NCBI RefSeq assembly: GCF_009735625.1
Contig: NZ_CP046244.1
Coordinates: forward strand, 3,112,909-3,176,908
Length of the DNA: 64,000 bases
Direction of reading: 5' to 3'
Source of the DNA: Moorella glycerini
GTDB lineage: Bacteria; Bacillota; DSM-521; Neomoorellales; Neomoorellaceae
Below are positions 1 through 64,000 of the stretch, in pieces (positions within the stretch are counted from its first letter, which is position 1; every line of letters begins with the position of its first letter). The notes beneath the pieces were generated by a model. It ran no database searches and had not been told where the DNA came from. It saw only the letters and a list, made by a program, of their open reading frames with translations. A program made the translations under genes and the position numbers.

Positions 1-1042
1 CTTCTTGCTGTTCTCCGGGAGCGGCAGGTTCCTCAATTGCTGGTTCCACCGGGCCGGCTACGGCTCCTGCTGCTACCGCGGTGTCCTCTGCCTCCGCAGT
101 TGGAACGTCAGGACTGGCTTCCGGTTTCACCTCAACCTCGTTATTTTCCCCGGCCGGCGCGAAGCCGGCCCCTTCCGGTGCCTTTACCGGTTCCTTTTCG
201 TCTTCTGGAACCATTACCTTTTCCTGTTCAGCCAGCATTACTACTACCTCCTCAATAATCCACGCTGGGGTCGAAGCGCCACCTGTGACCCCGACCCTCC
301 GGGCATTTATAAACCACTGGCGACACAACTCCCCGGCCCTTTCCACGTGGTAGGTCGGCGTCCCCGTAGCCCGGCAGAGTTCTGCCAGGTGCCGGGTATT
401 GGCACTCTCCTTACCGCCGACTACCACCATTACGTCTACCTGGCGCGCAAGGTTAACTGCTGCTTCCTGGCGCTGGCGGGTAGCCTGGCAAACGGTATTG
501 TGTACTACCAGAGTATCCGTATTGGAACTTAAAGCAGCGGCAACTTCCTCCAGCCTCTCCTCCGGCTGGGTGGTCTGGGCTAAAACCGCCCGCCGGGGGT
601 GAAAGGGCAGGTTTGCTGCTGCTTCTTTATGGGGAACTACTACCGCCCCTGGACCGGCCCAGCCGAGCAACCCTTTAACCTCGGGGTGTCCAGGATCACC
701 TACAATTATTACCTGGTAACCTTCACCAGCCAGTTTCCTGGCCAGGTGCTGGGCCCGGGCCACGTAGGGGCAGGTAGCGTCGATAATCTCCAGGCCCTTT
801 TCCCGGGCCGCGGCTAAAATTTCCGGCGTCACGCCGTGGGAACGAATTAATACCCGGCCGCTATCTACTTCTTCCAGGGAATTTACGGGGTGGACACCTT
901 CCCTGGCCAACTGTTCCACTACCTGCCGGTTATGGATTAGGGCCCCCAGGGAGACGACTGGTTTGGGAGCCTCCCTGGCTTGTTTTACGGCCCGCGTGAC
1001 GCCAAAACAAAAGCCTGCATAATCAGCCACAATCACATCCAC
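1..1042 (-). CDS. ispH: 4-hydroxy-3-methylbut-2-enyl diphosphate reductase IspH (LytB), 3' end outside window
   Basis: Last step of the non-mevalonate isoprenoid pathway: reduces HMBPP to IPP and DMAPP with a [4Fe-4S] cluster, in the cytoplasm. The three cluster cysteines are visible: C12 in GFCFGV, C91 in DATCPYV and C185 in NTVCQAT. A GTG start at 1040-1042 is chosen because AGGAGA lies about 9 bases upstream and an in-frame stop sits just before it. After about residue 270 the IspH domain ends and a Glu/Pro/Ala-rich low-complexity stretch continues to the window edge with no stop. Related Firmicutes carry IspH fused to ribosomal protein S1 domains; this linker fits such a fusion, but the S1 part is not in view. 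Last gene of the aroF-to-plsC string. Confidence 0.93.
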   Translation of the reverse strand, partial: MDVIVADYAGFCFGVTRAVKQAREAPKPVVSLGALIHNRQVVEQLAREGVHPVNSLEEVDSGRVLIRSHGVTPEILAAAREKGLEIIDATCPYVARAQHLARKLAGEGYQVIIVGDPGHPEVKGLLGWAGPGAVVVPHKEAAANLPFHPRRAVLAQTTQPEERLEEVAAALSSNTDTLVVHNTVCQATRQRQEAAVNLARQVDVMVVVGGKESANTRHLAELCRATGTPTYHVERAGELCRQWFINARRVGVTGGASTPAWIIEEVVVMLAEQEKVMVPEDEKEPVKAPEGAGFAPAGENNEVEVKPEASPDVPTAEAEDTAVAAGAVAGPVEPAIEEPAAPGEQQE

Positions 1043-1156
1043 TAAAGCTCTTCTCCTGGATCAGGGCTAAAATTTAGTTTGCTAATTCCAGCCAAACATT
1101 ATTTACATTTCGCGAAAAAGAGGCAAAATCCTGCCTGTCATTAAAAAAAGCCGGCC

Positions 1157-1735
1157 TTAAGCCAGCATTTTGGCTACTGCCTGGTAAGCGGCAACCGTCA
1201 GGTCCTGGACTTGTTGGGGTGTACTTGGACCTGCAGTCTCAAATTTTAAAGGCCGGCCGATGATCACTTTAATCCTGCCGCCACGAAAGACTCTATTGGT
1301 ATTTTTTACGGCCACCGGCAGTAAGGGGGCACCGGTTTTCAAGGCCAGCAGGGCGGCGCCATGCTGGAAAGGAAGTAGCCGGCCGTCCTTGCTGCGGGTG
1401 CCTTCGGGAAACATGCCGAGGACCTGGCCGTCCTGGAGGACCTCCAGGGCTGCTTTTAAGGCCGCCCGGTCGGAACGCCCCCGGCGGACGGGGAAGGCGT
1501 GCAGCCCCTTGATAATCCAGTTAACTACGGGAATATGGAAAAGTTCTTCCTTGGCCATAAAGCGCACCGTCCGGGGGGCAGCCACGCCGACTGCCACCGG
1601 GTCCAGGTAGGAAATATGATTAGCAATGACAATAACCGGTCCCTCAAGGGGAAAGTTTTCCCGTCCCTGAACTTCCCAGCGGCAGAAGAAACGCAAGAAG
1701 AGATAACAGACAAATTTAGCGAACTGGTAAAACAC
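1157..1735 (-). CDS. plsC: 1-acyl-sn-glycerol-3-phosphate acyltransferase
   Basis: Membrane-associated acyltransferase that makes phosphatidic acid from lysophosphatidic acid. The HX4D catalytic motif (NHISYLD, about residues 39-45) and the FPEGTR substrate motif (about 108-113) are intact; about 192 residues is a normal length. GTG at 1733-1735 is preceded by GGAGG at 9 bases and is the preferred start. The alternative ATG at 1825 overlaps the cmk stop by 4 bases (ATGA) but has no clear Shine-Dalgarno. It follows cmk and precedes ispH, an order common in Firmicutes. Confidence 0.9.
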   Translation of the reverse strand: MFYQFAKFVCYLFLRFFCRWEVQGRENFPLEGPVIVIANHISYLDPVAVGVAAPRTVRFMAKEELFHIPVVNWIIKGLHAFPVRRGRSDRAALKAALEVLQDGQVLGMFPEGTRSKDGRLLPFQHGAALLALKTGAPLLPVAVKNTNRVFRGGRIKVIIGRPLKFETAGPSTPQQVQDLTVAAYQAVAKMLA

Positions 1736-1821
1736 CTGGAGGATCCTCCGAAAATAGGGTTCTGCCAGAAATGGTACCTTCTGGTGGGGACATATCCCCA
1801 TCCTAACAGCCAGACAAATTT

Positions 1822-2529
1822 TCATCGTTCGCTGGCGGTGGCATTAACCCCACGATGGGCCTGGATTAGATCCAGCATTTTAGCCACTACTTCTGCAGCT
1901 TTCATATTAGTGGTATCAATGATCACGGCGTCGGGCGCTGGCTGCAAGGGGTCAACTTCACGCTGGCTATCCTGGGCATCCCGCCGGCGGATTTCTTCCT
2001 TGATAATTTCCAGGTCTACCGGCCGGCCGGAAGCTAGGAGTTCCCGGTAACGCCGCCGCGCCCTCTCTTCCAGGGAAGCCGTCAGGAAGAATTTGTAGGG
2101 CGCTTCCGGCAGAACATTGGTGCCGATATCGCGGCCGTCCATGACCACCCGGTTGGAGGCGGCCATCTGCCGCTGTAACTCCACCAGCCGCCGCCGCACC
2201 CCTGGCACCCGGGCCACGGTAGACACCTGGTGGGAAACAGTTTCCTGCCGGATGGCCGCGGTAATTTCCTCGCTATCGCAGTAAACCTTCACCGTGCCAG
2301 CAGCCGTATTTTCCAGCCTGATAGTAGTTGCCTCTGCCAGGGCAACCAGTTGCCGGTCGTCGGTCAGGTCTATCCCCTGCTGCAGGGCCTTCCAGGTCAG
2401 GGCCCGGTACATGGCCCCGGTGTCGATGTAGAGATAACCCAGTTTTTGCGCCAGGAGCCTGGCTACCGTGCTTTTACCGGCCCCGGCCGGGCCGTCGATG
2501 GCTACGTTACCGTGCAATTTATTCCTCAC
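1822..2529 (-). CDS. cmk: cytidylate kinase
   Basis: Phosphorylates CMP/dCMP with ATP in the cytoplasm. The P-loop GPAGAGKST is at residues 13-21, followed by the typical DTGAMYRALT; DGRDIGT and the LID-region arginines are present further on. The frame stays open upstream, but GTG at 2527-2529 overlaps the aroA stop (GTGA) and gives a normal 235-residue enzyme. A TTG five codons later, with GAGG in front, is also possible. Translation is probably coupled to aroA. Confidence 0.92.
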   Translation of the reverse strand: MRNKLHGNVAIDGPAGAGKSTVARLLAQKLGYLYIDTGAMYRALTWKALQQGIDLTDDRQLVALAEATTIRLENTAAGTVKVYCDSEEITAAIRQETVSHQVSTVARVPGVRRRLVELQRQMAASNRVVMDGRDIGTNVLPEAPYKFFLTASLEERARRRYRELLASGRPVDLEIIKEEIRRRDAQDSQREVDPLQPAPDAVIIDTTNMKAAEVVAKMLDLIQAHRGVNATASER

Positions 2530-3836
2530 TCTTCTTCCTTGACTTCTACCCCCAGCCGGGCCAGGTCGGCGGCAAAATGAGGGTAAGAAATGGCCATACA
2601 TTCAGCACCCTTGATTACCGTTGGCCCTTCGGCCACCAGGGCGGCTACTGCCAGGGCCATTCCCAAGCGGTGATCGCCGTGACTGTCCACCACCGTTCCC
2701 TGGAGGCGGCCCCCTTTAACCCCTTTAATCAGGAAACCATCGGGCCGTGCCTGGATATTGGCGCCCATCCTGTCCAGCTCGCGGGCCACCATAGTGATGC
2801 GGTCGCTCTCCTTCACCCTCAGTTCGGCTGCGTCGCGGATTACCGTTTCCCCTGCGGCCAGGGCGGCCGCCACTGCCAGGACTGGTATTTCATCAATGAG
2901 GCGGGGAATGAGTTCGCCGCCCATCTCCACACCCCGGAGGCCGCTGGAGGTTGCCTGGATATCACCGACCGGCTCGCCGCCGCTCTCGCCCCGGGGCATT
3001 ACCGATATTTGCGCCCCCATGGACAGCAGTACATCCAGGATGCCGGTGCGGGTGGGGTTTAAATTTACATTTTCCAGGGTGATCCTGGCCCGGGGATGAA
3101 TACACCCGGCTACCAGGAAAAAAGCCGCTGCCGAAATATCCCCTGGAACGCTGATGGTTAATGGCTGCAGGGGCTTCTGGCCGGCGATCCTGACAGCCAG
3201 CCCTTCGACCTTGATAGCAGCCCCAGCTGCTTTGAGCAGGCGCTCACTGTGATCCCGTAAGCGGCAGGGTTCAATAATAACCGTCTCCCCGGGGGCAAAA
3301 AGACCGGCCAGGAGCAGGGCCGATTTTACCTGGGCACTGGCCACCGGCAGGGTATAGGTAAGGGGATGCAGGTTACCACCCTGGATACTTAAGGGGGCCA
3401 GTTCCCCGCCCCGGCGTCCCCAGATCCTGGCCCCCATGGCCGCAAGGGGCTGGGTCACCCGGCCCATGGGCCGCCGGCGCAGGGAGGCGTCGCCGGTAAT
3501 CACGCTATAAAAGGGCTGCCCGGCCAGCACCCCCAGAAGGAGACGCATGGTGGTACCCGAATTGCCGGCATCGAGGATGGCTTCCGGCTCCCGCAAGGAA
3601 CCCATCCCCTTACCGTGGACAACTACCCGGCCTTCGTGCGGGCCCTCAATATCTATTCCCAGGGCCCTGAGACATCTTAAAGTACTGAGGCAGTCGGCTC
3701 CCTCCAGGAAACCATCGATAATCGTTGTTCCTGCGGCCAGGGCCCCGATGATGGCCGCCCGGTGGGATATGGATTTATCCCCCGGCGGTCTTAAACTTCC
3801 CGCCAGGGATGGCGACGGCTTGATAATAAGCTGCAT
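2526..3836 (-). CDS. aroA: 3-phosphoshikimate 1-carboxyvinyltransferase (EPSP synthase)
   Basis: Sixth step of the shikimate pathway: joins shikimate-3-phosphate and PEP to give EPSP. 436 residues, the family norm. Visible motifs are GDKSISHRA (19-27), GNSGTTMR (91-98) and a late RVKESDR-type segment. The GNSGTTMR form, instead of GNAGTAMRP, suggests a class II enzyme; that is inference from the motif. It sits between tyrA and cmk and overlaps cmk by 4 bases. Confidence 0.95.
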   Translation of the reverse strand: MQLIIKPSPSLAGSLRPPGDKSISHRAAIIGALAAGTTIIDGFLEGADCLSTLRCLRALGIDIEGPHEGRVVVHGKGMGSLREPEAILDAGNSGTTMRLLLGVLAGQPFYSVITGDASLRRRPMGRVTQPLAAMGARIWGRRGGELAPLSIQGGNLHPLTYTLPVASAQVKSALLLAGLFAPGETVIIEPCRLRDHSERLLKAAGAAIKVEGLAVRIAGQKPLQPLTISVPGDISAAAFFLVAGCIHPRARITLENVNLNPTRTGILDVLLSMGAQISVMPRGESGGEPVGDIQATSSGLRGVEMGGELIPRLIDEIPVLAVAAALAAGETVIRDAAELRVKESDRITMVARELDRMGANIQARPDGFLIKGVKGGRLQGTVVDSHGDHRLGMALAVAALVAEGPTVIKGAECMAISYPHFAADLARLGVEVKEEE

Positions 3837-3896
3837 TCTTTTCCTCCTGATTCCCCTTCCAAACTACCAGGAATATCTACCGGTGTCAAGCAGTTC

Positions 3897-5045
3897 CTAC
3901 AACATCCGGGCGTTAATACCCCTGCTTTGCAATATTTCCAAGGCTTTGGCGGCAGCGGCGGCTGTGGTAAAGCCAAGGCGGATGCTGCCCCCTTCACCTT
4001 CCCGTACCCGGAGGATTTCGATGTCAATAATATTAATACCGGCATTACCCAGGGCCGTAGCCATGGCACCAATGACCCCCGGCTGGTCGGGGACGGTCAC
4101 CACCAGTTCATGGAGGGCGGGCAGCAGGCCTTTTTGCCGCACCGGCACCTGAGCCCTTAAAGAGCGGGCCTGTTGTAATGCAGCCTCCAGGTCCTCGCCA
4201 TCACCCCGGGCAATCATCCCCTCCAGGGCTTCCAGCTGGCGGCGCCAGCATTTTAACAAAGTAAGAATAGCCTGGCGGTTGTGGAGAAAAATATCCCGCC
4301 ACATAACCGGGTCCCCCGCAGCGATGCGGGTTGTATCCCGGAAACCCCCGGCAGCCAGCATCAGGGCCAGGGGATGCTCCCGCGCCAGTTCGCCAGCAGT
4401 TTGCATCAGGCTGACGGCTAAGAGATGGGGTAAATGGCTGATCCCGGCCACCACCAGGTCATGCTCCTCCGGCTCCAGGGTTATAACCCTTGCTCCCACC
4501 GCCCGGAACAGCTCTTCCAGGCGTTGCAAGGCCCCAGCATCGGTGGCCGGGGTCGGCGTTAATACATAGACGGCATTTTCCAGGAGATAGCGGTCGGCGG
4601 CCTTGATGCCGGCCCGCTCGGATCCGGCCATGGGATGGCCGCCGACATAAAATGCCCGGGGCTGAAAAATACTTTCCAGTTCCCGGACAACGGCTCCTTT
4701 GACGCTACCGGTGTCGGTAACAATGGTCCCCGGCGCCAGGGCCGGGGCGATGGCCCCGGCCACCTGGCTTAAGGTCCCTACCGGTACGGCCAGAATTACT
4801 ACCTCAGCCCCGGCGACGGCTTCCTCCGGGCAGGTAGCCTGGTGGTTGATGGCACCAAGTTGCCCGGCCGCCTGGATGGCCTCTGCCTGACGGTCATAGC
4901 CCGCCACTTCCTGGGCCAGGCCTCCCTGCAGCAGGGCCAGGCCCAGGGAACCCCCCATGAGGCCCAGGCCGATGATGGCCACTCTTTCAACCAGAGGACC
5001 TGATGGCGGTGGGGCAACCGGAACCGGACCCGGAACTAGCTGCAA
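3897..5045 (-). CDS. tyrA: prephenate dehydrogenase with C-terminal ACT domain
   Basis: Oxidatively decarboxylates prephenate to 4-hydroxyphenylpyruvate on the way to tyrosine, using NAD(P). Rossmann motif GLGLMGGSLG is near the N-terminus, GHPMAGSE is in the middle, and a C-terminal ACT domain (about the last 75 residues, starting near LHELVVTVPDQPG) probably senses an amino acid. The frame is open to 5159, but that would overlap pheA by more than 100 bases. TTG at 5043-5045, seven bases after AGGGGGG, overlaps pheA by 10 bases and is the likely start (382 residues). Confidence 0.93.
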   Translation of the reverse strand: MQLVPGPVPVAPPPSGPLVERVAIIGLGLMGGSLGLALLQGGLAQEVAGYDRQAEAIQAAGQLGAINHQATCPEEAVAGAEVVILAVPVGTLSQVAGAIAPALAPGTIVTDTGSVKGAVVRELESIFQPRAFYVGGHPMAGSERAGIKAADRYLLENAVYVLTPTPATDAGALQRLEELFRAVGARVITLEPEEHDLVVAGISHLPHLLAVSLMQTAGELAREHPLALMLAAGGFRDTTRIAAGDPVMWRDIFLHNRQAILTLLKCWRRQLEALEGMIARGDGEDLEAALQQARSLRAQVPVRQKGLLPALHELVVTVPDQPGVIGAMATALGNAGINIIDIEILRVREGEGGSIRLGFTTAAAAAKALEILQSRGINARML

Positions 5046-5896
5046 CTGGTTTCCCCCCTGTCCTGGGAATAAGATCCCAGGATTTTTAATAAACCCGTCC
5101 TGGATTTCAGGCCTGCCAGCACTTCTTTTAATGGTGGTGCCGTGGCTTTGCCCTCGCAATCAATAAAGAAAAGGTATTCCCCCAGTTCCTTTTTGGTCGG
5201 CCGGGATTCAATACGGGTCAAATTAATGCCGGCTTCAGCGAAATCCTTTAAAATGGCATAAAGACTCCCCGGGCGGTTGGCCAGGGCAGCCACCACCAGG
5301 GAGGTCTTGTAAGGACCGGGGAGGGACGGTGCCTCCCGCCCCAGAACCCAGAAGCGCGTCTTATTTTCCTGGTAATCCTGGATGCTGGTTGCCAGTACCG
5401 GTAGCTGGTAAAGCCTGGCGGCAAAGGCCGAAGCGATGGCTGCCAGTTCCGGCATCCGGCGGGCCTCCCTGGCAGCCTCAGCCGTACTGGTAACCGCCTT
5501 AAGTTTTGCTCCAGGGAGGTTAGTGGCCAGGTAATGGCGGCACTGGGCCAGGGCCTGGGGGTGGGACCAGACTTCCCGGATTGCTTTCATATCCTCTGCC
5601 TGGCCCATAAGGCAGTGGCAGACCGGCAATACTACTTCGCCGATTACCTGCAGCCCTTCTTCCTCGAGGACCAGGTCCAGGGTGAGGTTCACCGCTCCTT
5701 CGATGGAGTTTTCCACCGGTAAAATCCCTGCTCCTGCCTGGTGGTTTTGGACTGCGGTCATGACTTCCGGCAAGTTGGGGCAGGCCAGGAAAGTATCCGC
5801 CCCTGCCTGCCAGTTGCGATCTACCCGCCGTGCCCAGGCAACTGCCGCCTCATGGGAAAAAGTCCCGGGGGGCCCCAGGTAAGCTATTGCCTTCAT
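5036..5896 (-). CDS. pheA: prephenate dehydratase
   Basis: Converts prephenate to phenylpyruvate for phenylalanine synthesis. 286 residues with the periplasmic-binding-like catalytic domain ([12 protein letters not shown] at 6-17, NKTRF at 178-182) and a C-terminal ACT domain with the Phe-binding ESRP motif (230-233), so feedback inhibition by phenylalanine is likely. No fused chorismate mutase; that activity is supplied by the separate aroH upstream. It overlaps aroF by 4 bases and tyrA by 10. Confidence 0.95.
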
Positions 5897-6921
5897 GATA
5901 CCAGATGCCCCAGTTCCCGGCTGCTGGCAGCGATAATGGGCCGGATTTCCTGCACCAGGCGGGCAAATTGCTCCGGTGTCAGGGACTGGGGGCCATCGGA
6001 GAGGGCTTCCTGGGGGTTGGGGTGAACCTCGATCATTAAGCCGTCAGCGCCGGCAGCCAGGGCGGCCCTGGCCATGGGCGCGACCATAAACTTGCGCCCG
6101 GTCCCGTGGCTGGGATCGACAATGACCGGCAAGTGGGATAAATGCTTTACTGCCGGTACGGCGCTCAGGTCCAGGGTATTACGGGTGTACGTCTCAAAGG
6201 TACGGATGCCCCGCTCGCATAAGATAACCTGGCTATTACCCTCAGTGAGGATGTATTCGGCGGCCAGGAGCCATTCCTCAATGGTCGCCGACAGGCCGCG
6301 CTTCAAAAGCACCGGCTTTTGGGTGCGGCCCACGGCCTGGAGCAAGGCAAAGTTTTGCATGTTCCGGGAACCTATTTGCAGTACATCGGCAACCTGCGCG
6401 ACTGCGGTGACCAGGGCCGGGTCCATGATTTCCGTTACCACAGGCAAACCCGTAACTTCCCTGGCTTCGGCCAGGAATTCCAGGCCTTTGGCTGCCAGGC
6501 CCTGGAAGGAGTAAGGTGAGCTGCGGGGTTTATAGGCTCCCCCCCGCAGCATGGTCGCCCCGGCCTCGCGTACGGCCATGGCGGTTTCCAGGAGCTGCTC
6601 CCGGCTCTCCACCGCGCAGGGTCCGGCGATAATGTGAACCTGGTGGCCGCCGATGGTCAATTCCCCTACAGGTACCAAGGTGTCCTCGGGGTGAAAATCC
6701 CGGCCGGCCAGTTTGTAGGGCTGTAAAATGGGCACCACCTTTTCCACCCCGGGCAGGGCGGCCAGGGTCTCAGCCCTTAAACGTGTCTTATCGCCAATGG
6801 CACCAATTATGGTCCGTTCTATTCCCCGGGACAGGTGCACCTTGAAACCCTCCCGTTCCAGGCGCGCTATCACCGCCTGCTGTTCCTCAGAAGTTGCTCC
6901 GGGTTCCATGACAATGATCAT
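5893..6921 (-). CDS. aroF: 3-deoxy-7-phosphoheptulonate synthase (DAHP synthase, AroF/AroA-Ibeta type)
   Basis: First step of the shikimate pathway: PEP plus erythrose-4-phosphate to DAHP. An N-terminal ferredoxin-like regulatory domain (about 1-70) precedes the TIM-barrel catalytic domain, with [25 protein letters not shown] and IEVHPNP motifs. ATG at 6919-6921, five bases after GGGGGG, gives 342 residues; an upstream in-frame ATG at 6984 would translate through the leader hairpin. First gene of the string aroF-pheA-tyrA-aroA-cmk-plsC-ispH. Its leader contains a terminator-like hairpin and a possible short reading frame. Confidence 0.94.
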
Positions 6922-6935
6922 TTGTACCCCCCCTG

Positions 6936-6970
6936 AAAAACAAAACGTCACCCCCGCCAGGAGTGACGTT
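6936..6970 (-). terminator. hairpin with T-run between trpA and aroF
   Basis: Perfect 8-bp stem AACGTCAC/GTGACGTT with an 11-base loop, followed on the minus strand by TTTGTTTTT. It can end trp operon transcripts or act as an attenuator just ahead of the aroF ribosome-binding site. The opposite strand also has a T-run, so it may work in both directions. Confidence 0.7.
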
Positions 6971-6977
6971 TTTTCAA

Positions 6978-7016
6978 GTGCCATCTCTCCTGCCGTACTG
7001 CCATCCTGCCATTTTA
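6978..7016 (-). promoter_or_regulatory. possible leader peptide and repeated CAG motif ahead of aroF
   Basis: The minus strand carries GGCAG three times at exact 8-base spacing (6990-7010), including the 12-base motif GCAGGATGGCAG that recurs near aroH. The same bases contain a 12-codon frame, ATG at 7012-7010 to TGA, reading [12 protein letters not shown], with AAGGG nine bases upstream, and ending shortly before the terminator hairpin. One Trp and one Tyr codon are suggestive for a DAHP synthase leader but few for ribosome-stalling attenuation. The function is inferred. Confidence 0.35.
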
Positions 7017-7101
7017 AGTAACCCTTGAGGGTACCCTACCATACTACAATTTAGACTATAGCACAGTGCCCCCCCTCCTGGCAAGGGGCCTTTTATCATT
7101 T

Positions 7102-7884
7102 TTATATAGCCTGGCGCAGATTTTGAACGAGTTTGACGGCTGCCGGCAGGCCTCCCTCATGGAGGGCCCGCACGACGGCGCTGCCGACGATGATGCCGTC
7201 GCAGAGGGGAGCCAGGAGCCTGGCCTGTGCAGGATTACTGATGCCAAAACCTATTCCCAGGGGGAGGTCCGTCGCACCCCGCACCCTGGCCAGGTAAGCT
7301 GCAATCCCCGGCGGCAGGCCTTCCCTGGCCCCGGTTACCCCGGTCAGGGAAACGCAGTAGATAAAGCCCTGCGCTGCCGCGGCAATTTGCTGCAGGCGTT
7401 CTGCCGGCGTCGTCGGCGCCACCAGGGGAATGGCCGCTAGTTTTACCGCTTCTAATTTTTCCCGCAAAGGGGCGCTTTCTTCCAGGGGCAGGTCGGGAAC
7501 GATCAGGCCGTCTACCCCGGCAGCGGCCAGGTCGGCAGCCAGCGCTGCCAGGCCGTACTGGAGGAGGGGGTTGTAGTAGCTCATGAGGACCAGGGGCAGG
7601 CTCACCCGGGAGCGCAAATCCTTTACCAGGTCCAGGATCTTCCTTAAATTCGTCCCCCTGGCCAGGGCGCGGGTGCTGGCGGCCTGGATGACCGGGCCAT
7701 CGGCCACGGGATCGGAGAAGGGTACCCCCAGCTCAATGATATCAACCCCGGCTGCCGCCAGTTTCTCAATGGCCGCCGCCGTCACCTCCAGGGAAGGATC
7801 CCCGGCACAGAGGTAGACGATTAAGGCCTTGCGTCCTTCCTTTTCCCGGGCGGCAAAGGCAGCGCCGATCCTTTCAACACCCAT
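7102..7884 (-). CDS. trpA: tryptophan synthase alpha subunit
   Basis: Cleaves indole-3-glycerol phosphate to indole and glyceraldehyde-3-phosphate and channels indole to TrpB. 260 residues, TIM barrel with [14 protein letters not shown] holding the catalytic Glu and Asp, and GFGISNPAQ for phosphate binding. It overlaps trpB by 11 bases. Last gene of the trp operon. Confidence 0.96.
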
Positions 7885-9079
7885 GGTTTTTTCCTCCCTC
7901 CTGGAGCACAGCCTCCACTTGCTGGACGTCCTTATCGCCGCGGCCGGAGAGATTAACGACGATAATTTCTTCCTGTGATAACCCGGGGGCCACTTTCATG
8001 GCCAGGGCCACGGCATGGGCGCTTTCCAAGGCCGGGATGATGCCTTCGGTACGGCTCAGCAGTTGAAAGGCCTCCAGGGCTTCGGCGTCAGTAATGGCCA
8101 CATAGGTGGCCCGGCCGCTGTCTTTAAGGTAGCTATGCTCCGGTCCTACGCCGGGATAATCGAGGCCGGCTGATAGCGAGTAGACAGGCTGGATCTGGCC
8201 GTTTTCGTCCTGGACGATATAGCTGTAAGATCCCTGGAAGACGCCGGGCCGGCCGGCAGTTAACGAGGCTGCATGCCGGCCGGTATTTAACCCTCGCCCG
8301 GCCGCCTCAGCGCCCCACAGTTTGACACCGGTGTCCTGGATAAAGGGATAAAAGATGCCCATGGCGTTACTGCCCCCCCCAACACAGGCAATGAGGTGGT
8401 CTGGCAGGCGGCCTGAAGCCTCCAGGACCTGCTGCCGCGTTTCCTCACCGATGACGGCCTGGAAGTCCCGGACCATCATGGGGTAGGGGTGGGGACCAAC
8501 AACTGAACCGATTAGATAATAGGTGGTCCGGACATTGGTAACCCAGTCCCGCAGGGCTTCATTAACGGCATCCTTTAAAGTGGCGCTGCCGGCCGCCACG
8601 GGGATTACCCTGGCCCCCAGGAGTTCCATGCGGAAGACATTCAGGGCCTGGCGGCGGGTATCTTCTTCCCCCATGTAAATTTCGCATTCCATTCCCAGGA
8701 GGGCGGCCACGGTGGCTGTGGCCACCCCGTGCTGGCCGGCACCGGTTTCGGCAATAAGGCGTTTTTTGCCCATGCGCCGGGCGAGCAAAGCCTGGCCCAG
8801 GGCGTTATTCAGCTTGTGGGAACCGGTATGGTTTAGATCCTCGCGCTTCAGGTAGATCCGGGCCCCGCCCAGGTGCCTGGTGAGATTGGCTGCGAAATAT
8901 AGAGGTGTCGGCCGGCCGGCGTACTGCTCAAGGTAATATTTTAATTCCCCTTGAAAGGCGGCATCCTCCCTGGCCTCCTGGTATGCCTTTTCGATTTCCT
9001 TAAGGGCCGGCATGAGGGTTTCGGGTACGAAGCGCCCGCCGTAGGGACCAAAATGCCCCCGGCTGTCTGGTAAGGCCAT
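7874..9079 (-). CDS. trpB: tryptophan synthase beta subunit
   Basis: PLP enzyme that condenses indole and serine to tryptophan. 401 residues. The PLP lysine is K89 in [15 protein letters not shown], and GGGSNAMG binds the cofactor phosphate. It is of the ordinary TrpB1 type that pairs with TrpA, encoded immediately downstream. Confidence 0.97.
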
Positions 9080-9106
9080 ATTGCTTTTACCTCCGTATCA
9101 GTATTT

Positions 9107-9769
9107 TCACCTCTTCGCTAGGGGTGATGCGGTGGCTGGACGGCTGACCTGCTCTTCAGCTTCCCTCACAGCCTGGAGAAATGAAACTATTTTGACCGGA
9201 TCCTTGCGGCCGTCTGTTTCCACGCCGCTGGCGACATCGACGGCATAGGGCCGCACGGTACGGATGGCGGTGCCAACGTTCTCGGGTGTCAGGCCCCCGG
9301 CCAGGATGATAGGCCGGCCCCGGGCCACGGCATCTTTGGCAAGTTCCCAGTTAAAGGTCCGGCCACTGCCGCCGGCAACCCCCGGGACGTAAGCATCCAG
9401 GAGGATGCCCTGTACCTCCGGGTAAGAGTCCATGGCCTGGATAAAGCTTGCATCCCGTACCCGGAAGGCTTTAATAAGCCGCTGGGAAAGCCCGTGGCAG
9501 TATTCCGGCGGCTCATCGCCATGGAGCTGGAGGATATCCAGGCGGCAAAAGGTTGCTATTTCCATGAGGCTGTAGCGGGGCTCATTCACGAAAACGCCTA
9601 CCGTCGTGGTAAAGGGCGGTAGTCTCGTTATTATCTCCCGGGCGGTTTCCGGGTTTATCTGCCGGGGACTCCTGGCAAAGACAAAACCCAGGGTATCAAC
9701 GCCAGCGTCCAGGACCTGCCGGGCTTCTTCATAGCTCCGGATGCCGCAAATTTTTACCCTGACCATCAC
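9107..9769 (-). CDS. trpF: phosphoribosylanthranilate isomerase
   Basis: Third committed step of tryptophan synthesis (Amadori rearrangement of PRA to CdRP). The N-terminal KICGI with catalytic Cys, the QLHGDE segment and the C-terminal DVASGVE are all present. 220 residues, slightly long owing to a C-terminal tail after QAVREAEE. The start is one of two adjacent ATG codons. It lies 27 bases before trpB. Confidence 0.94.
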   Translation of the reverse strand: MMVRVKICGIRSYEEARQVLDAGVDTLGFVFARSPRQINPETAREIITRLPPFTTTVGVFVNEPRYSLMEIATFCRLDILQLHGDEPPEYCHGLSQRLIKAFRVRDASFIQAMDSYPEVQGILLDAYVPGVAGGSGRTFNWELAKDAVARGRPIILAGGLTPENVGTAIRTVRPYAVDVASGVETDGRKDPVKIVSFLQAVREAEEQVSRPATASPLAKR

Positions 9770-9797
9770 GTCACTCCTGCTGTTATTCTACACTAAA

Positions 9798-9859
9798 AAT
9801 AACTTCGCTCCAGGCCGGCATTGTTTTTGCTCGCTCCAAACAAATGCCAGCCCGTTATT
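9798..9859 (-). other. long imperfect hairpin between trpC and trpF
   Basis: Outer AATAAC/GTTATT, then GGC/GCC and GGCATT/AATGCC pairings around an A/G-rich loop; the minus-strand transcript ends it with GTTATTTTT. It starts at the trpC stop codon. It could be an intra-operon attenuator or RNA-processing site; this is structural inference only. Confidence 0.35.
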
Positions 9860-9860
9860 T

Positions 9861-10676
9861 TCATCCTTCTGATGTTACCACGATAGCGGCATAAGGATCT
9901 TGAGATAGACATAGCTCTGCAGCTTTGGCCCTGACATCCCCCGCCGTCATCAGGGCTTCCCCCACCAGGATGGCATCAACGCCAGCCTCAGCTACCAGGG
10001 CCGCATCGGCCCGGCTCTGGATGCCGCTTTCACTGACCACTACGGGCCCCGGGGGGATCAAGGGCCGTAAAGCAAGGGTAGTATGCAGGTCGACTTTAAA
10101 GGTCCGTAAATCCCGGTTATTAATGCCGATAATCCCGGCGCCGGCCTGGAGGGCCACTTCAACTTCTGCCTCCGTATGGACTTCCACCAGGGCCCCCAGC
10201 TTAAGCCCATCCGCCAGGGCCAGGTATTCCTGCAGTTCTGCCGGCTCCAGGGCGGCAACAATTAGCAGTACAGCATCGGCACCTAAAGCCCGGGCTTCAT
10301 AAATCTGGTAGGGGTCAACAATAAAATCCTTGCGGAGTAGAGGCAGGGAGGTTACCTGCCGCACCCGGGACAGGTACTCCGGCTTACCCTTGAAGAAACG
10401 CCAGTCTGTTAATACGGAAATGGCTGCCGCCCCGGTAGCTGTATAAAGCCGGGCCTGCTCCTCCGGGTCAAAGGCGGCCCGGATCAGGCCCCGGGAAGGC
10501 GAAGCCTGCTTTAATTCGGCAATGAGGTTCAGGCCGGCCCCCTGGCGCCGCAGGGCGGCGCTAAAATCCCCGGTCAAGGGTAAATTTTTTACATCCCTTT
10601 CCAGGCGGGCCAGGGGCCTTTGCTCCCTGGCAACCGCCACTTCCCGGCGTTTATGGGCCAAAATCTCCGCCAGCAT
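9861..10676 (-). CDS. trpC: indole-3-glycerol phosphate synthase
   Basis: Closes the indole ring (CdRP to indole-3-glycerol phosphate). 271 residues with ELKQASPSRG near residue 60, LLRKDFI, and the late VVSESGI and AILVGEALM motifs. Single-domain form, not fused to TrpF. It overlaps trpD by one base. Confidence 0.95.
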   Translation of the reverse strand: MLAEILAHKRREVAVAREQRPLARLERDVKNLPLTGDFSAALRRQGAGLNLIAELKQASPSRGLIRAAFDPEEQARLYTATGAAAISVLTDWRFFKGKPEYLSRVRQVTSLPLLRKDFIVDPYQIYEARALGADAVLLIVAALEPAELQEYLALADGLKLGALVEVHTEAEVEVALQAGAGIIGINNRDLRTFKVDLHTTLALRPLIPPGPVVVSESGIQSRADAALVAEAGVDAILVGEALMTAGDVRAKAAELCLSQDPYAAIVVTSEG

Positions 10677-11695
10677 CAGGCAGCCCAGCTTTCTATCCAG
10701 GCCGTCATATCCTGTAGTTTGGCCATGGCGGCGCCGGAATCGATACTCGTTGCAGCTGTAGCCAGGGCTGCCGTGAGGGAATTTTCTACACCCGCGGCCA
10801 GGAGGCCAAAGGCGGCATTGAGGAGAACTACGTCCCGGGCCGGGCCCTTTTCGCCCTTCAGTACGGAGCGGGTAATGGCAGCATTATCGGCTGCCGTCCC
10901 TCCGGCCAGGTTTTCTAAACCGGCCCGGGGCAGGCCGGCATCCTCAGGATAAAAGGTATAAGTGCTGAGGCTGCCGTGATCCAGGCAGGTTATTTTCGTA
11001 GGTCCGGTGGTTGTGACTTCGTCCAGGCCGTCGCTGCCGTGGACCACGTAGGCCCGGCGGCTCCCCAGCCGCCCCAGGACAGCGGCTACTGTTTCCGTTA
11101 AAGAAGGATCATAAACGCCTACCAGCTGGCAGGGGGCACCGGCCGGGTTGGTCAGGGGACCAAGGAGGTTAAAGACGGTGCGGATGCCGATTTCCCGGCG
11201 CGGGCCGGCGGCATACTTCATGGCACCGTGAAATACCGGGGCAAAGAGGAAGGCCATGCCCACCTCATCCAGGCAGCAGGCCACGGCTGCCGGCGGCAGG
11301 TCAACCTTGATACCCAGGGCTTCCAGAACATCGGCGCTGCCGCAATGGCTGGATACGGAACGATTGCCGTGTTTAGCTACGGCCACCCCGGCGCCGGCAA
11401 TAACGAAGGCAGCCGTGGTGGAAATATTAAAAGTATGGCGACCGTCACCGCCGGTACCGCAGGTGTCAATAAAAACCTGGTGGCGGGTGGTCAGGGTGGC
11501 TGCCCGGCGCCGCATGCTCCGGGCAAAGCCGGTGATTTCTTCTACCGTTTCACCCTTCAAGCGCAGGGCGGTAAGGAAGGCAGCTATCTGGGCCGGGGTA
11601 GCCTGGCCCGTCATGATGATATCCATTGCTTGCTCAGCTTCGGTCTCACTTAAATCCTGGCCAGCTACAACCTGGCCAATTAGGGACTTTAACAC
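10676..11695 (-). CDS. trpD: anthranilate phosphoribosyltransferase
   Basis: Transfers phosphoribose from PRPP to anthranilate. The DTCGTGGDG, GNRSVSS and GPLTNPA motifs are intact. GTG at 11693-11695 is preceded by GAGAGGAG and gives 339 residues, better than the ATG seven codons upstream, which lies over that ribosome-binding site. It follows trpG by about 30 bases. Confidence 0.94.
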   Translation of the reverse strand: MLKSLIGQVVAGQDLSETEAEQAMDIIMTGQATPAQIAAFLTALRLKGETVEEITGFARSMRRRAATLTTRHQVFIDTCGTGGDGRHTFNISTTAAFVIAGAGVAVAKHGNRSVSSHCGSADVLEALGIKVDLPPAAVACCLDEVGMAFLFAPVFHGAMKYAAGPRREIGIRTVFNLLGPLTNPAGAPCQLVGVYDPSLTETVAAVLGRLGSRRAYVVHGSDGLDEVTTTGPTKITCLDHGSLSTYTFYPEDAGLPRAGLENLAGGTAADNAAITRSVLKGEKGPARDVVLLNAAFGLLAAGVENSLTAALATAATSIDSGAAMAKLQDMTAWIESWAA

Positions 11696-11724
11696 TCTGC
11701 TCCTCTCCCCTCGCAAAGGATAGT

Positions 11725-12366
11725 TTAGCTGGCTTTATATTCGTTTGTTCCACTTAAGCCTTGAAGCGGAAGGGTGCCAGCCTCCATGAAGGCTTGCTTA
11801 GCATATACTTCTAAAAAATTTTGCAGCAATTCCTTGCCCACCGCCGTCAGGATGGATTCCGGGTGGAACTGGACCCCTTCCACCGCCAGGTGGCGGTGGC
11901 GCAAGCCCATTAATTCACCGGTTTCGCTGCGGGCTGTGACTTCCAGGCAGCCCGGCAGGGTCTCTTCTGCTACTATCAGGGAATGATAACGGGTGGCAGT
12001 GAAGGGATTGGGTAGGTTACGATAAATAGTTTTACCGTCGTGGGTAATAGTTGAGGTCTTGCCGTGCATCAGCCTCGCGGCCCGCACTACCCGGCCGCCA
12101 AAGGCCTGGGCTATACTCTGGTGTCCCAGGCAAACCCCCAGGATGGGGATTTTCCCGGCAAAGGCGGTTATGGCCGCCAGGGAGATACCCGCTTCATTGG
12201 GCGTGCAGGGACCGGGGGAAAGGACCAGGTAATCAGGCTGCAGGGCAGCAATTTCTTCCAGGGTAATGGCGTCATTACGCCGCACCACCACCTCCTGTCC
12301 CAGTTCCAGGAAATACTGGACCAGGTTATAGGTAAAGGAGTCGTAGTTATCGATCATTAGCAGCAT
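11725..12366 (-). CDS. trpG: anthranilate synthase glutamine amidotransferase subunit
   Basis: Supplies ammonia from glutamine to TrpE. Class I amidotransferase with nucleophile C79 in GVCLGHQ and His168/Glu170 in FHPES. 213 residues. It overlaps trpE by 20 bases. A TrpG of this type often also serves p-aminobenzoate synthase; no separate pabA is seen here. It ends in a 20-residue tail beyond the usual domain. Confidence 0.94.
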
Positions 12367-13831
12367 AATTCTCTTCCTCCCTGGTATTCAGCACCTGGAG
12401 CAAAGCCCGGGCTTTATTCAAGGTTTCTTCATATTCACCCGCCGGGTCGGAATCGGCAACTATACCGGCACCGGCCTGGACAAAGGCCTGCCCCCTGGTA
12501 AAAGTAATGGTCCGGATGGCAATGCAGGTATCCAGGTTGCCGTGAAGGCCGAGATACCCCACGGCACCGGCATAAGGTCCCCGCGCCGTTGGCTCCAATT
12601 CGGCAATGATCTCCATGGCCCGCACCTTCGGGGCCCCGGTTACCGTACCCGCCGGGAAACAGGCGAGTAAGGCGTCCAGGGCGTCCTTACCCGGCGCCAG
12701 GCGGGCAGTAATACTGGAAACCAGGTGCATGACGTGGGAATAATATTCAACTACCATTTGCCGGGGTACCTGGAGACTTCCGGGAGCTGCCACCCGGCCG
12801 ATGTCGTTGCGACCCAGGTCCAGGAGCATTAGATGCTCGGCCCGCTCCTTTTCACTGGCCAGGAGTTCCCTGGTTAACTCCTGGTCCTCCCGGGGAGTCC
12901 GGCCCCGGGGCCGGGTACCGGCAATGGGACTGTAGTCAATCTTCCCACCTTCTACCCTAACCAGCATTTCCGGGGAGGCCCCTACCAGTTTTACTTCCGG
13001 TAAGTTCAGGTAAAACATATAGGGGGAAGGATTAAGGGCGCGCAGGCGCCGGTAAACAGCCAGGGTATCGCCGGTAAAGGGCAGGCTCAAGCGCTGGGAG
13101 AGGACGACCTGGAAGATATCCCCGGCAGCGATATATTCTTTGGCTTTTTTTACTCCCTGGATAAATTCCCGCCGGGTTACATTGGCCTGCCAGGGTCCAG
13201 TAGTAAAGGGAAGGTTACTGTCCTGCCGGCACGCTCTTGCAGGCCTATCAAAAGCCTGCAAGAGACGCCGCACTGCGGCTACGGCATCTTCATAACCCGC
13301 TGCCGCCTCTTCACCCCCCCGTCCCAGGTAACCCACCCGTACCGTTCGCAGGACGTGGTCATAGATGAGAAACACCCGGTGGAGGGTTAGATAAGTATCC
13401 GGCAGTTGCAGGTCATCCACGGCGTGGCCTGGTAAGCTCTCTATTTCCCGGGCCAGGTCGTAACCCAGGTAACCAACCAATCCCCCGCAGAAACGAGGCC
13501 CAACAACCGGCGGTAGGGATAATTGCGTCATTAATCGGCGTAAAGCCGCCACCGGTTTTTCGGGGAGGAGCTCAGTTTGTCCCCGGGTAGTTAAATAAGC
13601 TTTCCCGGCCCGGATTTTAAAAGTCAGCAAGGGATCAAAGCCGATCAGGGAGTAGCGGCCCAGCCTCTCCCCGCCCTCAACACTTTCCAGCAAAAAGCTG
13701 TCAGGTTTATTCGCAAATCTTAAGTACAGGGAAATGGGAGTTTCGGTATCGGCCAGGACCTCGGCCCAGACGGGAACATAAGGGGCCTTTTGGGCCAGCT
13801 CCAGGTAGGTTTGCCGGTCAGGCTGGATCAC
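12347..13831 (-). CDS. trpE: anthranilate synthase component I
   Basis: Converts chorismate and ammonia to anthranilate. 494 residues; the N-terminal LLES...S element that binds feedback tryptophan is present ([16 protein letters not shown]), as are the [15 protein letters not shown] and GAPKVRAME catalytic motifs. GTG at 13829-13831 with GGAGGAGA five bases upstream is chosen. The in-frame ATG at 13894 would translate through the leader terminator, so it is rejected. First gene of the trp operon, behind a triplet-repeat attenuator. Confidence 0.94.
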
Positions 13832-13852
13832 CAGTCTCTCCTCCCCTTTTAG

Positions 13853-13886
13853 ACAAAATAAAAACCAGCGCTCAAGTGAGCCCTGG
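13853..13886 (-). terminator. trp leader terminator
   Basis: Minus-strand stem CCAG-CTCA/TGAG-CTGG (13865-13886) with one internal mismatch pair, followed by TTTTTATTTT. It lies in the trpE leader, so it would stop transcription before trpE. Its 5' half contains GGGCTC, which can pair instead with GAGCCC at 13915-13920 inside the triplet repeats, giving an antiterminator that excludes this hairpin. Confidence 0.75.
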
Positions 13887-13895
13887 TCCGGCATA

Positions 13896-13951
13896 CTCTC
13901 CCATGCTCTACTCCGGGCTCCTCTCTAACTCCACTCAGCTCAACTCAGCTA
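13896..13951 (-). promoter_or_regulatory. (G/U)AG triplet array in the trp leader (TRAP-type binding site)
   Basis: Read on the minus strand, about ten UAG/GAG triplets follow one another with spacers of 2,2,2,2,3,2,4,2 and 5 bases. That is the signature of the site bound by the 11-subunit TRAP (MtrB) ring, which favours triplets 2-3 bases apart. The array overlaps one arm of the antiterminator, so protein binding would release the terminator when tryptophan is plentiful. No mtrB lies in the window. The neighbouring HutP-like protein belongs to another family that reads NAG triplets. Confidence 0.75.
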
Positions 13952-13970
13952 TATTCATTTTGTTGTTAAC

Positions 13971-14000
13971 AGCATACCACGGATAGTAAATAGCTGTCAA
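13971..14000 (-). promoter_or_regulatory. trp operon promoter
   Basis: Minus-strand TTGACA (14000-13995), 18-base spacer, TATGCT (13976-13971), right after the aroH stop. Predicted start near 13964, about a dozen bases before the first AG triplet, leaving a leader of about 130 bases before trpE. Confidence 0.75.
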
Positions 14001-14014
14001 TAGTTTTGTTTTCG

Positions 14015-14422
14015 CTAACGTAAATCCGGGCGTAATTGTGCTGCCCGGCCCAGATAAACGTGGACCGGTTCCCGGTCGCTATAAGCATGGATTAAAACGC
14101 GGACAATCCCCGCCAGGCTCCCCGGTACCGGTATTTCGGTAGCACATAACAAGGCTGCTTCCTGCCAGCCCAGGCGCCGTGCCGCCTCGGCCGGGAAGGC
14201 CGCGTTGAGATCCGGCGTCACCGTAAAAATGGCGCTGATAATATCTTCTACTGCCAGCCTGTTCCGGACCATTATTTCGCGGAGCAAACCTTCCGTTGCC
14301 GTGAGAATGGCGGAGGCCGTATTCTCCGGCACTTCCACGGCCCCGCGCAGCCCCCGTACTTTTGTCCCCCCGGATTCCTGTTTGCCTCCGGCTGCGGGTA
14401 AACCCTGAATTTTTTCTTCCAT
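14015..14422 (-). CDS. aroH: chorismate mutase, AroH type
   Basis: Rearranges chorismate to prephenate, the branch point to Phe and Tyr. Resembles the Bacillus AroH trimer: VRGLRGAVEV with the substrate-binding Arg, SAIFTVTPDLNAAFPAEAAR in the middle, and HVYLGRAAQLRPDL at the end with the active-site Tyr and Arg. 135 residues including about 20 extra at the N-terminus. ATG at 14422 follows AGGGGAGA. It supplies the mutase missing from pheA and tyrA downstream. Confidence 0.92.
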   Translation of the reverse strand: MEEKIQGLPAAGGKQESGGTKVRGLRGAVEVPENTASAILTATEGLLREIMVRNRLAVEDIISAIFTVTPDLNAAFPAEAARRLGWQEAALLCATEIPVPGSLAGIVRVLIHAYSDREPVHVYLGRAAQLRPDLR

Positions 14423-14425
14423 AGT

Positions 14426-14475
14426 TCTCCCCTACCATCCTGCGATTTTTTTAACAGGCTGCCTGCCATCCTGCC
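14426..14475 (-). promoter_or_regulatory. paired 12-base motif between the HutP-like gene and aroH
   Basis: The minus strand holds GCAGGATGGCAG and, about 20 bases further on, GCAGGATGGTAG, the second running into the aroH ribosome-binding site. The same motif is in the aroF leader (about 7000). The NAG triplets separated by five bases are what an NAG-reading protein such as a HutP homologue could recognise. Confidence 0.4.
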
Positions 14476-14477
14476 CC

Positions 14478-14888
14478 TCAGACGGCCCGGTGACCCAGGC
14501 CAACACCTACTTCATCCAGGTGCAACAGGCCGATGCCAAAGAAAATGGCCACACTCAAGTGATCATGCCAGCGGGCAATGCCAATTTTACCGCCTACATT
14601 TAAACCCAGGGCCTTGGGCATGATCTGGGAGAGGGCTTCCCGGGTTGCCCCGGCAACGGCCCCTTCCTCGGGGTGGGTTTCTTTTATGACCCCTTCCCTT
14701 TTGGCGGCCACTACGGCCCGTTCCACGATTTTTTGCATGGAATTGATAAATTCGCCGCCGTAATCAACGGCTGCAGTGTAAATGCCAGCGGCGGCATACT
14801 CCTTCTTTAAGCGCGCCTCTTCTTCCCGGCTTTCCGACAGGGCCATCTTAATAGCTACCGCCGCCACTTTTTTGCTCCCGTATTCCAT
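14478..14888 (-). CDS. HutP-like RNA-binding antiterminator homologue
   Basis: 136 residues resembling HutP, the histidine- and metal-dependent antiterminator of the Bacillus hut operon. The C-terminal part (LSVAIFFGIGLLHLDEVGVGLGH) aligns with the HutP core including one His (H123). The ESHALYHAT region that supplies two metal-binding histidines in B. subtilis HutP (from memory) reads EEGAVAGAT here, with Gly at both positions. No hut genes are nearby; aroH and the trp operon follow on the same strand. ATG at 14886-14888 with GGTGAG in front is preferred to the ATG at 14930. A role in controlling aromatic genes is inference. Confidence 0.75.
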   Translation of the reverse strand: MEYGSKKVAAVAIKMALSESREEEARLKKEYAAAGIYTAAVDYGGEFINSMQKIVERAVVAAKREGVIKETHPEEGAVAGATREALSQIMPKALGLNVGGKIGIARWHDHLSVAIFFGIGLLHLDEVGVGLGHRAV

Positions 14889-14918
14889 ATGCTCACCACC
14901 TGTATAGCCCTTGAGCCG

Positions 14919-14947
14919 ATTATAGTTCATACCGGCAAGTCATGCAA
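14919..14947 (-). promoter_or_regulatory. promoter of the HutP-like gene
   Basis: Minus-strand TTGCAT (14947-14942), 17-base spacer, perfect TATAAT (14924-14919), about 35 bases before the ATG. Confidence 0.75.
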
Positions 14948-15056
14948 GGGCTTCTTTAAGAAAGCAAAATGAAGTTTAAAAAAGAGCAGCCCGTCTATTA
15001 AAGGCAGGTCGGACTTGCGCGCTGCAAAAACGGACTTTTTCTCCTTTCTTTTTACT

Positions 15057-15085
15057 TTGACAGTAAACACCTACAGTGCTAGTAT
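15057..15085 (+). promoter_or_regulatory. promoter of the c-di-AMP riboswitch/permease operon
   Basis: TTGACA at 15057-15062, 17-base spacer, TAGTAT at 15080-15085. The predicted start falls about 8 bases later, at the edge of the aptamer. Confidence 0.7.
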
Positions 15086-15092
15086 CAGGGCT

Positions 15093-15317
15093 ATGCAAAT
15101 AAATTGCCTAATCCCGTAAATACTAGGGAACGGGGGAACCACCAGAAGGGGTGAATCCCCGCACCCAGTAACATCATTGCCTTTTTGCGAAACTCCTTTT
15201 TGAGGAGTTTAAGTAATTAAGGTAGCAGGGGGAGGAAAACTGGGTGCGGGATAGGGCTTTTCTCCGGCCCGAACCCGGCAGCTAACCTCGTCGGCAGGAA
15301 GGGAGATGAACCTGCAT
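15093..15317 (+). ncRNA. ydaO-yuaA (cyclic-di-AMP) riboswitch
   Basis: Contains the diagnostic stretches of this class: CGGGGGAACC near 15132, GGGGTGAATCCC near 15150, ATAGGGC...GCCCGAACCCG near 15252-15285, and CAGCTAACCTCGTCGGCAGG near 15280-15300. ATGC at 15093-15096 can close with GCAT at 15314-15317. A central variable arm of about 80 bases is present. Such riboswitches normally turn genes off when c-di-AMP is high; they control K+ uptake and osmolyte genes. It precedes the permease operon. Confidence 0.92.
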
Positions 15318-15336
15318 GTTAACTGTATTGGCCAAT

Positions 15337-15368
15337 GACCCGGGACCTTAAAAGGTGCTGGTTTTTTT
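15337..15368 (+). terminator. expression-platform terminator of the first c-di-AMP riboswitch
   Basis: ACCTT/AAGGT stem with weak extensions followed by a run of seven T (15362-15368), directly after the aptamer and 84 bases before the permease start. Confidence 0.55.
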
Positions 15369-15451
15369 ATGCTAAATAGCTTTCAGAAGCAATATTAATA
15401 TTGATACTTCACGTTTGACTTCACAAAAGGTGAAAGAGGAGGGTCGTAATT

Positions 15452-17017
15452 TTGGCTGCGGCTGCAGAAAAGCTGGAACTCCGCCGGGATGTTACCGTCT
15501 GGGGCTCCTATATGTGGGGCTACGCCGATGTCGGCGCCGACATCTACGCCGCCCTGGGACTGGTCATGCTGTGGGCCAAGGGCGCTACTCCCCTGGCCTT
15601 CGCTCTGGCGGGTCTTGTTTACATTATGATTGGCCTGGCTTATACCGAGCTGGCGGCCACCTATCCCGTAGCCGGCGGCGGCCAGTATTTTACCCTGCGC
15701 GGCCTGGGCGACTTCTGGGGTTTTGTCGCCGGGTCCGCCTTGCTGCTGGATTATACCATCGACATTGCCCTCTTTGCCACGGCTTCTGCCGGTTATATCA
15801 ACTTTTTCCTGCCCTTTATCTTCGGTATTGATATTAACTCCCTGGCCATTAGCATCGGGCCCCTGCACCATGTTAACCTGGTGTGGATGGCCGAAGCCTT
15901 GCTCCTGGTGATTTTCCTTATCGCCCTCAATATTCGCGGGATGCGGGAGTCCTCCCTGCTGAACGAGGTACTGGGGGTTATCGACATCCTTACGGAATCA
16001 AGTATCATCATCTTCGGTTTTCTCTTTGCCTGGCGGCCGGAAATGCTGGCCCACCAGTGGCTCACCCAGTTCCCCACCCTGAAAGAATTCGCCTACGGTT
16101 CCTCCCTGGCCATTATTTCCTTTGTCGGCCTGGAATCTATCTCCCAGGCGGCCCAGGAAACCAAACGGCCGGCAACCATCGTCCCCCGGACATCAGTGAG
16201 CCTGATCTTTACCGTTTTTATCTTTGCCACTGCCTTTTCCACCATGAGCCTGGGTGTCCTGCCCTGGCAGGAAATTGCCGAGTCCGTAGGTGACCCCATA
16301 GCCACCCTGGCCCACGCCATTCCCTTTATTGGTTTTATTGCCGGTCCCTTTGCCGCCGTGCTGGGAGCGACGATCCTCTTGATTTCGGCCAATTCGGGGG
16401 TTATGAGCGCCTCAAGGCTGACCTTTGCCATGAGCCAGTTTCACTTTATCAGCGAGTGGTTTAACGCCGTCCACCCACGTTTCCGGACTCCTTATCGTAC
16501 CATCATCATTTTCTCCGGTATTGGTATACTCCAGATCATCCTTTCGTTCCTGACACCCAATGCTATGGATACCCTGGGTAACATGTATGCCTTCGGCGCC
16601 ACCACGGGATACATCCTGGTCTTTATCGCTTTGATCAAACTGCGCTTTACCGATCCCTATTCGCCCCGGCCCTATAAAGTACCTTTGAACATCAAAATCA
16701 ATTACCGCGGACGACAGGTTGATTTTCCCGGCCTGGCCGTTCTCGGCACCCTGGGGATCAGCACCATTCTTTTTGAGGTTATCCTTACCCATGCTATTGG
16801 CCGGATTGCCGGCCCGGCCTGGGTACTCCTCTGCTTCCTCTATTACGCCTATTACCGCCGGAGCAAGGGATACCCCGTTCTGGGCAGCATCCCCCGCAAC
16901 TGGGAAGAAGAGCAACTAAAAGTCCTGGAAGCGGCGGAAGAATATGACCTGCTGGAACAATACAAGCTGGCCCTGGCCGAGCGCGACCGCAAGGAGGCTG
17001 TTTCTCATGCCCAGTGA
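15452..17017 (+). CDS. APC-superfamily permease, probable K+ or amino acid transporter
   Basis: 521 residues with about 12 hydrophobic segments of the amino acid/polyamine/organocation fold, then a soluble tail of about 45 residues (GYPVLGSIPRNWEEEQ onward). TTG at 15452 follows AGAGGAGGG. Placement directly behind a c-di-AMP riboswitch and ahead of Usp and TrkA-type genes recalls KimA (YdaO), an APC-type K+ importer under the same riboswitch class in B. subtilis. KimA carries its cytosolic domain fused, whereas here it would be separate proteins. Substrate not established; amino acid transport remains possible. Confidence 0.8.
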   Translation: MAAAAEKLELRRDVTVWGSYMWGYADVGADIYAALGLVMLWAKGATPLAFALAGLVYIMIGLAYTELAATYPVAGGGQYFTLRGLGDFWGFVAGSALLLDYTIDIALFATASAGYINFFLPFIFGIDINSLAISIGPLHHVNLVWMAEALLLVIFLIALNIRGMRESSLLNEVLGVIDILTESSIIIFGFLFAWRPEMLAHQWLTQFPTLKEFAYGSSLAIISFVGLESISQAAQETKRPATIVPRTSVSLIFTVFIFATAFSTMSLGVLPWQEIAESVGDPIATLAHAIPFIGFIAGPFAAVLGATILLISANSGVMSASRLTFAMSQFHFISEWFNAVHPRFRTPYRTIIIFSGIGILQIILSFLTPNAMDTLGNMYAFGATTGYILVFIALIKLRFTDPYSPRPYKVPLNIKINYRGRQVDFPGLAVLGTLGISTILFEVILTHAIGRIAGPAWVLLCFLYYAYYRRSKGYPVLGSIPRNWEEEQLKVLEAAEEYDLLEQYKLALAERDRKEAVSHAQ

Positions 17018-17225
17018 AGACAGGCGGCCTTCCTGGCGCGATTACTACCAGATCCTAACTACCATCGCCATGGTCATCCTGGGTCCCTCCATCTGGCTCC
17101 GCTCCCTGGGCCATCCCAGCCCCATGGCCTGGGTAACCGGTGCCGGCTTTTTGGGCATTGGCCTTTACCGTTTGCTGGCAATCGCCCGTTATTTCTACCA
17201 TCGGCGTAAGGAGGTACGGGCATGA
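17007..17225 (+). CDS. small membrane protein
   Basis: 72 residues with two hydrophobic segments (about 16-34 and 40-58) and basic ends (YHRRKEVRA). ATG at 17007 is preceded by AAGGAGG, overlaps the permease by 11 bases and the next gene by 4, so it is translationally coupled to both. Family not recognised; probably an accessory subunit of the transporter. Confidence 0.65.
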   Translation: MPSEDRRPSWRDYYQILTTIAMVILGPSIWLRSLGHPSPMAWVTGAGFLGIGLYRLLAIARYFYHRRKEVRA

Positions 17226-17776
17226 CTGAGGTGCATACCAATCCCTTGGGTGTTTTTCTGGCCCTTACTTTTATTGTTAGTATGGGGCGGCTGTTCTGGT
17301 GGATGCTCCACGTCCCGCCGGCGGTGCCCTACGAGGTAGCCCATGTCACCCGGACCGTCCAGGCCATCAAGCGCATCCTGGTCCCGGTGGTGGACACGGA
17401 GTATGCCCGGCGGGCCATTGAGCTGGCCTGCCGGCTGGGTAGCGAACAGAATGCGGAAATAATCCTGCTGGCCGTTCTGGAGGTCCCCTTAACCTCGCCT
17501 CTGGGGATAGCCTTGCCCGAGACAGAAGCCCGTCTCAACCATATCCTGGCACAGGCGGCAGAAATTGTCGAATTTCACCACCTGCCCTGCCGGACGAGGA
17601 TAATTCGCGCCCGGACGGCCGGGACCGGCATCCTCCAGGCCGTTGAGGAAGAAGAAGTCCAGCTAATAGTTATCGGCGTCCGGCCCAAGCGGCAGATCGG
17701 CGGCCTGGGCAGCACCTCAGAATGGTTGTTACGCCGGGCAAGTTGCGAGATCTTAATCGATCACCAACCTGCATAG
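17222..17776 (+). CDS. universal stress protein (Usp) domain protein with N-terminal membrane segment
   Basis: One hydrophobic segment (about residues 7-24), then a Usp domain from about 45: KRILVPVVDTEYARRAIELACRLG, and a late IVIGVRPKRQIGGLGSTSEWLLR close to the GX2GX9GS ATP-binding signature. 184 residues. ATG overlaps the previous gene by 4 bases. Usp domains bind ATP or other nucleotides, so it may act as the membrane-attached regulatory part of the permease. Function inferred from context. Confidence 0.8.
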   Translation: MTEVHTNPLGVFLALTFIVSMGRLFWWMLHVPPAVPYEVAHVTRTVQAIKRILVPVVDTEYARRAIELACRLGSEQNAEIILLAVLEVPLTSPLGIALPETEARLNHILAQAAEIVEFHHLPCRTRIIRARTAGTGILQAVEEEEVQLIVIGVRPKRQIGGLGSTSEWLLRRASCEILIDHQPA

Positions 17777-17792
17777 GGAGGTCGAAAGTTTT

Positions 17793-18203
17793 ATGAAAAT
17801 AATCATCATCGGCTGCAGCCGCCTGGGGGCCAGCCTGGCTAACCTCCTGGCCGCCCAAGGTCACGAGGTCAGTGTCATTGATCCTAAAGCCGAGGCCCTA
17901 GAACGGCTGGATCATGACTTTCCCGGCCAGACTTTTATCGGTGTCGGCATTGACCTGGAACTGCTGGCCAGCGCCGGGGCCGGGAAGGCCGATGTCCTGA
18001 TAGCCGTTACCGATCGGGACAGCGCCAACCTGGTGGCTGCCCAGGTGGCCCGGGGAAAGTTTCACATCCCGATGGTTATTGCCCGGGCCTATGACCCCAG
18101 GGCCGCGGCCGCTTACCGGTCCATGGGGTTAAATATCTTTTGTCCCACTGAGGCCGGTATTGATTATGTGCAGGAATTACTCCAGGGTGGAGGTGAACAG
18201 TAA
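17793..18203 (+). CDS. TrkA-N (RCK) domain protein
   Basis: 136 residues: a single NAD-binding RCK domain starting MKIIIIGCSRLGASLANLLAAQG, with acidic D31 region (VIDPKAEAL) that selects NAD(H). No TrkA-C domain. It overlaps the next RCK gene by one base; the two probably form a heteromeric regulatory ring, as with TrkA/KtrA of K+ channels and transporters. Confidence 0.85.
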   Translation: MKIIIIGCSRLGASLANLLAAQGHEVSVIDPKAEALERLDHDFPGQTFIGVGIDLELLASAGAGKADVLIAVTDRDSANLVAAQVARGKFHIPMVIARAYDPRAAAAYRSMGLNIFCPTEAGIDYVQELLQGGGEQ

Positions 18204-18867
18204 TGTATGTAATTGTCGCCGGCGGTGGGAAAATCGGTTTTAACCTTACCAAGTCTTTGATGGACGGTGGCCAGGAAGTTTTGTTGATCGAGAAGGACCC
18301 GCGCAAATTCCGCTGGCTGGAAGACCACCTGGGCCAGGTAGTCCTGCGGGGTGATGCCACCGAGGTGGCCACCCTAGAAAAGGCCGGCTGCCGGCGGGCC
18401 GATGTGGTGGCGGCCGTTACCGGTTTTGATGAGGATAATATCATGATTTGCCGCCTGGCCCAGAAAGTCTTTGGTGTCAACCGGGTAATCGGGCGCGTTA
18501 ATAATCCCCAGAATGAAGACGCCTTCCGGCTGCTGGGGATCAACAATGTTATCAACAGCACCCGTTTAATTTACCGGCTGGTTTTGCAGGAAGTTGATGT
18601 CTGCGGCCTCATTCCCCTGCTTACACTGAAGGGCGGTGCCGTGGAATTCGTGGAAACCGTCTTGCGCCGCAATCGCCGGCAGAAAAGGTGGCAGTTAAAG
18701 ACCTGGTCCTGCCCGAGCAGTGCTTGCTCATGGCCATTATCCGGGATGAGGAACTCATCTTTCCCCGCGGGGATGTCGTCCTGCTCCCCGGCGATCAGGT
18801 TATTGCCGCCGCCCGGACGGACGAAGTCGAGGCCCTGCGGCGCGCCCTCCTGGGTGAGGCCAATTAA
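18203..18867 (+). pseudogene. TrkA-type K+ transport regulator (RCK_N + TrkA_C), frameshifted
   Basis: The first 155 codons encode a TrkA-N domain (MYVIVAGGGKIGFNLTKSL, GDATEVATLEKAG). At about 18665-18670 the frame breaks: continuing in frame gives a low-quality tail to 18919, whereas the +1 frame continues as a proper TrkA-C domain (EKVAVKDLVLPEQ ... ALLGEAN) ending at TAA 18865-18867. Restoring one G after GTCTTG would give LAPQSPAEKV and a normal protein of about 221 residues. Either a real one-base deletion or an assembly error. The N-terminal NAD-binding domain could still be made. Confidence 0.8.
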
Positions 18868-18899
18868 AGGGAAACCGGCCGGGCCCTGCAGATATGCAG

Positions 18900-18934
18900 A
18901 AAAGCCCTTTACCCCGTAGGGTAAAGGGCTTTTC
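18900..18934. terminator. bidirectional terminator between the TrkA operon and hppA
   Basis: A 15-bp perfect stem AAAAGCCCTTTACCC/GGGTAAAGGGCTTTT with a 4-base loop. It has T-runs on both strands and lies between convergent genes. Confidence 0.9.
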
Positions 18935-18942
18935 AATTAACG

Positions 18943-20991
18943 TTAAATAAATAAACGCGCCAGGACCAGGGTGATGGTACTGATGAGTTTTACCAGGACA
19001 TGCAGGGATGGCCCGGCAGTATCTTTAAAGGGATCACCCACGGTGTCGCCGACAACACCGGCTTTATGGGCTTCGGACCCTTTGCCGCCATAGTTGCCCA
19101 GCTCGATATACTTTTTGGCATTATCCCAGGCACCACCGCCGTTGTTGAGGAAAAGGGCCACGATGACGCCGGTGATGGTCCCCACCATGAGAAAGGCTGC
19201 GGCAGCCTCGGCCTTCAGTACCAGGCCGACAATGATAGGGGTAATCACGGCTATCAGGCCCGGCAGGACCATTTCCTTCAGGGCCCCCCTGGTAACAATG
19301 TCCACGCACGCACCATACTCCGGCTTGGCCGTGCCTTCCATAATGCCGGGGATTTCCTTAAACTGGCGCCGGACTTCCAGGATGACGTACTGGGCGGCGT
19401 TGCCCACGGCGCGAATGGCGGTGGAGCTGAACAGCAGCACCATCATGGCGGCGATGAAGGCGCCAACAAAGACCTCGGGTTTGCCGATGTCCACGGGGAA
19501 ATTGCCTTTGATATTCAGGGCTATTTTGACTTCATCGATGTAGGCCGAGAAGAGGAGGAAGGTCGCCAGGGCGGCACTGCCGATGGCATAACCCTTGGTC
19601 AGGGCCTTGGTGGTGTTGCCGGAGGCGTCCAGGCGGTCGGTACGCCGCCGCACTTCTTCCGGTGCCCCGGACATTTCGACTATGCCGCCGGCGTTATCGG
19701 TTATGGGGCCGTAGGTGTCCATGGCCAGGATGTAGGCCGCCGTGCTAAGCATACCCATGGTGGCCACCGCGGTGCCATAGAGGCCGCCGCCGGGCAGGCC
19801 ACTTTTCAGTCCCAGCCAGTAGGCTCCCAGGATGGCCAGGGAGATAAAGACGACCGGCAGCGCCGTGCTCTCAAAACCGACGGCTACGCCGGAGATGATG
19901 TTCGTGGCCGGGCCGGTGATAGAGGCGCGGGCGATTTCCTTGACCGGACGGTAGTCATAGGAGGTGTAGTACTGGGTGATGAGGACAAAGATGAAGCTCA
20001 GGACGATGCCGATGATCCCGGCGCCGTAAAAATAAATGAAGTTAACCCCCGGGCCGCTCAACATATAGCGGCTGATGGGATACAAAAAGACTATGGCCAG
20101 GATACTGGTAACAATATAGCCCCGGTTTAGGGCGGCCATGGGGTCCTGATCTTCTTCCGCTTTGACGAAAAACATGCCGATTATGGAGGCGATAATCCCT
20201 GCCGCGCGGGCTACCAGGGGAAAGATGATGCCTTTGACCCCGAAGACGGGCACCAGGGCGATGCCCAGGATCATGGCGCCGATATTTTCTGCTGCCGTGG
20301 ATTCAAACAGGTCGGCACCACGGCCGGCGCAGTCGCCTACGTTGTCACCCACCAGGTCGGCGATGACGGCCGGGTTGCGCGGGTCGTCTTCGGGTATGCC
20401 GGCTTCTACTTTACCCACCAGGTCGGCCCCTACGTCGGCAGCTTTGGTGTAAATACCACCGCCCAGCTGGGCAAAAAGGGCGACAAAGCTGGCACCGAAG
20501 CCAAAGCCGACAATATCCAGGGGAGCCTGGGTGGGATTGGTGGCACCACCAAAGGCGTAGAAGAGGATGGTTACCCCCAGGAGGGATAGAGCGGTAACGG
20601 CCAGGCCGGTAACGGCACCACCGCGGAAGGCAACGGTCAGGGCTTTATTGAGGCTTTTGCGCGCCCCGGCGGCCACCCGCAGGTTGGCATTGACTGCCAC
20701 GTACATGCCAATATAACCGGATAAGGCTGAAGCAAAGGCCCCGGTGATAAAGGCGATGGCAGTGTGGTACTGGCGCGTGAGGAGAGCCAGGAGCACGGCC
20801 ACGATCAGGGCCAGGCCGGCAATGGTGCGATACTGGCGGTTTAAAAAGGCCATGGCCCCTTCCCGGATGGCCGCGGCAATGACCTGCATTTCCTTGGGTC
20901 CGGTGTCTTCTTTTAATACACTACTGGTCATGTAGAGGGCTACCAGCAGGGCCAGGATCCCTCCTGCCGGTATAATGGGAAATAATTCCAC
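18943..20991 (-). CDS. hppA: membrane-bound H+-translocating pyrophosphatase
   Basis: Couples PPi hydrolysis to ion pumping across the membrane. 682 residues, about 16 hydrophobic segments; the pyrophosphate site DVGADLVGKVEAGIPEDDPRNPAVIADLVGDNVGD (first half) and the C-terminal DTVGDPFKDTAGPSL are intact. The segment GNTTKALTKG has Lys and Thr where K+-dependent enzymes have Ala, so this should be the K+-independent, proton-pumping type. GTG start at 20991 is preceded by GAGGAGG. Single gene, facing the TrkA operon. Confidence 0.95.
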   Translation of the reverse strand: MELFPIIPAGGILALLVALYMTSSVLKEDTGPKEMQVIAAAIREGAMAFLNRQYRTIAGLALIVAVLLALLTRQYHTAIAFITGAFASALSGYIGMYVAVNANLRVAAGARKSLNKALTVAFRGGAVTGLAVTALSLLGVTILFYAFGGATNPTQAPLDIVGFGFGASFVALFAQLGGGIYTKAADVGADLVGKVEAGIPEDDPRNPAVIADLVGDNVGDCAGRGADLFESTAAENIGAMILGIALVPVFGVKGIIFPLVARAAGIIASIIGMFFVKAEEDQDPMAALNRGYIVTSILAIVFLYPISRYMLSGPGVNFIYFYGAGIIGIVLSFIFVLITQYYTSYDYRPVKEIARASITGPATNIISGVAVGFESTALPVVFISLAILGAYWLGLKSGLPGGGLYGTAVATMGMLSTAAYILAMDTYGPITDNAGGIVEMSGAPEEVRRRTDRLDASGNTTKALTKGYAIGSAALATFLLFSAYIDEVKIALNIKGNFPVDIGKPEVFVGAFIAAMMVLLFSSTAIRAVGNAAQYVILEVRRQFKEIPGIMEGTAKPEYGACVDIVTRGALKEMVLPGLIAVITPIIVGLVLKAEAAAAFLMVGTITGVIVALFLNNGGGAWDNAKKYIELGNYGGKGSEAHKAGVVGDTVGDPFKDTAGPSLHVLVKLISTITLVLARLFI

Positions 20992-21079
20992 GCTGTTTAC
21001 CTCCTCATTTCAAAAATATGAAGCTCTCCTTTATGCTTTATTTTACCCTTTCCGTTTCACCTCCTTCCTGCCTTCAAAT

Positions 21080-21112
21080 AATTTTAAATTAAGACCCCGG
21101 GCAGCCCCGGGG
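21080..21112 (-). terminator. ilvC terminator
   Basis: Minus-strand CCCCGGG-GCTG-CCCGGGG stem 24 bases after ilvC, followed by a T-rich tail TCTTAATTT. Confidence 0.6.
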
Positions 21113-21135
21113 CCTGTTTCGCCAGGTTTCTTCGA

Positions 21136-22161
<1,026 letters not shown>

Positions 22162-22249
22162 TCACCTCCTGTAAAATGTATTAAACTTACATATTCGCAC
22201 CTGACGCGGAAATTCCTGCCCGGGGAGTAAAATTCAACGTTTTTTGATC

Positions 22250-22780
22250 TTAGTATTCGATCCCTTTCCTGGCCTTTATCCCCTTTTCGTAAGGATGTTT
22301 TACCTGGCGCATTTCCGTTACCAGGTCGGCGGCAGCAATAATCCCCGCCGGGGCATTGCGGCCGGTGAGGACGACTTCCACCTGCGGCGGCCGCTCCGCC
22401 AGGAAAGCCAGGACTTCTGCTTCTGTTAAGAGGCCGAAATAAAGGGCGTTGTTGATTTCATCCAGGATGAGGATGTCCACCCTGCCGCTATGCATGGTTT
22501 CCCGGGCAAAGGCCAGCGCCGCCCTGGCCTGCTCGTAATCTTCAGGCCTGGCGCCGCCCCGGTGGATGAAACCTTTGCGGCCAAAGGTTTTTACCTCTAC
22601 CTCCGGCGCCAGCCGCGGGAAGGCCTTATGCTCGCCGTAATCAGGCGTTTTCATAAACTGGACAATCAGTACCTTGAGCCCATGCCCGCAGGCCCTCAAG
22701 GCCAGGCCAAAGGCGGCCGTACTCTTGCCTTTAGCCTCGCCGGTATAGACCTGGACCAGCCCCTGCTCTAAACCTGCCAT
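22250..22780 (-). CDS. cobO: cob(I)yrinic acid a,c-diamide adenosyltransferase
   Basis: Transfers the adenosyl group of ATP to cob(I)alamin-type corrinoids (CobO/CobA/BtuR family). 176 residues with P-loop TGEAKGKSTAAFGLALRA near residues 13-30, the DEINNALYFGLL Walker B region and VVLTGRNAP. Corrinoid cofactors are central to acetogens of this kind. Single gene between ilvC and rluB. Confidence 0.92.
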   Translation of the reverse strand: MAGLEQGLVQVYTGEAKGKSTAAFGLALRACGHGLKVLIVQFMKTPDYGEHKAFPRLAPEVEVKTFGRKGFIHRGGARPEDYEQARAALAFARETMHSGRVDILILDEINNALYFGLLTEAEVLAFLAERPPQVEVVLTGRNAPAGIIAAADLVTEMRQVKHPYEKGIKARKGIEY

Positions 22781-22830
22781 ATACTTTCCCTCCTCTCTTT
22801 TTCAGCTTATTTTACCACACCAGTATCTTT

Positions 22831-23562
22831 TCAACGAGGAGGAAAATCTAAACCTACTAGGCGATACAGCCGGGCTACTTCGGCAGGGGTAAGGCGGCGG
22901 TATTCTCCCGGTTTTAAACCTGCCAGGGTGAGGAAGGCAAATTTTATGCGTTGCAGCCAGATTACCGGGTGACCCACTGCGGCCAGCATGCGCCTTACCT
23001 CTCGCTTGCGCCCTTCCCGCAAGGTTAATTCCAGCAGGGCATGGCCCTGGCTCACCCGCCGGATCCGTACGCCGGCCGGGGCGGTCAGGCCATCTTCCAG
23101 CTTGACACCCCGGCGTAAATGGGTCATAGTATTAGCATCGGGCACTCCTTTTACCAGGGCCAGATAAGTTTTAGGTATACGATAGCGCGGGTGGGTCAGG
23201 CGTAAGGTCAATTCCCCATCATTGGTAAGTAATAAAAGGCCTTCGGTGGCATAATCCAGGCGGCCGACGGGATATAATCTAGCAGTTATGTCCTTGACCA
23301 GGTCAATGACTTTAGGCCGCCCCTGGGGGTCGGAGACCGTTGTTACATAGCCGGGCGGCTTATATAGTAAGACATAGACTTTTTCTCCCGGCCCGGTAAC
23401 AGGCCGGCCATCAACAGTTACCTCGTCCCGGCCCGGCTCTACCTGGAAACCCATAGCCGTCACAATTTGGCCATTGACCCTTACCCGGCCGGCCCGGATC
23501 ATCTCCTCGGCATGACGCCGGGAAGCCACCCCCGCCCGGGCCAGGTATTTTTGCAAACGCAT
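22831..23562 (-). CDS. rluB: 23S rRNA pseudouridine synthase, RluB/RsuA family
   Basis: N-terminal S4 RNA-binding domain (RLQKYLARAGVASRRHAEEMI), then the catalytic domain with GRLDYATEGLLLLTNDG containing the nucleophile Asp, and the late LREGRKREVRRM. 243 residues. RluB and RluE/RsuA cannot be separated with certainty by eye; RluB is the usual Firmicute member. Confidence 0.9.
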   Translation of the reverse strand: MRLQKYLARAGVASRRHAEEMIRAGRVRVNGQIVTAMGFQVEPGRDEVTVDGRPVTGPGEKVYVLLYKPPGYVTTVSDPQGRPKVIDLVKDITARLYPVGRLDYATEGLLLLTNDGELTLRLTHPRYRIPKTYLALVKGVPDANTMTHLRRGVKLEDGLTAPAGVRIRRVSQGHALLELTLREGRKREVRRMLAAVGHPVIWLQRIKFAFLTLAGLKPGEYRRLTPAEVARLYRLVGLDFPPR

Positions 23563-23709
23563 AAAAGCCCTCCGGTAACGTTATTATGCTATCACAATTA
23601 CCCTTATAAAGGCAATAGTGCTACACTACTTTTTTCATAAAGACTATCCTTACATTGGAGAGAATCATGTCGCCCGGGTGGTACCATCAGAGGATTAAAT
23701 AAAAATAAT

Positions 23710-23725
23710 ATAGCCCCGGGGCTAT
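23710..23725. other. 16-base perfect palindrome between rluB and the PAP2 gene
   Basis: ATAGCCCCGGGGCTAT followed by TTTTA on the plus strand. The flanking genes diverge, so it is not an obvious terminator; it could be an operator or a short hairpin. Confidence 0.35.
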
Positions 23726-23763
23726 TTTAGCCAGGAAAAGTCTCGCCCGAAGGGGGTTCCAGG

Positions 23764-24363
23764 TTGTCCCGTCGCCGTCTTATCCTGCTTGCCATTGCTA
23801 TGATCCTTATCTTTTTCCTGCTGGCCGCTGCCATACCCCATGTGGCCCTTCTCGATCTCCTGGTCCTGGCAAGATTGATGGCCTGGCGCACGCCTCCAGC
23901 TACCCATTTCTTCAGGTTTATTACTTTCTTCGGCACCGCGGCCTTTTTTTATCCTGCTACGGCTGCTTTGTGTCTCGCCTACTATACCCGGCATCGCTGG
24001 CAGGGGTTTTGGGGCGTGTTAATTACCATGAATATTGCCTGGGGCATCATGGAATGGCTAAAAAATTTTTATCACCGTCCCAGGCCCAGCCTCGGCCCCC
24101 TGGAACCGGCACCGGGCTTCAGTTTTCCCAGCGGTCACGCCATGATGGGAACCGTCTTCTTCGGCCTCCTGGCCCTGTGGTTGTTAAAAAACTGCCCGCT
24201 TCGCTGCCGCAGCCGTGTGGTTCCGGTTACCGTTATTTTTTTGCTTTTATTGGGTTTTAGCCGCCTTTACCTTGGTGTGCACTACCCCACCGATGTCCTG
24301 GCCGGTTATGCCGCCGGCATAAGTATCCTGGCCCTCTTTCTGGCCTGGTGGAATGAAGATTAA
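23764..24363 (+). CDS. PAP2-family phosphatase, membrane bound
   Basis: 199 residues with about six hydrophobic segments. The three phosphatase motifs are complete: KX6RP (KNFYHRPRP), PSGH (FPSGHAM) and SRX5HX3D (SRLYLGVHYPTD). Likely acts on lipid phosphates such as undecaprenyl-PP or phosphatidylglycerol phosphate at the outer membrane face. TTG start at 23764 is supported by an upstream purine run (GAAGGGGG). Confidence 0.88.
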   Translation: MSRRRLILLAIAMILIFFLLAAAIPHVALLDLLVLARLMAWRTPPATHFFRFITFFGTAAFFYPATAALCLAYYTRHRWQGFWGVLITMNIAWGIMEWLKNFYHRPRPSLGPLEPAPGFSFPSGHAMMGTVFFGLLALWLLKNCPLRCRSRVVPVTVIFLLLLGFSRLYLGVHYPTDVLAGYAAGISILALFLAWWNED

Positions 24364-24384
24364 AACTGTGGAGGTAACGCTATC

Positions 24385-24930
24385 ATGCCGGCAAACTGGT
24401 TATCCATTACCCATTATCCCTCTCCCCTTGGTCCCCTGGCAGTAGTAACAGGCCCGGCGGGTCTCTGCCGCCTGGCCTTCCCCGGTGAGAAACCTGATGC
24501 ACCCCCCAGCTACCTGGCCCAAAAATTCCCCGGCGCGACTATCAACGTGGATGAAAACGGCAGCTCTTGCCGGGAGGTTCTCCGGCAGCTGGACGAATAC
24601 TTCGCCGGCCGGCGCTTTTCCTTTTCCCTGCCCCTGGACCTCCGCGGTACGCCCTTCCAGCTGGCCGTCTGGTCAGCCCTGCAGAGGATACCCTATGGTA
24701 CCACCTGTAGTTACAGCGATATTGCCCTGGTCACTGGCAGGCCAGGAGCGGTCCGGGCCGTGGGCCAGGCCATCGGCCGTAATCCTGTTGGTATTATTAT
24801 ACCCTGTCACCGGGTCATAGGTAAGGATGGCCGGCTGGTCGGTTTTGGCAGCGGGCTGGCTACCAAGGAATGGCTGTTGAATTTCGAGGAAAGTAATTTA
24901 AAAACTAACCAAACATTAACCGGCAGATAA
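24385..24930 (+). CDS. ogt: methylated-DNA--protein-cysteine methyltransferase
   Basis: Suicide repair of O6-alkylguanine in DNA. 181 residues; the acceptor cysteine lies in IPCHRVIG, preceded by the helix-turn-helix segment (YGTTCSYSDIA, AVRAVGQAIGRNP). Starts 21 bases after the phosphatase gene and overlaps spmB, on the other strand, by 26 bases at the end. Confidence 0.93.
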   Translation: MPANWLSITHYPSPLGPLAVVTGPAGLCRLAFPGEKPDAPPSYLAQKFPGATINVDENGSSCREVLRQLDEYFAGRRFSFSLPLDLRGTPFQLAVWSALQRIPYGTTCSYSDIALVTGRPGAVRAVGQAIGRNPVGIIIPCHRVIGKDGRLVGFGSGLATKEWLLNFEESNLKTNQTLTGR

Positions 24931-25438
24931 CGATGGCGGCTATGAGGCTGGAAATATCGGCCAGAAGCCCCAGGGCCAGGGCGTAGCGATAGCGCCGCAC
25001 CCCCACCGAACCAAAATAAACCGTCAGGACATAAAAGGTAGTATCAGTACTGCCCTGCATCACCGAAGCCAGGCGGCCGATAAAGGAATCCGGGCCGTAG
25101 TTAGCTATTAGTTCGGCGGCTATCCCCAGGGCCCCGCCGCCGGAAAGGGGCCGCATGATGGCCAGGGGTAGAACTTCCCCTGGCACGCCAATGAGGTGCA
25201 AGACCGGATTCAGTAGCCGCGCAAAGAGGTCCATGGCCCCGGAAGCCCGGAAAACCCCGATGGCCACCAGCATGCCCACCAGGAAGGGAATGATCTTTAC
25301 CGCTACCTTGAACCCGTCTTCGGCCCCGGCAACAAAGGTTTCATAAACCGGCACGCCCCGCAGGTACCCGTACAGGGGGATAAAAAAAAGGACCAGGGGA
25401 ATCGCCCAGCGCGAAATTTCAATTATGAGTTCGGTCAA
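24905..25438 (-). CDS. spmB: spore maturation protein B
   Basis: 177-residue integral membrane protein of the nucleoside recognition/Gate domain type (FLVGMLVAIGVFRASGAMD, MRPLSGGGALGI, QGSTDTTFYVLTVYFGSVG). Needed for spore core dehydration in Bacillus together with SpmA. It is 6 bases behind spmA. Confidence 0.92.
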   Translation of the reverse strand: MTELIIEISRWAIPLVLFFIPLYGYLRGVPVYETFVAGAEDGFKVAVKIIPFLVGMLVAIGVFRASGAMDLFARLLNPVLHLIGVPGEVLPLAIMRPLSGGGALGIAAELIANYGPDSFIGRLASVMQGSTDTTFYVLTVYFGSVGVRRYRYALALGLLADISSLIAAIVICRLMFG

Positions 25439-25444
25439 GGTCCC

Positions 25445-26035
25445 TCACCCCCGGCGCCCGTTATAAAACCGGCGCAAGAAACGATCACCAGCTACGGCCA
25501 TGATCATACTGAACCCGGTGGCTAAAATGGTAGGGCCGACGATGATGGTCGGGTCGGTGGAGCTGGCTGCTGCCCGGATGCCAATAATAGTCGCCGGGAT
25601 AAGGGTCAGGCAGCCGGTATTTAACCCCAGAAAGGTACACATGGCCGGGGTGGCTTCTTCAGGGCGGGGGTTTAAAGTTTGTAATTCCTGCATGGCCTTG
25701 AGGCCAAAGGGGGTGGCGGCATTGCCCAGGCCCAGGATATTGGCGCTTAAATTCATTATTATAGAACCAATGGCCGGGTGGTCCCGGGGGATTTCCGGGA
25801 AGAGATAACGGGTAAAGGGGCGTAAAAGCCGCGCCAGCAGGGCTACCAGGCCGGCTTCCTCGGCAATCTTCAAAAGCCCCAGCCACATGGCCATGAGCCC
25901 TATCAGTTCAAAGGCCAGGTTTACGGCCGTCTGGGCCGCTTCCAGGGAAGCTTCGGTAACTACCTCAATGTGGCCGGTAAAGCCGGCCACGATAATGCCT
26001 GCCAGGAGCATTAATAACCAGATGAGATTAACCAC
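25445..26035 (-). CDS. spmA: spore maturation protein A
   Basis: Membrane protein partner of SpmB with the same Gate-type segments (GLMAMWLGLLKIAEEAGLV, NLSANILGLGNAATPFGLKAM). GTG at 26035 with GGAGGGG six bases upstream gives a typical MVNLIWLLM start; an ATG at 26050 is the alternative. First gene of the spmAB pair. Confidence 0.92.
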   Translation of the reverse strand: MVNLIWLLMLLAGIIVAGFTGHIEVVTEASLEAAQTAVNLAFELIGLMAMWLGLLKIAEEAGLVALLARLLRPFTRYLFPEIPRDHPAIGSIIMNLSANILGLGNAATPFGLKAMQELQTLNPRPEEATPAMCTFLGLNTGCLTLIPATIIGIRAAASSTDPTIIVGPTILATGFSMIMAVAGDRFLRRFYNGRRG

Positions 26036-26097
26036 TGCCAACCCCTCCATAATTTACCTTCCTGGTAACATTTATGAAGGGAATGGGCCTTCTAGAA

Positions 26098-26125
26098 CAA
26101 AAACCCCGGCCTTTAAAAACCGGGG
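26098..26125 (-). terminator. terminator after the gerW gene
   Basis: CCCCGG/CCGGGG stem with an A/T loop followed on the minus strand by TTTTTG, just after the GerW-type gene. Confidence 0.8.
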
Positions 26126-26131
26126 ACTACT

Positions 26132-26593
26132 TCACTCCTCTTCCTGGGGGCGTAAAACCATTTTCGTCCGCACGGTAGCGGGGGAGTTATTACCGTTACC
26201 TTTTTCCTTCTTCCATTTCCCCAGGAGTTCCTGGATCCGCTCCAGCACCTGGGGAGCTACATCGATGATCCGGTCCACAACGGCGTTGCCGTCAACCGGC
26301 AGCAACCGGATTTGCTCCTTACCTACCACCAGGAAACCCACCGGCTGGACGGAAACACCGGCGCCGCTGCCGCCGCCAAAGGGTAAGGATTTACCGCCTC
26401 CACCGCCATCTCCCTGGCCGGGTTCGTATTCGCTACCTCCGGCAGCAAAACCGGCCGAAACCCGGGATACGGGGACGATCACATGGCCATCCGGCGTTTC
26501 AATGGGATCGCCGACAACGGTATTGACATCAACCATATCCTTGATGCTTTCCATGGCGGTCTTCATCAAGGCCTCGATGGGATGTTCGGGCAA
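26132..26593 (-). CDS. GerW-family (YtfJ) sporulation protein
   Basis: 153 residues: MPEHPIEALMKTAMESIKDMVDVNTVVGDPI at the start, a Gly-rich centre (GQGDGGGGGKSLPFGGGSGAG), then VQPVGFLVVGKEQIRLLPVD. Spore proteins of this family are needed for normal lysozyme-independent germination in Bacillus. TTG start follows AGGGGGCAGGGGCAG. It overlaps the DUF2953 gene by 65 bases. Confidence 0.88.
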   Translation of the reverse strand: MPEHPIEALMKTAMESIKDMVDVNTVVGDPIETPDGHVIVPVSRVSAGFAAGGSEYEPGQGDGGGGGKSLPFGGGSGAGVSVQPVGFLVVGKEQIRLLPVDGNAVVDRIIDVAPQVLERIQELLGKWKKEKGNGNNSPATVRTKMVLRPQEEE

Positions 26594-27281
26594 CTGCCCC
26601 TGCCCCCCTCATCTGCCAGACTATCCGCAGTAATAACCATAGAGATTGTACTCCGGCACTTATAATATGACCGAGCCTGAGGATAAATATGCAGTTAAAA
26701 TCGGCCTGCCAGCCCGGCGTATCAAACCGGGGTACTACCTGCCATTCAGGCGCGCGAAAATCCAGGCGGGCCCGCCGCCGCAGGTTCTGGTACATCCAGC
26801 CCAGCAGGGTCCAGCTGCTGCCGTAAGCAAGAGCCGTAGTTGCCGGCTCACCTGTCCCCAGGGTTAAAAATAAACGGAAACGCCGGCAGGTCACCCGGGC
26901 GAAAAAATGCTGCCAGATGCCCTTTAAAATCTTTAATTTATGCAGCCAGTAGCCTAACGGCCCGGCGACGATGAAGCGGGCTATCCGGCCGAAAGTCCAC
27001 CTTTTGCCCCTGGCAGGACGCCCGGCAACTTCCCCGGGTAATACTGCTTCTTCCCTTTCCCCCTGCACCAGGGTTTCCAGCCGCAAGTGGCTTGACCCTG
27101 GCCACCAGTCCTGGAGAGGAGAGAATGCCACTTCCCACCGGCCCCAGTCTCCCGGTAAATTAAGTTTCAGCTCCAGGTATTCTTCCTCAGCTACTCGCCG
27201 GTAAACTACTTCCAGTTGCACCGGTACCAGGAGTAATAAAAGGAATCCCGCAACTATCCCTGCCGTCCAGGCCCAGAACAC
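26529..27281 (-). CDS. DUF2953 domain protein
   Basis: 250 residues: an N-terminal hydrophobic segment (AGIVAGFLLLLLVPVQLEVVYRR), a basic middle, and a C-terminal region with conserved-looking FNCIFILRLGHII. This arrangement and its place ahead of a gerW/ytfJ gene are typical of DUF2953 proteins of spore formers. Function unknown; probably sporulation related. Confidence 0.75.
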   Translation of the reverse strand: MFWAWTAGIVAGFLLLLLVPVQLEVVYRRVAEEEYLELKLNLPGDWGRWEVAFSPLQDWWPGSSHLRLETLVQGEREEAVLPGEVAGRPARGKRWTFGRIARFIVAGPLGYWLHKLKILKGIWQHFFARVTCRRFRLFLTLGTGEPATTALAYGSSWTLLGWMYQNLRRRARLDFRAPEWQVVPRFDTPGWQADFNCIFILRLGHIISAGVQSLWLLLRIVWQMRGAGAVARTSHRGLDEDRHGKHQGYG

Positions 27282-27338
27282 TCCTTCACCCCCGGCAGCC
27301 AGTTTGCCCCTATTTTTCCACCGGCGGCGCCTTATATA

Positions 27339-27881
27339 CTATTCCTTCCCGGCCGCTGCTTCATCCAGGGGCGGCAGTTCGGATAAATCCTTTAAGCCCA
27401 GGAATTCCAGGAAACGGGGAGTGGTAGCATAAAGGATGGGCCGGCCGGGAGCGTCTTTCCGGCCGGCTTCCTGGACCAGCCCGCGGCTCAGCAGGGTACT
27501 TAAAACCCCATCCACCTTGACCCCGCGGATATATTCTATTTCCGCCCGGGTAACGGGCTGGCGATAGGCAATAATGGCCAGGGTTTCCAGGGCGGCGATG
27601 GACAGGGCCGGTAACTCTGGTTGCAGGAAGGCTTCTACATAATTAGCAAACTGGGGCCGGGTGCACATCTGGTAGCCGCCGGCTACTTCCCGGATCTGCA
27701 GGCCCCGCCCCTCTTCATCATAGAGTGTTTTCAGTTCTGCAGCCAACTCAACTACATCGTCGCTACTCAACCCCAGGCAGGCGGCCAGGGTACTCACCGG
27801 CACCGGCCCCCCGGCCACAAAGAGCAGGCACTCCAGGGCTGCCCTTTTATCCTCGCTAAAAAATAAAGGCATAGGGATCAC
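27339..27881 (-). CDS. scpB: segregation and condensation protein B
   Basis: Part of the SMC-ScpAB chromosome condensation complex. 180 residues, two winged-helix domains (AALECLLFVAGGPVPVSTLAA and LSIAALETLAIIAYRQPVTRAEIEYIRGV). ATG overlaps scpA by 4 bases. Confidence 0.94.
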   Translation of the reverse strand: MIPMPLFFSEDKRAALECLLFVAGGPVPVSTLAACLGLSSDDVVELAAELKTLYDEEGRGLQIREVAGGYQMCTRPQFANYVEAFLQPELPALSIAALETLAIIAYRQPVTRAEIEYIRGVKVDGVLSTLLSRGLVQEAGRKDAPGRPILYATTPRFLEFLGLKDLSELPPLDEAAAGKE

Positions 27882-28645
27882 TCCCGAGCAGCAGCGGAAT
27901 CGCTGGCAGAAAGCCGCCTTACTATAATACTGCCGAAGGCTTCCTCCTGGGTAAGGGTTATCCGGCCCCGGCGGGCCAGTTCCAGCAGGGCCAGGAAGGT
28001 TAGCGCCACTTCCAGGCGCGTGGGCCTGGGACTTAGAAGGGAGGCCAGGGTGAGTTCCTCCTGCTGGTGCAGGTGGCGCAGGATGGTGCGTATTTGCCCC
28101 ACCAGGGTTAGGGCCGGGCGGGTAATGGTCCGGGTTTCTGGCTTGCGAGTTACAGGCTGCCTCGCCAGCACCCTGGCCAGGGCCCGGGCCAGATCCAGGG
28201 GGGTTACCCCGGCCAGGGGGTTAATACCCGCCAGGGCCCGGGCGACAGCCTCCTGGTCCAGGGGCCGGCCAAAGACAAGGGCTCCTTTAGCAGCCAGATC
28301 ACCAAGATGGGCGGCTGCCTCCCGGTAGCGGCGGTATTTTATAAGACGCTCGGCCAGGAGCCTGGCAGGATCTTCTCCCTCTCCTTCTTCTTCCTCTTCC
28401 GGCCCACTCTTAAGCGGGCGTTGCAGGAGCAACCTGGCCTTGAGGGCTAACAGTTCGGCACCCAGGACTAAAAATTCACTGGCCCAGTCCAGGTCAAGCT
28501 CCTCTACTTCATGGAGGTATTCCAGGTACTGGGCCGTCACCTCGGTCACGGGGATGGCCTGAATATCGATTTCCTGGCGTTCAATAAGGGTGAGGAGGAG
28601 ATCGAGGGGGCCCTGAAAAATATCCAGCCGTATATTGCCGATCAT
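27878..28645 (-). CDS. scpA: segregation and condensation protein A
   Basis: Kleisin subunit that bridges the SMC heads. 255 residues from ATG 28643-28645 (IRLDIFQGPLDLLLTLIE start is typical); the longer open frame to 28753 would overlap trpS and is rejected. An acidic stretch near the middle (GPEEEEEGEGEDPARLL) and a C-terminal winged helix are visible. Confidence 0.93.
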   Translation of the reverse strand: MIGNIRLDIFQGPLDLLLTLIERQEIDIQAIPVTEVTAQYLEYLHEVEELDLDWASEFLVLGAELLALKARLLLQRPLKSGPEEEEEGEGEDPARLLAERLIKYRRYREAAAHLGDLAAKGALVFGRPLDQEAVARALAGINPLAGVTPLDLARALARVLARQPVTRKPETRTITRPALTLVGQIRTILRHLHQQEELTLASLLSPRPTRLEVALTFLALLELARRGRITLTQEEAFGSIIVRRLSASDSAAARE

Positions 28646-28664
28646 ACGCCCCACCCCATTAAAG

Positions 28665-29642
28665 TTAAACTCCCATGGCCTCCCGGACCATGGCCATGGT
28701 ACGTCCTGCCGTGATCCTTGCCTTCGCGGCCCCGGCCGCCAGAATTTCCTCAACTAATTCCGGCCGTGCTGCCCACCTGGCCCGCCGCTCCCGGACCGGC
28801 TCCAGGACGGCGTTTATTTTCTCTGCCAGGCGTTTCTTGCAGGGGACACAGCCGATACGGCCGCCCCGGCAGTTGACCCGTGTCTCTTCAACTTCTTCTC
28901 CATTATAGATCTCGTGGTAGGTGTGGACCAGGCATACTTCCGGGTGCCCGGGATCGGTCTTGTGAATCCGCGCCGGGTCGGTGATCATCAGCCGCACCCT
29001 TTCCCAAACCTCTTCCGGTGAAGCTGACATAGGAATGTCGTTGTGGTAGCTTTTACTCATCTTGCGCCCGTCAATACCGGGTACCATGGCCACTTTAGCC
29101 AGCAGGGCCTGGGGTTCGGGGAAAAGTAGAGTTTTGTAGAGGTGATTAAACCGGCGCGCCACTTCCCGGCAGAATTCCAGGTGGGGCAGCTGGTCCTCGC
29201 CCACCGGCACGGCGTCGGCCAGGTAGATAAGGATATCAGCGGCCATCAGGAGGGGATAGCCCAGGAAACCATAGGTCGACACGTCCTTACCCTCTTTGCC
29301 CAGCTGCTGGATCTGGTCCTTGTAGGTGGGGACGCGTTCCAGCCAGGACAGGGGGGTGAACATGGAAAAGAGCAGGTGGAGCTCCGCATGCTCCTTGACA
29401 TGGGACTGGACGAAGATGGTGCTGCGCTCGGGGTCTAAGCCGGCGCCCAGCCAGTCAAGAAGCATGGCCCGGATATTCTCCTGGAGCTCTGCGGTATTGT
29501 CGTAACCTGTGGTCAGGGCGTGCCAGTCGGAAATAAAGTAAAAGCACTCGTTTTCTTCCTGCAGGCGCACCCAGTTTTCCAGCACGCTCAAATGACCAAT
29601 ATGCAGCCGCCCTGTGGGGCGCATGCCGCTCAAAATACGCAT
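28665..29642 (-). CDS. trpS: tryptophanyl-tRNA synthetase
   Basis: Class I synthetase charging tRNA-Trp. 325 residues: HIGH-type motif RLHIGHL near the N-terminus and KMSKS (GRKMSKSYHN) near residue 200. ATG at 29642, 11 bases after AGGAG, is preferred to a GTG immediately behind the Shine-Dalgarno. No T-box leader is visible upstream. It lies just ahead of scpA. Confidence 0.95.
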   Translation of the reverse strand: MRILSGMRPTGRLHIGHLSVLENWVRLQEENECFYFISDWHALTTGYDNTAELQENIRAMLLDWLGAGLDPERSTIFVQSHVKEHAELHLLFSMFTPLSWLERVPTYKDQIQQLGKEGKDVSTYGFLGYPLLMAADILIYLADAVPVGEDQLPHLEFCREVARRFNHLYKTLLFPEPQALLAKVAMVPGIDGRKMSKSYHNDIPMSASPEEVWERVRLMITDPARIHKTDPGHPEVCLVHTYHEIYNGEEVEETRVNCRGGRIGCVPCKKRLAEKINAVLEPVRERRARWAARPELVEEILAAGAAKARITAGRTMAMVREAMGV

Positions 29643-29662
29643 TCTATGAAACACTCCTCTAC

Positions 29663-30292
29663 TTATACAAATGCCAGGCCGCTGGCCGTAATAATCAGGT
29701 TGAGTACCAGGGTCACCAGGGGACCCATGATGCGGCCGATAATGCCGGTGGCAATCAGGAGCAGTAAAAGCAAGGTGCCGTAGCTTTCTAACTGGTAAAC
29801 TGCCGCCGCCCCTTCCGGGGGTAAAATGCCAGCCAGGACGCGGGAGCCGTCCAGGGGCGGCACCGGGATGAGGTTAAAGACGGCCAGCACCACGTTATAG
29901 CCCACCAGCAGGTTTAAAAAAGTAGCCAGCCAGTAGCCGCCGATAGCAAAGCGGAGAAATAGCTGCAGGACAACTGCCGCCAGGTAAGCCAGCACCAGGT
30001 TCATGGCCGGACCGGCCAGACCCACCAGCATCATCCCCTTGCGCCGGTCCATCTGGAAGTAATAGGGGTTGATCTGCACCGGTTTGGCCCAGCCAAAACC
30101 GGCCACAACAAGGAGCAGGGTTCCCAGGATGTCCAGGTGGGCCAGGGGGTTTAAGGTTAAGCGGCCCTGGTTCCTGGCCGTCGGGTCGCCCAGCAGGTAA
30201 GCCATCTTGCCATGGGCATATTCATGGAAGGTCAGGGCGATTAAAATAGCCGGGATGCCTAAGACCAGCTGAGGTAAACTTTGCAGGTGCAT
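29663..30292 (-). CDS. site-2 protease family (M50) membrane metalloprotease
   Basis: 209 residues with about five hydrophobic segments, Zn2+ site HEYAH (about 24-28) and NLIPVPPLDGSRVL supplying the third ligand Asp. Short members like this (YwhC/Rip3-like) lack PDZ domains; the substrate is unknown. The order with trpS, scpA and scpB is conserved in related clostridia. Confidence 0.9.
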   Translation of the reverse strand: MHLQSLPQLVLGIPAILIALTFHEYAHGKMAYLLGDPTARNQGRLTLNPLAHLDILGTLLLVVAGFGWAKPVQINPYYFQMDRRKGMMLVGLAGPAMNLVLAYLAAVVLQLFLRFAIGGYWLATFLNLLVGYNVVLAVFNLIPVPPLDGSRVLAGILPPEGAAAVYQLESYGTLLLLLLIATGIIGRIMGPLVTLVLNLIITASGLAFV

Positions 30293-30308
30293 GGCTGTCT
30301 CCTTTCCC

Positions 30309-31373
30309 TCAGGGTAATACCCGGGCCGGGAGCCGGCTCCAGCCCGCCACGGCCAGGATAAAGATCAGGGCTTCCGGGGCCATACCGGGGCCGGCCGGCA
30401 GGCATTCCGGCAGGGACCCTCGCGCCAAGCAGGGAGCCAGTTCCGGTAACAAATCCCTGGCGGCATAAATCAGGTTACGCTTTTTGCGGCCGAAGTTTAC
30501 GCTATCCAGGACCTCTGCCAGGGCTGTTGCCCTTAATTTTACCGTGGCGATTAAAAAATAAACCAGGCTGGCCTCCAGGGGTCGCTGGCCCCGCCACTTC
30601 CACTGGCAGAGTAGTTTTTCCGCCCGCCGGCCGGCGGCCACATCGGGCAATCCGGCCCCCGGTAGACCCTGCCAGCCCAGGTCAATTAAACTTTCCCAGG
30701 CTGCTACCGGCCGCCGCTCTTTAAGCAGAAGGATAAATTCCTGCCAGAGGCGTTTCGGTTCCAGCAGGTCCAGGTAACCTCCTGCCAGGGCCTGCCTTAC
30801 TAAAGAGCAGGTCTCTTCTTCCCAGATAAATTTCAAGCGGGTGGCGAAACGCACCCCCCTTAAAAGGCGGGTCGGGTCATCACGAAAGCTGTTCCGGTGC
30901 AACACCCGCAAGGTTTGCCGGGCCAGGTCTTCCCGCCCGCCAAAGGGATCGAGGATTTCACCCAGGTCCCTGGCCATTAAGGGCAGGGCCATAGCATTGA
31001 CGCTAAAATCCCGCCGCGCCAGGTCAGCTTCAAGGGTGGCGGGCTCCACTTCGGGCAGGGCCCCGGGCCGGGGATAATATTCCTGCCGGGTGGTGACTAC
31101 GTCCACCCGTTCGCCGCCCCAGTAGACGGTAGCCGTCAGGAAGCGATCGTGAAAAGCCAGGCGCCCACCCAGCTGCCGGGCCAGTTCCCGGGCAAAGAGG
31201 AGGCCATCGCCCTCCACCGCCAGATCCAGGTCGACCTCGGGCCGGCCCAGGAGCAGATCCCGGACCGTCCCGCCTACCAGGTAAACCCGCTGGCCTTTAA
31301 CGGGCGCTATTTTCCTGGCCTGGGCCAGGATGCGTAGCTGGTTGCGACGGAAGAGTTTCTGGTAAGGGATCAT
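30309..31373 (-). CDS. tRNA nucleotidyltransferase/poly(A) polymerase family protein
   Basis: 354 residues. Class II nucleotidyltransferase head: YLVGGTVRDLLLGR (about 30-43), then DLDLAVEGD with the catalytic Asp pair, and RRDFSVNAMAL. The C-terminal part is shorter and less like a full CCA-adding enzyme. May be CCA-adding, A-adding or CC-adding; the specificity cannot be told by eye. Confidence 0.87.
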   Translation of the reverse strand: MIPYQKLFRRNQLRILAQARKIAPVKGQRVYLVGGTVRDLLLGRPEVDLDLAVEGDGLLFARELARQLGGRLAFHDRFLTATVYWGGERVDVVTTRQEYYPRPGALPEVEPATLEADLARRDFSVNAMALPLMARDLGEILDPFGGREDLARQTLRVLHRNSFRDDPTRLLRGVRFATRLKFIWEEETCSLVRQALAGGYLDLLEPKRLWQEFILLLKERRPVAAWESLIDLGWQGLPGAGLPDVAAGRRAEKLLCQWKWRGQRPLEASLVYFLIATVKLRATALAEVLDSVNFGRKKRNLIYAARDLLPELAPCLARGSLPECLPAGPGMAPEALIFILAVAGWSRLPARVLP

Positions 31374-31388
31374 AGGTTGCCAGGTAAT

Positions 31389-32711
31389 TTACCTGGTACA
31401 AACCAGCCGGGCCGGGACGACATCATTGCGCAGCAGGTCATTGTAATCTTCCCGTTTTAAAATCAGGTCGGCGTTTCCTTCCCGGACCAGGACGGCTGCC
31501 GGCCGGCCCAGGCGGTTATAATTGCTGGCCATGGTGTAGCCATAGGCGCCGGTACAGGAAATGACCAGGATATCGCCGGCCTCCACCCGGGGAAGGTCCG
31601 CCTCCCAGATGAGCATATCGCCGGATTCGCAGCATTTACCGGTAATGGCTACCGTCTCTGCCGCCGGCAGATTGGCTTTATTGGCCAGGATGGCTTCGTA
31701 ATTAGCCCCGTAAAGGGCGGGGCGAATGTTATCGGCCATGCCGCCATCGACGGCCACATACTTGCGCACCCCGGGAATTTCTTTAACGGTACCCACGGTA
31801 TAGGCAGTGCTGCCCGCCGGCCCGATAATGGCGCGGCCCGGCTCAACGATTACAAGGGGTTGAGGCAGGTTTAAGGCCCGGGCTTCCTCCCTGACCCGGG
31901 CAAGGATCGTTTCCGCATAGGCACTAACCGGCCGGGGATGATCCTCAGCAGTATAATATATGCCAAAACCGCCTCCCAGATCAAGCTCGGAGGTAAGCAA
32001 TCCCGTCGCTTCTTTAATGGCGGCGGCCAGCTCCAGCATGACGGCAACCGCCTGGCTGTAGGGTTCCAGCTCAAAGATCTGGGAACCAATGTGGCAGTGT
32101 AAACCCTTGAACTCAATACCTGGCAAATCCTTGACCCGCCTGGCGGCCTCCAGGGCCTGGCCATTGGGCAGGGTAAAGCCGAACTTGGAATCAATCTGGC
32201 CGGTACGGATATAATCATGGGTATGGGCTTCAATCCCCGGTGTCACTCTTAAAATTATCCGGGCCACCTGGCCCCGTTCCGTGCTCAAGCGGCTTAAAAG
32301 CTCCAGTTCGGCAAAATTATCAACTACAAACCGCCCTATCCCGGCCTCCAGGGCCTGGCAAAGTTCAGCATAGCTTTTATTGTTGCCGTGGAAGTAAATG
32401 TTTTCTACCGGAAAACCGGCCGCCAGGGCCGTATAAAGTTCGCCTCCGGAAACAACATCCAGCCCCAGCCCCTCACTGGCGATAATCCGGCACATGGCGG
32501 TAGTCAAAAATGCCTTGCCGGCGTAGATAACCCTGGCCAGGCCTTCTTTCACGCCAAAGGCCCGGTAAAACTCCCGGCAGTTGTTACGGATACACTCTTC
32601 GTCAAAGATATAAAGGGGCGTGCCGAATTCCCGGGCGAGTTCGACAACATCGCAGCCCCCGATGGTAAGACGGCCTTGCGCATTTACCTGCATGGTACCC
32701 TGCAAGTGCAT
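31389..32711 (-). CDS. lysA: diaminopimelate decarboxylase
   Basis: Last step of lysine synthesis; PLP enzyme of the alanine racemase/ODC fold. 440 residues with VIYAGKAFLTTAM (PLP Lys), HCHIGSQIFE, DLGGGFGIYY and GKCCESGDML (active-site Cys). Single gene on the minus strand. Confidence 0.95.
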   Translation of the reverse strand: MHLQGTMQVNAQGRLTIGGCDVVELAREFGTPLYIFDEECIRNNCREFYRAFGVKEGLARVIYAGKAFLTTAMCRIIASEGLGLDVVSGGELYTALAAGFPVENIYFHGNNKSYAELCQALEAGIGRFVVDNFAELELLSRLSTERGQVARIILRVTPGIEAHTHDYIRTGQIDSKFGFTLPNGQALEAARRVKDLPGIEFKGLHCHIGSQIFELEPYSQAVAVMLELAAAIKEATGLLTSELDLGGGFGIYYTAEDHPRPVSAYAETILARVREEARALNLPQPLVIVEPGRAIIGPAGSTAYTVGTVKEIPGVRKYVAVDGGMADNIRPALYGANYEAILANKANLPAAETVAITGKCCESGDMLIWEADLPRVEAGDILVISCTGAYGYTMASNYNRLGRPAAVLVREGNADLILKREDYNDLLRNDVVPARLVCTR

Positions 32712-32776
32712 TAAAACCGGTTACTCCTTTCACCCAATATACTCTCATTTTAACCGAGGCTGCCTGCTATGTCTAG

Positions 32777-32805
32777 AAAAATTAAGGGAACCCCCGCCGG
32801 TTCCC
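32777..32805 (-). terminator. terminator after the GT4 gene
   Basis: GGGAAC/GTTCCC stem with GC-rich loop followed on the minus strand by TTAATTTTT. Confidence 0.75.
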
Positions 32806-32873
32806 TCGCAGGCACAACCAATCATGTAAAATACTGTATTTGTGCTAAATACTGGTTTTTATTGCCTATTGCC

Positions 32874-34064
32874 CTAACTGGCCCGGGGCAGGGCCAGCAA
32901 CTGGCTGTATACCGCCAGGGTGTTGCGGGCCATGACGGCCGTGGTAAAGTTTTCTTCCGCCAGGCGGCGGCCGTTCTGGCCCATGACCGTGCCTGCCTCC
33001 GGATTCCGCAGCAGGAAGGTTGTATAGCGGGCCAGTTCCTGGTAGTTGCCCATGGAGACTAAAAAGCCGTTATAACCGGGACGGATTATTTCCGGCATAC
33101 CGCCGGCCCGGCTGACGATAATGGGCCTGGCCGTGGCCATGGCTTCCAGCATTACCAGGCCGAAGGGCTCCTGGAAAGACGACGGGTAAAGGCAAACCTC
33201 GGCTGCTTTATACACCGCCGGGATTTCCTGCCAGGGGAAAAAGCGGATAAAGACATTCTTGTCCAGGTCCAGGCTGGCAATGAGATCCTGGAGCCAGGCT
33301 ACTTCCGCCGGTTGTTTCTGACCCCAGTCGACGGTATTGGTAGTACCGGCCAGAATCAGTAAAACGTCGGGAATTTCCCGGCGGATAAGATCAAGGGCGC
33401 GGATACTGACGTCACAGCCCTTGGCCCGGCTCATGCGGGCAGGATGGAAAATAAGCCGCCGGTCCCGCCATGCCGGATAGGTGGCATAGATGGCCTGGAT
33501 GTCCACCGGGGACGGCGGCCGGAAGGTGGTCGTGTCGGTGCCGTGGTAAACTACCGTCACTCGCCCCGGGGGATAGCCATTTACTATCAGTTCCTGGCGT
33601 ATGTAATGGCTGACGGCTATAACCTGGTCCCAGCCTTGCGCCAGGGTATTCATCCTTGCCCACAGTTCGTCTTCCCAGACGTTATGGGCCGTGAGGACGA
33701 GGGGCCAGCCGTGGCGGTGGCAGATTTCCTGGAGGCTGGCAGCATGGACAAAGCTAAAGTAATGGAAGTTATGGGCGTGAACAATGTCGGGCCTGCATTC
33801 CAGTAAAAATTTTTCCAGCAGCTGCTTGATTTCTTGCGCCCTGGCTTCAATGGTTTCAGGGGTGAGAGAATTTAGATCAAGTAAAGGTGAACGTTTAATA
33901 GTTACTCCCCGCCAGCTTTCTCTCGCCGGCGTGCCGGGGGCTGTGGCCGTCAGGAGGCTTACCTGGTGCCCCTGTTGGACCAGGTAAGGGCACAAGAGGG
34001 CCAGGTGGGATTCCACGCCCCCGATGATCGGTGGAAAAGCCCAGTGTAACATGGCAATGCGCAT
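32874..34064 (-). CDS. GT4-family glycosyltransferase
   Basis: 396 residues of GT-B fold: N-terminal acceptor domain with GGVESHLALLCPYL, C-terminal donor domain with the EX7E motif EPFGLVMLEAMATARPII and the conserved HPARMSRAKG. Retaining enzyme using a nucleotide sugar. The acceptor is unknown; glycogen/glucan or trehalose-type glucosylation is suggested only by the neighbours, a debranching-type enzyme and otsAB. Confidence 0.85.
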   Translation of the reverse strand: MRIAMLHWAFPPIIGGVESHLALLCPYLVQQGHQVSLLTATAPGTPARESWRGVTIKRSPLLDLNSLTPETIEARAQEIKQLLEKFLLECRPDIVHAHNFHYFSFVHAASLQEICHRHGWPLVLTAHNVWEDELWARMNTLAQGWDQVIAVSHYIRQELIVNGYPPGRVTVVYHGTDTTTFRPPSPVDIQAIYATYPAWRDRRLIFHPARMSRAKGCDVSIRALDLIRREIPDVLLILAGTTNTVDWGQKQPAEVAWLQDLIASLDLDKNVFIRFFPWQEIPAVYKAAEVCLYPSSFQEPFGLVMLEAMATARPIIVSRAGGMPEIIRPGYNGFLVSMGNYQELARYTTFLLRNPEAGTVMGQNGRRLAEENFTTAVMARNTLAVYSQLLALPRAS

Positions 34065-34150
34065 ATTACATCAGCCTCCCATTGTTAAGAAAAATTACCA
34101 GCTTTATTTTATATAATGTCCCTGCTGAAAGTCAATAAAGGGCAAAACCT

Positions 34151-36313
34151 TCAGGCTTCAATGATGACTTTAATAGCACCCTCTTTCTTCAAAACATGGG
34201 CAAAAATTCGCCCCTCCTTTTCTTCAAAAGCCAGATCAAGACGGCTACCGGCCACAGCCAGATTCTTGACTTCCACCCTCCTGGTGCCGGGTATTAATAT
34301 GGGCCGGGATATATAAAGGGTACTATCCCGTAACTCAATGCCCAGCAGATGCTGGAGGAAGGCAAACAGGCTGCCTACCGCCCAGGCCTGGGGGTCACAG
34401 GCCACAGGGTAACGCACCGGCCCGCTCAGGCCCCGGCGGGTAAAGCCGCAAAACAATTCCGGCCAGCGACGGTAATTAAAATAAGAACTGGCGGCGAAAA
34501 GGCCGCCGGCCAGCCGTGATAACTCCTCCAGGCATTGATAGCGGCGCAGGCCGGCAGCTATAATCGCATTATCATGGGGCCAGACGGAACCGTTATGGTA
34601 GCTCATGGGGTTATAGGCCTTTTCCTTTTTGCTCATGGTGCGAATACCCCAGCCGGAATAAAAGTCCCCGGCCAGCAGGCGCCGGGCCACCCTCCGGGCC
34701 CGCTCTGGTTCCAGGATACCGGTAAAGAGGGCGTGGCCGCCGTTGGAGACCAGGGTGGTAAAGGGCCTTTTTTTACCATCCAGGGCAAAAATCAAGTAGC
34801 CCTCTTCTTCCAGCCAGAAATCCCGGTTGAAGCGCATTTTTAACCTACTGGCCCGCGACTTCAGTTCAGTCGCCGTCATTTTGTCCCCCAGGACCGTTAA
34901 TAAATGGGCGGCTTCCAGGAGGGCCAGGTAGTAGTAAGCCTGGACTTCTACCAGGGCCACAGGGCCTTCAGGGATGCGCCCTTCCCGGTCGACTACGGCA
35001 TCCCAGGAATCCTTCCACCCCTGGTTGGTCAGGCCCGCTGGCGATTCCCGCTGGTATTCCAGGTACCCGTCACCATCTAAATCACCGTAACGCAGGCACC
35101 AGTGCAGGCAGCGCCGTAAAGGGGTGGCCATTTCCTGTAACAGGTCCTGATCTAAAGTCCACCTGTAGGCGGCAGCAAGGAGGATAATAAACCACAGGGT
35201 GGCATCTATGGAACCATAATAGGGGCTGTGGGGTACTTCCCGGCAGCGGGTCATCTCGCCCCGCCGCAATTCATGGAGGATTTTTCCCGGCCTTTCTTCC
35301 CGCCATTTGTCCACCTGCTTCCCCTGGAAGCGGGCCAGGAAACGCAGGGTATGGCGGGCCAGGTCGGGGTTTAAGATAAGGGCCTGCCAGGAAGTAATGA
35401 GAGAATCCCGGCCAAAAGGAGCGGTATACCACGGTATCCCGGCCGCAATAATTTTCCCCTCCCCGGGATAATCAATTTCCAGGGCCTTCAGATCGGTAAT
35501 GGCCGTGCGGAACATATCATTAATAAAATTGTTATCCGTCCAGATCTGGGTGGATTCCTTTTGCCACTGGTGGTAGGAGCCGGCCAGTTCTATGGTGGCC
35601 GCTGAAAAAAGGTCGCTGATATGCGTGGCCGGGGACAGGTTTTGCCCGTCGGGTTCAATCTTTAAGTGCAGGTAAATCTTTTTCTGGGGTGGCAGGGTAA
35701 GGTCATAGGAAACTTCGGCCCGCCCTGGCCGGGCTACAATACCGGCCGGTGCCGGTGCAAAGGTAATATGGGTGGTCCGGATCACGTTGTCCAGACCCTG
35801 GTAAGCGAGGATTAACCCCTGGGGGTGAACCTCTGTTGGCAACAACTCTCCCCGGCGCTTGCGCTGGCTGCCGCGAACCTCAAAAACATCCCGGAAATCA
35901 GCACCGATGGTAAAATGAAGGTTTAAATTTACGGGGAAAGGATTAAAATTGATCAAGCGCAAGCGTTGATAGAGGGCCCCTTTAATCAGCCGCAAAAGGC
36001 GGAGGTGGATGGTCTGGGCGGGTACTACTTTGCCATCAGGTAAGGCAAAAACAGGATTGGTTAATTCAATCTGGGCAAAATGGCTGTCGCGCACAGAGGA
36101 GGAAAGAAAAACAGGTCGCCGCCCGCCGGTACGGAGTTCCAGGCAGTTTAAGTAACGGGTATCATTATAATACAGGCCCAGGCTGCCGTTATCCTGGTCA
36201 ATAATTGAACCATCCGGCAGGGAGATAGCGAAAATACTCCCCTCTTTAAGTACCTCTGTTTGGGGTTCAAAAACGCAGGGATTATTACGCAAATCCAGCT
36301 GTGTTTCCAGCAT
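34151..36313 (-). CDS. glycogen debranching-type enzyme (amylo-alpha-1,6-glucosidase family)
   Basis: 720 residues. An N-terminal beta-rich domain (SIFAISLPDGSI... LYYNDTRYLNCLEL) precedes an (alpha/alpha)6 barrel of GDE type with GIPWYTAPFGRDSLITSW, YYGSIDATLWFI, KDSWDAVV and NPMSYHNGSVWPHDNAII. Hydrolyses alpha-glucosidic bonds, probably of glycogen-like or compatible-solute oligosaccharides. Divergent from otsA across a leader region, so it may belong to the same metabolic unit. Confidence 0.87.
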   Translation of the reverse strand: MLETQLDLRNNPCVFEPQTEVLKEGSIFAISLPDGSIIDQDNGSLGLYYNDTRYLNCLELRTGGRRPVFLSSSVRDSHFAQIELTNPVFALPDGKVVPAQTIHLRLLRLIKGALYQRLRLINFNPFPVNLNLHFTIGADFRDVFEVRGSQRKRRGELLPTEVHPQGLILAYQGLDNVIRTTHITFAPAPAGIVARPGRAEVSYDLTLPPQKKIYLHLKIEPDGQNLSPATHISDLFSAATIELAGSYHQWQKESTQIWTDNNFINDMFRTAITDLKALEIDYPGEGKIIAAGIPWYTAPFGRDSLITSWQALILNPDLARHTLRFLARFQGKQVDKWREERPGKILHELRRGEMTRCREVPHSPYYGSIDATLWFIILLAAAYRWTLDQDLLQEMATPLRRCLHWCLRYGDLDGDGYLEYQRESPAGLTNQGWKDSWDAVVDREGRIPEGPVALVEVQAYYYLALLEAAHLLTVLGDKMTATELKSRASRLKMRFNRDFWLEEEGYLIFALDGKKRPFTTLVSNGGHALFTGILEPERARRVARRLLAGDFYSGWGIRTMSKKEKAYNPMSYHNGSVWPHDNAIIAAGLRRYQCLEELSRLAGGLFAASSYFNYRRWPELFCGFTRRGLSGPVRYPVACDPQAWAVGSLFAFLQHLLGIELRDSTLYISRPILIPGTRRVEVKNLAVAGSRLDLAFEEKEGRIFAHVLKKEGAIKVIIEA

Positions 36314-36392
36314 ATCCCGCCCTCCAGCTTTTTTTCGTAAGAATTCGGCAGGTGCCCTGGCATATCCTTCCTAAAATAAAAGGACTTAATAT

Positions 36393-36420
36393 TTGCATTT
36401 CGTTACCAGTATGATATAAT
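36393..36420 (+). promoter_or_regulatory. promoter of the second c-di-AMP riboswitch/otsA operon
   Basis: TTGCAT at 36393-36398, 16-base spacer, perfect TATAAT at 36415-36420. Confidence 0.7.
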
Positions 36421-36431
36421 AATTTTGTATA

Positions 36432-36590
36432 ACCTGGAACGCTGAATTGCGGTGCGCAGCCGTAAGCGGGGGACCCACTTTTGCCGGGGTGAATCTCGCC
36501 GGTTAATTCCGGCGAGTAGGGCTAACCTTCAGCCCGAATCCGTCAGCTAACTTCGTAAGCGTGGAAGGGGATATGTGACGGTACTTTCAT
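36432..36590 (+). ncRNA. ydaO-yuaA (cyclic-di-AMP) riboswitch upstream of otsA
   Basis: Matches the class consensus more closely than the first copy: GTAAGCGGGGGACCC near 36462, GCCGGGGTGAATC near 36485, GAGTAGGGC...GCCCGAATCCGTCAGCTAAC near 36512-36550, then TTCGTAAGCGTGG. It is followed directly by a terminator. This places trehalose synthesis under c-di-AMP control, in line with the osmolyte role of the signal. Confidence 0.94.
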
Positions 36591-36625
36591 ACCCCGGTCC
36601 CCCGGGGTTTAATTTTATTTTAAAG
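36591..36625 (+). terminator. expression-platform terminator of the otsA riboswitch
   Basis: ACCCCGG/CCGGGGT stem followed by TTAATTTTATTTT, between the aptamer and the otsA ribosome-binding site. Confidence 0.8.
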
Positions 36626-36675
36626 GAGTGAAGTAAATCCCGGCAACAGGCACAGGCTAAAAGGAGGTATGCTAA

Positions 36676-38133
36676 GTGGCTAAAAAACAGGCTCCTAAAA
36701 TTATTATGGTTTCCAACCGGGGTGCGTACAATTTGCAAGCCACTGACAGCGGTATCCAACCTGTACCGGCCATCAGCGGCCTGGTCTCGGCAGTAGAACC
36801 CTTCTTGAAGGAAAAGGGCGGCGTCTGGGTTTCCTGGGGCGGGCGTGAAGCGCCGCAGGAGAACAGCCCGGGGGTACGTTTAGCGGTGCCCCGGGAAGAT
36901 CCGGCCTATACCTTCCTGGAGGTTCCCCTGACTGCCGGGGAAATAAAGCTTTATTACCACGGTTTTACCAACGGCGCCCTGTGGCCCCTGTGCCATTATT
37001 TTTTAGAAAAGTGTCGTTATAACTCCCAGGAATGGTCAACTTATGTTCGAGTTAACGCCAAATTTGCGGAAGCAGCGCTTATGGAAGCCAGGGAAGGCGA
37101 TACCGTCTGGGTCAACGACTATCACCTGGCCCTGGTACCGGCCCAAATCCGCCACCGCAAGCCGCAATTAAAGCAGTTCTTTTTCTGGCACATCCCCTTT
37201 CCCCACCACGATCTCCTGGCCACCCTCCCCTGGGCGCCCCAAATCTTGCGCGGTCTCCTGGGGACAGATGTCCTGGGCTTTCATTTGCAGTCTTATGTCG
37301 ATAATTTCCTGAATGCCGTCGCCACCCTGCTGGGTGCCCGGGTGGATTTTGAGCACAATGTTGTCTACTGGCAACAGCGGCGCATCCATGTCGGTGCCTG
37401 GCCCATGGGTGTCGATTACCAGGCCTTCCAGCGCCAGGCATTGAACCCTGGGACCCGGGCCCGGGCTGAAACCTTGCGCTGCCAGTTCGGCGTAGAACAC
37501 CTGGCCCTGAGTGTAGAGAGGCTGGATTATACCAAGGGTATCCTGGAAAGGCTGCTGGCCTGGGAACGCCTGCTGGAAGAAGTACCCGAATGGCGCGGCC
37601 GGGCGGCCCTGGTCCAGATTGCCGTACCCAGCCGGACGGCCGTACCGGCCTACCGCCGGCTCAAGGAAGAAGTAGAAGCTGCCGTGGGCCGCATTAATGG
37701 CCGCTTCAGCGAAGGTAGTTATCGCCCCGTCCACTACTTCTGGCGGGGCCTGCCCCGGCAGGAGCTGGTAGCCTATTACCTGGCGGCCGATATCATGCTG
37801 GTTACACCTTTAAGGGATGGCCTGAACCTGGTGGCCAAAGAATACGTGGCTTCCCGCCGTGATAGCAGCGGGATCCTGGTCTTAAGCCGCTTCGCCGGTG
37901 CCGCCCAGGAACTTAAGGGTGCTGTCCTCGTCAACCCATACGATATTGATGGCATGGCCATGATTTTAAATACAGCCCTCAATATGGGCCGGGCCGAGCA
38001 GGAAAAAAGGATGCGCCTGTTGCAGGAAAAGGTGCGCCGCCATGATATCCGCTGGTGGTTGACCTGTTTCCACCAGGCCATGATGGCCCGGGAAGAGGAA
38101 ACGGCAGATGTCTCCGGCTCAGCTGGCAGCTAA
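36676..38133 (+). CDS. otsA: alpha,alpha-trehalose-6-phosphate synthase (GT20)
   Basis: Makes trehalose-6-phosphate from a nucleotide glucose and glucose-6-phosphate. 485 residues, GT-B fold; VWVNDYHLALVPAQIR, the SVERLDYTKGILERLLAWE donor-site motif and TPLRDGLNLVAKEYVASR are all present. GTG start with AAAAGGAGG upstream. It overlaps otsB by 26 bases; expression is probably gated by the upstream c-di-AMP riboswitch. Confidence 0.93.
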   Translation: MAKKQAPKIIMVSNRGAYNLQATDSGIQPVPAISGLVSAVEPFLKEKGGVWVSWGGREAPQENSPGVRLAVPREDPAYTFLEVPLTAGEIKLYYHGFTNGALWPLCHYFLEKCRYNSQEWSTYVRVNAKFAEAALMEAREGDTVWVNDYHLALVPAQIRHRKPQLKQFFFWHIPFPHHDLLATLPWAPQILRGLLGTDVLGFHLQSYVDNFLNAVATLLGARVDFEHNVVYWQQRRIHVGAWPMGVDYQAFQRQALNPGTRARAETLRCQFGVEHLALSVERLDYTKGILERLLAWERLLEEVPEWRGRAALVQIAVPSRTAVPAYRRLKEEVEAAVGRINGRFSEGSYRPVHYFWRGLPRQELVAYYLAADIMLVTPLRDGLNLVAKEYVASRRDSSGILVLSRFAGAAQELKGAVLVNPYDIDGMAMILNTALNMGRAEQEKRMRLLQEKVRRHDIRWWLTCFHQAMMAREEETADVSGSAGS

Positions 38134-38863
38134 AGTCCGGGATTACCCGCAAGTGCTCCTCATGTGTGACTACGATGGCACCCTGGTCCCCCTGGCGCCC
38201 AGGCCAGAACTGGCCCGTCCCGGCCCCCGCCTCCTGACCTTGATCCGGCAACTGGTATCCAGGCCAGGCTTGCACCTGGCCATTATTAGTGGCCGGAGTT
38301 TAAGGGACCTGTTAGAGCTGCTGCCAGTGGGGGGGCTTTACTATGCCGGCCTGCACGGGGTGGAAGTAGCCACCCCGGAAGGGCGGATCATCAGCCTCCT
38401 GCCGCCCGGGCAAGAAGATATCCCCTGGGATGAAATTTTCAGGCTGGCCTGTCGGGTGGTAGCAGGTATTGCAGGCCTCTTTGTGGAAAATAAAGGTGAA
38501 GCTATTGCCCTGCATTACCGTCTGGCCGACCCACAGCTTGCTGCGGCAGCCCTGGAGCAGTTTCGCCAGGGGCTAAAACCCTTTTTAAAAGACAATCTCG
38601 AACTGCTTCCCGGTCACAAAGTGCTGGAAGTTCGCCGCCGGGGGATTAACAAAGGCCTGGCCGTAACATACTTCACCAGGCAATGGCCGCGGGCATTACC
38701 CGTCTATTTAGGCGATGACCGGACTGATGAAGATGCCTTTGCAGCCTTGCCCGCCGGCGGCCTGGCCATCCGTATCGGTAAACAGGTTGCCAGCCGGGCT
38801 CGTTATTTTTTACCATCCCCGGCAGCAGTTGTCCAGTTCCTGGAGCTTTTAACCTCTTTTTAA
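38108..38863 (+). CDS. otsB: trehalose-6-phosphate phosphatase
   Basis: HAD-type phosphatase that releases trehalose. 251 residues: DYDGTLVPLAP (nucleophile Asp and general acid Asp), IISGRSLRDL, and GDDRTDEDAFAAL. It overlaps otsA, so the pair is co-translated. Confidence 0.93.
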   Translation: MSPAQLAAKVRDYPQVLLMCDYDGTLVPLAPRPELARPGPRLLTLIRQLVSRPGLHLAIISGRSLRDLLELLPVGGLYYAGLHGVEVATPEGRIISLLPPGQEDIPWDEIFRLACRVVAGIAGLFVENKGEAIALHYRLADPQLAAAALEQFRQGLKPFLKDNLELLPGHKVLEVRRRGINKGLAVTYFTRQWPRALPVYLGDDRTDEDAFAALPAGGLAIRIGKQVASRARYFLPSPAAVVQFLELLTSF

Positions 38864-38935
38864 CACCAGGCCGGGTCTATCCTGGCCCTGGTAACATAAA
38901 GATAGTTTAGCATGCTGAAAACGAGGTGGTATTTG

Positions 38936-39844
38936 TTGTTAACGGTCCAGAAAGCCATTATTCCTGCTGCCGGCTGGGGCACCCGCTTCCTGCCGGCCAC
39001 TAAGGCCCAGCCCAAGGAAATGCTGCCTATTGTCGACAAGCCGGCCATTCAGTTTATCGTTGAAGAAGCTGTTAACGCCGGCGTAGAGGATATACTCATT
39101 ATTACCGGGAAAAACAAACGGGCCATTGAAGATCACTTTGACCGTTTCCTGGAGCTGGAGAACCTCCTGCGGGAAAAAGACAAAGAAGACCTCCTGGCCC
39201 TGGTGGAAGGTGTGGCGGCGCTGGCCGATATCCACTACATACGGCAGAAGGAACAACTCGGCCTGGGCCACGCTGTTTACTGTGCCCGTAAATTTATCGG
39301 CCAGGAGCCCTTCGCCGTACTCCTGGGTGACGACATCATCGTCAACCATCCCTCCTGCCTGGAGCAGATGCTGGAAGTTTACAGTGAAGTTAAAGCCCCG
39401 GTGATTGCCGTCCAGGAAGTACCCCGGGATGAAGTCAACCGTTATGGTATCATCGAACCCTTAGAAATAAGCGACCGTCTCATCGAGGTTAAAGACCTGG
39501 TGGAAAAGCCGCGACCGGAAGACGCGCCCTCTAACCTGGCCGTCATCGGCCGCTACATTTTGGTGCCGGCGATCTTCCCCCTCCTGGCGGAAGTCCAGCC
39601 GGGAGCCGGCGGGGAGATCCAGCTAACTGATGCCCTGCGCCTGCTGGCCCGGGAGGAACGGGTATATGCCTACCGTTTCCAGGGTAAGCGCTACGATATT
39701 GGCGATAAATTGGGCTTCCTCCAGGCCACGGTGGAATTCGCCCTGGCCCGGCCGGACCTGGCCGGCCCCTTCCGGGAATACCTGGCCGGTATAATCTCTT
39801 CGGCCCCGGGCAATCTGGAGGTTGCTACCGGCGAAGGTTCTTGA
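38936..39844 (+). CDS. galU: UTP--glucose-1-phosphate uridylyltransferase
   Basis: Makes UDP-glucose, a donor for OtsA and glycosyltransferases. 302 residues with IIPAAGWGTRFLPATKAQPKEMLPIVDKP cut into the usual nucleotide-binding and Lys motifs, and VEKPRPEDAPSNLAVIGRYI. TTG at 38936, six bases after AGGTGG, is preferred to an in-frame ATG at 38912. It follows otsB by about 70 bases. Confidence 0.93.
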   Translation: MLTVQKAIIPAAGWGTRFLPATKAQPKEMLPIVDKPAIQFIVEEAVNAGVEDILIITGKNKRAIEDHFDRFLELENLLREKDKEDLLALVEGVAALADIHYIRQKEQLGLGHAVYCARKFIGQEPFAVLLGDDIIVNHPSCLEQMLEVYSEVKAPVIAVQEVPRDEVNRYGIIEPLEISDRLIEVKDLVEKPRPEDAPSNLAVIGRYILVPAIFPLLAEVQPGAGGEIQLTDALRLLAREERVYAYRFQGKRYDIGDKLGFLQATVEFALARPDLAGPFREYLAGIISSAPGNLEVATGEGS

Positions 39845-39891
39845 ACCTCCGGCTGGCCATACCATCCTGACCGGCGACCTGAGGCATGGTT

Positions 39892-40851
39892 CTATACTGC
39901 CACGGCGTTACTCCATTTACCGCAGCGGTCGCCCCAGCGGGCCAGGACTTGCCGCCCTTCCCGCAGTTCTACCACTTCACAGTGGTTGGCGCAGCCCTGG
40001 CATTCAAAACCGCCGCTACGAAATTCCCGCCCGGTAAGATCAAAACCGCGGAAGGCACTTACCGCGGGACGCATTTCCCTGGCCAGGAGGGCGGCTCCCA
40101 GGGCCCCCATAACCCCATAATGTTTCGGGACGATGACCTCCGTCCCCAGGGCGCGGTTAAAGGCCTGGCGCATGCCGGCATTGGCCGCCACCCCGCCCTG
40201 GAAGACAACGGGCGGGAGGATTTCCTTACCCTTGCCGACGTTGTTTAAATAGTTACGCACCAGGGCTTCGCATAAGCCGGCGATAATATCCTCCAGCGGA
40301 TGGCCCTGTTGCTGTTTATGAATCATGTCAGATTCGGCAAAGACGGCGCAGCGGCCGGCAATGCGTACGGGACTACGGGATTCCAGGGCGCGGCGGCCGA
40401 ACTCTTCGATAGGAATTCCTAAGCGGGCCGCCTGCTGGTCCAGGAAGGAGCCGGTGCCGGCGGCGCAGACGGTATTCATGGCAAAGTCCGTCACTATGCC
40501 CTGGCGGAGAATGATAATCTTGGAATCCTGACCGCCGATCTCCAGGACTGTCTGTACCCCTGGCACGGCAAAACTCGCCGCGAAGGCATGGGCGGTAATT
40601 TCGTTTTTGATCACATCGGCCCCCACCATGACGGCTGCCAGGGAACGGCCGCTGCCGGTAGTACCGGCAGCGGCGACGCTTATATCTTTACCCAGGGTAG
40701 CTACAACCTGGCGCAAGCCCTCCTGGATGGCCTGGATGGGCTGGCCACGGGTACGCAGGTAGACGGTGGTAAGTACCTGCCCCTGTTCATCCAGGGCTAC
40801 AACGTTGGTGCTCACCGAGCCAACATCTATACCTAGGTAAATTTTTGGCAT
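39892..40851 (-). CDS. 2-hydroxyacyl-CoA dehydratase activase (BadF/BadG/BcrA/BcrD-type ATPase)
   Basis: 319 residues of ASKHA fold: YLGIDVGSVSTNVVALD (phosphate 1), EIGGQDSKIIIL (phosphate 2) and NTVCAAGTGSFLDQQA plus RCAVFAESDM, whose two cysteines hold an intersubunit [4Fe-4S] cluster in relatives. Uses ATP to push a low-potential electron to a partner enzyme. A C-terminal extension has more cysteines (FECQGCANHC). It overlaps the next upstream gene by 19 bases. Confidence 0.88.
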   Translation of the reverse strand: MPKIYLGIDVGSVSTNVVALDEQGQVLTTVYLRTRGQPIQAIQEGLRQVVATLGKDISVAAAGTTGSGRSLAAVMVGADVIKNEITAHAFAASFAVPGVQTVLEIGGQDSKIIILRQGIVTDFAMNTVCAAGTGSFLDQQAARLGIPIEEFGRRALESRSPVRIAGRCAVFAESDMIHKQQQGHPLEDIIAGLCEALVRNYLNNVGKGKEILPPVVFQGGVAANAGMRQAFNRALGTEVIVPKHYGVMGALGAALLAREMRPAVSAFRGFDLTGREFRSGGFECQGCANHCEVVELREGRQVLARWGDRCGKWSNAVAV

Positions 40852-41984
40852 TTGTTTTCAGCTCCTTGGAACAGTTTTTGCTGGAGGTATGTCCCTCGCC
40901 GCTCCGCCGCTTTTCTCCCTTTCTGCCAGCGCAGCATATCCACGAAGGCTTCCAGGCGGGTTTGCAGGCCGGCTTCACCTGTTTGCTCGTCCAGGTAAAT
41001 GGTCATAACGGGTATGCCCCTGGCTTCCTGGACGGCCGGCATAACGGAGTGGGCCACTATTTCCGGCATGCAGGTTAATGGTGCCAGCTGGATGACGCCG
41101 TCGCAGCCGTGCCGGGCAAAGGTGACTGTATCTCCTACCGACTCCCAGCCATGGCCGCCGACAAAGTGGTTTAAAAAGGGCGGGGCCGTTTTTTCCGGGT
41201 GGTGGCCGGGCAGGGGCAGGAGACCTTTAAACAGGTTATCGTTAATCCAGCGGCTGAGGAAAAGGCCCCGGACCACTTCTACCCCCAGGGCCCCCAGGCG
41301 CCTTTCAATATTCAGGTTAACCAGGGGCTCCAGGAGGGTATAGATTTCGCCGACAATGCCCACCCGCAGCAGCGGGCCTCCTCCGTGCCGGGGTATTTTC
41401 GCCATTTCGCTTTTTGCTTTTTTAACGATCTTTTTTATCTCCCCGCGGCTGCCGGCCGCGTCCAGCTCACCCAGAGCCTGCTGGAAGACGGCATCAGCCT
41501 GGCCAGGCTTTGCTTCCCGGGGTCGCAGGTGTTGTACTTCCTGTTCCAGGGAATCGACGGCGCAGGCCTTTTGCCAGGCAAGGATTACTCCCCTGACCCC
41601 TTCCTGCCATGGCCGCCGGTTCAAGTATTTAACTTTATCCCAGACTTCAGAAAAGTGAACATCCGGCGGTTCAAAGACCACCATTTTATATTCACAGCCG
41701 ATGTCCCGGAGGATCTCCCGTTGCACCTGGGCGTAATAACCGATGCGGCAGGGCCCCACCCCGCCGGCCATGACGATGGTATCAGCCCCCAGTTCTTTTG
41801 CCTCCAGGAAATTACCCAGGTTGACCTTTAAGGGCAGGCAGGCCGATTCCGGCGCATGGCGCACGCCCAGTTCCAAAGTGCGGCGGGTGCACGGTGGTGG
41901 GACCACCACCTCCAGGCCAATGCCCTCCAGGGCCGTTTTCAGGATTAGCCAGAGGTGGCCCATATGGGGGAACGTTACTTTCAT
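40833..41984 (-). CDS. acyl-CoA dehydratase activase-related protein (DUF2229/CoA-activase type), large
   Basis: 383 residues beginning VTFPHMGHLWLILKTALEGIG, with HAPESACLPLKVNLGNF, a GGVGPCRIGYYAQVQREIL cysteine motif and TIYLDEQTGEAGLQTRLEAFVD at the end. Such proteins resemble 2-hydroxyacyl-CoA dehydratase subunits and accompany the activase. The real substrate is unknown. It overlaps genes on both sides (19 and 4 bases), so the trio is one unit. Confidence 0.8.
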   Translation of the reverse strand: MKVTFPHMGHLWLILKTALEGIGLEVVVPPPCTRRTLELGVRHAPESACLPLKVNLGNFLEAKELGADTIVMAGGVGPCRIGYYAQVQREILRDIGCEYKMVVFEPPDVHFSEVWDKVKYLNRRPWQEGVRGVILAWQKACAVDSLEQEVQHLRPREAKPGQADAVFQQALGELDAAGSRGEIKKIVKKAKSEMAKIPRHGGGPLLRVGIVGEIYTLLEPLVNLNIERRLGALGVEVVRGLFLSRWINDNLFKGLLPLPGHHPEKTAPPFLNHFVGGHGWESVGDTVTFARHGCDGVIQLAPLTCMPEIVAHSVMPAVQEARGIPVMTIYLDEQTGEAGLQTRLEAFVDMLRWQKGRKAAERRGTYLQQKLFQGAENKCQKFT

Positions 41985-42985
41985 GCGGATCGCCTCCGGT
42001 AGAGCATATCCATGAAGGCCTCCAATCTGGTATCGAGCCCGGCCTCGCCGGTATGCTCGTCTAAAGTCAGAAGCAAAAAAGGCTTGCCCCGCCGGCGGGC
42101 ATAGCGTTCAGCCAGGTCACCCACCAGGGAATCGGGACCACAGCCAAAGGCTGTCAGGTGAATCAGGCCGGCGACGTTTTCCTGTTCCATCAGGTGCAGG
42201 GCCGCCCCCATAATCTTACGGCCCAGGGTCCAGTAGAGGAGCTTGGGCAGCTGCCGGCAGGCTGTTTCTACCTGGAGGGGGGTTAAATTTTCCGTTAAAA
42301 TCACCTTGCCGCCTAACCTTTGTACCTTTCCGGGGATATCCATGCCCAGGAATTGATCAAAAATAAGGTAACCATGGCCAATAACCCCCACCTGCAAAGC
42401 GTCCCGGCTCTCTTGGCCCGGGCTGGAAAAAGAACGGTAAACTCTTGAAGCCGGCTCTTCCTCGCTGCAGCCAGCTGTAGCCATACTTTCTCCCTGCTGC
42501 TTGGCCAGCCAGGCGTGGTAACGATCCTCTGCCGCCGCCCTGGCCAGATCTACCCGACTTCCCTTTATCCCCAGTGCCCCGGCCATTCCCTGCACGGCCG
42601 CCGCCAGGCCTTCCTCGGGTCGGCGGGCCAGGTTAACCGTAGTATCAATAATGAGCGGGCAGGGCTTTAAAGCCGCCCGCAGCATGTCCGGTAAGCCCAT
42701 AAGTTTGGGGCAGATAAAGCTCTTTTTTTCTACACTGACCAGCCGGGGTACAAAAAGGGCATCTACTCGCGGGACCAGCCAGGCAGCGTGGCCGTAATAG
42801 ACCTTTACCGGCAGGCAGGCTTCGGCTACCGCCAGGCTTACCCCCAGGTCCATGATTTCTTTGCAAGTCGGTGGCGAAACTACCACCTCGGCTCCCAGGG
42901 CCTGGAAAAAGGTTTCCCACCAGGGGCCGTAGTAATAATAAAAGAGGGCGCGCGGCACTCCCAAACGCCACTTATTATTTTTCAT
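41981..42985 (-). CDS. acyl-CoA dehydratase activase-related protein, paralogue
   Basis: 334 residues, paralogous to its neighbour: LGVPRALFYYYYGPWWETFF start, VAEACLPVKVYYGH, HLTAFGCGPDSLVGDL and LTLDEHTGEAGLDTRLEAFMDML. ATG at 42983-42985 lies 9 bases after GAGG and overlaps the stop of the spoVAF gene by 11 bases. The longer frame to 43138 is a shadow of that gene. Confidence 0.8.
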   Translation of the reverse strand: MKNNKWRLGVPRALFYYYYGPWWETFFQALGAEVVVSPPTCKEIMDLGVSLAVAEACLPVKVYYGHAAWLVPRVDALFVPRLVSVEKKSFICPKLMGLPDMLRAALKPCPLIIDTTVNLARRPEEGLAAAVQGMAGALGIKGSRVDLARAAAEDRYHAWLAKQQGESMATAGCSEEEPASRVYRSFSSPGQESRDALQVGVIGHGYLIFDQFLGMDIPGKVQRLGGKVILTENLTPLQVETACRQLPKLLYWTLGRKIMGAALHLMEQENVAGLIHLTAFGCGPDSLVGDLAERYARRRGKPFLLLTLDEHTGEAGLDTRLEAFMDMLYRRRSA

Positions 42986-44534
42986 GGTTATCATCCTCGT
43001 CTTCCATAAATTGCGGCCAGATGCGCTTCTCCCGCTGCAAGGGCTTGCGGGCCGGTTCCGGGTAGGGCTGCCGGTCCAGGTCCAGGGGATGCAGGGCCCG
43101 GGGCCGCAATTTTTGTAAGGGTACCGGTGGCCGCACAAAAATGTCCTTTAGAGCGCTACCGTTAAAGGGTATCAGGGGCCAGAGATAGGGCAGGCCGAAG
43201 GATTTGGTGGTAAGCAGCAATAAAAAGGTGCCCAGGGTCACGGCCACAAAACCGGGCAGGCGGAACAGCCCCACGCCGATTAACAAAGCAATCCGTACCA
43301 GGGTATTGGCCATACCCAATTCATAGCTGGGGGTGGCAAAGATACCGACGGCGGCAATGGCCATATAAAGGATTACTTCCGGGTTAAAGAAACCTACCGC
43401 GACGGCAATTTCACCAATCAGTACAGCGGCAATTAATCCTAAAGCTGTGGCCAGGGCTGTAGGGGTATGAATGGCTGCCATACGCATCAGGTCAATACCC
43501 ATCTCGGCAAAGATAAATTGCACTGCCAGGGGGATGGCCCCTAATTTTTTCGGCCCGATCCAGGAAAGGTCCGGGGGTAATAGATCCGGTTGCAGGGATA
43601 CCAGGAGCCACAAGGGCGGCAAAAATACGGAAACAGCCACGCCTAAAAAACGTACCGTGCGTAAAAAAGTACCGATGAGGGGCGCCTGGCGAAATTCTTC
43701 GGCGTGCTGGAGATGGTGGAAAAGGGTTGCCGGGAGGATCATGACGCTGGGAGATGTATCCACCATCACCAGGACGTGCCCCTCCAGGAGATGGGCGGCG
43801 GCTACATCCGGCCGCTCGGTATAGCGCACCCGCGGGAAGGGATTCCAGAAACTCCCGGGGCCAATAAACTCCTCCAGGGATTTTTCCGCCATGGGGAGGC
43901 CATCCATCTTGATGGCTTTAATCTTTTCTTTAATTGTGTCTACCAGGCGCGGGTTGGCTATGTCTTTAATATAAACCACGGCCACATCTGTCTTGGACCG
44001 GCTGCCGACCTGGAGCATTTCCATCCTCAGCTTGGGGTCGCGCACCCGGCGGCGCAGTAGATTGGCATTAAACAGTATGGTTTCCACAAAATTATCCCTG
44101 GAGCCGCGTACCACCCGTTCCAGGTCGGATTCTTCGGGCATGCGGGCCGGATATTTGCGGACATCAATGGCGATTACTTTGTTAAAACCATCAACAATCA
44201 AGGCAATTTCGCCGCACACGATTTTATCCACTGCTTTGTGCAGGTCATCGACATCTTCGACCTGGATATAGCTTACGTACTTGTTGTACAATTGCAAGAA
44301 CGCATTGGGAGTAAGGTCCTCCTCTTCCAGCCGGGAGAAAGAGGTAAGGATGTAGGTCATGATTTCATCTTTTACCAGTCCGTTGATATAAAACAGGGTG
44401 GCCCTACGTCCTGCCAGGGTAATATCGCGCCGGATCACGTCAAAACTTTGGCCCACCCCCAGCTCCTCCATAATCCAGTCAACGTTGACATCAAGTTTTT
44501 TATCAACCTTGACAATATCGCCTAAAATAGTCAT
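42975..44534 (-). CDS. spoVAF: stage V sporulation protein AF (GerA-family spore membrane protein)
   Basis: 519 residues: a soluble N-terminal GerA-type domain (about 1-280) followed by several hydrophobic segments (from about FLGVAVSVFLPPLWLLVS) and a basic tail. Its place after spoVAC-AD-AE identifies it as SpoVAF rather than a nutrient receptor A subunit. In Bacillus it sits in the inner spore membrane with germinant receptors. Confidence 0.87.
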   Translation of the reverse strand: MTILGDIVKVDKKLDVNVDWIMEELGVGQSFDVIRRDITLAGRRATLFYINGLVKDEIMTYILTSFSRLEEEDLTPNAFLQLYNKYVSYIQVEDVDDLHKAVDKIVCGEIALIVDGFNKVIAIDVRKYPARMPEESDLERVVRGSRDNFVETILFNANLLRRRVRDPKLRMEMLQVGSRSKTDVAVVYIKDIANPRLVDTIKEKIKAIKMDGLPMAEKSLEEFIGPGSFWNPFPRVRYTERPDVAAAHLLEGHVLVMVDTSPSVMILPATLFHHLQHAEEFRQAPLIGTFLRTVRFLGVAVSVFLPPLWLLVSLQPDLLPPDLSWIGPKKLGAIPLAVQFIFAEMGIDLMRMAAIHTPTALATALGLIAAVLIGEIAVAVGFFNPEVILYMAIAAVGIFATPSYELGMANTLVRIALLIGVGLFRLPGFVAVTLGTFLLLLTTKSFGLPYLWPLIPFNGSALKDIFVRPPVPLQKLRPRALHPLDLDRQPYPEPARKPLQREKRIWPQFMEDEDDNHEK

Positions 44535-44556
44535 TTTTTTTTAGTTTTCACCCCTT

Positions 44557-44913
44557 CTATCCCCGGGGATTAAAAAGAACAGCCATACAAAAGCCAAAAA
44601 TAACTGCCGCCGCAATACCTGCAGCGCCGGCGGTGACGCCGCCGCTGAAGGCCCCCAGGAGCCCTTTAGCCTGGACGGCTTCGAGGGTACCCTGGGCCAG
44701 GTTATGACCAAAACCGCTGATGGGAATGGTGGCTCCCGCCCCGCCGATTTTCACCAGGGGCCCGTAGAGGCCCAGGGCGCTTAAAATCGCCCCCCCCGTG
44801 ACAAACCCTACCAGGATATGGGCCGGTGTTACCTTATACGGCGTCAGATCCATAATGAGCTGCCCCACCAGGCAAATGAGGCCGCCGATAAGAAAGGCCA
44901 TTACGATACTCAC
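44557..44913 (-). CDS. spoVAE: stage V sporulation protein AE
   Basis: 118 residues, four hydrophobic segments, SpoVAC/SpoVAE family: AFLIGGLICLVGQLIMDLT and the conserved GAGATIPISGFGHNLAQGT. Part of the Ca-dipicolinate channel of the spore. Confidence 0.92.
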   Translation of the reverse strand: MSIVMAFLIGGLICLVGQLIMDLTPYKVTPAHILVGFVTGGAILSALGLYGPLVKIGGAGATIPISGFGHNLAQGTLEAVQAKGLLGAFSGGVTAGAAGIAAAVIFGFCMAVLFNPRG

Positions 44914-44932
44914 CGGGTTATACCTCCTTTCA

Positions 44933-45952
44933 TTACCCCAGTTTCTCTATCACCACGCCGTGGCCGATGCCGGGTATGGATTCCCCCTGCTGGGTCGCCG
45001 TTGTGCTCAACAGGGCCCCGGTACCAACCCCCAGGATGCGCTTATAGCGGCCTTCATTTAGTTTACCCATTAAATGGCCGGCAAAAACCACCGCCGAGCA
45101 GGCACAGCCGCTACCGCCGGCATGGGTATCCTGGCGTTCATGATCATAAATCAGGATGCCGCAGTCGCTGTAATTCTTAGAGACATCGTACTTTTGCTCG
45201 CCCAGGAGTTTGGTGGCAATCTCATGCCCCACCCGGCCCAGGTCACCGGTAATAATCAGGTCATAGTCAATAGGACCCCGGCCGGTATCCTGGAAGTGGC
45301 GGACAATGGTATCGACGGCCGCCGGGGCCATGGCTGAACCCATATCGTTGGGGTCCTTAATCCCCACATCCAGCACCCGGCCGATGGTGGCATGGGTGAT
45401 GCGGGGCCCATTGCCCGCCGGGGCCATTAAAACGGCCCCGGCCCCGGTAACCGTCCACTGAGCCGTCGGCGGTCGCTGCACGCCCTGTTCGGTAGGAAAG
45501 CGGTACTGGCGTTCCGCCGTATCATAGTGGCTGCTGCAGGCGGCCACTACATGGTGGGCAAAACCGCCGTCAATGAGTATGGCAGCCAGGGCCATGCCCT
45601 CATACATGGTGGAGCAGGCCCCGTACAGGCCCAGGAAGGGTATCCCCAGGGTCCGGGCGGCATAGTTGGCGGAAATGGTCTGGTTTAACAGGTCACCGGC
45701 CAGGAGGAAGTCGATATCCCGGGGTTTTAACTGGGCCTTGGCAATAACCATTTTGACCGCTTCTTCCAGCATTTTGCGTTCGGCCTTTTCCCAGGTTTCC
45801 TCACCGAAATAGCTGTCATCGATCACCATGTCAAAGGTGTTGCCCAGGGGTCCCTCCCCTTCCTTGGGGCCAACAACTGAGGCCGTGGCCACAATCACCG
45901 GCGGGTTGGCAAACTGGATGGTATGTTGCCCTACTCTTTTGGGTGCGCTCAA
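44933..45952 (-). CDS. spoVAD: stage V sporulation protein AD
   Basis: 339 residues of thiolase-like fold (DIDFLLAGDLLNQTISANYAARTLG, YGACSTMYEGMALA); binds dipicolinic acid in Bacillus and is needed for its uptake into the forespore. It lies between spoVAC and spoVAE. Confidence 0.95.
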   Translation of the reverse strand: MSAPKRVGQHTIQFANPPVIVATASVVGPKEGEGPLGNTFDMVIDDSYFGEETWEKAERKMLEEAVKMVIAKAQLKPRDIDFLLAGDLLNQTISANYAARTLGIPFLGLYGACSTMYEGMALAAILIDGGFAHHVVAACSSHYDTAERQYRFPTEQGVQRPPTAQWTVTGAGAVLMAPAGNGPRITHATIGRVLDVGIKDPNDMGSAMAPAAVDTIVRHFQDTGRGPIDYDLIITGDLGRVGHEIATKLLGEQKYDVSKNYSDCGILIYDHERQDTHAGGSGCACSAVVFAGHLMGKLNEGRYKRILGVGTGALLSTTATQQGESIPGIGHGVVIEKLG

Positions 45953-45964
45953 ATGCCTTCACTC

Positions 45965-46477
45965 CTACTTCAGGAAATAAGCAATAAGGCCTATTAAGAC
46001 GGAAACAATAAAGCCGTATACCAGTACCGGCCCGGCAACGGTAAACATCCTCGCCGCCACACCAAAGACAAAACCTTCCCGTTTAAACTCCATGGCCGGC
46101 GCCACAATGGAGTTGGCAAACCCGGTTATAGGGATAATAGAACCGGCACCGGCGACTTTACCAATCTCATCGTATATCCCTAAGCCGGTCAGGAAGGCTC
46201 CCAGGAAAACCATAACTATTACCGTTGCGGAAGCAGCATCCCTGGGGTTTAAACCGGCAGAAGCAAAAATAAGGGTGATGACCTGGGCCAGGGCCGAGAT
46301 GATCCCGCCGATCCAGAAGGCATTGAGGGCGTTAACAATAACCCTGGGCCTGGGTTTAACGCTGTCAGCCAGGCGCTGGTAGGCCTGCTGGTCGTAGGTT
46401 TGTTTTTGCTGCCTTACCTGTTCCGCCAGGGTCAGGGGTTTCTTGGGCGGCCCCGGCTGTTTGGTACTATCAGCCAT
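45965..46477 (-). CDS. spoVAC: stage V sporulation protein AC
   Basis: 170 residues, a hydrophilic start (TKQPGPPKKPLTLAEQ) then four to five hydrophobic segments with GAGSIIPITGFANSIVAPAMEFKREG. Mechanosensitive pore component in Bacillus. ATG at 46477 with GAGGTGAAGG in front is preferred to a GTG three codons upstream. First gene of the operon. Confidence 0.92.
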   Translation of the reverse strand: MADSTKQPGPPKKPLTLAEQVRQQKQTYDQQAYQRLADSVKPRPRVIVNALNAFWIGGIISALAQVITLIFASAGLNPRDAASATVIVMVFLGAFLTGLGIYDEIGKVAGAGSIIPITGFANSIVAPAMEFKREGFVFGVAARMFTVAGPVLVYGFIVSVLIGLIAYFLK

Positions 46478-46508
46478 TACCTTCACCTCGGATTTTTATC
46501 GCTCGGCT

Positions 46509-46540
46509 ATATTATCGACCACCGGGAGCCCTGTTTATAC
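46509..46540 (-). promoter_or_regulatory. possible sigma-G promoter of the spoVA operon
   Basis: Minus-strand GTATA (46540-46536) and CGATAATA (around 46517-46510) about 18 bases apart resemble forespore sigma-G elements. spoVA operons are sigma-G dependent in Bacillus; the match here is loose. Confidence 0.4.
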
Positions 46541-46545
46541 GTAAA

Positions 46546-46582
46546 AAGTCAACCGCTGGGTAATTATGCCAGCAGTTGACTT
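46546..46582. other. inverted repeat between spoVAC and the GH15 gene
   Basis: AAGTCAAC/GTTGACTT and GCTGG/CCAGC arms around a 9-base centre; the minus strand continues with TTTTT. The right arm overlaps the -35 box of the GH15 promoter, so it could be an operator for the plus gene or a terminator-like hairpin on the minus strand. Confidence 0.45.
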
Positions 46583-46604
46583 CACTTAAATACTTACATA
46601 AAAT
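46576..46604 (+). promoter_or_regulatory. promoter of the GH15 gene
   Basis: TTGACT at 46576-46581, 17-base spacer, TAAAAT at 46599-46604. Confidence 0.6.
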
Positions 46605-46639
46605 TTTTACTAAGATTGGCGAGGGAGTTGAGACATCTT

Positions 46640-48436
46640 TTGAAACATCAGCCATATTACGGGTTTATCGGCAATGGCGAAACAGCCGCCCTTATTGCTC
46701 CGGACTTTTCCATCGCCTGGCTGTGCGTGCCCCGTTTTGACAGTTTTCCCCTTTTCGCTGCCGCCCTGTGCCCAGAAAGTGGCGGCAGCCTGCGCCTGAA
46801 CATTGAACCCAAAATAACGCCTGTAAGCCAGCGCTACCTACCGGAAAGCAATGTTCTAGAAACTATTGGTAAGGGGCATGGCCTGCAGGTTACTGTTCTG
46901 GACTTTATGCCATGGGGCTACCACCATTTAAGTCGCCTGATCATTCTAGAAAATACCGGTACAGTAACTTTAAAGCCTAGGGTAGATTGGGTGGCCCGGC
47001 CCATTGTTACCAGTGTCCATACTTTTAAAGTCCGGTTCCAGGGGTCTTTCCAATTTATCTCCGGTCCCGAAGGCGCAGCCTGCATCGGCATGGTCGGTTC
47101 ACCGGGACCTACTTCCACCCTGACTTTAAAACCGGGTGAAAAGCATCACTTCTGGCTGGTTCTGGCTTACGGCTCCAGTTTAACCCTGGCCCGCCAGCAC
47201 TGGACGGCGGGCTTCTACAGTTCCCTGGAAGAAAATCTCACCTGGTGGCGCCAGTGGCTGAGGAAAGCCCGGCGGCCCCATACTGCTAACCCGGAAGTTA
47301 TAGAAGCATACTACCGCAGCTTGATGGTTTTAAAACTCCTAACATACGAGCGTACCGGCGCCATTATTGCGGCGCCGACCACCTCTTTTCCCGCCGTACC
47401 CGGCGGCAACGACAACTGGGACTACCGCTATTGCTGGCTGCGGGACGGGTATTTCACCGCCCTGGCCTTTGATGCCGCCGGCTATCATGAGGAAGCACGC
47501 AGTTTCTATGAATTCGCCCTTTCTTTACAACAGCCCGACGGGGGCTGGTATATGCCCCTGGTACCTGTGGAAGGAAGAGGTGGTACCGAATACATCGCCG
47601 GAGACCTAGCCGGCCCCAATGGGGAAAAACCCATTCGCTTCGGCAACGCTGCCATGCACCAGATTCAGCTGGATAATGCCGGTAACGTCCTGGACGGCCT
47701 GTGGAACCACTACCTGGCCACCCGGGACAGGGAATATATCCGCTCCCGCTGGGATGCCATCCGCCGGGCGGCCATCTGGCTGGAAAATTACTGGGACCAA
47801 CCGGAAAACGGCATCTGGGAAATCCGCGAACGCAAGGATCACTGGCTATATGGTAAAATCCTTTGCTATGCTGGTTTAACAGCCGCCTCCCATTTATCTA
47901 TCGAAATGGGGCGGTTGCAGTGGGCCTGCCGATGGCACCGGGCGGCAAGTCGCGTCCGCCGCCAGCTCCTGATCCACGGCTGGTCGGTAGAGCGCCAGGC
48001 CTACCTGCAACATTACGGGCCTGACGCTCCCCTGGATATATCCGTGCTGGCCCTGGAATTTTATGGTTTACTGGCAGCCAACCATCCCCGTTTACAGAAG
48101 ACGGTAGCCGCCATGGAAAAGCCTGCGCCTGTTGCCAGGGGCGAGCCTTCAGGCCGGGGTGGGCTTAATATGTGGGGAGGGATCGCCCGTTTTGAACACG
48201 CGGCTATTCCCTTTTACCTACCCACCCTGTGGCTAGGGCGCTATTACCTCCACGCCGGCAACTACGAGCGGGCGCATGAACTATTACAGGTCTGCCTGGA
48301 TAATGCCACTGACCTTTACCTGATGGCTGAACACTTCGACCCCCGGACCGGCGAGCAGTGGGGCAATTTTCCCCAGGGTTTCAGTCACCAGGAAATAGTC
48401 CGGTTCTTGCTTGACTACGCCTACCGGGAGGAATAA
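46640..48436 (+). CDS. GH15 family glycoside hydrolase (glucoamylase or trehalase type)
   Basis: About 598 residues. N-terminal beta-sandwich (YYGFIGNGETAALIAPDFSIAWLCVPRFDS), then an (alpha/alpha)6 barrel with GGNDNWDYRYCWLRDGYFTALA, EYIAGDLAG and EHFDPRTGEQWGNFPQGFSH, which carry the catalytic glutamates. Bacterial GH15 enzymes of this form hydrolyse starch-like glucans or trehalose. Start uncertain: TTG at 46616, 46628 or 46640. The last is furthest from the predicted transcription start and follows GAGGGAG. Confidence 0.85.
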   Translation: MKHQPYYGFIGNGETAALIAPDFSIAWLCVPRFDSFPLFAAALCPESGGSLRLNIEPKITPVSQRYLPESNVLETIGKGHGLQVTVLDFMPWGYHHLSRLIILENTGTVTLKPRVDWVARPIVTSVHTFKVRFQGSFQFISGPEGAACIGMVGSPGPTSTLTLKPGEKHHFWLVLAYGSSLTLARQHWTAGFYSSLEENLTWWRQWLRKARRPHTANPEVIEAYYRSLMVLKLLTYERTGAIIAAPTTSFPAVPGGNDNWDYRYCWLRDGYFTALAFDAAGYHEEARSFYEFALSLQQPDGGWYMPLVPVEGRGGTEYIAGDLAGPNGEKPIRFGNAAMHQIQLDNAGNVLDGLWNHYLATRDREYIRSRWDAIRRAAIWLENYWDQPENGIWEIRERKDHWLYGKILCYAGLTAASHLSIEMGRLQWACRWHRAASRVRRQLLIHGWSVERQAYLQHYGPDAPLDISVLALEFYGLLAANHPRLQKTVAAMEKPAPVARGEPSGRGGLNMWGGIARFEHAAIPFYLPTLWLGRYYLHAGNYERAHELLQVCLDNATDLYLMAEHFDPRTGEQWGNFPQGFSHQEIVRFLLDYAYREE

Positions 48437-48440
48437 CAAA

Positions 48441-48464
48441 GGGCTCCAGGTATATCCGGAGCCC
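48441..48464. terminator. terminator between convergent GH15 and UPF0210 genes
   Basis: GGGCTCC/GGAGCCC stem with a 10-base loop; a T-rich tail (ATCTTTT) follows on the plus strand after a few bases. Confidence 0.6.
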
Positions 48465-48504
48465 AACAGCATCTTTTCCTTCTCACCTGGGCGGTCGCCT
48501 CCCT

Positions 48505-49878
48505 CTAATTCCCCAGGGCCTGCAAAGGGGCGGGGATGCGGCCGCCACGGCGGATCATAGCCGCCGGGTTAAAGTTATTGACCTCCATAACCGGTGCCCG
48601 GCCCAGGAGGCCACCGAATTCTACCATTTCCCCGGGCCTTTTCCCCGGGACAGGTATGACCCGCACCGCCGTGGTTTTATTGTTCATCATGCCAATGGCC
48701 GCTTCATCGGCTATGATGGCGGCAATGATATCCGCCGGGGTGTCGCCGGGAATAGCAAACATATCCAGCCCAACTGAGCATACGGCCGTCATGGCTTCAA
48801 GCTTCGCAAGGCTTAAAGCGCCGCTCTCCACCGCCCGGATCATGCCGTTATCTTCACTCACCGGGATGAAGGCGCCGCTTAAGCCCCCGACGTAGGAAGA
48901 AGCCATGGCCCCTCCCTTTTTGACGGCGTCATTGAGTAAAGCCAGGGCGGCCGTGGTGCCATGGGCGCCACAGCGTTCCAGGCCGATGGCTTCCAGAATT
49001 TCCGCCACGCTGTCCCCCAGGGCATTGGTAGGAGCCAGGGAAAGGTCGACAATGCCAAAGGGCACTCCCAGGCGGGCCGAAACCTCCCGTCCTACCAGTT
49101 CCCCCATGCGGGTCACTTTAAAGGCTGTATTTTTAATAATTGTCGCGAGTTTACCCAGGTCAGCCTCCGGGTGCTGGCGTACTGCCGCCAGTACAACCCC
49201 GGGACCGCTGATGCCGACATTTAATACGCACTCTGGCTCACCGGGGCCGTGGAAGGCCCCGGCCATGAAGGGATTGTCCTCCGGGGCATTGCAAAAGGTC
49301 ACCAGCTTGGCGCAGCCAATCCCACCCCTGTCAGCCGTAAGCTGCGCCGTCTCTTTAATCAATTGGCCCAACTCGGCGATGGCGTCCATATTCATCCCCG
49401 CCCTGGTGGTGGCCACATTGATGGAGGCGCAAACGCGCTCAGTGGTGGCCAGGGCTTCCGGCAGAGAATTAAAGATGGCCCGGTCACCTTTAGTAAAGCC
49501 TTTATGTACCAGAGCACTGAAGCCGCCGATGAAATTCACGCCTACCGCTGCTGCCGCCCGGTCCAGGGTTCGGGCCAGGGGGGTGAGGTCACTTTCTCCT
49601 GAAGGTTCACCCACCTGGGCAATGGGTGTTACGGCTATGCGCTTATTAACAATAGGGATGCCATAAGCAGTTGCCACTTCCTCGCCAGCGGCAACCAGTT
49701 TCTCCGCCCGGCTAGTTATTTTATCGTAAACGCGGCGGCAGGTTTCCTTAAGACTTCCGGTGGCACAATCACGCAGGCTGATACCCAGGGTAATGGTCCG
49801 GATGTCCAGGTTTTCTACCTGGACCATGCGGATGGTTTCTAAAATTTCTTCTGGTGTAAAAGAAAATAAAGTCGGCAT
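48505..49878 (-). CDS. UPF0210/DUF711 PFL-like family protein
   Basis: 457 residues beginning [32 protein letters not shown], the standard start of this family. ATG at 49878 with GGAGG upstream; the longer frame to 49938 is rejected. Structurally related to pyruvate formate-lyase-type barrels. Biochemical role unknown. Paired with an ACT-domain gene immediately upstream, as in many clostridia. Confidence 0.88.
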
Positions 49879-49959
49879 TGTTTTCCTCCATCTTTGAATG
49901 GGAGAAGACTTATCATTTAGCTGCGGGCTTACCCTCATTTACCCTCATGGGGGCTGCGG

Positions 49960-50244
49960 TTAGATGCGGTGCATAAATTTGAAGACTTCCACCTGCTGCA
50001 TCGTCACCTGTACACCCAGTTCCTCGCCCCTGGCCTTGAGTTGTTTTTGCAGTTCAAAAAAATTAAGATTACTACCCTTCAGGTCCACAATCATGATCAT
50101 GGTGAAAAATTCCTGCAGGATGGTCTGGCTGATATCGAGGATATTCACATTGGCTGCTGCCAGGACGGCAGTTATACCCGCTAAAATTCCCACCCTGTCC
50201 TGGCCTAAAACTGTGATTATGGCCCGGCCGTCGGCAACTGTCAT
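49960..50244 (-). CDS. ACT domain protein (UPF0237 family)
   Basis: 94 residues made of one ACT-like domain (ITVLGQDRVGILAGITAVLAAANVNILDISQTI) and a short tail. Typical small partner of UPF0210 proteins; probably senses an amino acid. It overlaps the upstream TorD-like gene by 4 bases. Confidence 0.9.
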   Translation of the reverse strand: MTVADGRAIITVLGQDRVGILAGITAVLAAANVNILDISQTILQEFFTMIMIVDLKGSNLNFFELQKQLKARGEELGVQVTMQQVEVFKFMHRI

Positions 50245-50930
50245 GATTTTTCACCCCCGCAAAAATCCTCCAGTACTGCTTCCAGCTCAGCTGCATCGAC
50301 CTGCAGCCAGCCCCAGGTGAAGAGGGCCAGGCCACGGAAAAATTCCGTCCGGGCAGCCCCCTGGATATCGCTGCATAAGGCCGGTACCCATTGCTCCAGG
50401 TGTTCCTTTAAAAAGCGCTGCTGCCCCTGCAGGAATTCAGTTGCATCTTCACCGGCCTGGACTTTTGCGGCCGCTGCCTGGCTGAGCCAGGCCATGAATT
50501 CCATTTCCAGGCCCAGGTGGTCGTCTGGCTCCCGGTTTTTCTTTTTACTCTCCAGACCAAAAGAACGATAAAATTCCCTTACCGCCAGGGTTTCCTCGCC
50601 GAAAAGGAGATGCTCTTTGGAGCGGTAAACCGACTCCCACGGCGGCGCCTCCAGGTGACCGGGACCGACGAAAAGGCGGTTATAATCCTCCTGGAGTTCC
50701 TGCCGGTAGGCCTCCAGGTCACCGGCCCGGGCCGTTAGCTTGGCCTGCATCTGCCGGCAACCTGCGGCCAGCTCTTCGTTCTGGCTGTTGTTGGCCAGTT
50801 CCTCCAGGAATTGTTCCCTGACCAGGGCTACCAGCAAATCCCCGACCGGCCCTTCCTGGTAGATCCTGGCCAGGAAGCTGTAAACCAGCTCCCGTCCCTG
50901 GAGCCACTCAACTAATAATTCCTGGTCCAT
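50241..50930 (-). CDS. TorD-like molybdoenzyme chaperone
   Basis: 229-residue all-helical protein of the TorD/DmsD family: PPWESVYRSKEHLLFGEETLAVREFYRSFGL, then PDDHLGLEMEFMAWL. Such chaperones bind the signal region and cofactor-free form of DMSO-reductase-family enzymes. ATG at 50928-50930 follows GGGGGAGGAG. The ferredoxin-type gene is immediately upstream; no molybdoenzyme gene is in the window. Confidence 0.87.
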   Translation of the reverse strand: MDQELLVEWLQGRELVYSFLARIYQEGPVGDLLVALVREQFLEELANNSQNEELAAGCRQMQAKLTARAGDLEAYRQELQEDYNRLFVGPGHLEAPPWESVYRSKEHLLFGEETLAVREFYRSFGLESKKKNREPDDHLGLEMEFMAWLSQAAAAKVQAGEDATEFLQGQQRFLKEHLEQWVPALCSDIQGAARTEFFRGLALFTWGWLQVDAAELEAVLEDFCGGEKS

Positions 50931-50976
50931 AAAATCTCCTCCCCCTTTATAGTTATACCATCCGGATAACCGCAAT

Positions 50977-52143
50977 CTAACAGTTCTCTCCAGCAGGCTT
51001 CTGCCCTGGCCCGGCCAGTTTCCGGTTCAGGTAACAGCGCAGGCATTCAGTGGCCCCGGCGCTGGCCTGAAAGGTTTCCCCGCAATTTGCGCAAAGGTGT
51101 TCGCCGGCTGTAGCCAGGTTGAAAGTTACCTTGCTGGCCACAGTTTCTATGGCCAGGTTCTCCCCCCAGGTCAGGCTGTGCTGGGGGCAGACTGCCAGGC
51201 ACAGGCCGCAGTGGTTGCAGCGGGCCGGGGTAAATCTTAACTTCCCTTCAGCCAGGTCCAGGGCTCCAGCCGGGCAGAGGCGGCTGCAGATATTACAGAG
51301 GTAACAGGGACCGGCCAGTTCCAGGGAGGCCAGGGGTAAACGGGCTCTCGCCGGGTAACCGGTCTCAGGCCGTACTTGCTGTAAGGCCTCCCTGAGGATG
51401 GACATCCTCTCCCCGGGAAAAACTGCCTGTTTCGTACCCGGACCCGGGGCTGGTGTCGCCACTTTAACTCCCGGCACTTTGATCCCCCGCACCAGGGAGC
51501 GGAAAAACTCGCGCCGGCCCATGGCAGCCGTGGCTGCGTGGGATGCCTGGCTTACTGGGCGCTTTGGGGCTGTAGCCGGGTTAAGGTTAGCCCCCTGCAC
51601 CAGGCGATCGTGTGGCAATTCCAGGGTCGCCAGGGTTCTTTGCGCCCAGCTGAAGGAGTTTTTAAAAAGCTCCTGCCCCTTCTCTCCCCAGGGACAGGCA
51701 GCGCAATCCTCGGGCCGGTAGCGAAACCCTGTTTGGCCCCTTGCGGCCAGGGCGACCATTATTTCCGGAGCCACTGCCCCCAGGCAGGGAACTACAAATA
51801 AGCCTTGCGGCAAGCGCTCATCCTCACCCCGGGCACAGGAAAAAATTACTTGCCCGGTGGCAGCAATAATCTCCTGACCCCGGGCGAGAATGAAGGCGTG
51901 GGTGTGCTCTGGATCCTCCAGGGCCCCGGTAGGGCAGGCTACGGCACAAAGGCCGCAGCGCCGGCACTCCTTCAACCCTGGCCGGCCGTTTTGCAGCTCA
52001 ATCCCATCAACTGGGCAGACCTCCAGGCACCTCTGACAAGTCGCCCAGGGCGATAGGGTGCGGATACATTTTTCAGCACGTAAGCGTACCTGACCCAGCC
52101 CCGTCAAGGCGCTGGCAATAGTTTCGAGATCCAGTTCCCCCAC
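50977..52143 (-). CDS. multi-[4Fe-4S] ferredoxin-type protein
   Basis: About 388 residues. An N-terminal pair of clusters (CQRCLEVCPVDG; CRRCGLCAVACPTG), a middle region with VVPCLGAVAPEIMVAL and CAACPWGEKGQ, a second pair (CYLCNICSRLCPAG; CNHCGLCLAVCPQH), and a C-terminal zinc-ribbon-like CANC...CLRC. Electron carrier or scaffold for an oxidoreductase complex. GTG at 52143 is chosen because the upstream ATG (52188) lies before a terminator-like hairpin. It works with the adjacent TorD-like gene. Confidence 0.82.
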   Translation of the reverse strand: MGELDLETIASALTGLGQVRLRAEKCIRTLSPWATCQRCLEVCPVDGIELQNGRPGLKECRRCGLCAVACPTGALEDPEHTHAFILARGQEIIAATGQVIFSCARGEDERLPQGLFVVPCLGAVAPEIMVALAARGQTGFRYRPEDCAACPWGEKGQELFKNSFSWAQRTLATLELPHDRLVQGANLNPATAPKRPVSQASHAATAAMGRREFFRSLVRGIKVPGVKVATPAPGPGTKQAVFPGERMSILREALQQVRPETGYPARARLPLASLELAGPCYLCNICSRLCPAGALDLAEGKLRFTPARCNHCGLCLAVCPQHSLTWGENLAIETVASKVTFNLATAGEHLCANCGETFQASAGATECLRCYLNRKLAGPGQKPAGENC

Positions 52144-52157
52144 CCCTCTTCCTGTAT

Positions 52158-52185
52158 AAAAGCGGGCCTCATCCCGCCCGCTTTT
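52158..52185. terminator. terminator-like hairpin upstream of the ferredoxin gene
   Basis: AAAAGCGGGC/GCCCGCTTTT perfect 10-bp stem with T-runs on both strands. Probably ends the operon 54.3-52.4 kb on the minus strand. Confidence 0.7.
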
Positions 52186-52370
52186 CATTAATTCCTCAAT
52201 TTATATTATCATACTTTCCTGCCTGATGGTCAAGGAGTGGGAAGGAACTGAAACCGGCACGTCAATAGCCGGACCATTTCACCAGAATCGTGAGATTAAT
52301 TTAGTCTACTATATCTTCCCCAGACATCTCCGCCAGCATGCGTTCTTGAAAATAATTATCTTCGGCAGGA

Positions 52371-52553
52371 TTATAGTGGTAACCCTGCAAATTTTTTCAG
52401 TAACTCCTGGCGTTCTTCATTGCTTAAAAAACTACTGATAGCTTTTAATTCCCCGGGCAGGATTTCCTTAAATATAAAGAGTAACTTTTCTGTTCTTTTA
52501 TCCCTCAAAAAACCGCGCACTTCTTCCCATACTGACTCGCCAGCAAAGTTCAT
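52371..52553 (-). CDS. hypothetical 60-residue protein
   Basis: Charged, helical-looking protein (MNFAGESVWEEVRGFLRDKR ... NEERQELLKKFAGLPL), no membrane segment or signal peptide. Starts 5 bases after the stop of the large P-loop gene, with GGGGG in front, so it is probably co-translated with it. Family not recognised. Confidence 0.55.
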   Translation of the reverse strand: MNFAGESVWEEVRGFLRDKRTEKLLFIFKEILPGELKAISSFLSNEERQELLKKFAGLPL

Positions 52554-52558
52554 TTACA

Positions 52559-54343
52559 TCAACCCCCGTAAGTTATAAATTCAAATAAAGCTTTAGCAGC
52601 TGCTTCCGGGCCTTTTATTTCATATCCGTGCAGGCCCAACTGGGTACGTAACTGCCCTATTTTGACACCCCTGGCAAGCATCTGGCTAAAATATTGTCTG
52701 GCCAGGGCATCATGCTGGTCCCGCTTCTGGGGGGCACCAAAGGGGTTGGCAAAATAAGTATGCACCAGACCTTCTTCATCAGTGGTACCCTTGGAAAGCC
52801 GGGCACCCTCGCTAAAGACCTCCAGGGCTGTATCGACGTCATTAAACAACTCTATATGGGGATGCTTGTTATCTACCGGTTCATAGTTATTAGCGTACAG
52901 GAATAGATCTATAGGATACCCCCTGGTAACTTCCTGGTAGTTAGTAATCGGGATTACCAGGCGGGCGTTTTTTTTATGAGGGTTCATGAAGATACTGCGG
53001 TCAATCTCCGCATAGGGAAAACCCGGGGCTAAATCATCCAGGCGGACAAAGGCGCCAATTTCTGTCCCGATGCCTACCACCTCTCCTTCAGGGGTTATCC
53101 TTAAGGATCCCATATCATCAAAAATAACTGTTAAGCGACGCATATAATCCGTGGCCAGGACGCGAAAGGCTTCCAGGGATTCTGATTTGCCAGCACCGCT
53201 ATCACCGACCAGGACCACGTTGGCACTAGCCCCTGTCCGTAAAACAATTCGCGCCATAGCACCATGAACCGGTAAATAACCACGCTCAATGGCAATAAGG
53301 TTATGCAGGGTTAAAACCATCTTTTTAAAATAACCAAAGTAGTCAACATCATCAGTTCGCCCGATCAGTCCTAATACTATACCCGCCTGCCGGTCTTCAT
53401 AGTATACTGTCTGGCGCTTACCCAACAGTTCCGGCTCAACTCCAAAAATCAGCATGGCTTCTGGTCGTCGACCTTGAATTTCAGCTGGCTCGGCTAATTC
53501 AAACAGGTTGGCGAGACTTAGACCCAGGGGTAAATACCGTTTATGAAAATAGATAAAGGTTAACAAATCCCCTACTTTAGCCGGATAGCAAAGCCAATCC
53601 CTGGCTTCCAATTGACTATGCTTGAGGGGATTATGGGACACCGGCATAAACATACCCTTGCGGTAATTGCGTTTGGGGTAATATACCAGCGGCGGTTCGA
53701 TAACTACCAGCTGGATAAAAGGTATCGCCTGCAACTGTCGGTATTCTTCCCCGGGAATATCCCAGGCAATTTTATCAGCCAGTATTCCTGCTCCTGCTCC
53801 GCAGGGTAGTTGCCGGTATACCCGGGGGAGTTTTTCCATTAAATTGGCCCCGATTTTTCGGTAAATTTCCAGTACCAGGTTGGTAAAGCGCTCATTAAGT
53901 TCAATAAACTTATGATGATCACTGGCAGTTTCTCCTGCTTGGTGGCAACCATCATCAACAATCAGGAAACGGGCATATTTCCGCCAGTAATTGTAAAGCT
54001 TTTCCACAAAATCATATAGCATTGTCTTTCTAGCCAAAACAGGATTGAAAGCAGGATAACGTTTGCTAATTTCATCTGGCCGGTATTCAGTAAGAAGCAA
54101 AAGTAAATCGGCAAGGGCCTCCTTATGCCACAGGTTGCTGGCACCGGTACCGCTGCCTTGCTTACCAGCAGGTGTTCTCAGGAAAGGTTTTATAGCCTCC
54201 AGTTCCGGTGCCTGGTGTTGCTCTAAATCTTCAATGAAGCTTGCCAGAATCCGGTGGAAAATTGGACTTTTAAATATGTCCGATGCTGTTTCGCATATAT
54301 TAGGTCCAAGGACAATAACATGATGCTGTTCCCACTCTGTCAT
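52559..54343 (-). CDS. large P-loop protein with HprK/PEPCK-like nucleotide-binding domain
   Basis: About 594 residues, not assigned to a known function. The first 350 residues are unfamiliar. The C-terminal part begins LPVHGAMARIVLR and carries GDSGAGKSESLEAF (about 380-393) and VIFDDMG (about 406-412), matching the HPr kinase/PEP carboxykinase kind of Walker A (GxSGxGKSE) and its Asp pair. No signal or membrane segments. ATG at 54343 is preferred (GGAGGTGA five bases upstream). Could be a protein or small-molecule kinase, or a PEPCK-like enzyme. Confidence 0.65.
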   Translation of the reverse strand: MTEWEQHHVIVLGPNICETASDIFKSPIFHRILASFIEDLEQHQAPELEAIKPFLRTPAGKQGSGTGASNLWHKEALADLLLLLTEYRPDEISKRYPAFNPVLARKTMLYDFVEKLYNYWRKYARFLIVDDGCHQAGETASDHHKFIELNERFTNLVLEIYRKIGANLMEKLPRVYRQLPCGAGAGILADKIAWDIPGEEYRQLQAIPFIQLVVIEPPLVYYPKRNYRKGMFMPVSHNPLKHSQLEARDWLCYPAKVGDLLTFIYFHKRYLPLGLSLANLFELAEPAEIQGRRPEAMLIFGVEPELLGKRQTVYYEDRQAGIVLGLIGRTDDVDYFGYFKKMVLTLHNLIAIERGYLPVHGAMARIVLRTGASANVVLVGDSGAGKSESLEAFRVLATDYMRRLTVIFDDMGSLRITPEGEVVGIGTEIGAFVRLDDLAPGFPYAEIDRSIFMNPHKKNARLVIPITNYQEVTRGYPIDLFLYANNYEPVDNKHPHIELFNDVDTALEVFSEGARLSKGTTDEEGLVHTYFANPFGAPQKRDQHDALARQYFSQMLARGVKIGQLRTQLGLHGYEIKGPEAAAKALFEFITYGG

Positions 54344-54364
54344 CTCATTCACCTCCATAAGTTA

Positions 54365-54413
54365 AATAAAAAGGCCAACAATAATGTCTGTTTAAAGACA
54401 CTATTGTTGGCCT
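54365..54413 (-). terminator. strong terminator/attenuator upstream of the P-loop gene
   Basis: A 12-bp stem AGGCCAACAATA/TATTGTTGGCCT extended by TGTCT/AGACA after one mismatch, followed on the minus strand by TTTTTATTT. It lies 20-odd bases before the start codon of the gene it precedes, downstream of its own strong promoter. Confidence 0.85.
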
Positions 54414-54524
54414 GCTATTCGCCAGCTCTTCTGTACCAGACCAGCTGCCGACCAGCGGACCTTAAAGTTTGATGTTGGCTTCTCCCTCGATTAAAGGAGA
54501 ATCCCCCATCGCTAACCCAGTGTT
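54414..54524 (-). promoter_or_regulatory. structured leader, candidate riboswitch of unknown type
   Basis: Between a consensus promoter and the terminator, the minus strand can fold into GATG/CATC enclosing TTCTCC/GGAGAA with an internal loop (54471-54510) and a second GCTG/CAGC hairpin. GCCAACA (54479-54473) is complementary to TGTTGGC of the terminator (54380-54374), giving a mutually exclusive antiterminator. I do not recognise the class. Confidence 0.45.
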
Positions 54525-54553
54525 ATTATATACTATAGTTATGGTAAAGGCAA
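54525..54553 (-). promoter_or_regulatory. promoter of the P-loop gene
   Basis: Minus-strand TTGCCT (54553-54548), 17-base spacer, perfect TATAAT (54530-54525). The transcript would have a leader of about 175 bases. Confidence 0.75.
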
Positions 54554-54555
54554 GC

Positions 54556-54918
54556 TTAATCAACTAGGGCTTCAAGATTAGCCTCAAGGGTAAAAACCAG
54601 AATCCTTTCTCCTGTAACGGTGCTAATATCAGTATGCAAACTTATTACCTTCTGACCGGTGAATTCCTGGATCATTTTTTCTAATAACGGACGGGAATCC
54701 TCCAACAACTGAGTACGTATTTTCTTAATCAAAATTTTACCTTCATGGCTATGAGCCAGGTGTTGTTCGGCCGGAGTTAAAACTCCCTTGAGACGGATAA
54801 AGATCTGGTCTTCAATGATAAAGGTTTTAACTTCCTGGGGTCCCCGGCCCAGATATTCCTTTTCAAATTTCATTAATGCTTTACTGATATCATCTTCAAG
54901 CTGCCCTTTACGGGTCAT
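54556..54918 (-). CDS. DUF2294-type protein
   Basis: 120 residues, soluble, with GQLEDDISKALMKFEKEYLGRGP and a late QLLEDSRPLLEKMIQEFTGQKV...HTDISTVTGERILVFTLE, as in DUF2294 proteins of Firmicutes. Function unknown. ATG preceded by GAGG. The downstream promoter overlaps its 3' edge. Confidence 0.75.
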   Translation of the reverse strand: MTRKGQLEDDISKALMKFEKEYLGRGPQEVKTFIIEDQIFIRLKGVLTPAEQHLAHSHEGKILIKKIRTQLLEDSRPLLEKMIQEFTGQKVISLHTDISTVTGERILVFTLEANLEALVD

Positions 54919-54978
54919 TTATATCGCCTCATCCTGCTTTTTAATTTACCCAGAGTTAACGCTGGTAATAACGGGCCT

Positions 54979-55668
54979 TTAGTTTACCAGGTCACCTATA
55001 ATGTCCAGAACTTCCTCCAGACATTCAACTATATAATCAGGCTGTACAGGCTGATTTTGAAGTTTGGCCCTTTTACGGTTCAACCATACGGCAGTAGCTC
55101 CAAAGCCCCTGGCGCCTACCACATCGGCAATGAAAGAATCCCCTACATGAATGATCTCTTCCGGATTACACTTTAAAAGCTCAGCCGCCTGCTGGAAAAT
55201 CACAGGCGAGGGCTTGTAAGCTCTGGCGTCTTCTGAAGTCACAATGGCATCGAATTTTAGTCCGTGTCTCATTAAAGCTATAGATAACTCGTGATTGTCA
55301 GTGTTGGAAATCAAAGCCGTCCTGAATTGACGGCCCACAGCCTCAACTACTACAGGAGCAGCGGTATAAACCTGACAGTTTTCTATCATTCGCAACCATA
55401 TTTCCAGGTCATTGGGAACTCGCCTCCCACGAAAGCCGAATTGCCTGAAGGTCATATCCAATGCTTGATCAAAAACCACCCAGAGCTTAGAGAAAGGCCC
55501 CTCCATGATTAGTTTATCAGCAAACTTATCCCACTCCTGGTGAAAAGCTACAGGATCGGCGGGAAAAGAGTTGGCTTGTAATATTAGTTCTGTGGCTTTT
55601 GCATGCAGACCCTCGATATTGAAAAGCGTTCCATAGGCGTCAAAAGTTACAGCTCGTATATGATACAT
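54979..55668 (-). CDS. HAD-superfamily hydrolase
   Basis: 229 residues: motif I FDAYGTLFNIEG, motif II SNTDNHE, Lys in KPSPVIFQQAAE, and motif IV HVGDSFIADVVGARGFG. Haloacid dehalogenase-like subfamily; substrate unknown. ATG at 55666-55668 with GGAGGG in front; the longer frame to 55797 is rejected. Confidence 0.87.
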   Translation of the reverse strand: MYHIRAVTFDAYGTLFNIEGLHAKATELILQANSFPADPVAFHQEWDKFADKLIMEGPFSKLWVVFDQALDMTFRQFGFRGRRVPNDLEIWLRMIENCQVYTAAPVVVEAVGRQFRTALISNTDNHELSIALMRHGLKFDAIVTSEDARAYKPSPVIFQQAAELLKCNPEEIIHVGDSFIADVVGARGFGATAVWLNRKRAKLQNQPVQPDYIVECLEEVLDIIGDLVN

Positions 55669-55800
55669 GTGTGTTCCCTCCAGCGGCCAAAAAGTCCTCC
55701 TGCCGTTGAGGCTAAGGTTGTGACAAGGGCGTATTTCCAAAGTAGTCCGGGCAGCGGCGATGCAGGCCCCGCAGGCATCAACATTAACCGGCATCAAAGT

Positions 55801-58503
55801 CTACCTTTTTTTGCCAACTATCAGCTTGCCCAAAAGTTTACTTATTTCTACAGCCACCAGGGGGACAAGGCTCAGGCTCAGGACCACCGCCCAGTCGCTG
55901 GTAAGCAACACCGATGTCTCAAAGATACCTCGCAAAAAAGGAATGAATACTACAGCTACCTGGAGAGATATTGACGCCAGGAAAGCATACATCAAACTGC
56001 GGTTGGTTCCCACTCCTATGGACAGGAGGGATTGATCCATGCTCCGGACATTGAAGGAGTGCACCAGTTGCGACAGAGCCATGGTTACAAAAGCCATGGT
56101 ATGGGCTTCCTCCAGGGTCCGTCCCCAGCTAAGGGCCAGCCAGTATGAAAACAGAGCCAGCAGCCCGATCATGGTACCCTGCCACACGATGTTAATACCC
56201 ATGCCCCCGGCAAACACCCCTTCCTTGGGTTTACGGGGCGGACGGTACATAACGCCTTTTTCGGGTGGCTCCAGGCCCAGGGCCAGGGCAGGAGGACCGT
56301 CAGTAACCAGGTTTAACCATAGTATCTGGATGGGAGTCAGGGGACTACCCAATCCCAGTAAAATTGCAGAAAAGATAGCTACAATCTCACCGGTGTTGCA
56401 GGAAAGGAGATACTGGATAGACTTGCGAATATTGTCGTAGATGGTTCGCCCTTCTTCAACCGCATTGACGATGGTGGCAAAATTGTCATCTAATAATACC
56501 ATATCTGAGGCTTCTTTGGCTACCTCGGTACCGGTAATCCCCATAGCAGCCCCGATATCGGCCCGTTTGAGGGCCGGGGCGTCATTGACACCATCGCCGG
56601 TCATGGCCACCACATGTTTGTGTTCCTTTAGGGCTGCTACAATGCGGAGCTTATCCTCAGGGGATACCCTGGCGTAGACGGTGACGCGGTTTACCACCTC
56701 TTTCAGTTGTTGGTCGTCCATCTGGTCCAGTTGTGCACCGGTCAGGACGCCGTCATCCTGCTGCCAGATACCCAGTTCTCTCGCGATGGCCATGGCTGTT
56801 TCCTGGTGGTCACCGGTGATCATTACCGTCCGAATGCCTGCCCGGCGGCTGACAGCCACCGCTTCCTTGACCTCGGGACGCGGTGGATCCTGCAGGGCAT
56901 AAAAACCGACAAAGGTAAGGTCCTGCTCGGTGGTATCCGGTGAGAGGCCAGCCGGAATTTCAGGCCACCGGCGGACAGCCAGGGCCAGTACGCGTTGCCC
57001 CTGGGACGCCAATTGAGAGTTAATTTGCAAAAGCCTGGTACGCATTTCTCCAGTTAGAGGTTCAATTCCTTGCCCGGTCATTACTCCGGTAGAGCGGGCC
57101 AGTAATACATCGGGGGCTCCCTTGGTAAAGGATTGGATTGAGCCATCTATATGGTGAAAGGTGGTCATCATTTTGCGGGCGGAATCAAAAGGGATTTCGG
57201 CCAGCCGGGGGTAGGTCTTCTCCACCTTCTCCCTTATCAAACCCGCTTTGGCTGCTACCACTACCAGGGCTCCCTCTGTGGGATCGCCGATTACGCGGTA
57301 ACCTTTCTCTGTTGCCTCTAACCGGGCGTCACTGTTTAACAACCCGCCCAGGAGCATTAATTCCAGGTTCCGATCAGTTAAAGGAGCTATTTCATTTCCC
57401 TGCTGGTTCAGGAACCGGCCGTCAGGCTGGTAACCAGTACCAGTTACCTGCAGGAAGTTGCCGGCAGTATAAATCTGGGTAACAGTCATTTCATTTTTGG
57501 TAAGAGTACCTGTCTTGTCAGAACAAATAACAGTTGCAGTGCCCAGGGTCTCTACCGCCGGCAGTTTTCTAATAACAGCCTGCCGCTGGCTCATCCTGGT
57601 AACGCCCAGGGCGAGCACAATGGTTACTACGGCGGGCAGGCCTTCCGGAACTGCTGCTACTGCCAGGCTGATGGCTGTCATAAACATTTCCAGAACATCT
57701 TCGCCCCGCCACAACCCGGTGGCAAACACCAGGGTCACGATGACTCCTGCAGCCATTCCCAAAGTTTTACCAAGTTCATTCAACCGCCGCTGCAGCGGTG
57801 TAGGCTCCAGTGGCGTTTCCTGAAGCAGTTGCGCGATCCGACCCAGTTGGGTGTTCATCCCTGTTTCCACCACCAAGGCCTTGCCGCGTCCGCTGGTAAT
57901 AATAGTACCCATAAAGAGCATGTTTTTCCGATCGCCCACCGGGACTTCACCGGCCGCTATCATGGCAGGGTCCTTTTCTACCGGTACCGACTCGCCCGTT
58001 AAGGCGGCTTCGTTTGCCCGTAGGGAAGCCGCCTCGATCAGCCTGGCATCAGCCGGTACAGAATCTCCTGCATCTAATAATACTATATCACCAGGGACCA
58101 GTTCGCCTGCGTCAACCTGCGTTACCATTCCGTTCCGGATCACTTTGGCTGCAGGTTTGGTCATCTCCTTTAAAGCTTTAAGGGCCTGCTCAGCCTTATT
58201 CTCTTGATACACGCCCAGAACGGCATTCAACACGACGATGACAAGGATAACAATAGAATCTTCCCATTCGCCCAGGATACCCGAGATGATCGACGCTCCA
58301 ATCAGGATTAAGACCAGAATTTCCTTTAGCTGGCCTATAAACATGGAAAAAAGGCTGCGGGGAGGCGGCTCTTTTAAAACATTGGGGCCGTAGATCTTTA
58401 ATCGTTCGTTGGCCTCCTCTTGATTCAGCCCCTGATGCAGGTCTGAATTAAGTTCCTGGCAGACCTGATGGATCTCCATGGCATACCATTTCTTCTCTGG
58501 CAA
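55801..58503 (-). CDS. P-type Ca2+/Mn2+-type cation-transporting ATPase
   Basis: 900 residues, P2-type pump with ten predicted membrane segments. Actuator TGES, PEGLPAVVTIVLALG in M4, phosphorylation site CSDKTGTLTKNEMT and hinge MTGDGVNDAPALKRADIG are intact. TTG at 58501-58503 with GGAGGAGG eight bases upstream gives the typical MPEKKWYAMEIHQVC start. It resembles SERCA/PMR1-like Ca2+ pumps; an intact yybP-ykoY Mn2+ riboswitch lies upstream but is separated by an IS element, so Mn2+ export is a likely role. Confidence 0.92.
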   Translation of the reverse strand: MPEKKWYAMEIHQVCQELNSDLHQGLNQEEANERLKIYGPNVLKEPPPRSLFSMFIGQLKEILVLILIGASIISGILGEWEDSIVILVIVVLNAVLGVYQENKAEQALKALKEMTKPAAKVIRNGMVTQVDAGELVPGDIVLLDAGDSVPADARLIEAASLRANEAALTGESVPVEKDPAMIAAGEVPVGDRKNMLFMGTIITSGRGKALVVETGMNTQLGRIAQLLQETPLEPTPLQRRLNELGKTLGMAAGVIVTLVFATGLWRGEDVLEMFMTAISLAVAAVPEGLPAVVTIVLALGVTRMSQRQAVIRKLPAVETLGTATVICSDKTGTLTKNEMTVTQIYTAGNFLQVTGTGYQPDGRFLNQQGNEIAPLTDRNLELMLLGGLLNSDARLEATEKGYRVIGDPTEGALVVVAAKAGLIREKVEKTYPRLAEIPFDSARKMMTTFHHIDGSIQSFTKGAPDVLLARSTGVMTGQGIEPLTGEMRTRLLQINSQLASQGQRVLALAVRRWPEIPAGLSPDTTEQDLTFVGFYALQDPPRPEVKEAVAVSRRAGIRTVMITGDHQETAMAIARELGIWQQDDGVLTGAQLDQMDDQQLKEVVNRVTVYARVSPEDKLRIVAALKEHKHVVAMTGDGVNDAPALKRADIGAAMGITGTEVAKEASDMVLLDDNFATIVNAVEEGRTIYDNIRKSIQYLLSCNTGEIVAIFSAILLGLGSPLTPIQILWLNLVTDGPPALALGLEPPEKGVMYRPPRKPKEGVFAGGMGINIVWQGTMIGLLALFSYWLALSWGRTLEEAHTMAFVTMALSQLVHSFNVRSMDQSLLSIGVGTNRSLMYAFLASISLQVAVVFIPFLRGIFETSVLLTSDWAVVLSLSLVPLVAVEISKLLGKLIVGKKR

Positions 58504-58552
58504 CTCATAATCCTCCTCCCAGTTTGTGTAGAGCTTTAACACTTAAATAACC

Positions 58553-60247
58553 CCTGAATCCGTGACAACCCAATAACAAAATATCTGGATATGGCTCAAA
58601 ACCTCGCGAAAAATAAGGTATAATAGGCTGGATGGCAAACGAATCCATGTTCACCTGCGAGGTGCGGCCATGAAATTCATCATTGAACAGTCTGATGAAC
58701 ACCTTACCCCCGTTGCCGGACTGGCTCTGGTGGGGGAAATCATTGATCATACTGCTCTGAAACTCAGGCTAAATAAGACCCGGATACCTGGTGTTTCTTC
58801 TCCGGATATTTCTCACGGGGATGTTATCACCTCTTACGTGGGCCTGCTTTGCCAGGGTCGCAGTGATTTTGACCATATTGAGCTTTTTCGGGATGACCCC
58901 TTCTTCGCTGCGGCGCTGGGTATTCAGGATGTGCCTTCAAGCCCTACCCTGCGCCAGCGCCTGGATATGATAGCTCATAGTGTACCCTACCAGGAGATTA
59001 TCCTCGAGGAAACGGCCAGGTTCCTTAAGAAACTTAAGGCACCGGTAACTCCTGTTACCCTGGGTTCCAGGGAACTAAAGCGCCAATATGTCCCTTTGGA
59101 TATTGATGTTACTCCCTTTGATAATTCAAATTCCAAGAAAGAGGGTGTTTCCAGGACCTATAAGGGCTACGACGGTTATGCGCCTATCTTCGCCTACCTC
59201 GGTAGGGAAGGCTACTGCGTCCATACCGAACTGCGGGCCGGGAAACAGCATTGCCAAAAAGGGACGCCGGAGTTCCTGCGACAAGCTCTAACCTTTGCTC
59301 GCGCTATCACTTCGCTGCCACTTTTAGTACGGATGGATGGCGGTAATGACAGCCAGGATAATCTCCAGGTCTGTTTGGACCCGGAAATCAAAGCCGATTT
59401 TATCATTAAGCGTAACCTGCGCAAGGAAACGCCGGAGGCCTGGCTGGCCATTGCCAAGGAAAATGGTACCGCCACCCTAGAACGGGAGGGAAAAACCGTC
59501 TATCGGGGGCACCAGATGGTGAAAATCGAGGGTGCTGACACCCCTGTCCGTCTGGTGTATAAGGTCACCGAGCGGACGATATTACGAAACGGCCAGCTTC
59601 TCCTGGTCCCGGAAATTGAGGTCGAAACCTACTGGACCACTTTACCCGACCCGGTGGAGGATATCATTACCCTCTACCACGACCACGGCACCAGTGAGCA
59701 ATTCCACAGTGAAATCAAAAACGATTTAGACCTGGAACGGCTGCCCAGCGGCAAGTTTGCCACCAATGACCTGGTGCTACACCTGGGTGTTTTCGCCTAC
59801 AACATTCTAAGGCTTCTGGGGCAGTTTAGCCTCCCGCTAAAGGAGGTACCGCTGCGCAATAAGAAAGCTCAACGCCGGCGGCTGCGTACCGTTATACAAA
59901 ACCTGATTACCATAGCGTCCCGGCTGGTTCACCACGCCCGGCAGGTCAAATTACGATTTGGGCAGCACAGCCCGTGGTATCCAGCTTTCCGGTACCTATA
60001 TAAAGCGTTGGCTTAATACAGAACTTCTAGCTCCAGTTAGCTGTATAAGCAGGCTCCAAGCCTCTTAGGACGAGAGGTCTACTTTGTTATTCCCTTATCC
60101 AGGGGACCCAAGGTAAGAGTAAATAGCCTTCGTCCACATAATCAACTTTAGACCCAATTCAATGTATCAGCAGATGTTAAATATAACTGTTAATACCATT
60201 TACTGTTAGTGCGAGTTCTACCCAGTTGTTATTATCACGGATTCAGG
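58553..60247 (+). mobile_element. IS1380-family insertion sequence, 1695 bp
   Basis: Ends share 13 identical bases in inverted orientation: CCTGAATCCGTGA at 58553 and its complement TCACGGATTCAGG ending at 60247. TAACC flanks both ends (58548-58552 and 60248-60252), a probable target duplication. One transposase gene occupies most of it, with about 115 bases before and 230 after. Inserted between a Mn2+ riboswitch and the P-type ATPase gene. Confidence 0.88.
58670..60016 (+). CDS. IS1380-family transposase
   Basis: 448 residues, intact DDE-type transposase: VPLDIDVTPFDNSNSKKEGVSRTYKGYDGYAPIF holds the first Asp region, LLVRMDGGNDS the second, and HDHGTSEQFHSEIKNDLDLERLPSG the Glu. ATG follows a GAGGTGCGG stretch. 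Full length suggests a recent or active copy. Confidence 0.92.
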   Translation: MKFIIEQSDEHLTPVAGLALVGEIIDHTALKLRLNKTRIPGVSSPDISHGDVITSYVGLLCQGRSDFDHIELFRDDPFFAAALGIQDVPSSPTLRQRLDMIAHSVPYQEIILEETARFLKKLKAPVTPVTLGSRELKRQYVPLDIDVTPFDNSNSKKEGVSRTYKGYDGYAPIFAYLGREGYCVHTELRAGKQHCQKGTPEFLRQALTFARAITSLPLLVRMDGGNDSQDNLQVCLDPEIKADFIIKRNLRKETPEAWLAIAKENGTATLEREGKTVYRGHQMVKIEGADTPVRLVYKVTERTILRNGQLLLVPEIEVETYWTTLPDPVEDIITLYHDHGTSEQFHSEIKNDLDLERLPSGKFATNDLVLHLGVFAYNILRLLGQFSLPLKEVPLRNKKAQRRRLRTVIQNLITIASRLVHHARQVKLRFGQHSPWYPAFRYLYKALA

Positions 60248-60275
60248 TAACCCTTAGCAAGTTAAAAAATGTAAA

Positions 60276-60317
60276 TAAAAAACCTTTGTTCAGTGCAAAA
60301 AAGCACCAAACAAAGGT
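60276..60317 (-). terminator. expression-platform terminator of the Mn2+ riboswitch
   Basis: Minus-strand ACCTTTGTT/AACAAAGGT with GGTGC/GCACT above it, followed by TTTTTTATTT. Its 5' half shares CCTTTG with the aptamer closing stem, so metal-bound aptamer and terminator exclude each other. Confidence 0.85.
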
Positions 60318-60417
60318 CTTGCTCCCAAGTTAAGCCCCTGGGACCAGGGCGGCTCTTATCGATGCGTACTGTCGCCCTGGTCAACAGGCCATAAGGCCTA
60401 CGAGCTACTCCCCTTTG
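60310..60417 (-). ncRNA. yybP-ykoY (Mn2+) riboswitch
   Basis: On the minus strand it starts CAAAGGGGAGTAGC and ends GGGAGCAAGACCTTTG, the diagnostic ends of this class. The two internal loops are recognisable (CGACAGTACGCA and the GCCGCCCTGG side). CAAAGG/CCTTTG forms the closing helix. Class members sense Mn2+ and turn on exporters. The ATPase it must once have controlled now lies beyond the IS element. Confidence 0.92.
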
Positions 60418-60427
60418 ATTTAATTAA

Positions 60428-60456
60428 ATTATATGCGAGAAACCCCTTGGCGTCAA
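60428..60456 (-). promoter_or_regulatory. promoter of the Mn2+ riboswitch
   Basis: Minus-strand TTGACG (60456-60451), 17-base spacer, perfect TATAAT (60433-60428), about ten bases before the aptamer. Confidence 0.8.
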
Positions 60457-60461
60457 CCATT

Positions 60462-60597
60462 AGCTGAAATGCCAGTCACCAGAGCGGCACCGAGGGTCAC
60501 CATAGGGCGATGCCCTTAGCCTCCTTAGGAAATACCGCACCCTTCTCCTTGTTGCAGGAGTACCGGGCTTAAACCTGGATACAGGTGGCATCAAGCT
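60462..60597. other. compact multi-hairpin region of unknown type
   Basis: AGCT and ATGCCA (60462-60474) can pair with TGGCAT and AGCT (60586-60597). Inside are GCGG/CCGC, the hairpins AGGGC-GAT-GCCCT (60504-60516) and CTCCT/AGGAG (60545-60560), and CCTG-GATA-CAGG (60574-60585). The paired architecture resembles a structured RNA; strand is not settled. It lies upstream of cotJA (plus) and of the riboswitch promoter (minus). No gene is visible. Confidence 0.35.
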
Positions 60598-60669
60598 TAT
60601 CTTCTGGTAACCCTTCCTCCCCTATCCATCATAATATAAATTAGCGATTTTTAGGGGAGGAGGTTTATT

Positions 60670-60876
60670 ATGACTGCCGACCAGCAAGGAAAGCGCGGTA
60701 TTACCGTCCGTTCCGGAGACGAGCAGGTAGAAAAACAATCCTTTTCTTACCAGCTGGCCCGGGCCTATATACCCTGGCAGCGTTTTACTAACAGGTGGGA
60801 CCCTATAGAAGGCCTGGCCCGGGGGACGATTTTCCCAGAACTCTACCGTCCCTACCAGCCCCATCGGACACCTTAA
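60670..60876 (+). CDS. cotJA: spore coat associated protein CotJA
   Basis: 68 residues ending in the family signature ARAYIPWQRFTNRWDPIEGLARGTIFPELYRPY, cut short here to its key parts. Strong ribosome-binding site GGGGAGGAGG. First gene of the cotJABC operon, made in the mother cell in Bacillus. Confidence 0.85.
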   Translation: MTADQQGKRGITVRSGDEQVEKQSFSYQLARAYIPWQRFTNRWDPIEGLARGTIFPELYRPYQPHRTP

Positions 60877-60899
60877 AACAATATGGTGGAGGGTAAAAC

Positions 60900-61157
60900 A
60901 TGGATGGACAGCGATTAAGCCTGCTTAAAAAGATCATGGCCCTGGAATTTACCTGTGTCGACTTTAATCTTTACCTGGATACCCATCCCGAAGACTACCG
61001 GGCGTTAGCGGAATATAATGCCGCCAGCGAAGCCCTGCTGGCGGCAAAAAAGGAATACGAAAACCTTTACGGTCCTTTAACAAATTACGGTAGTACGCCC
61101 AGTCCCCAGGCCTGGCGCTGGATCGACGAACCCTGGCCCTGGGAAACAACTTTTTAG
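60900..61157 (+). CDS. cotJB: spore coat protein CotJB
   Basis: 85 residues, helical: LLKKIMALEFTCVDFNLYLDTHPEDYRALAEYN with C-terminal GPLTNYG and WRWIDEPWPWE, as in the CotJB family. It lies 24 bases after cotJA and 16 before cotJC. Confidence 0.9.
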   Translation: MDGQRLSLLKKIMALEFTCVDFNLYLDTHPEDYRALAEYNAASEALLAAKKEYENLYGPLTNYGSTPSPQAWRWIDEPWPWETTF

Positions 61158-61172
61158 GCGGAGGGATTCTAA

Positions 61173-61745
61173 ATGTGGATTTATGAAAAAAAACTGGAGT
61201 ACCCTGTGCGCGTCGGCGGACCCAACCCCCGCCTGGCCAAGGTAATCATCACCCAGTATGGCGGCCCCGATGGTGAGTTGGCCGCTTCGCTGCGCTACCT
61301 CACCCAGCGCTATACCATGCCCCTTCCCCAGGCCAAGGCAGTTTTGACGGATATCGGCACAGAAGAGCTGGCCCACATGGAGATTGTGGCTACCCTGGTC
61401 TATAACCTAATAAAAGACGCTCCCCTGGAAGAAATCAAACGCGCCGGCCTGGACGGCTACTATGCCGACCACGACCGCGCCCTCTACTTTGTCAACGCCG
61501 CCGGCGCCCCCTGGACGGCCACCTATATCCAGTCCAAGGGTGACCCGGTCACCGATCTCCATGAGAATATGGCCGCCGAGCAAAAGGCCCGTTCCACTTA
61601 CGAATACCTGATCCAGCTCTCCGATGACCCAGATGTTAGTGATACTCTAAAGTTCTTGCGAGAAAGGGAAGTCGTCCATTTCCAGCGCTTCGGCGAGACG
61701 TTAAATCTGATACATGAATACCTGGACAGAAAGAAATATTATTAA
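61173..61745 (+). CDS. cotJC: spore coat protein CotJC, manganese catalase family
   Basis: 190 residues of the ferritin-like Mn-catalase fold. Metal-ligand regions are visible: DIGTEELAHMEIVATLV, HENMAAEQKARSTYEYLI and REREVVHFQRFGE. Expected in the inner spore coat. A fragment of a second copy lies near 62570. Confidence 0.92.
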   Translation: MWIYEKKLEYPVRVGGPNPRLAKVIITQYGGPDGELAASLRYLTQRYTMPLPQAKAVLTDIGTEELAHMEIVATLVYNLIKDAPLEEIKRAGLDGYYADHDRALYFVNAAGAPWTATYIQSKGDPVTDLHENMAAEQKARSTYEYLIQLSDDPDVSDTLKFLREREVVHFQRFGETLNLIHEYLDRKKYY

Positions 61746-61751
61746 AGCCTT

Positions 61752-61774
61752 AAGCCCCGCTACGGGGCTTTTTT
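61752..61774 (+). terminator. cotJ operon terminator
   Basis: AAGCCCCG/CGGGGCTT hairpin followed by TTTTTT, just after cotJC. The end of the brnA-like gene on the other strand falls inside it. Confidence 0.88.
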
Positions 61775-62029
61775 AAAGCCCTCTCTTTTTATAGCTTCCC
61801 GTAGCGCCATCCGGATGTAGGTGGTGTAACCTAGTCCCTTCTTCCTTGCGGCTTTTTTAATGGCAGCCACGTCTTCTTTCGGCAAGCGTACTGATACGTG
61901 GACGAGCTCAGGCTTTTTGAATTCAACATCGGCATCCTCCCAATCTTGCTCCTGGGTATCAGTGCGATCAAAGAAATCAGCCAGCTTATCTATATCATCA
62001 ATGCCAGGCAAGTTAGTGTCTCTTCGCAA
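61760..62029 (-). CDS. BrnA-like antitoxin
   Basis: 89 residues; C-terminal ribbon-helix-helix-like DNA-binding part (VHVSVRLPKEDVAAIKKAARKKGLGYTTYIRMALREAI). TTG start at 62029 is preceded by AAAGGAGGT. The matching BrnT-like toxin upstream survives only as a C-terminal fragment overlapping this start, so this is an orphan antitoxin. Confidence 0.8.
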   Translation of the reverse strand: MRRDTNLPGIDDIDKLADFFDRTDTQEQDWEDADVEFKKPELVHVSVRLPKEDVAAIKKAARKKGLGYTTYIRMALREAIKREGFKKAP

Positions 62030-62115
62030 GATAGTACCTCCTTTCGGCTGGTGTCATATCCCGCGCTGTCACGAGGTAAGCGCGGCCATGACCTTTGTAG
62101 ATTTTTAGGAACGTT
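62015..62115 (-). pseudogene. BrnT-like toxin, C-terminal fragment
   Basis: The minus strand reads FLKIYKGHGRAYLVTARDM followed by TPAERRYYLAKRH and a stop that overlaps the antitoxin start. The phrase VTARDMTPAERRYY is typical of toxin C-termini of this type. No start or N-terminal half; the sequence upstream belongs to another remnant. Identification rests on about 30 residues. Confidence 0.5.
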
Positions 62116-62263
62116 GGATGCCATAGGGTCGGGGGCCCGTTACCCTAAAGACCTTGCTGCCGCACGAAAAACTTATTCCCGTAACGTTGCTCAAGATTAT
62201 CTTGTTAAAACAAAGGAGATACTGGAATGGATGAAGAAAGACCAGATATTCAAGCAATTATAG
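62082..62263 (+). pseudogene. HEPN-domain toxin, C-terminal fragment
   Basis: The plus strand reads RGHDLCRFLGTLDAIGSGARY followed by PKDLAAARKTYSRNVAQDY and LVKTKEILEWMKK, like the second half of HEPN proteins that pair with MNT antitoxins. The first half is missing: upstream in this frame is antisense of the BrnA-like gene. It overlaps the MNT gene by 37 bases, the usual HEPN-MNT arrangement. Confidence 0.6.
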
Positions 62264-62568
62264 AGCAGTTTGCTGATGCTCTAAAAAATCAAGGTATCCA
62301 GATCGACAAGATCATTCTGTTTGGCTCCCAGGCCAGAGGCGATGCTAGAGAAGATAGCGATATAGATTTACTAGTAGTATCATCCGATTTTGCTCAAATG
62401 CCCCTGTATCGCCGCTATGAAGTGCTGGGCAAAGCCCTGGCCAGGGTAATGCAGCCGATTGAACCTCTAGCCTGCACTCCTGAAGAAGTGCAGGTGGAAA
62501 AATTGAGCAAGGCCAGCTTCCTTTACGACGTCCTGGCCCGGCAAAAAACCGTGGAATACCGGCTTTAA
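62227..62568 (+). CDS. MNT-type nucleotidyltransferase (antitoxin of a HEPN/MNT pair)
   Basis: 113 residues: minimal nucleotidyltransferase motif GSQARGDAREDSDIDLLVV (GSX10DXD) near residues 36-54. ATG is preceded by AAAGGAG. In HEPN/MNT systems the MNT protein neutralises the HEPN RNase, sometimes by AMPylation. Here the HEPN partner is truncated. Confidence 0.85.
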   Translation: MDEERPDIQAIIEQFADALKNQGIQIDKIILFGSQARGDAREDSDIDLLVVSSDFAQMPLYRRYEVLGKALARVMQPIEPLACTPEEVQVEKLSKASFLYDVLARQKTVEYRL

Positions 62569-62625
62569 ATTGACGGACATCGGCACGGAAGAGCTGGGCC
62601 ATAAGGAGATTGTCGCCGCCCGTGC
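62569..62625 (+). pseudogene. cotJC-like fragment
   Basis: LTDIGTEELGHKEIVAA is encoded right after the MNT stop, matching LTDIGTEELAHMEIVAT of cotJC (61345-61395) at both base and protein level. No start and no intact continuation. Confidence 0.6.
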
Positions 62626-62954
62626 CAGGGGCGACTTTCTCTCTTGACGCAGGGCTAGATCGGCCGCCGCCCATCTCCATCTCCGTGGATGGCTGTCATG
62701 CCAATCCCGATGTTAAATTACATTTAACCAGCCTACCCCCCTTATCCCCCCCCTTTCTCTCCGCTTCCACTCCGCTTTTGTGCCTATTTTCACAATTAAA
62801 TATAATTTAACCCTCCCTCTTCAACGCCTTTGCAATACCGGAACAGCAACTTCCGCCTGGGGACCTAACATCCCCAGTATGCCACGGGCAAAAAGTAGCA
62901 TCTAAGCCTTTCCTGGCCATAATAATAGCTTCTAGGGCGATATATCTTCCGTAT
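62626..62954. other. intergenic stretch without a supported gene
   Basis: Short frames here lack ribosome-binding sites and recognisable protein. A pyrimidine-rich part (62738-62785) and AT-rich segments are visible. Probably debris between remnants. Confidence 0.5.
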
Positions 62955-63345
62955 TCACATTTTGTGACACTTTTTTTGCTATTTCCGTAGCCATTGCCCA
63001 AGCAGGACGCGAAGAAGCAGAAAACCTGGGAAACATTGACAATAAACCCGAAGCGATTGCCAAATTGGTACGGCGTTTAAGGGGACCGATAGAAAATCTA
63101 CCGGCAACTAAAAGCCATGGAGCCAATTTCCCATCATTAATACCGCAACGGTCAGGAGAACGAGTAAAGACCGACCGACGGGATGCTAGGAAACTAGCCC
63201 GCTTACTACGCAGCGGTGAATTAACGCCAGTATGGGTAGCAGATGAAAAAGAAGAAGCCTTGCGCCACCTGACCCGCGCCTATGAAGACGCTCAGGAAGA
63301 TATTCTACGCAAGAAGAACCAGAACGGCAAACTGCTATTATGTTT
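62955..63345 (+). pseudogene. IS110-family transposase remnant
   Basis: Pieces of an IS110-type transposase: SVAIAQAGREEAENLGNI, then SLIPQRSGERVKTDRRDARK and LARLLRSGELTPVWVADE continuing to about 63340. Between them the frame shifts (IYRQLKAM is in another frame near 63098), the GPCGY region is gone, and the C-terminal half is absent. Confidence 0.75.
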
Positions 63346-63451
63346 AGATAGTGTCACGCCATTGTATGATTTTTTTCGAAATGAGCTCCACAATTTGGTT
63401 CAAGACCTTGCCTTTGTTATGCTCTTTTCAACATCTATAAAAGTTAATACT

Positions 63452-63994
63452 CTATTTGAATACGTTTCTTTGGTAAAAAACCACCTGGACAAAAATAACT
63501 CTATCCCAAGCTCCCTTATAAGAAACCATACCTGGACATTTTTCGGCATTTATGCAATTAATACATAGATTCCCCTTTACTCTAGCCTCTTTTGGTTTAA
63601 CACTATCCTTTTTTGATAGTTTCTTGGGTTTATATTGAAACTGATGTTCGCCACGCTCAATTTGATTTTTCATGTTGCTCGAATTTTTATTTTCCCATTT
63701 TCTTTTAACTGCATCATCTTTTCTTAGAATCTGCAAGGCTAATTCTTTTCGCCCTACCAACGCAAGTGAAGCAGCAGCATATTGGCGTATTTCATCATTT
63801 TTAGGCTGGAGACGATATGCCCTCAATAAGTAACCACACGCCGACTCAAAACTATCAGATTTTATACTTACTAATCCCAAAAGCACTAATGCCTGTAACA
63901 ATAATGCAAGATTATCGTCAGTAGTGGCAACTATTGATCTCAAAATTTTGGTAGCTTCTAACCAATTATAGCTTTTTATCATGCAAACTGACAT
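63452..63994 (-). CDS. TPR-like protein, possibly continuing beyond the window
   Basis: 180 residues visible. Helical repeats (LLLQALVLLGLVSIKSDSFE, GYLLRAYRLQPKNDEIRQYA) suggest two TPR-type units, then a basic linker (KPKKLSKKDSVKPKEARVK) and a C-terminal cysteine cluster CINCINAEKCPG. Base composition is much more AT-rich than the rest of the window, suggesting recent acquisition. The frame is open to the edge, so the ATG at 63994 may be internal. Function unknown. Confidence 0.55.
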   Translation of the reverse strand: MSVCMIKSYNWLEATKILRSIVATTDDNLALLLQALVLLGLVSIKSDSFESACGYLLRAYRLQPKNDEIRQYAAASLALVGRKELALQILRKDDAVKRKWENKNSSNMKNQIERGEHQFQYKPKKLSKKDSVKPKEARVKGNLCINCINAEKCPGMVSYKGAWDRVIFVQVVFYQRNVFK

Positions 63995-64000
63995 TTGTAA

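Follow-up and report, generated by a model that had tools for sequence, protein, structure and literature searches.

A predicted TRAP-read attenuator before the trp operon of Moorella glycerini and a possible HutP-linked attenuator before aroF

The window analysed here, a stretch of 64,000 nucleotides from Moorella glycerini, carries on its minus strand an aromatic cluster in which genes for a HutP-like protein and a chorismate mutase lie upstream of trpEGDCFBA, and aroF lies downstream of it. The features concerned, in window positions, are the following:

14478-14885, minus strand: HutP-like RNA-binding protein; PF09021 over the whole protein, 174.9 bits against a cut-off of 25
14427-14473, minus strand: NAG repeats in the hutP-aroH gap, forming two clusters with about 20 nt between them
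14015-14422, minus strand: aroH, chorismate mutase (PF07736)
13971-14000, minus strand: trp promoter, from the sequence; -35 TTGACA at 14000-13995, 18-bp spacer, -10 TATGCT at 13976-13971
13898-13951, minus strand: predicted TRAP-binding array of one UAG and nine GAG triplets
13913-13920, minus strand: antiterminator 5' arm GAGCCCGG, built partly from triplet 7
13878-13886, minus strand: antiterminator 3' arm CCAGGGCUC, doubling as the terminator 5' arm
13855-13888, minus strand: intrinsic terminator (attenuator), a hairpin of about -13.5 to -16.6 kcal/mol plus UUUUUAUUUU; conserved
13838-13846, minus strand: trpE ribosome-binding site GGGGAGGAG
12347-13831, minus strand: trpE, first gene of trpEGDCFBA; GTG start, relatives 97-63% identical and in the same place
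7102-12366, minus strand: remaining trp operon, assigned from translations without a family scan; trpG 11725-12366, trpD 10676-11716, trpC 9861-10676, trpF 9107-9769, trpB 7874-9079, trpA 7102-7884
6936-7046, minus strand: aroF leader with period-8 NAG repeats, TAG at 7046 and 7038, CAG at 7008, 7000 and 6992
6969-6936, minus strand: aroF leader terminator ACGTCACTCCTGGCGGGGGTGACGT followed by TTTTGTTTTT, from the sequence
5893-6921, minus strand: aroF, DAHP synthase, first gene of the aromatic pathway; assigned from its translation

The likely start of trpE is the GTG at 13831, preceded by its ribosome-binding site at 13846-13838, while the ATG at 13894 given by the ORF finder falls within the leader. 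This leader, about 135 nt long, carries between 13951 and 13898 the triplets TAG ct GAG tt GAG ct GAG tg GAG tta GAG ag GAG cccg GAG ta GAG catgg GAG, with spacers of 2, 2, 2, 2, 3, 2, 4, 2 and 5 nt; because the 4- and 5-nt spacers fall among the last triplets, possibly not all ten are bound. A terminator hairpin, CCAGGGCTCACTTGAGCGCTGG, follows and is succeeded by TTTTTATTTT, and GAGCCC in the array (13920-13915) is complementary to GGGCTC in the terminator (13883-13878). The first-pass annotation had described a promoter, some ten (G/U)AG triplets mostly 2 nt apart and a terminator before trpE; all three are found on the minus strand, the promoter at 13971-14000, and the count of triplets is indeed ten, far beyond chance. 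The longest chain with spacers of 2-3 nt comprises seven triplets, against a mean of 2.2 when the same 106 nt are shuffled with dinucleotides preserved; none of the shuffles (0/1000) matched it. The exact pattern (KAG NN)x5, formed by the first five triplets, occurs once in the 3.56-Mb genome, and its backward control occurs nowhere in it.

Comparison of leaders among relatives shows array, antiterminator arm and terminator to be conserved in the family. Of the 14 trpE leaders that could be read, 13 have chains of at least five triplets. The spacer series 2,2,2,2,3,2,4 recurs, the promoter hexamers are kept, most members of the genus have the arm GAGCC(C/U)GG, and the terminator CCAGGGCTCNCTTGAGCGCTGG is retained with small changes; the gene order around trpB is likewise kept. 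In one leader (L029), AAG triplets stand among the GAG and UAG ones. Beyond the family, counting chains of at least five KAG triplets with 2-3 nt spacers in one orientation, arrays precede trpE in 17/30 TRAP-positive loci, with a terminator after most, and in none of six TRAP-negative loci, a small sample (Fisher p of about 0.014 by our own calculation); on the opposite strand chains reach two triplets at most. Some of the 13 TRAP-positive loci of other families that have no such array may lie inside operons or represent pabB.

Equally important is the protein expected to read such an array. The first-pass annotation had seen no mtrB in the window; a search of the genome locates it outside, at G000:C1:284588-284788 (134.8 bits for PF02081, cut-off 21.3), between coaD and a DUF2007-like gene. 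Its product is 69% identical over 67 residues to Bacillus subtilis TRAP, the reference sequence having been verified at every residue against PDB 1wap. Residues K37, K56 and R58, the RNA contacts of TRAP (PMC7430163), are invariant in all 47 mtrB loci compared across the phylum, and position 60 is Arg, Lys or Gln in these loci, never Glu, and Arg in the genome studied. Of 18 family genomes, 17 carry the gene, the remaining one being 58% complete; in a sample of 398 genomes from the whole phylum, 199 have it. In two genomes, G189 and G055, it stands directly before trpE. An anti-TRAP search gave no match above the cut-off, the sub-threshold matches all lying inside frames of 380-388 aa, which we take to be DnaJ zinc fingers.

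In silico, the nascent RNA up to the 5' arm of the terminator folds into an antiterminator, GAGCCCGG pairing with CCAGGGCUC, which bears out the GAGCCC/GGGCTC pairing proposed at first pass; the leader folds at about -24 to -27 kcal/mol and the antiterminator element at -17.5 kcal/mol. Holding the triplets unpaired abolishes the antiterminator and leaves the terminator, in agreement with the earlier expectation that a protein sitting on the triplets would switch one to the other. Against shuffled arrays, the array pairs with the terminator arm weakly but consistently better than chance: across 29 leaders z averages -0.75, and most leaders fall short of significance by themselves. Given this weak z, the antiterminator rests more on a geometry that recurs across families, the last GAGs and a CUGG-like sequence lying opposite CCAG..CUC, than on statistics. 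Another pairing of the free fold, between 5' CAAAAUGAAUA and UAUUUUG, was dropped, being absent in relatives such as L026.

Taken together, the presence of mtrB, the retention of its contact residues, and the conservation of the leader in mtrB-bearing relatives and its absence from the TRAP-negative loci examined support the first-pass reading of the trpE leader as an attenuator through which TRAP (MtrB) controls trp operon transcription, an already known type of switch, to which we assign a probability of about 0.94. By analogy with B. subtilis, TRAP would bind this leader in dependence on tryptophan and cause termination there (PMC3913778, PMC7430163). Transcription would start at about 13965, and RNA polymerase would then make the triplet array. 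When tryptophan is scarce, TRAP would be inactive, GAGCCCGG of the array could pair with CCAGGGCUC, consuming the 5' arm of the terminator, and polymerase would read through into trpEGDCFBA. When tryptophan is plentiful, the TRAP ring loaded with it would wrap the triplets and block the antiterminator, the hairpin at 13888-13863 would form instead, and transcription would end before trpE.

Among the alternatives, the one that fares best retains TRAP as the ligand of the leader and moves its main effect to trpE translation, or places it at both levels. On readthrough RNA, TRAP of B. subtilis also masks the ribosome-binding site of trpE (PMC11255114), and one constrained fold of the present leader has this site partly paired; however, a strong, conserved terminator stands between array and ribosome-binding site, and the pairing of the predicted masked site is weak, so that we consider this account unlikely. 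Much less probable still is reading of the triplets by the HutP-like protein, encoded two genes upstream and about 0.6-1 kb from trpE in most of the family, which the first-pass annotation had entertained as a possible reader. Although B. subtilis HutP binds NAG repeats (PMC7430163), the mtrB of this genome is canonical and the array has the TRAP period of 2-3 nt spacers, without HutP-type NAG spacing. A different, period-8 repeat, NAGNAYGG, accompanies the HutP-like gene, which makes this protein an unlikely reader of the trp array: the repeat precedes hutP, aroH and aroF and is present in 24/29 aroF leaders vs 2/41 trpE leaders. Moreover, hutP occurs without an adjoining trpE, yet almost always with aroH, and a TRAP-positive, HutP-negative genome (G293) has a seven-triplet trpE array if AAG is also counted. 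The HutP-linked repeat suggests that the trp array has a separate reader, TRAP. A T-box, leader peptide or riboswitch, frequent as such devices are before trp operons, is hardly credible here, since Rfam yields no match in the trp leader even at an E of 1, the leader of some 135 nt is packed with KAG triplets and by eye has no short ORF with Trp codons, and mtrB with a conserved array speaks against all three.

The TRAP-read attenuator resembles that of B. subtilis trpEDCFBA in an array of similar size with core spacers of 2-3 nt, in an antiterminator that overlaps the array, in a terminator before trpE, and in an mtrB with K37, K56 and R58. It differs in its shorter leader (about 135 vs 203 nt), in having ten triplets, some separated by 4-5 nt, rather than eleven, in an antiterminator arm formed by triplet 7 of 10, and in a strong intrinsic terminator with a good U-run. 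Further differences are the Arg in place of Glu at TRAP position 60, the location of mtrB beside coaD, trpG inside the operon, and the lack of a match for anti-TRAP, an accessory and non-defining component. In B. subtilis, the region around Glu60 is required for TRAP-driven forward translocation of polymerase (PMC7430163). Efficient termination there needs Glu60. The strong terminator with its U-run, combined with Arg at the Glu60 position, indicates that termination at trpE probably depends to a lesser degree than in B. subtilis on TRAP actively pushing polymerase.

Another candidate target lies elsewhere in the genome. A search by pattern only, allowing two mismatches in six triplets and liable to miss mixed-spacer arrays, found, apart from the trpE leader, a triplet cluster at position 687466 and a single weak match (1520767); its backward control gave four chance matches. 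The 687466 site precedes a gene for a trpP-type Trp transporter of 184 aa (PF17099), the sole cluster of adjacent triplets besides the trpE leader that this search placed before a sensible gene. There the array is followed by the terminator AACAGCCTGGCGGTTTTCGTCAGGCTGTTTTTTAT (L201 1480-1590, genome C1:687460-687570), and array and terminator together precede trpP in 11 of 12 returned loci, the twelfth (L259) being an incomplete locus. A TRAP array before a trpP-type transporter gene is shared with B. subtilis trpP (yhaG), in which TRAP blocks ribosome binding (PMC11255114); here, unlike there, a strong terminator follows the array and precedes the ribosome-binding site by about 60 nt, and for this reason control of trpP by TRAP attenuation rather than by translational block appears likely.

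TRAP is taught as a Bacillus mechanism. The first-pass remark that it is seldom described in acetogenic or thermophilic clostridia holds as wording on the literature: a search covering few subscription journals found no mention of TRAP with Moorella or Carboxydothermus, and an earlier description elsewhere is possible. It does not hold as a statement of rarity, since mtrB, and with it TRAP, belongs to the standard outfit of about half of the sampled phylum genomes. In addition, the lack of Glu60, the absence of a detected anti-TRAP and the apparently attenuated trpP provide natural variants for asking how far TRAP must push RNA polymerase.

The other end of the cluster offers a second attenuator candidate. 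Among the fetched hutP loci, which comprise the 30 best-scoring loci and the family rather than a random sample, the HutP-like gene adjoins aroH in nearly all, across the phylum and with or without a neighbouring trpE; period-8 NAG pairs between hutP and aroH recur among family members, and the second cluster overlaps the aroH ribosome-binding site. The motif GGNAGNAYGG has 43 occurrences in hutP loci, all of them on the gene strand, and in those searches its tandem form was restricted to hutP loci and to the same regions fetched through trpE. The window has it in the hutP-aroH gap and, as a tandem, ahead of aroF. Of 29 aroF leaders drawn from many families, 24 have NAGNAYGGNAG, against none in antisense and 0.2 expected from shuffles, and most of the repeat-bearing leaders then carry a terminator; five control aroF leaders, one of them from a TRAP genome without HutP, have no NAGNAYGGNAG. 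The last repeat of the window's aroF leader, GGCAGGAG, can pair with CUCCUGGC in the loop and 5' side of the terminator, giving a predicted antiterminator of the nascent RNA. No Rfam family matched the aroF leader at E up to 1, and a scan of the whole window with ten related loci gave no match for either the trpE or the aroF leader.

Location, strand, conservation and the family's known preference for NAG point to the HutP-like protein as the reader of these NAGNAYGG repeats. Its likeness to the HutP antiterminator of B. subtilis hut consists in a PF09021 protein and NAG clusters about 20-30 nt apart beside a terminator; the differences are a period of 8 in the frame NAGNAYGG, aromatic rather than histidine genes, and Gly at the positions of His73 and His77. 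In a weak hhalign alignment, both histidines are replaced by Gly, as they are in 15/15 aligned relatives, and, in our reading, His138 is replaced by Leu; the B. subtilis sequence used was checked against PDB 1vea. We take His73, His77 and His138 to be the Mg2+/histidine site of B. subtilis HutP. Given the two Gly substitutions, the ligand of the HutP-like protein is probably other than Mg2+-bound histidine. A Foldseek search with a poor AlphaFold model (pLDDT 62) returned nothing usable. A second HutP family protein, encoded away from aroH in L223 (G000:C1:1010875-1011264, minus strand) and 30% identical, retains an HxxxH motif (HGLVH) resembling His73/His77 of B. subtilis HutP.

On balance we lean slightly towards two protein-read attenuators in this one aromatic cluster, the second involving a HutP-like protein that would have lost its histidine site, would read NAGNAYGG before aroF, before aroH and in other families before its own gene, would shift the leader from antiterminator to terminator, and would control entry into the aromatic pathway in response to a ligand, perhaps an aromatic amino acid. 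This attenuator looks newer than the trp switch and is the most novel-looking element of the window. A literature search covering few subscription journals found no HutP together with chorismate mutase and no described role of HutP outside histidine use, though here too an earlier account may exist elsewhere. If the proposal is correct, the repeats would constitute a novel RNA element and HutP proteins would gain a new role, both in many families of the phylum. Such a second switch for aromatic biosynthesis, reading triplets but unrelated to the first, would matter more than the trp attenuator.

Several other RNA elements accompany these loci. In L227, L228, L231, L234 and L243, the repeat lies upstream of hutP itself (about 1340-1410 in the HutP orientation) with a terminator after most, and autoregulation of hutP through this repeat is possible in other families. 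One genome from another family has a c-di-GMP-I riboswitch close to hutP (L231 2137-2221). On the plus strand of the window, c-di-AMP riboswitches occur at 36430-36576 (93.1 bits) and at 15095-15310 (84.6 bits), the latter preceding an amino-acid permease-like gene at 15452.

Follow-up and report, generated by a model that had tools for sequence, protein, structure and literature searches.

A gene for a HutP-family protein lies directly 5' of aroH and the trp operon (trpEGDCFBA) in the 64,000-nucleotide stretch of the Moorella glycerini genome analysed here (the window), as the initial annotation had described. HutP proteins recognise NAG triplets, HutP is a hexamer with two RNA-binding faces, and to our knowledge it is known essentially as one antiterminator that responds to histidine and metal. 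The locus raises the question of what a HutP relative does beside genes of aromatic amino acid synthesis. The features on which the analysis rests are collected in Table 1.

Table 1. Coordinates of the hutP, aroH, trp and aroF features in the window
Feature	Positions	Strand	Basis
Probable hutP promoter, TTGCAT-17-TATAAT	14919..14947	-	by eye
A-type hutP, 136 aa	14478..14888	-	Pfam, predicted structure, alignment
aroH leader, first triplet cluster, GCAGGATGGCAG	14463..14474	-	exact match to GYAGNAYGGYAG
aroH leader, second triplet cluster, GCAGGATGGTAG	14432..14443	-	abuts aroH ribosome-binding site
aroH, chorismate mutase (type I)	14015..14422	-	PF07736 E 5.6e-40, TIGR01796
trp operon promoter-like TTGACA-18-TATGCT	13971..14000	-	promoter scan
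TRAP-type (G/U)AG array across trpE ribosome-binding site	13891..13955	-	triplet count
aroF promoter-like TTGCCA-18-TATAGT	7055..7084	-	leader sequence
aroF leader, upstream cluster, GTAGTATGGTAG	7036..7047	-	12-mer match
aroF leader, main three-unit site, GGCAGGATGGCAGTACGGCAG	6990..7010	-	exact pattern match
aroF leader, intrinsic terminator, then T tract	6942..6972	-	-19.9 kcal/mol for positions 6935-6975
aroF, DAHP synthase	5893..6921	-	NF006421 E 7.9e-157
Repeat unit as RNA, candidate three-unit form, (GGUAGGAU)3			

Identity and ligand site of the HutP-family protein

The open reading frame is real and its product is a member of the HutP family by profile and fold, as had been claimed from the letters of the sequence. 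In a Pfam scan of the protein, HutP (PF09021) matched with an E-value of 1.5e-51 over model positions 1-128 of 128 and was the only family listed, the TRAP profile PF02081 being absent; NCBIfam contains no model for the protein. An AlphaFold monomer model built from 45 orthologues (pLDDT 91.5) predicts the HutP fold: the top structural matches are all HutP from B. subtilis or Geobacillus, including 1vea_A (Z 17.8, 2.1 A, 127 aligned residues, 25% identity), and the first unrelated structures appear at Z 7.3. A profile of the subfamily, here termed A-type, gave no significant match to a HutP chain in the PDB from sequence alone, and A-type HutP is therefore a remote subfamily. The 45-sequence alignment, which comprises the window protein and 44 of 80 genome_contigs loci, has 40 invariant columns and identities to the Moorella protein of 59-93%, indicating that A-type hutP is under purifying selection.

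An open reading frame is present at 14478-14930 on the minus strand, and 14888 is the preferred start because a stop interrupts the upstream extension in the orthologue at locus L007; the ATG and SD sequence at 14888 are kept across Moorella in the alignment. The proposal that hutP has its own promoter stands in part, since the element recognised by eye is kept in most Moorella leaders, yet it falls under the threshold of the promoter scan. Divergent to hutP, a c-di-AMP riboswitch (RF00379) at 15095-15310 on the plus strand precedes a transporter-like gene at 15452-17017, and a second lies at 36430-36576 on the same strand.

To inspect positions 73, 77 and 138, which we take to be the metal-ligand histidines of B. 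subtilis HutP, that protein was aligned with 171 family members, 135 of them A-type and 36 of other HutP types; the partial sequences of L082 and L083 were omitted. Positions 73 and 77 (B. subtilis numbering) are both glycine in all 135 A-type proteins, and position 138 is acidic in every one (Glu in 116, Asp in 19), and all three metal-ligand positions are therefore lost; Glu81 is retained in 134 of the 135. In the Moorella protein the corresponding residues are Gly76, Gly80 and an acidic residue. The initial annotation had reported that both histidines of the HALYH motif are glycine and that the ligand site may differ from the histidine-plus-metal site of HutP; both statements hold, but the third ligand position is gone as well, making the loss one of three histidines rather than two. 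With the triad lost, A-type HutP cannot bind histidine via a metal as HutP does, and the name "hut regulator" is therefore unsuitable for it. Other HutP proteins carry His/His at 73/77 in 22 of 36 cases, His at 138 in 30 and the complete triad in 22, although L117, counted among these 36, is itself of the Gly/Gly type. By sequence, A-type is a distinct, deeply conserved HutP subfamily.

The Pfam family name would suggest an ordinary histidine- and metal-dependent HutP that serves a distant hut operon. This is scarcely credible, given that the ligands are replaced in every A-type protein while most of the other HutP proteins keep them, and that no hut genes were recognised next to A-type loci with gene order examined. 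Moreover, a second HutP in the same genome (G000:C1:1010875-1011264; L002 1492-1929) has an intact His triad and aligns to the solved HutP. This second gene lies 5' of a CoA-transferase-like gene.

Distribution and neighbourhood of A-type HutP

Of the 22 genomes of the class, 20 contain a HutP-family member, as do 257 of 398 genomes in a phylum-wide sample. By score, 223 of these 257 HutP-bearing genomes possess the A-type, the type being assigned from best E-values in tables built with hand-copied genome handles; this count includes two genomes (G070 and G375) in which a frame-broken or truncated gene lies beside aroH. Four loci (L051, L055, L100 and L106) fall outside the HutP cluster.

Conservation of the aromatic neighbourhood, on which the initial annotation had staked its proposal, was found across the sample. 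Of 78 genome_contigs loci, 54 have aroH immediately 3' of A-type hutP in the same orientation, as do 41 of the 57 loci taken across families; at 35 loci of other HutP types, aroH never adjoins hutP. Beyond aroH follow trpEGDC, aroF-tyrA-aroA or cmk-plsC-ispH. About a third of A-type loci do not have aroH adjacent, and in lineages that lack aroH a TrpX-type ABC transporter may come after hutP (L151, L170). The conserved aroH neighbourhood supports the earlier view of an unrecognised regulator tied to aromatic amino acid synthesis, one that would act by binding RNA. At the level of whole genomes, 188 of 223 A-type genomes possess aroH vs 101 of 175 others, counts that ignore phylogeny. A strict dependence of A-type HutP on aroH is ruled out by the 35 A-type genomes without aroH, 7 of which also lack chorismate synthase.

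A link to sporulation was considered and set aside: among genomes with SpoIVA, 215 of 336 possess A-type HutP, vs 8 of 62 among those without it, counts that ignore phylogeny and include these 8 exceptions. Two further observations concern the gene complement. No match to chorismate synthase (PF01264) was obtained in the genome of the window despite its completeness of 99.97%, and each of the 14 control genomes gave one; masking or a broken gene is a possible cause. Directly 5' of A-type hutP, many lineages encode a protein of 160-180 aa that has a single membrane segment at its N terminus and matches no Pfam family; it forms a cluster of 70 loci (e.g. L010 7468-7956, L012 7370-7924 and relatives).

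Triplet repeats in the trp, aroH and aroF leaders

The trp leader had been described as a row of AG triplets that HutP might read. The row is real, with 14 KAG triplets in 65 nt, the sole such stretch in the window and one that was not equalled in any of 2000 shuffles. HutP proteins do read NAG triplets, and the row could on that ground be the RNA of A-type HutP, but this is very improbable. Its 2-3 nt spacing is that of TRAP targets, most dense KAG arrays of the fetched loci precede trpE, and the period-8 motif described below occurs in none of 20 trpE leaders. TRAP, which recognises (G/U)AG repeats (PMC4027176), is encoded in the Moorella genome outside the hutP locus (PF02081, E 3.1e-39); of 63 A-type genomes tested, 53 encode it too. 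The AG row of the trp leader is accounted for by TRAP.

When leaders were scanned for UAG triplets separated by 3-5 nt, 11 matches were found vs 8 in a shuffle, a difference that is not significant alone, and these 11 matches had GGTAG at a constant 8-nt period in common. Exact GGTAG triples, sought with steps of 7-10 nt, number 9 in the 2.1 Mb of loci scanned; every step is 8 nt, and all 9 precede aroH, aroF, hutP or the gene after hutP. When at least 13 of 15 positions were required to match, 46 sites were found in the same 2.1 Mb vs 2 in shuffles. Distances between GGYAG pairs in aroF, aroH and hutP leaders are equally uneven, with 53 pairs at 8 nt and 17 at 16 nt, and only 0-3 at each other distance from 5 to 24 nt (at most 2 at 5-7 or 9-15 nt); the antisense strand of these leaders contains a single pair, at distance 23. 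The triplets of B. subtilis HutP targets have 4-nt spacers and thus a period of 7 nt, whereas the period in the proposed A-type targets is 8 nt.

A 21-nt position weight matrix, whose training sites came partly from the same lineages as the leaders on which it was tested, found sites in 24 of 57 aroF, 21 of 98 aroH, 19 of 136 hutP and 2 of 13 hisC leaders, and none on the antisense strand of the aroF, aroH and hutP leaders. The leaders of yhiN (0/55), c3mem (0/70) and trpE (0/20) had no site, nor did those of trpD, ilvC, plsC, ispH, tyrA and aroA; sites were found in 2 of 39 leaders of rluB and 7 of 1091 of unclassified genes. A matrix site is present in only 54 of 138 A-type loci. Of 99 leader sites, 44 have a second cluster on their 5' side, in most cases at a distance of 12-35 nt, an arrangement that occurred 0 times in shuffles. 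Strand-specificity and position within leaders favour a signal in RNA over one in DNA. Rfam gave no match in 14 A-type loci and none in the aroF leader.

In the GC-rich Moorella genome, three GGYAGN3 units with up to 2 mismatches gave 180 matches vs 46 for the reversed pattern, and because this is too loose, the search within that genome used exact or clustered matches. At least two copies of GYAGNAYGGYAG within 100 nt are found at only two places in the 3.56-Mb genome, the leaders of aroF (7047-6990) and aroH (14474-14432); the 12-mer itself occurs 23 times, compared with 9 for its reversed control. Genome G005 has clustered 12-mers at the same two places. The three-unit site of the aroF leader is the sole exact match to GGYAGN3GGYAGN3GGYAG in the Moorella genome, and aroF is followed by pheA, a tyrA-like gene, aroA, cmk, plsC and ispH, names that were given from the look of the sequences and their order. 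The two aroH clusters are 19 nt apart in the hutP-aroH spacer, which shows no conserved RNA structure in the window (z about 0). Among the leaders that the initial annotation had named for RNA-binding tests, those of aroH and aroF now appear to be likely targets of HutP, and that of trpE does not.

Across the 398 genomes, GGYAGNAYGGYAGNAYGGYAG with at most 1 mismatch is found in 114, which span about 40 families by hand count. The motif and the protein co-occur, with matches in 105 of 223 A-type genomes vs 9 of 175 others (counts that ignore phylogeny), compared with 18 A-type genomes and 4 others for a reversed-pattern control. Within the single family f51, read by hand, all 6 A-type genomes have the motif, and of the 5 others 1 does. 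Among the nine genomes with the motif and no A-type HutP, the match is a satellite repeat in G042 and lies in or over long open reading frames in G123, G346 and G171. In G139 and G364 the sites precede aroF, and in G306 they precede an AMP-binding gene and a TrpX-type gene; these three assemblies, in which A-type HutP was not detected, are 80-91% complete. G022, whose site has no clear target, and G238 make up the remainder.

These data bear on whether the period-8 repeats might instead be the target of another factor or a structured RNA, with the HutP relative performing some other, perhaps housekeeping, job in the same operon. The absence of a strict match in 118 of the 223 A-type genomes, the loci without adjacent aroH, and the persistence of the protein in the 7 genomes without chorismate synthase, none of which has a motif match, all favour such a reading. 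We nevertheless consider it distinctly unlikely, since it leaves aside the co-occurrence of motif and protein, within f51 as well as overall, and the presence of the motif in the leader of hutP itself in many lineages. The triplets, the two clusters and the terminator also match the layout of HutP targets, and no Rfam family matches.

The genes that follow the motif were recorded for 111 sites in fetched loci, against 167 genome matches, neighbouring matches having been merged and most sites beside already fetched hutP loci passed over. The next gene is aroF at 44 sites, tyrA and hisC at 3 each, and pheA, aroE, aroK, aroH and hutP at 1 each. A TrpX-type solute-binding protein follows at 10 sites and phenylacetate-CoA ligase (PaaK) at 2, names that rest on NCBIfam scores below the curated cut-offs (323.5 bits against 390 for TrpX, 571 against 646.3 for PaaK). 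Sodium:solute symporters (9 sites), DctP-type binding proteins (7) and AMP-binding ligases (7), whose roles may lie outside aromatic metabolism, were counted against an aromatic regulon, and 21 sites have no clear target gene. In three Moorella loci (L253, L255 and L256) the period-8 site abuts the start codon of the symporter gene, which suggests translational control.

A proposed attenuation mechanism and its relation to known systems

We consider it likely that A-type HutP controls a regulon of aromatic amino acid genes by RNA attenuation, resembling HutP but working without a metal; its binding to RNA, its ligand and the sign of its control are parts of this reading that we infer. The protein would act as a metal-independent hexamer that senses an aromatic amino acid or a pathway intermediate and reads UAG/CAG triplets presented as GGYAG units with an 8-nt period. 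Its typical target would be a three-unit cluster with a shorter upstream cluster, close to the 5' end of the mRNA, and binding would repress. At aroF, the bound protein would keep the last unit, CAGGAG, off the CUCCUG of the terminator 5' arm and so let the terminator form; on the aroH mRNA it would mask the ribosome-binding site.

Terminators lie within 200 nt 3' of 67 of the 111 sites, compared with 5 after one shuffle per region, and in 53 leaders the terminator mostly starts 12-26 nt behind the site. When the aroF leader of the window is folded only to the terminator loop, CAGGAG pairs with CUCCUG, and when the complete leader is folded the terminator forms. Pairing between site and terminator arm in the 53 leaders, many of them close relatives, scores 14.8 vs 13.0 for swapped and 12.6 for shuffled partners, and antiterminator pairing is thus moderately above controls. 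In TrpX leaders with an altered second unit (GGCCG, GGTCG), matching letters are found in the terminator loop. Because binding would remove this antiterminator, a repressing, TRAP-like sign is proposed.

The opposite sign, in which A-type HutP is an antiterminator that melts the terminator and turns aroF on in response to low aromatics or a pathway intermediate, deserves consideration but is in our judgement unlikely. In its favour, the protein has the HutP fold, and its proposed targets have triplet clusters with a terminator shortly after them, as in HutP's own layout; HutP prevents terminator formation (PMC7430163). Against this, the last unit can pair with the 5' arm of the terminator, and binding should therefore favour termination; furthermore, the sites at aroH and at the Moorella symporter genes abut the start, where binding would block translation.

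Read as a repressing attenuator, A-type HutP shares with B. subtilis HutP its fold and Pfam family, and also NAG-triplet clusters, two of them ~20 nt apart, beside an intrinsic terminator (PMC7430163), the reader of which is here presumed to be the A-type protein. It differs in lacking the metal-ligand histidines, in having an aromatic rather than a histidine regulon and, probably, in repressing. The proposed logic is shared with TRAP (MtrB) of B. subtilis, where a protein that occupies triplet repeats upon an amino acid signal shuts off an aromatic operon by obstructing an antiterminator or the ribosome-binding site; TRAP, however, belongs to an unrelated family (PF02081) and reads 11 (G/U)AG repeats at 2-3 nt spacing. 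Both proteins are encoded in Moorella and would act on different leaders of one gene cluster. T-box leaders of Firmicutes govern genes of the same classes, trpX among them (PMC9382623), but they are tRNA-sensing structured RNAs, for which Rfam matches are absent from the A-type loci and aroF leader searched. In a search that covered mainly open-access literature, no paper was found that links HutP to aroH or aromatic genes, and no aromatic amino acid regulator besides TRAP and T-boxes was found described for the group.

A-type HutP is a widespread, previously undescribed HutP relative that very probably reads the repeated GGUAG signal in mRNAs at the start of aromatic amino acid synthesis, and would on that account be a new gene switch. 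For a large bacterial group, the analysis proposes how aromatic amino acid genes may be controlled, naming a regulator, an RNA code and the genes that it targets; one fold would here carry a seemingly changed ligand site, spacing code, regulon and possibly sign. The exact binding sites that it predicts make the reading experimentally testable, and the reading is relevant to engineering acetogens, Moorella among them. For a broader reading we see about an even chance: that the metal-independent subfamily is the master regulator, acting on RNA, of how aromatic amino acids are made, taken up and perhaps broken down in some 40 Clostridia-like families, with a GGUAG period-8 code, a rebuilt aromatic-ligand pocket and TRAP-like attenuation. 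If so, HutP-type proteins would be general triplet-reading attenuators with several ligand types, comprising His/His/His, Arg/Arg/His, Asn and Gly/Gly forms.

Two other HutP subfamilies were observed in the alignment. HutP proteins of ~260 aa with Asn at position 77 (L105, L111, L112, L115, L116 and L121) are encoded in the gene order c70-c68-c69-c71-hutP in every case. Proteins in which Arg/Arg/His replaces the His triad (L094, L097, L099, L101, L103, L110 and L119) have ABC transporter genes downstream in several lineages.
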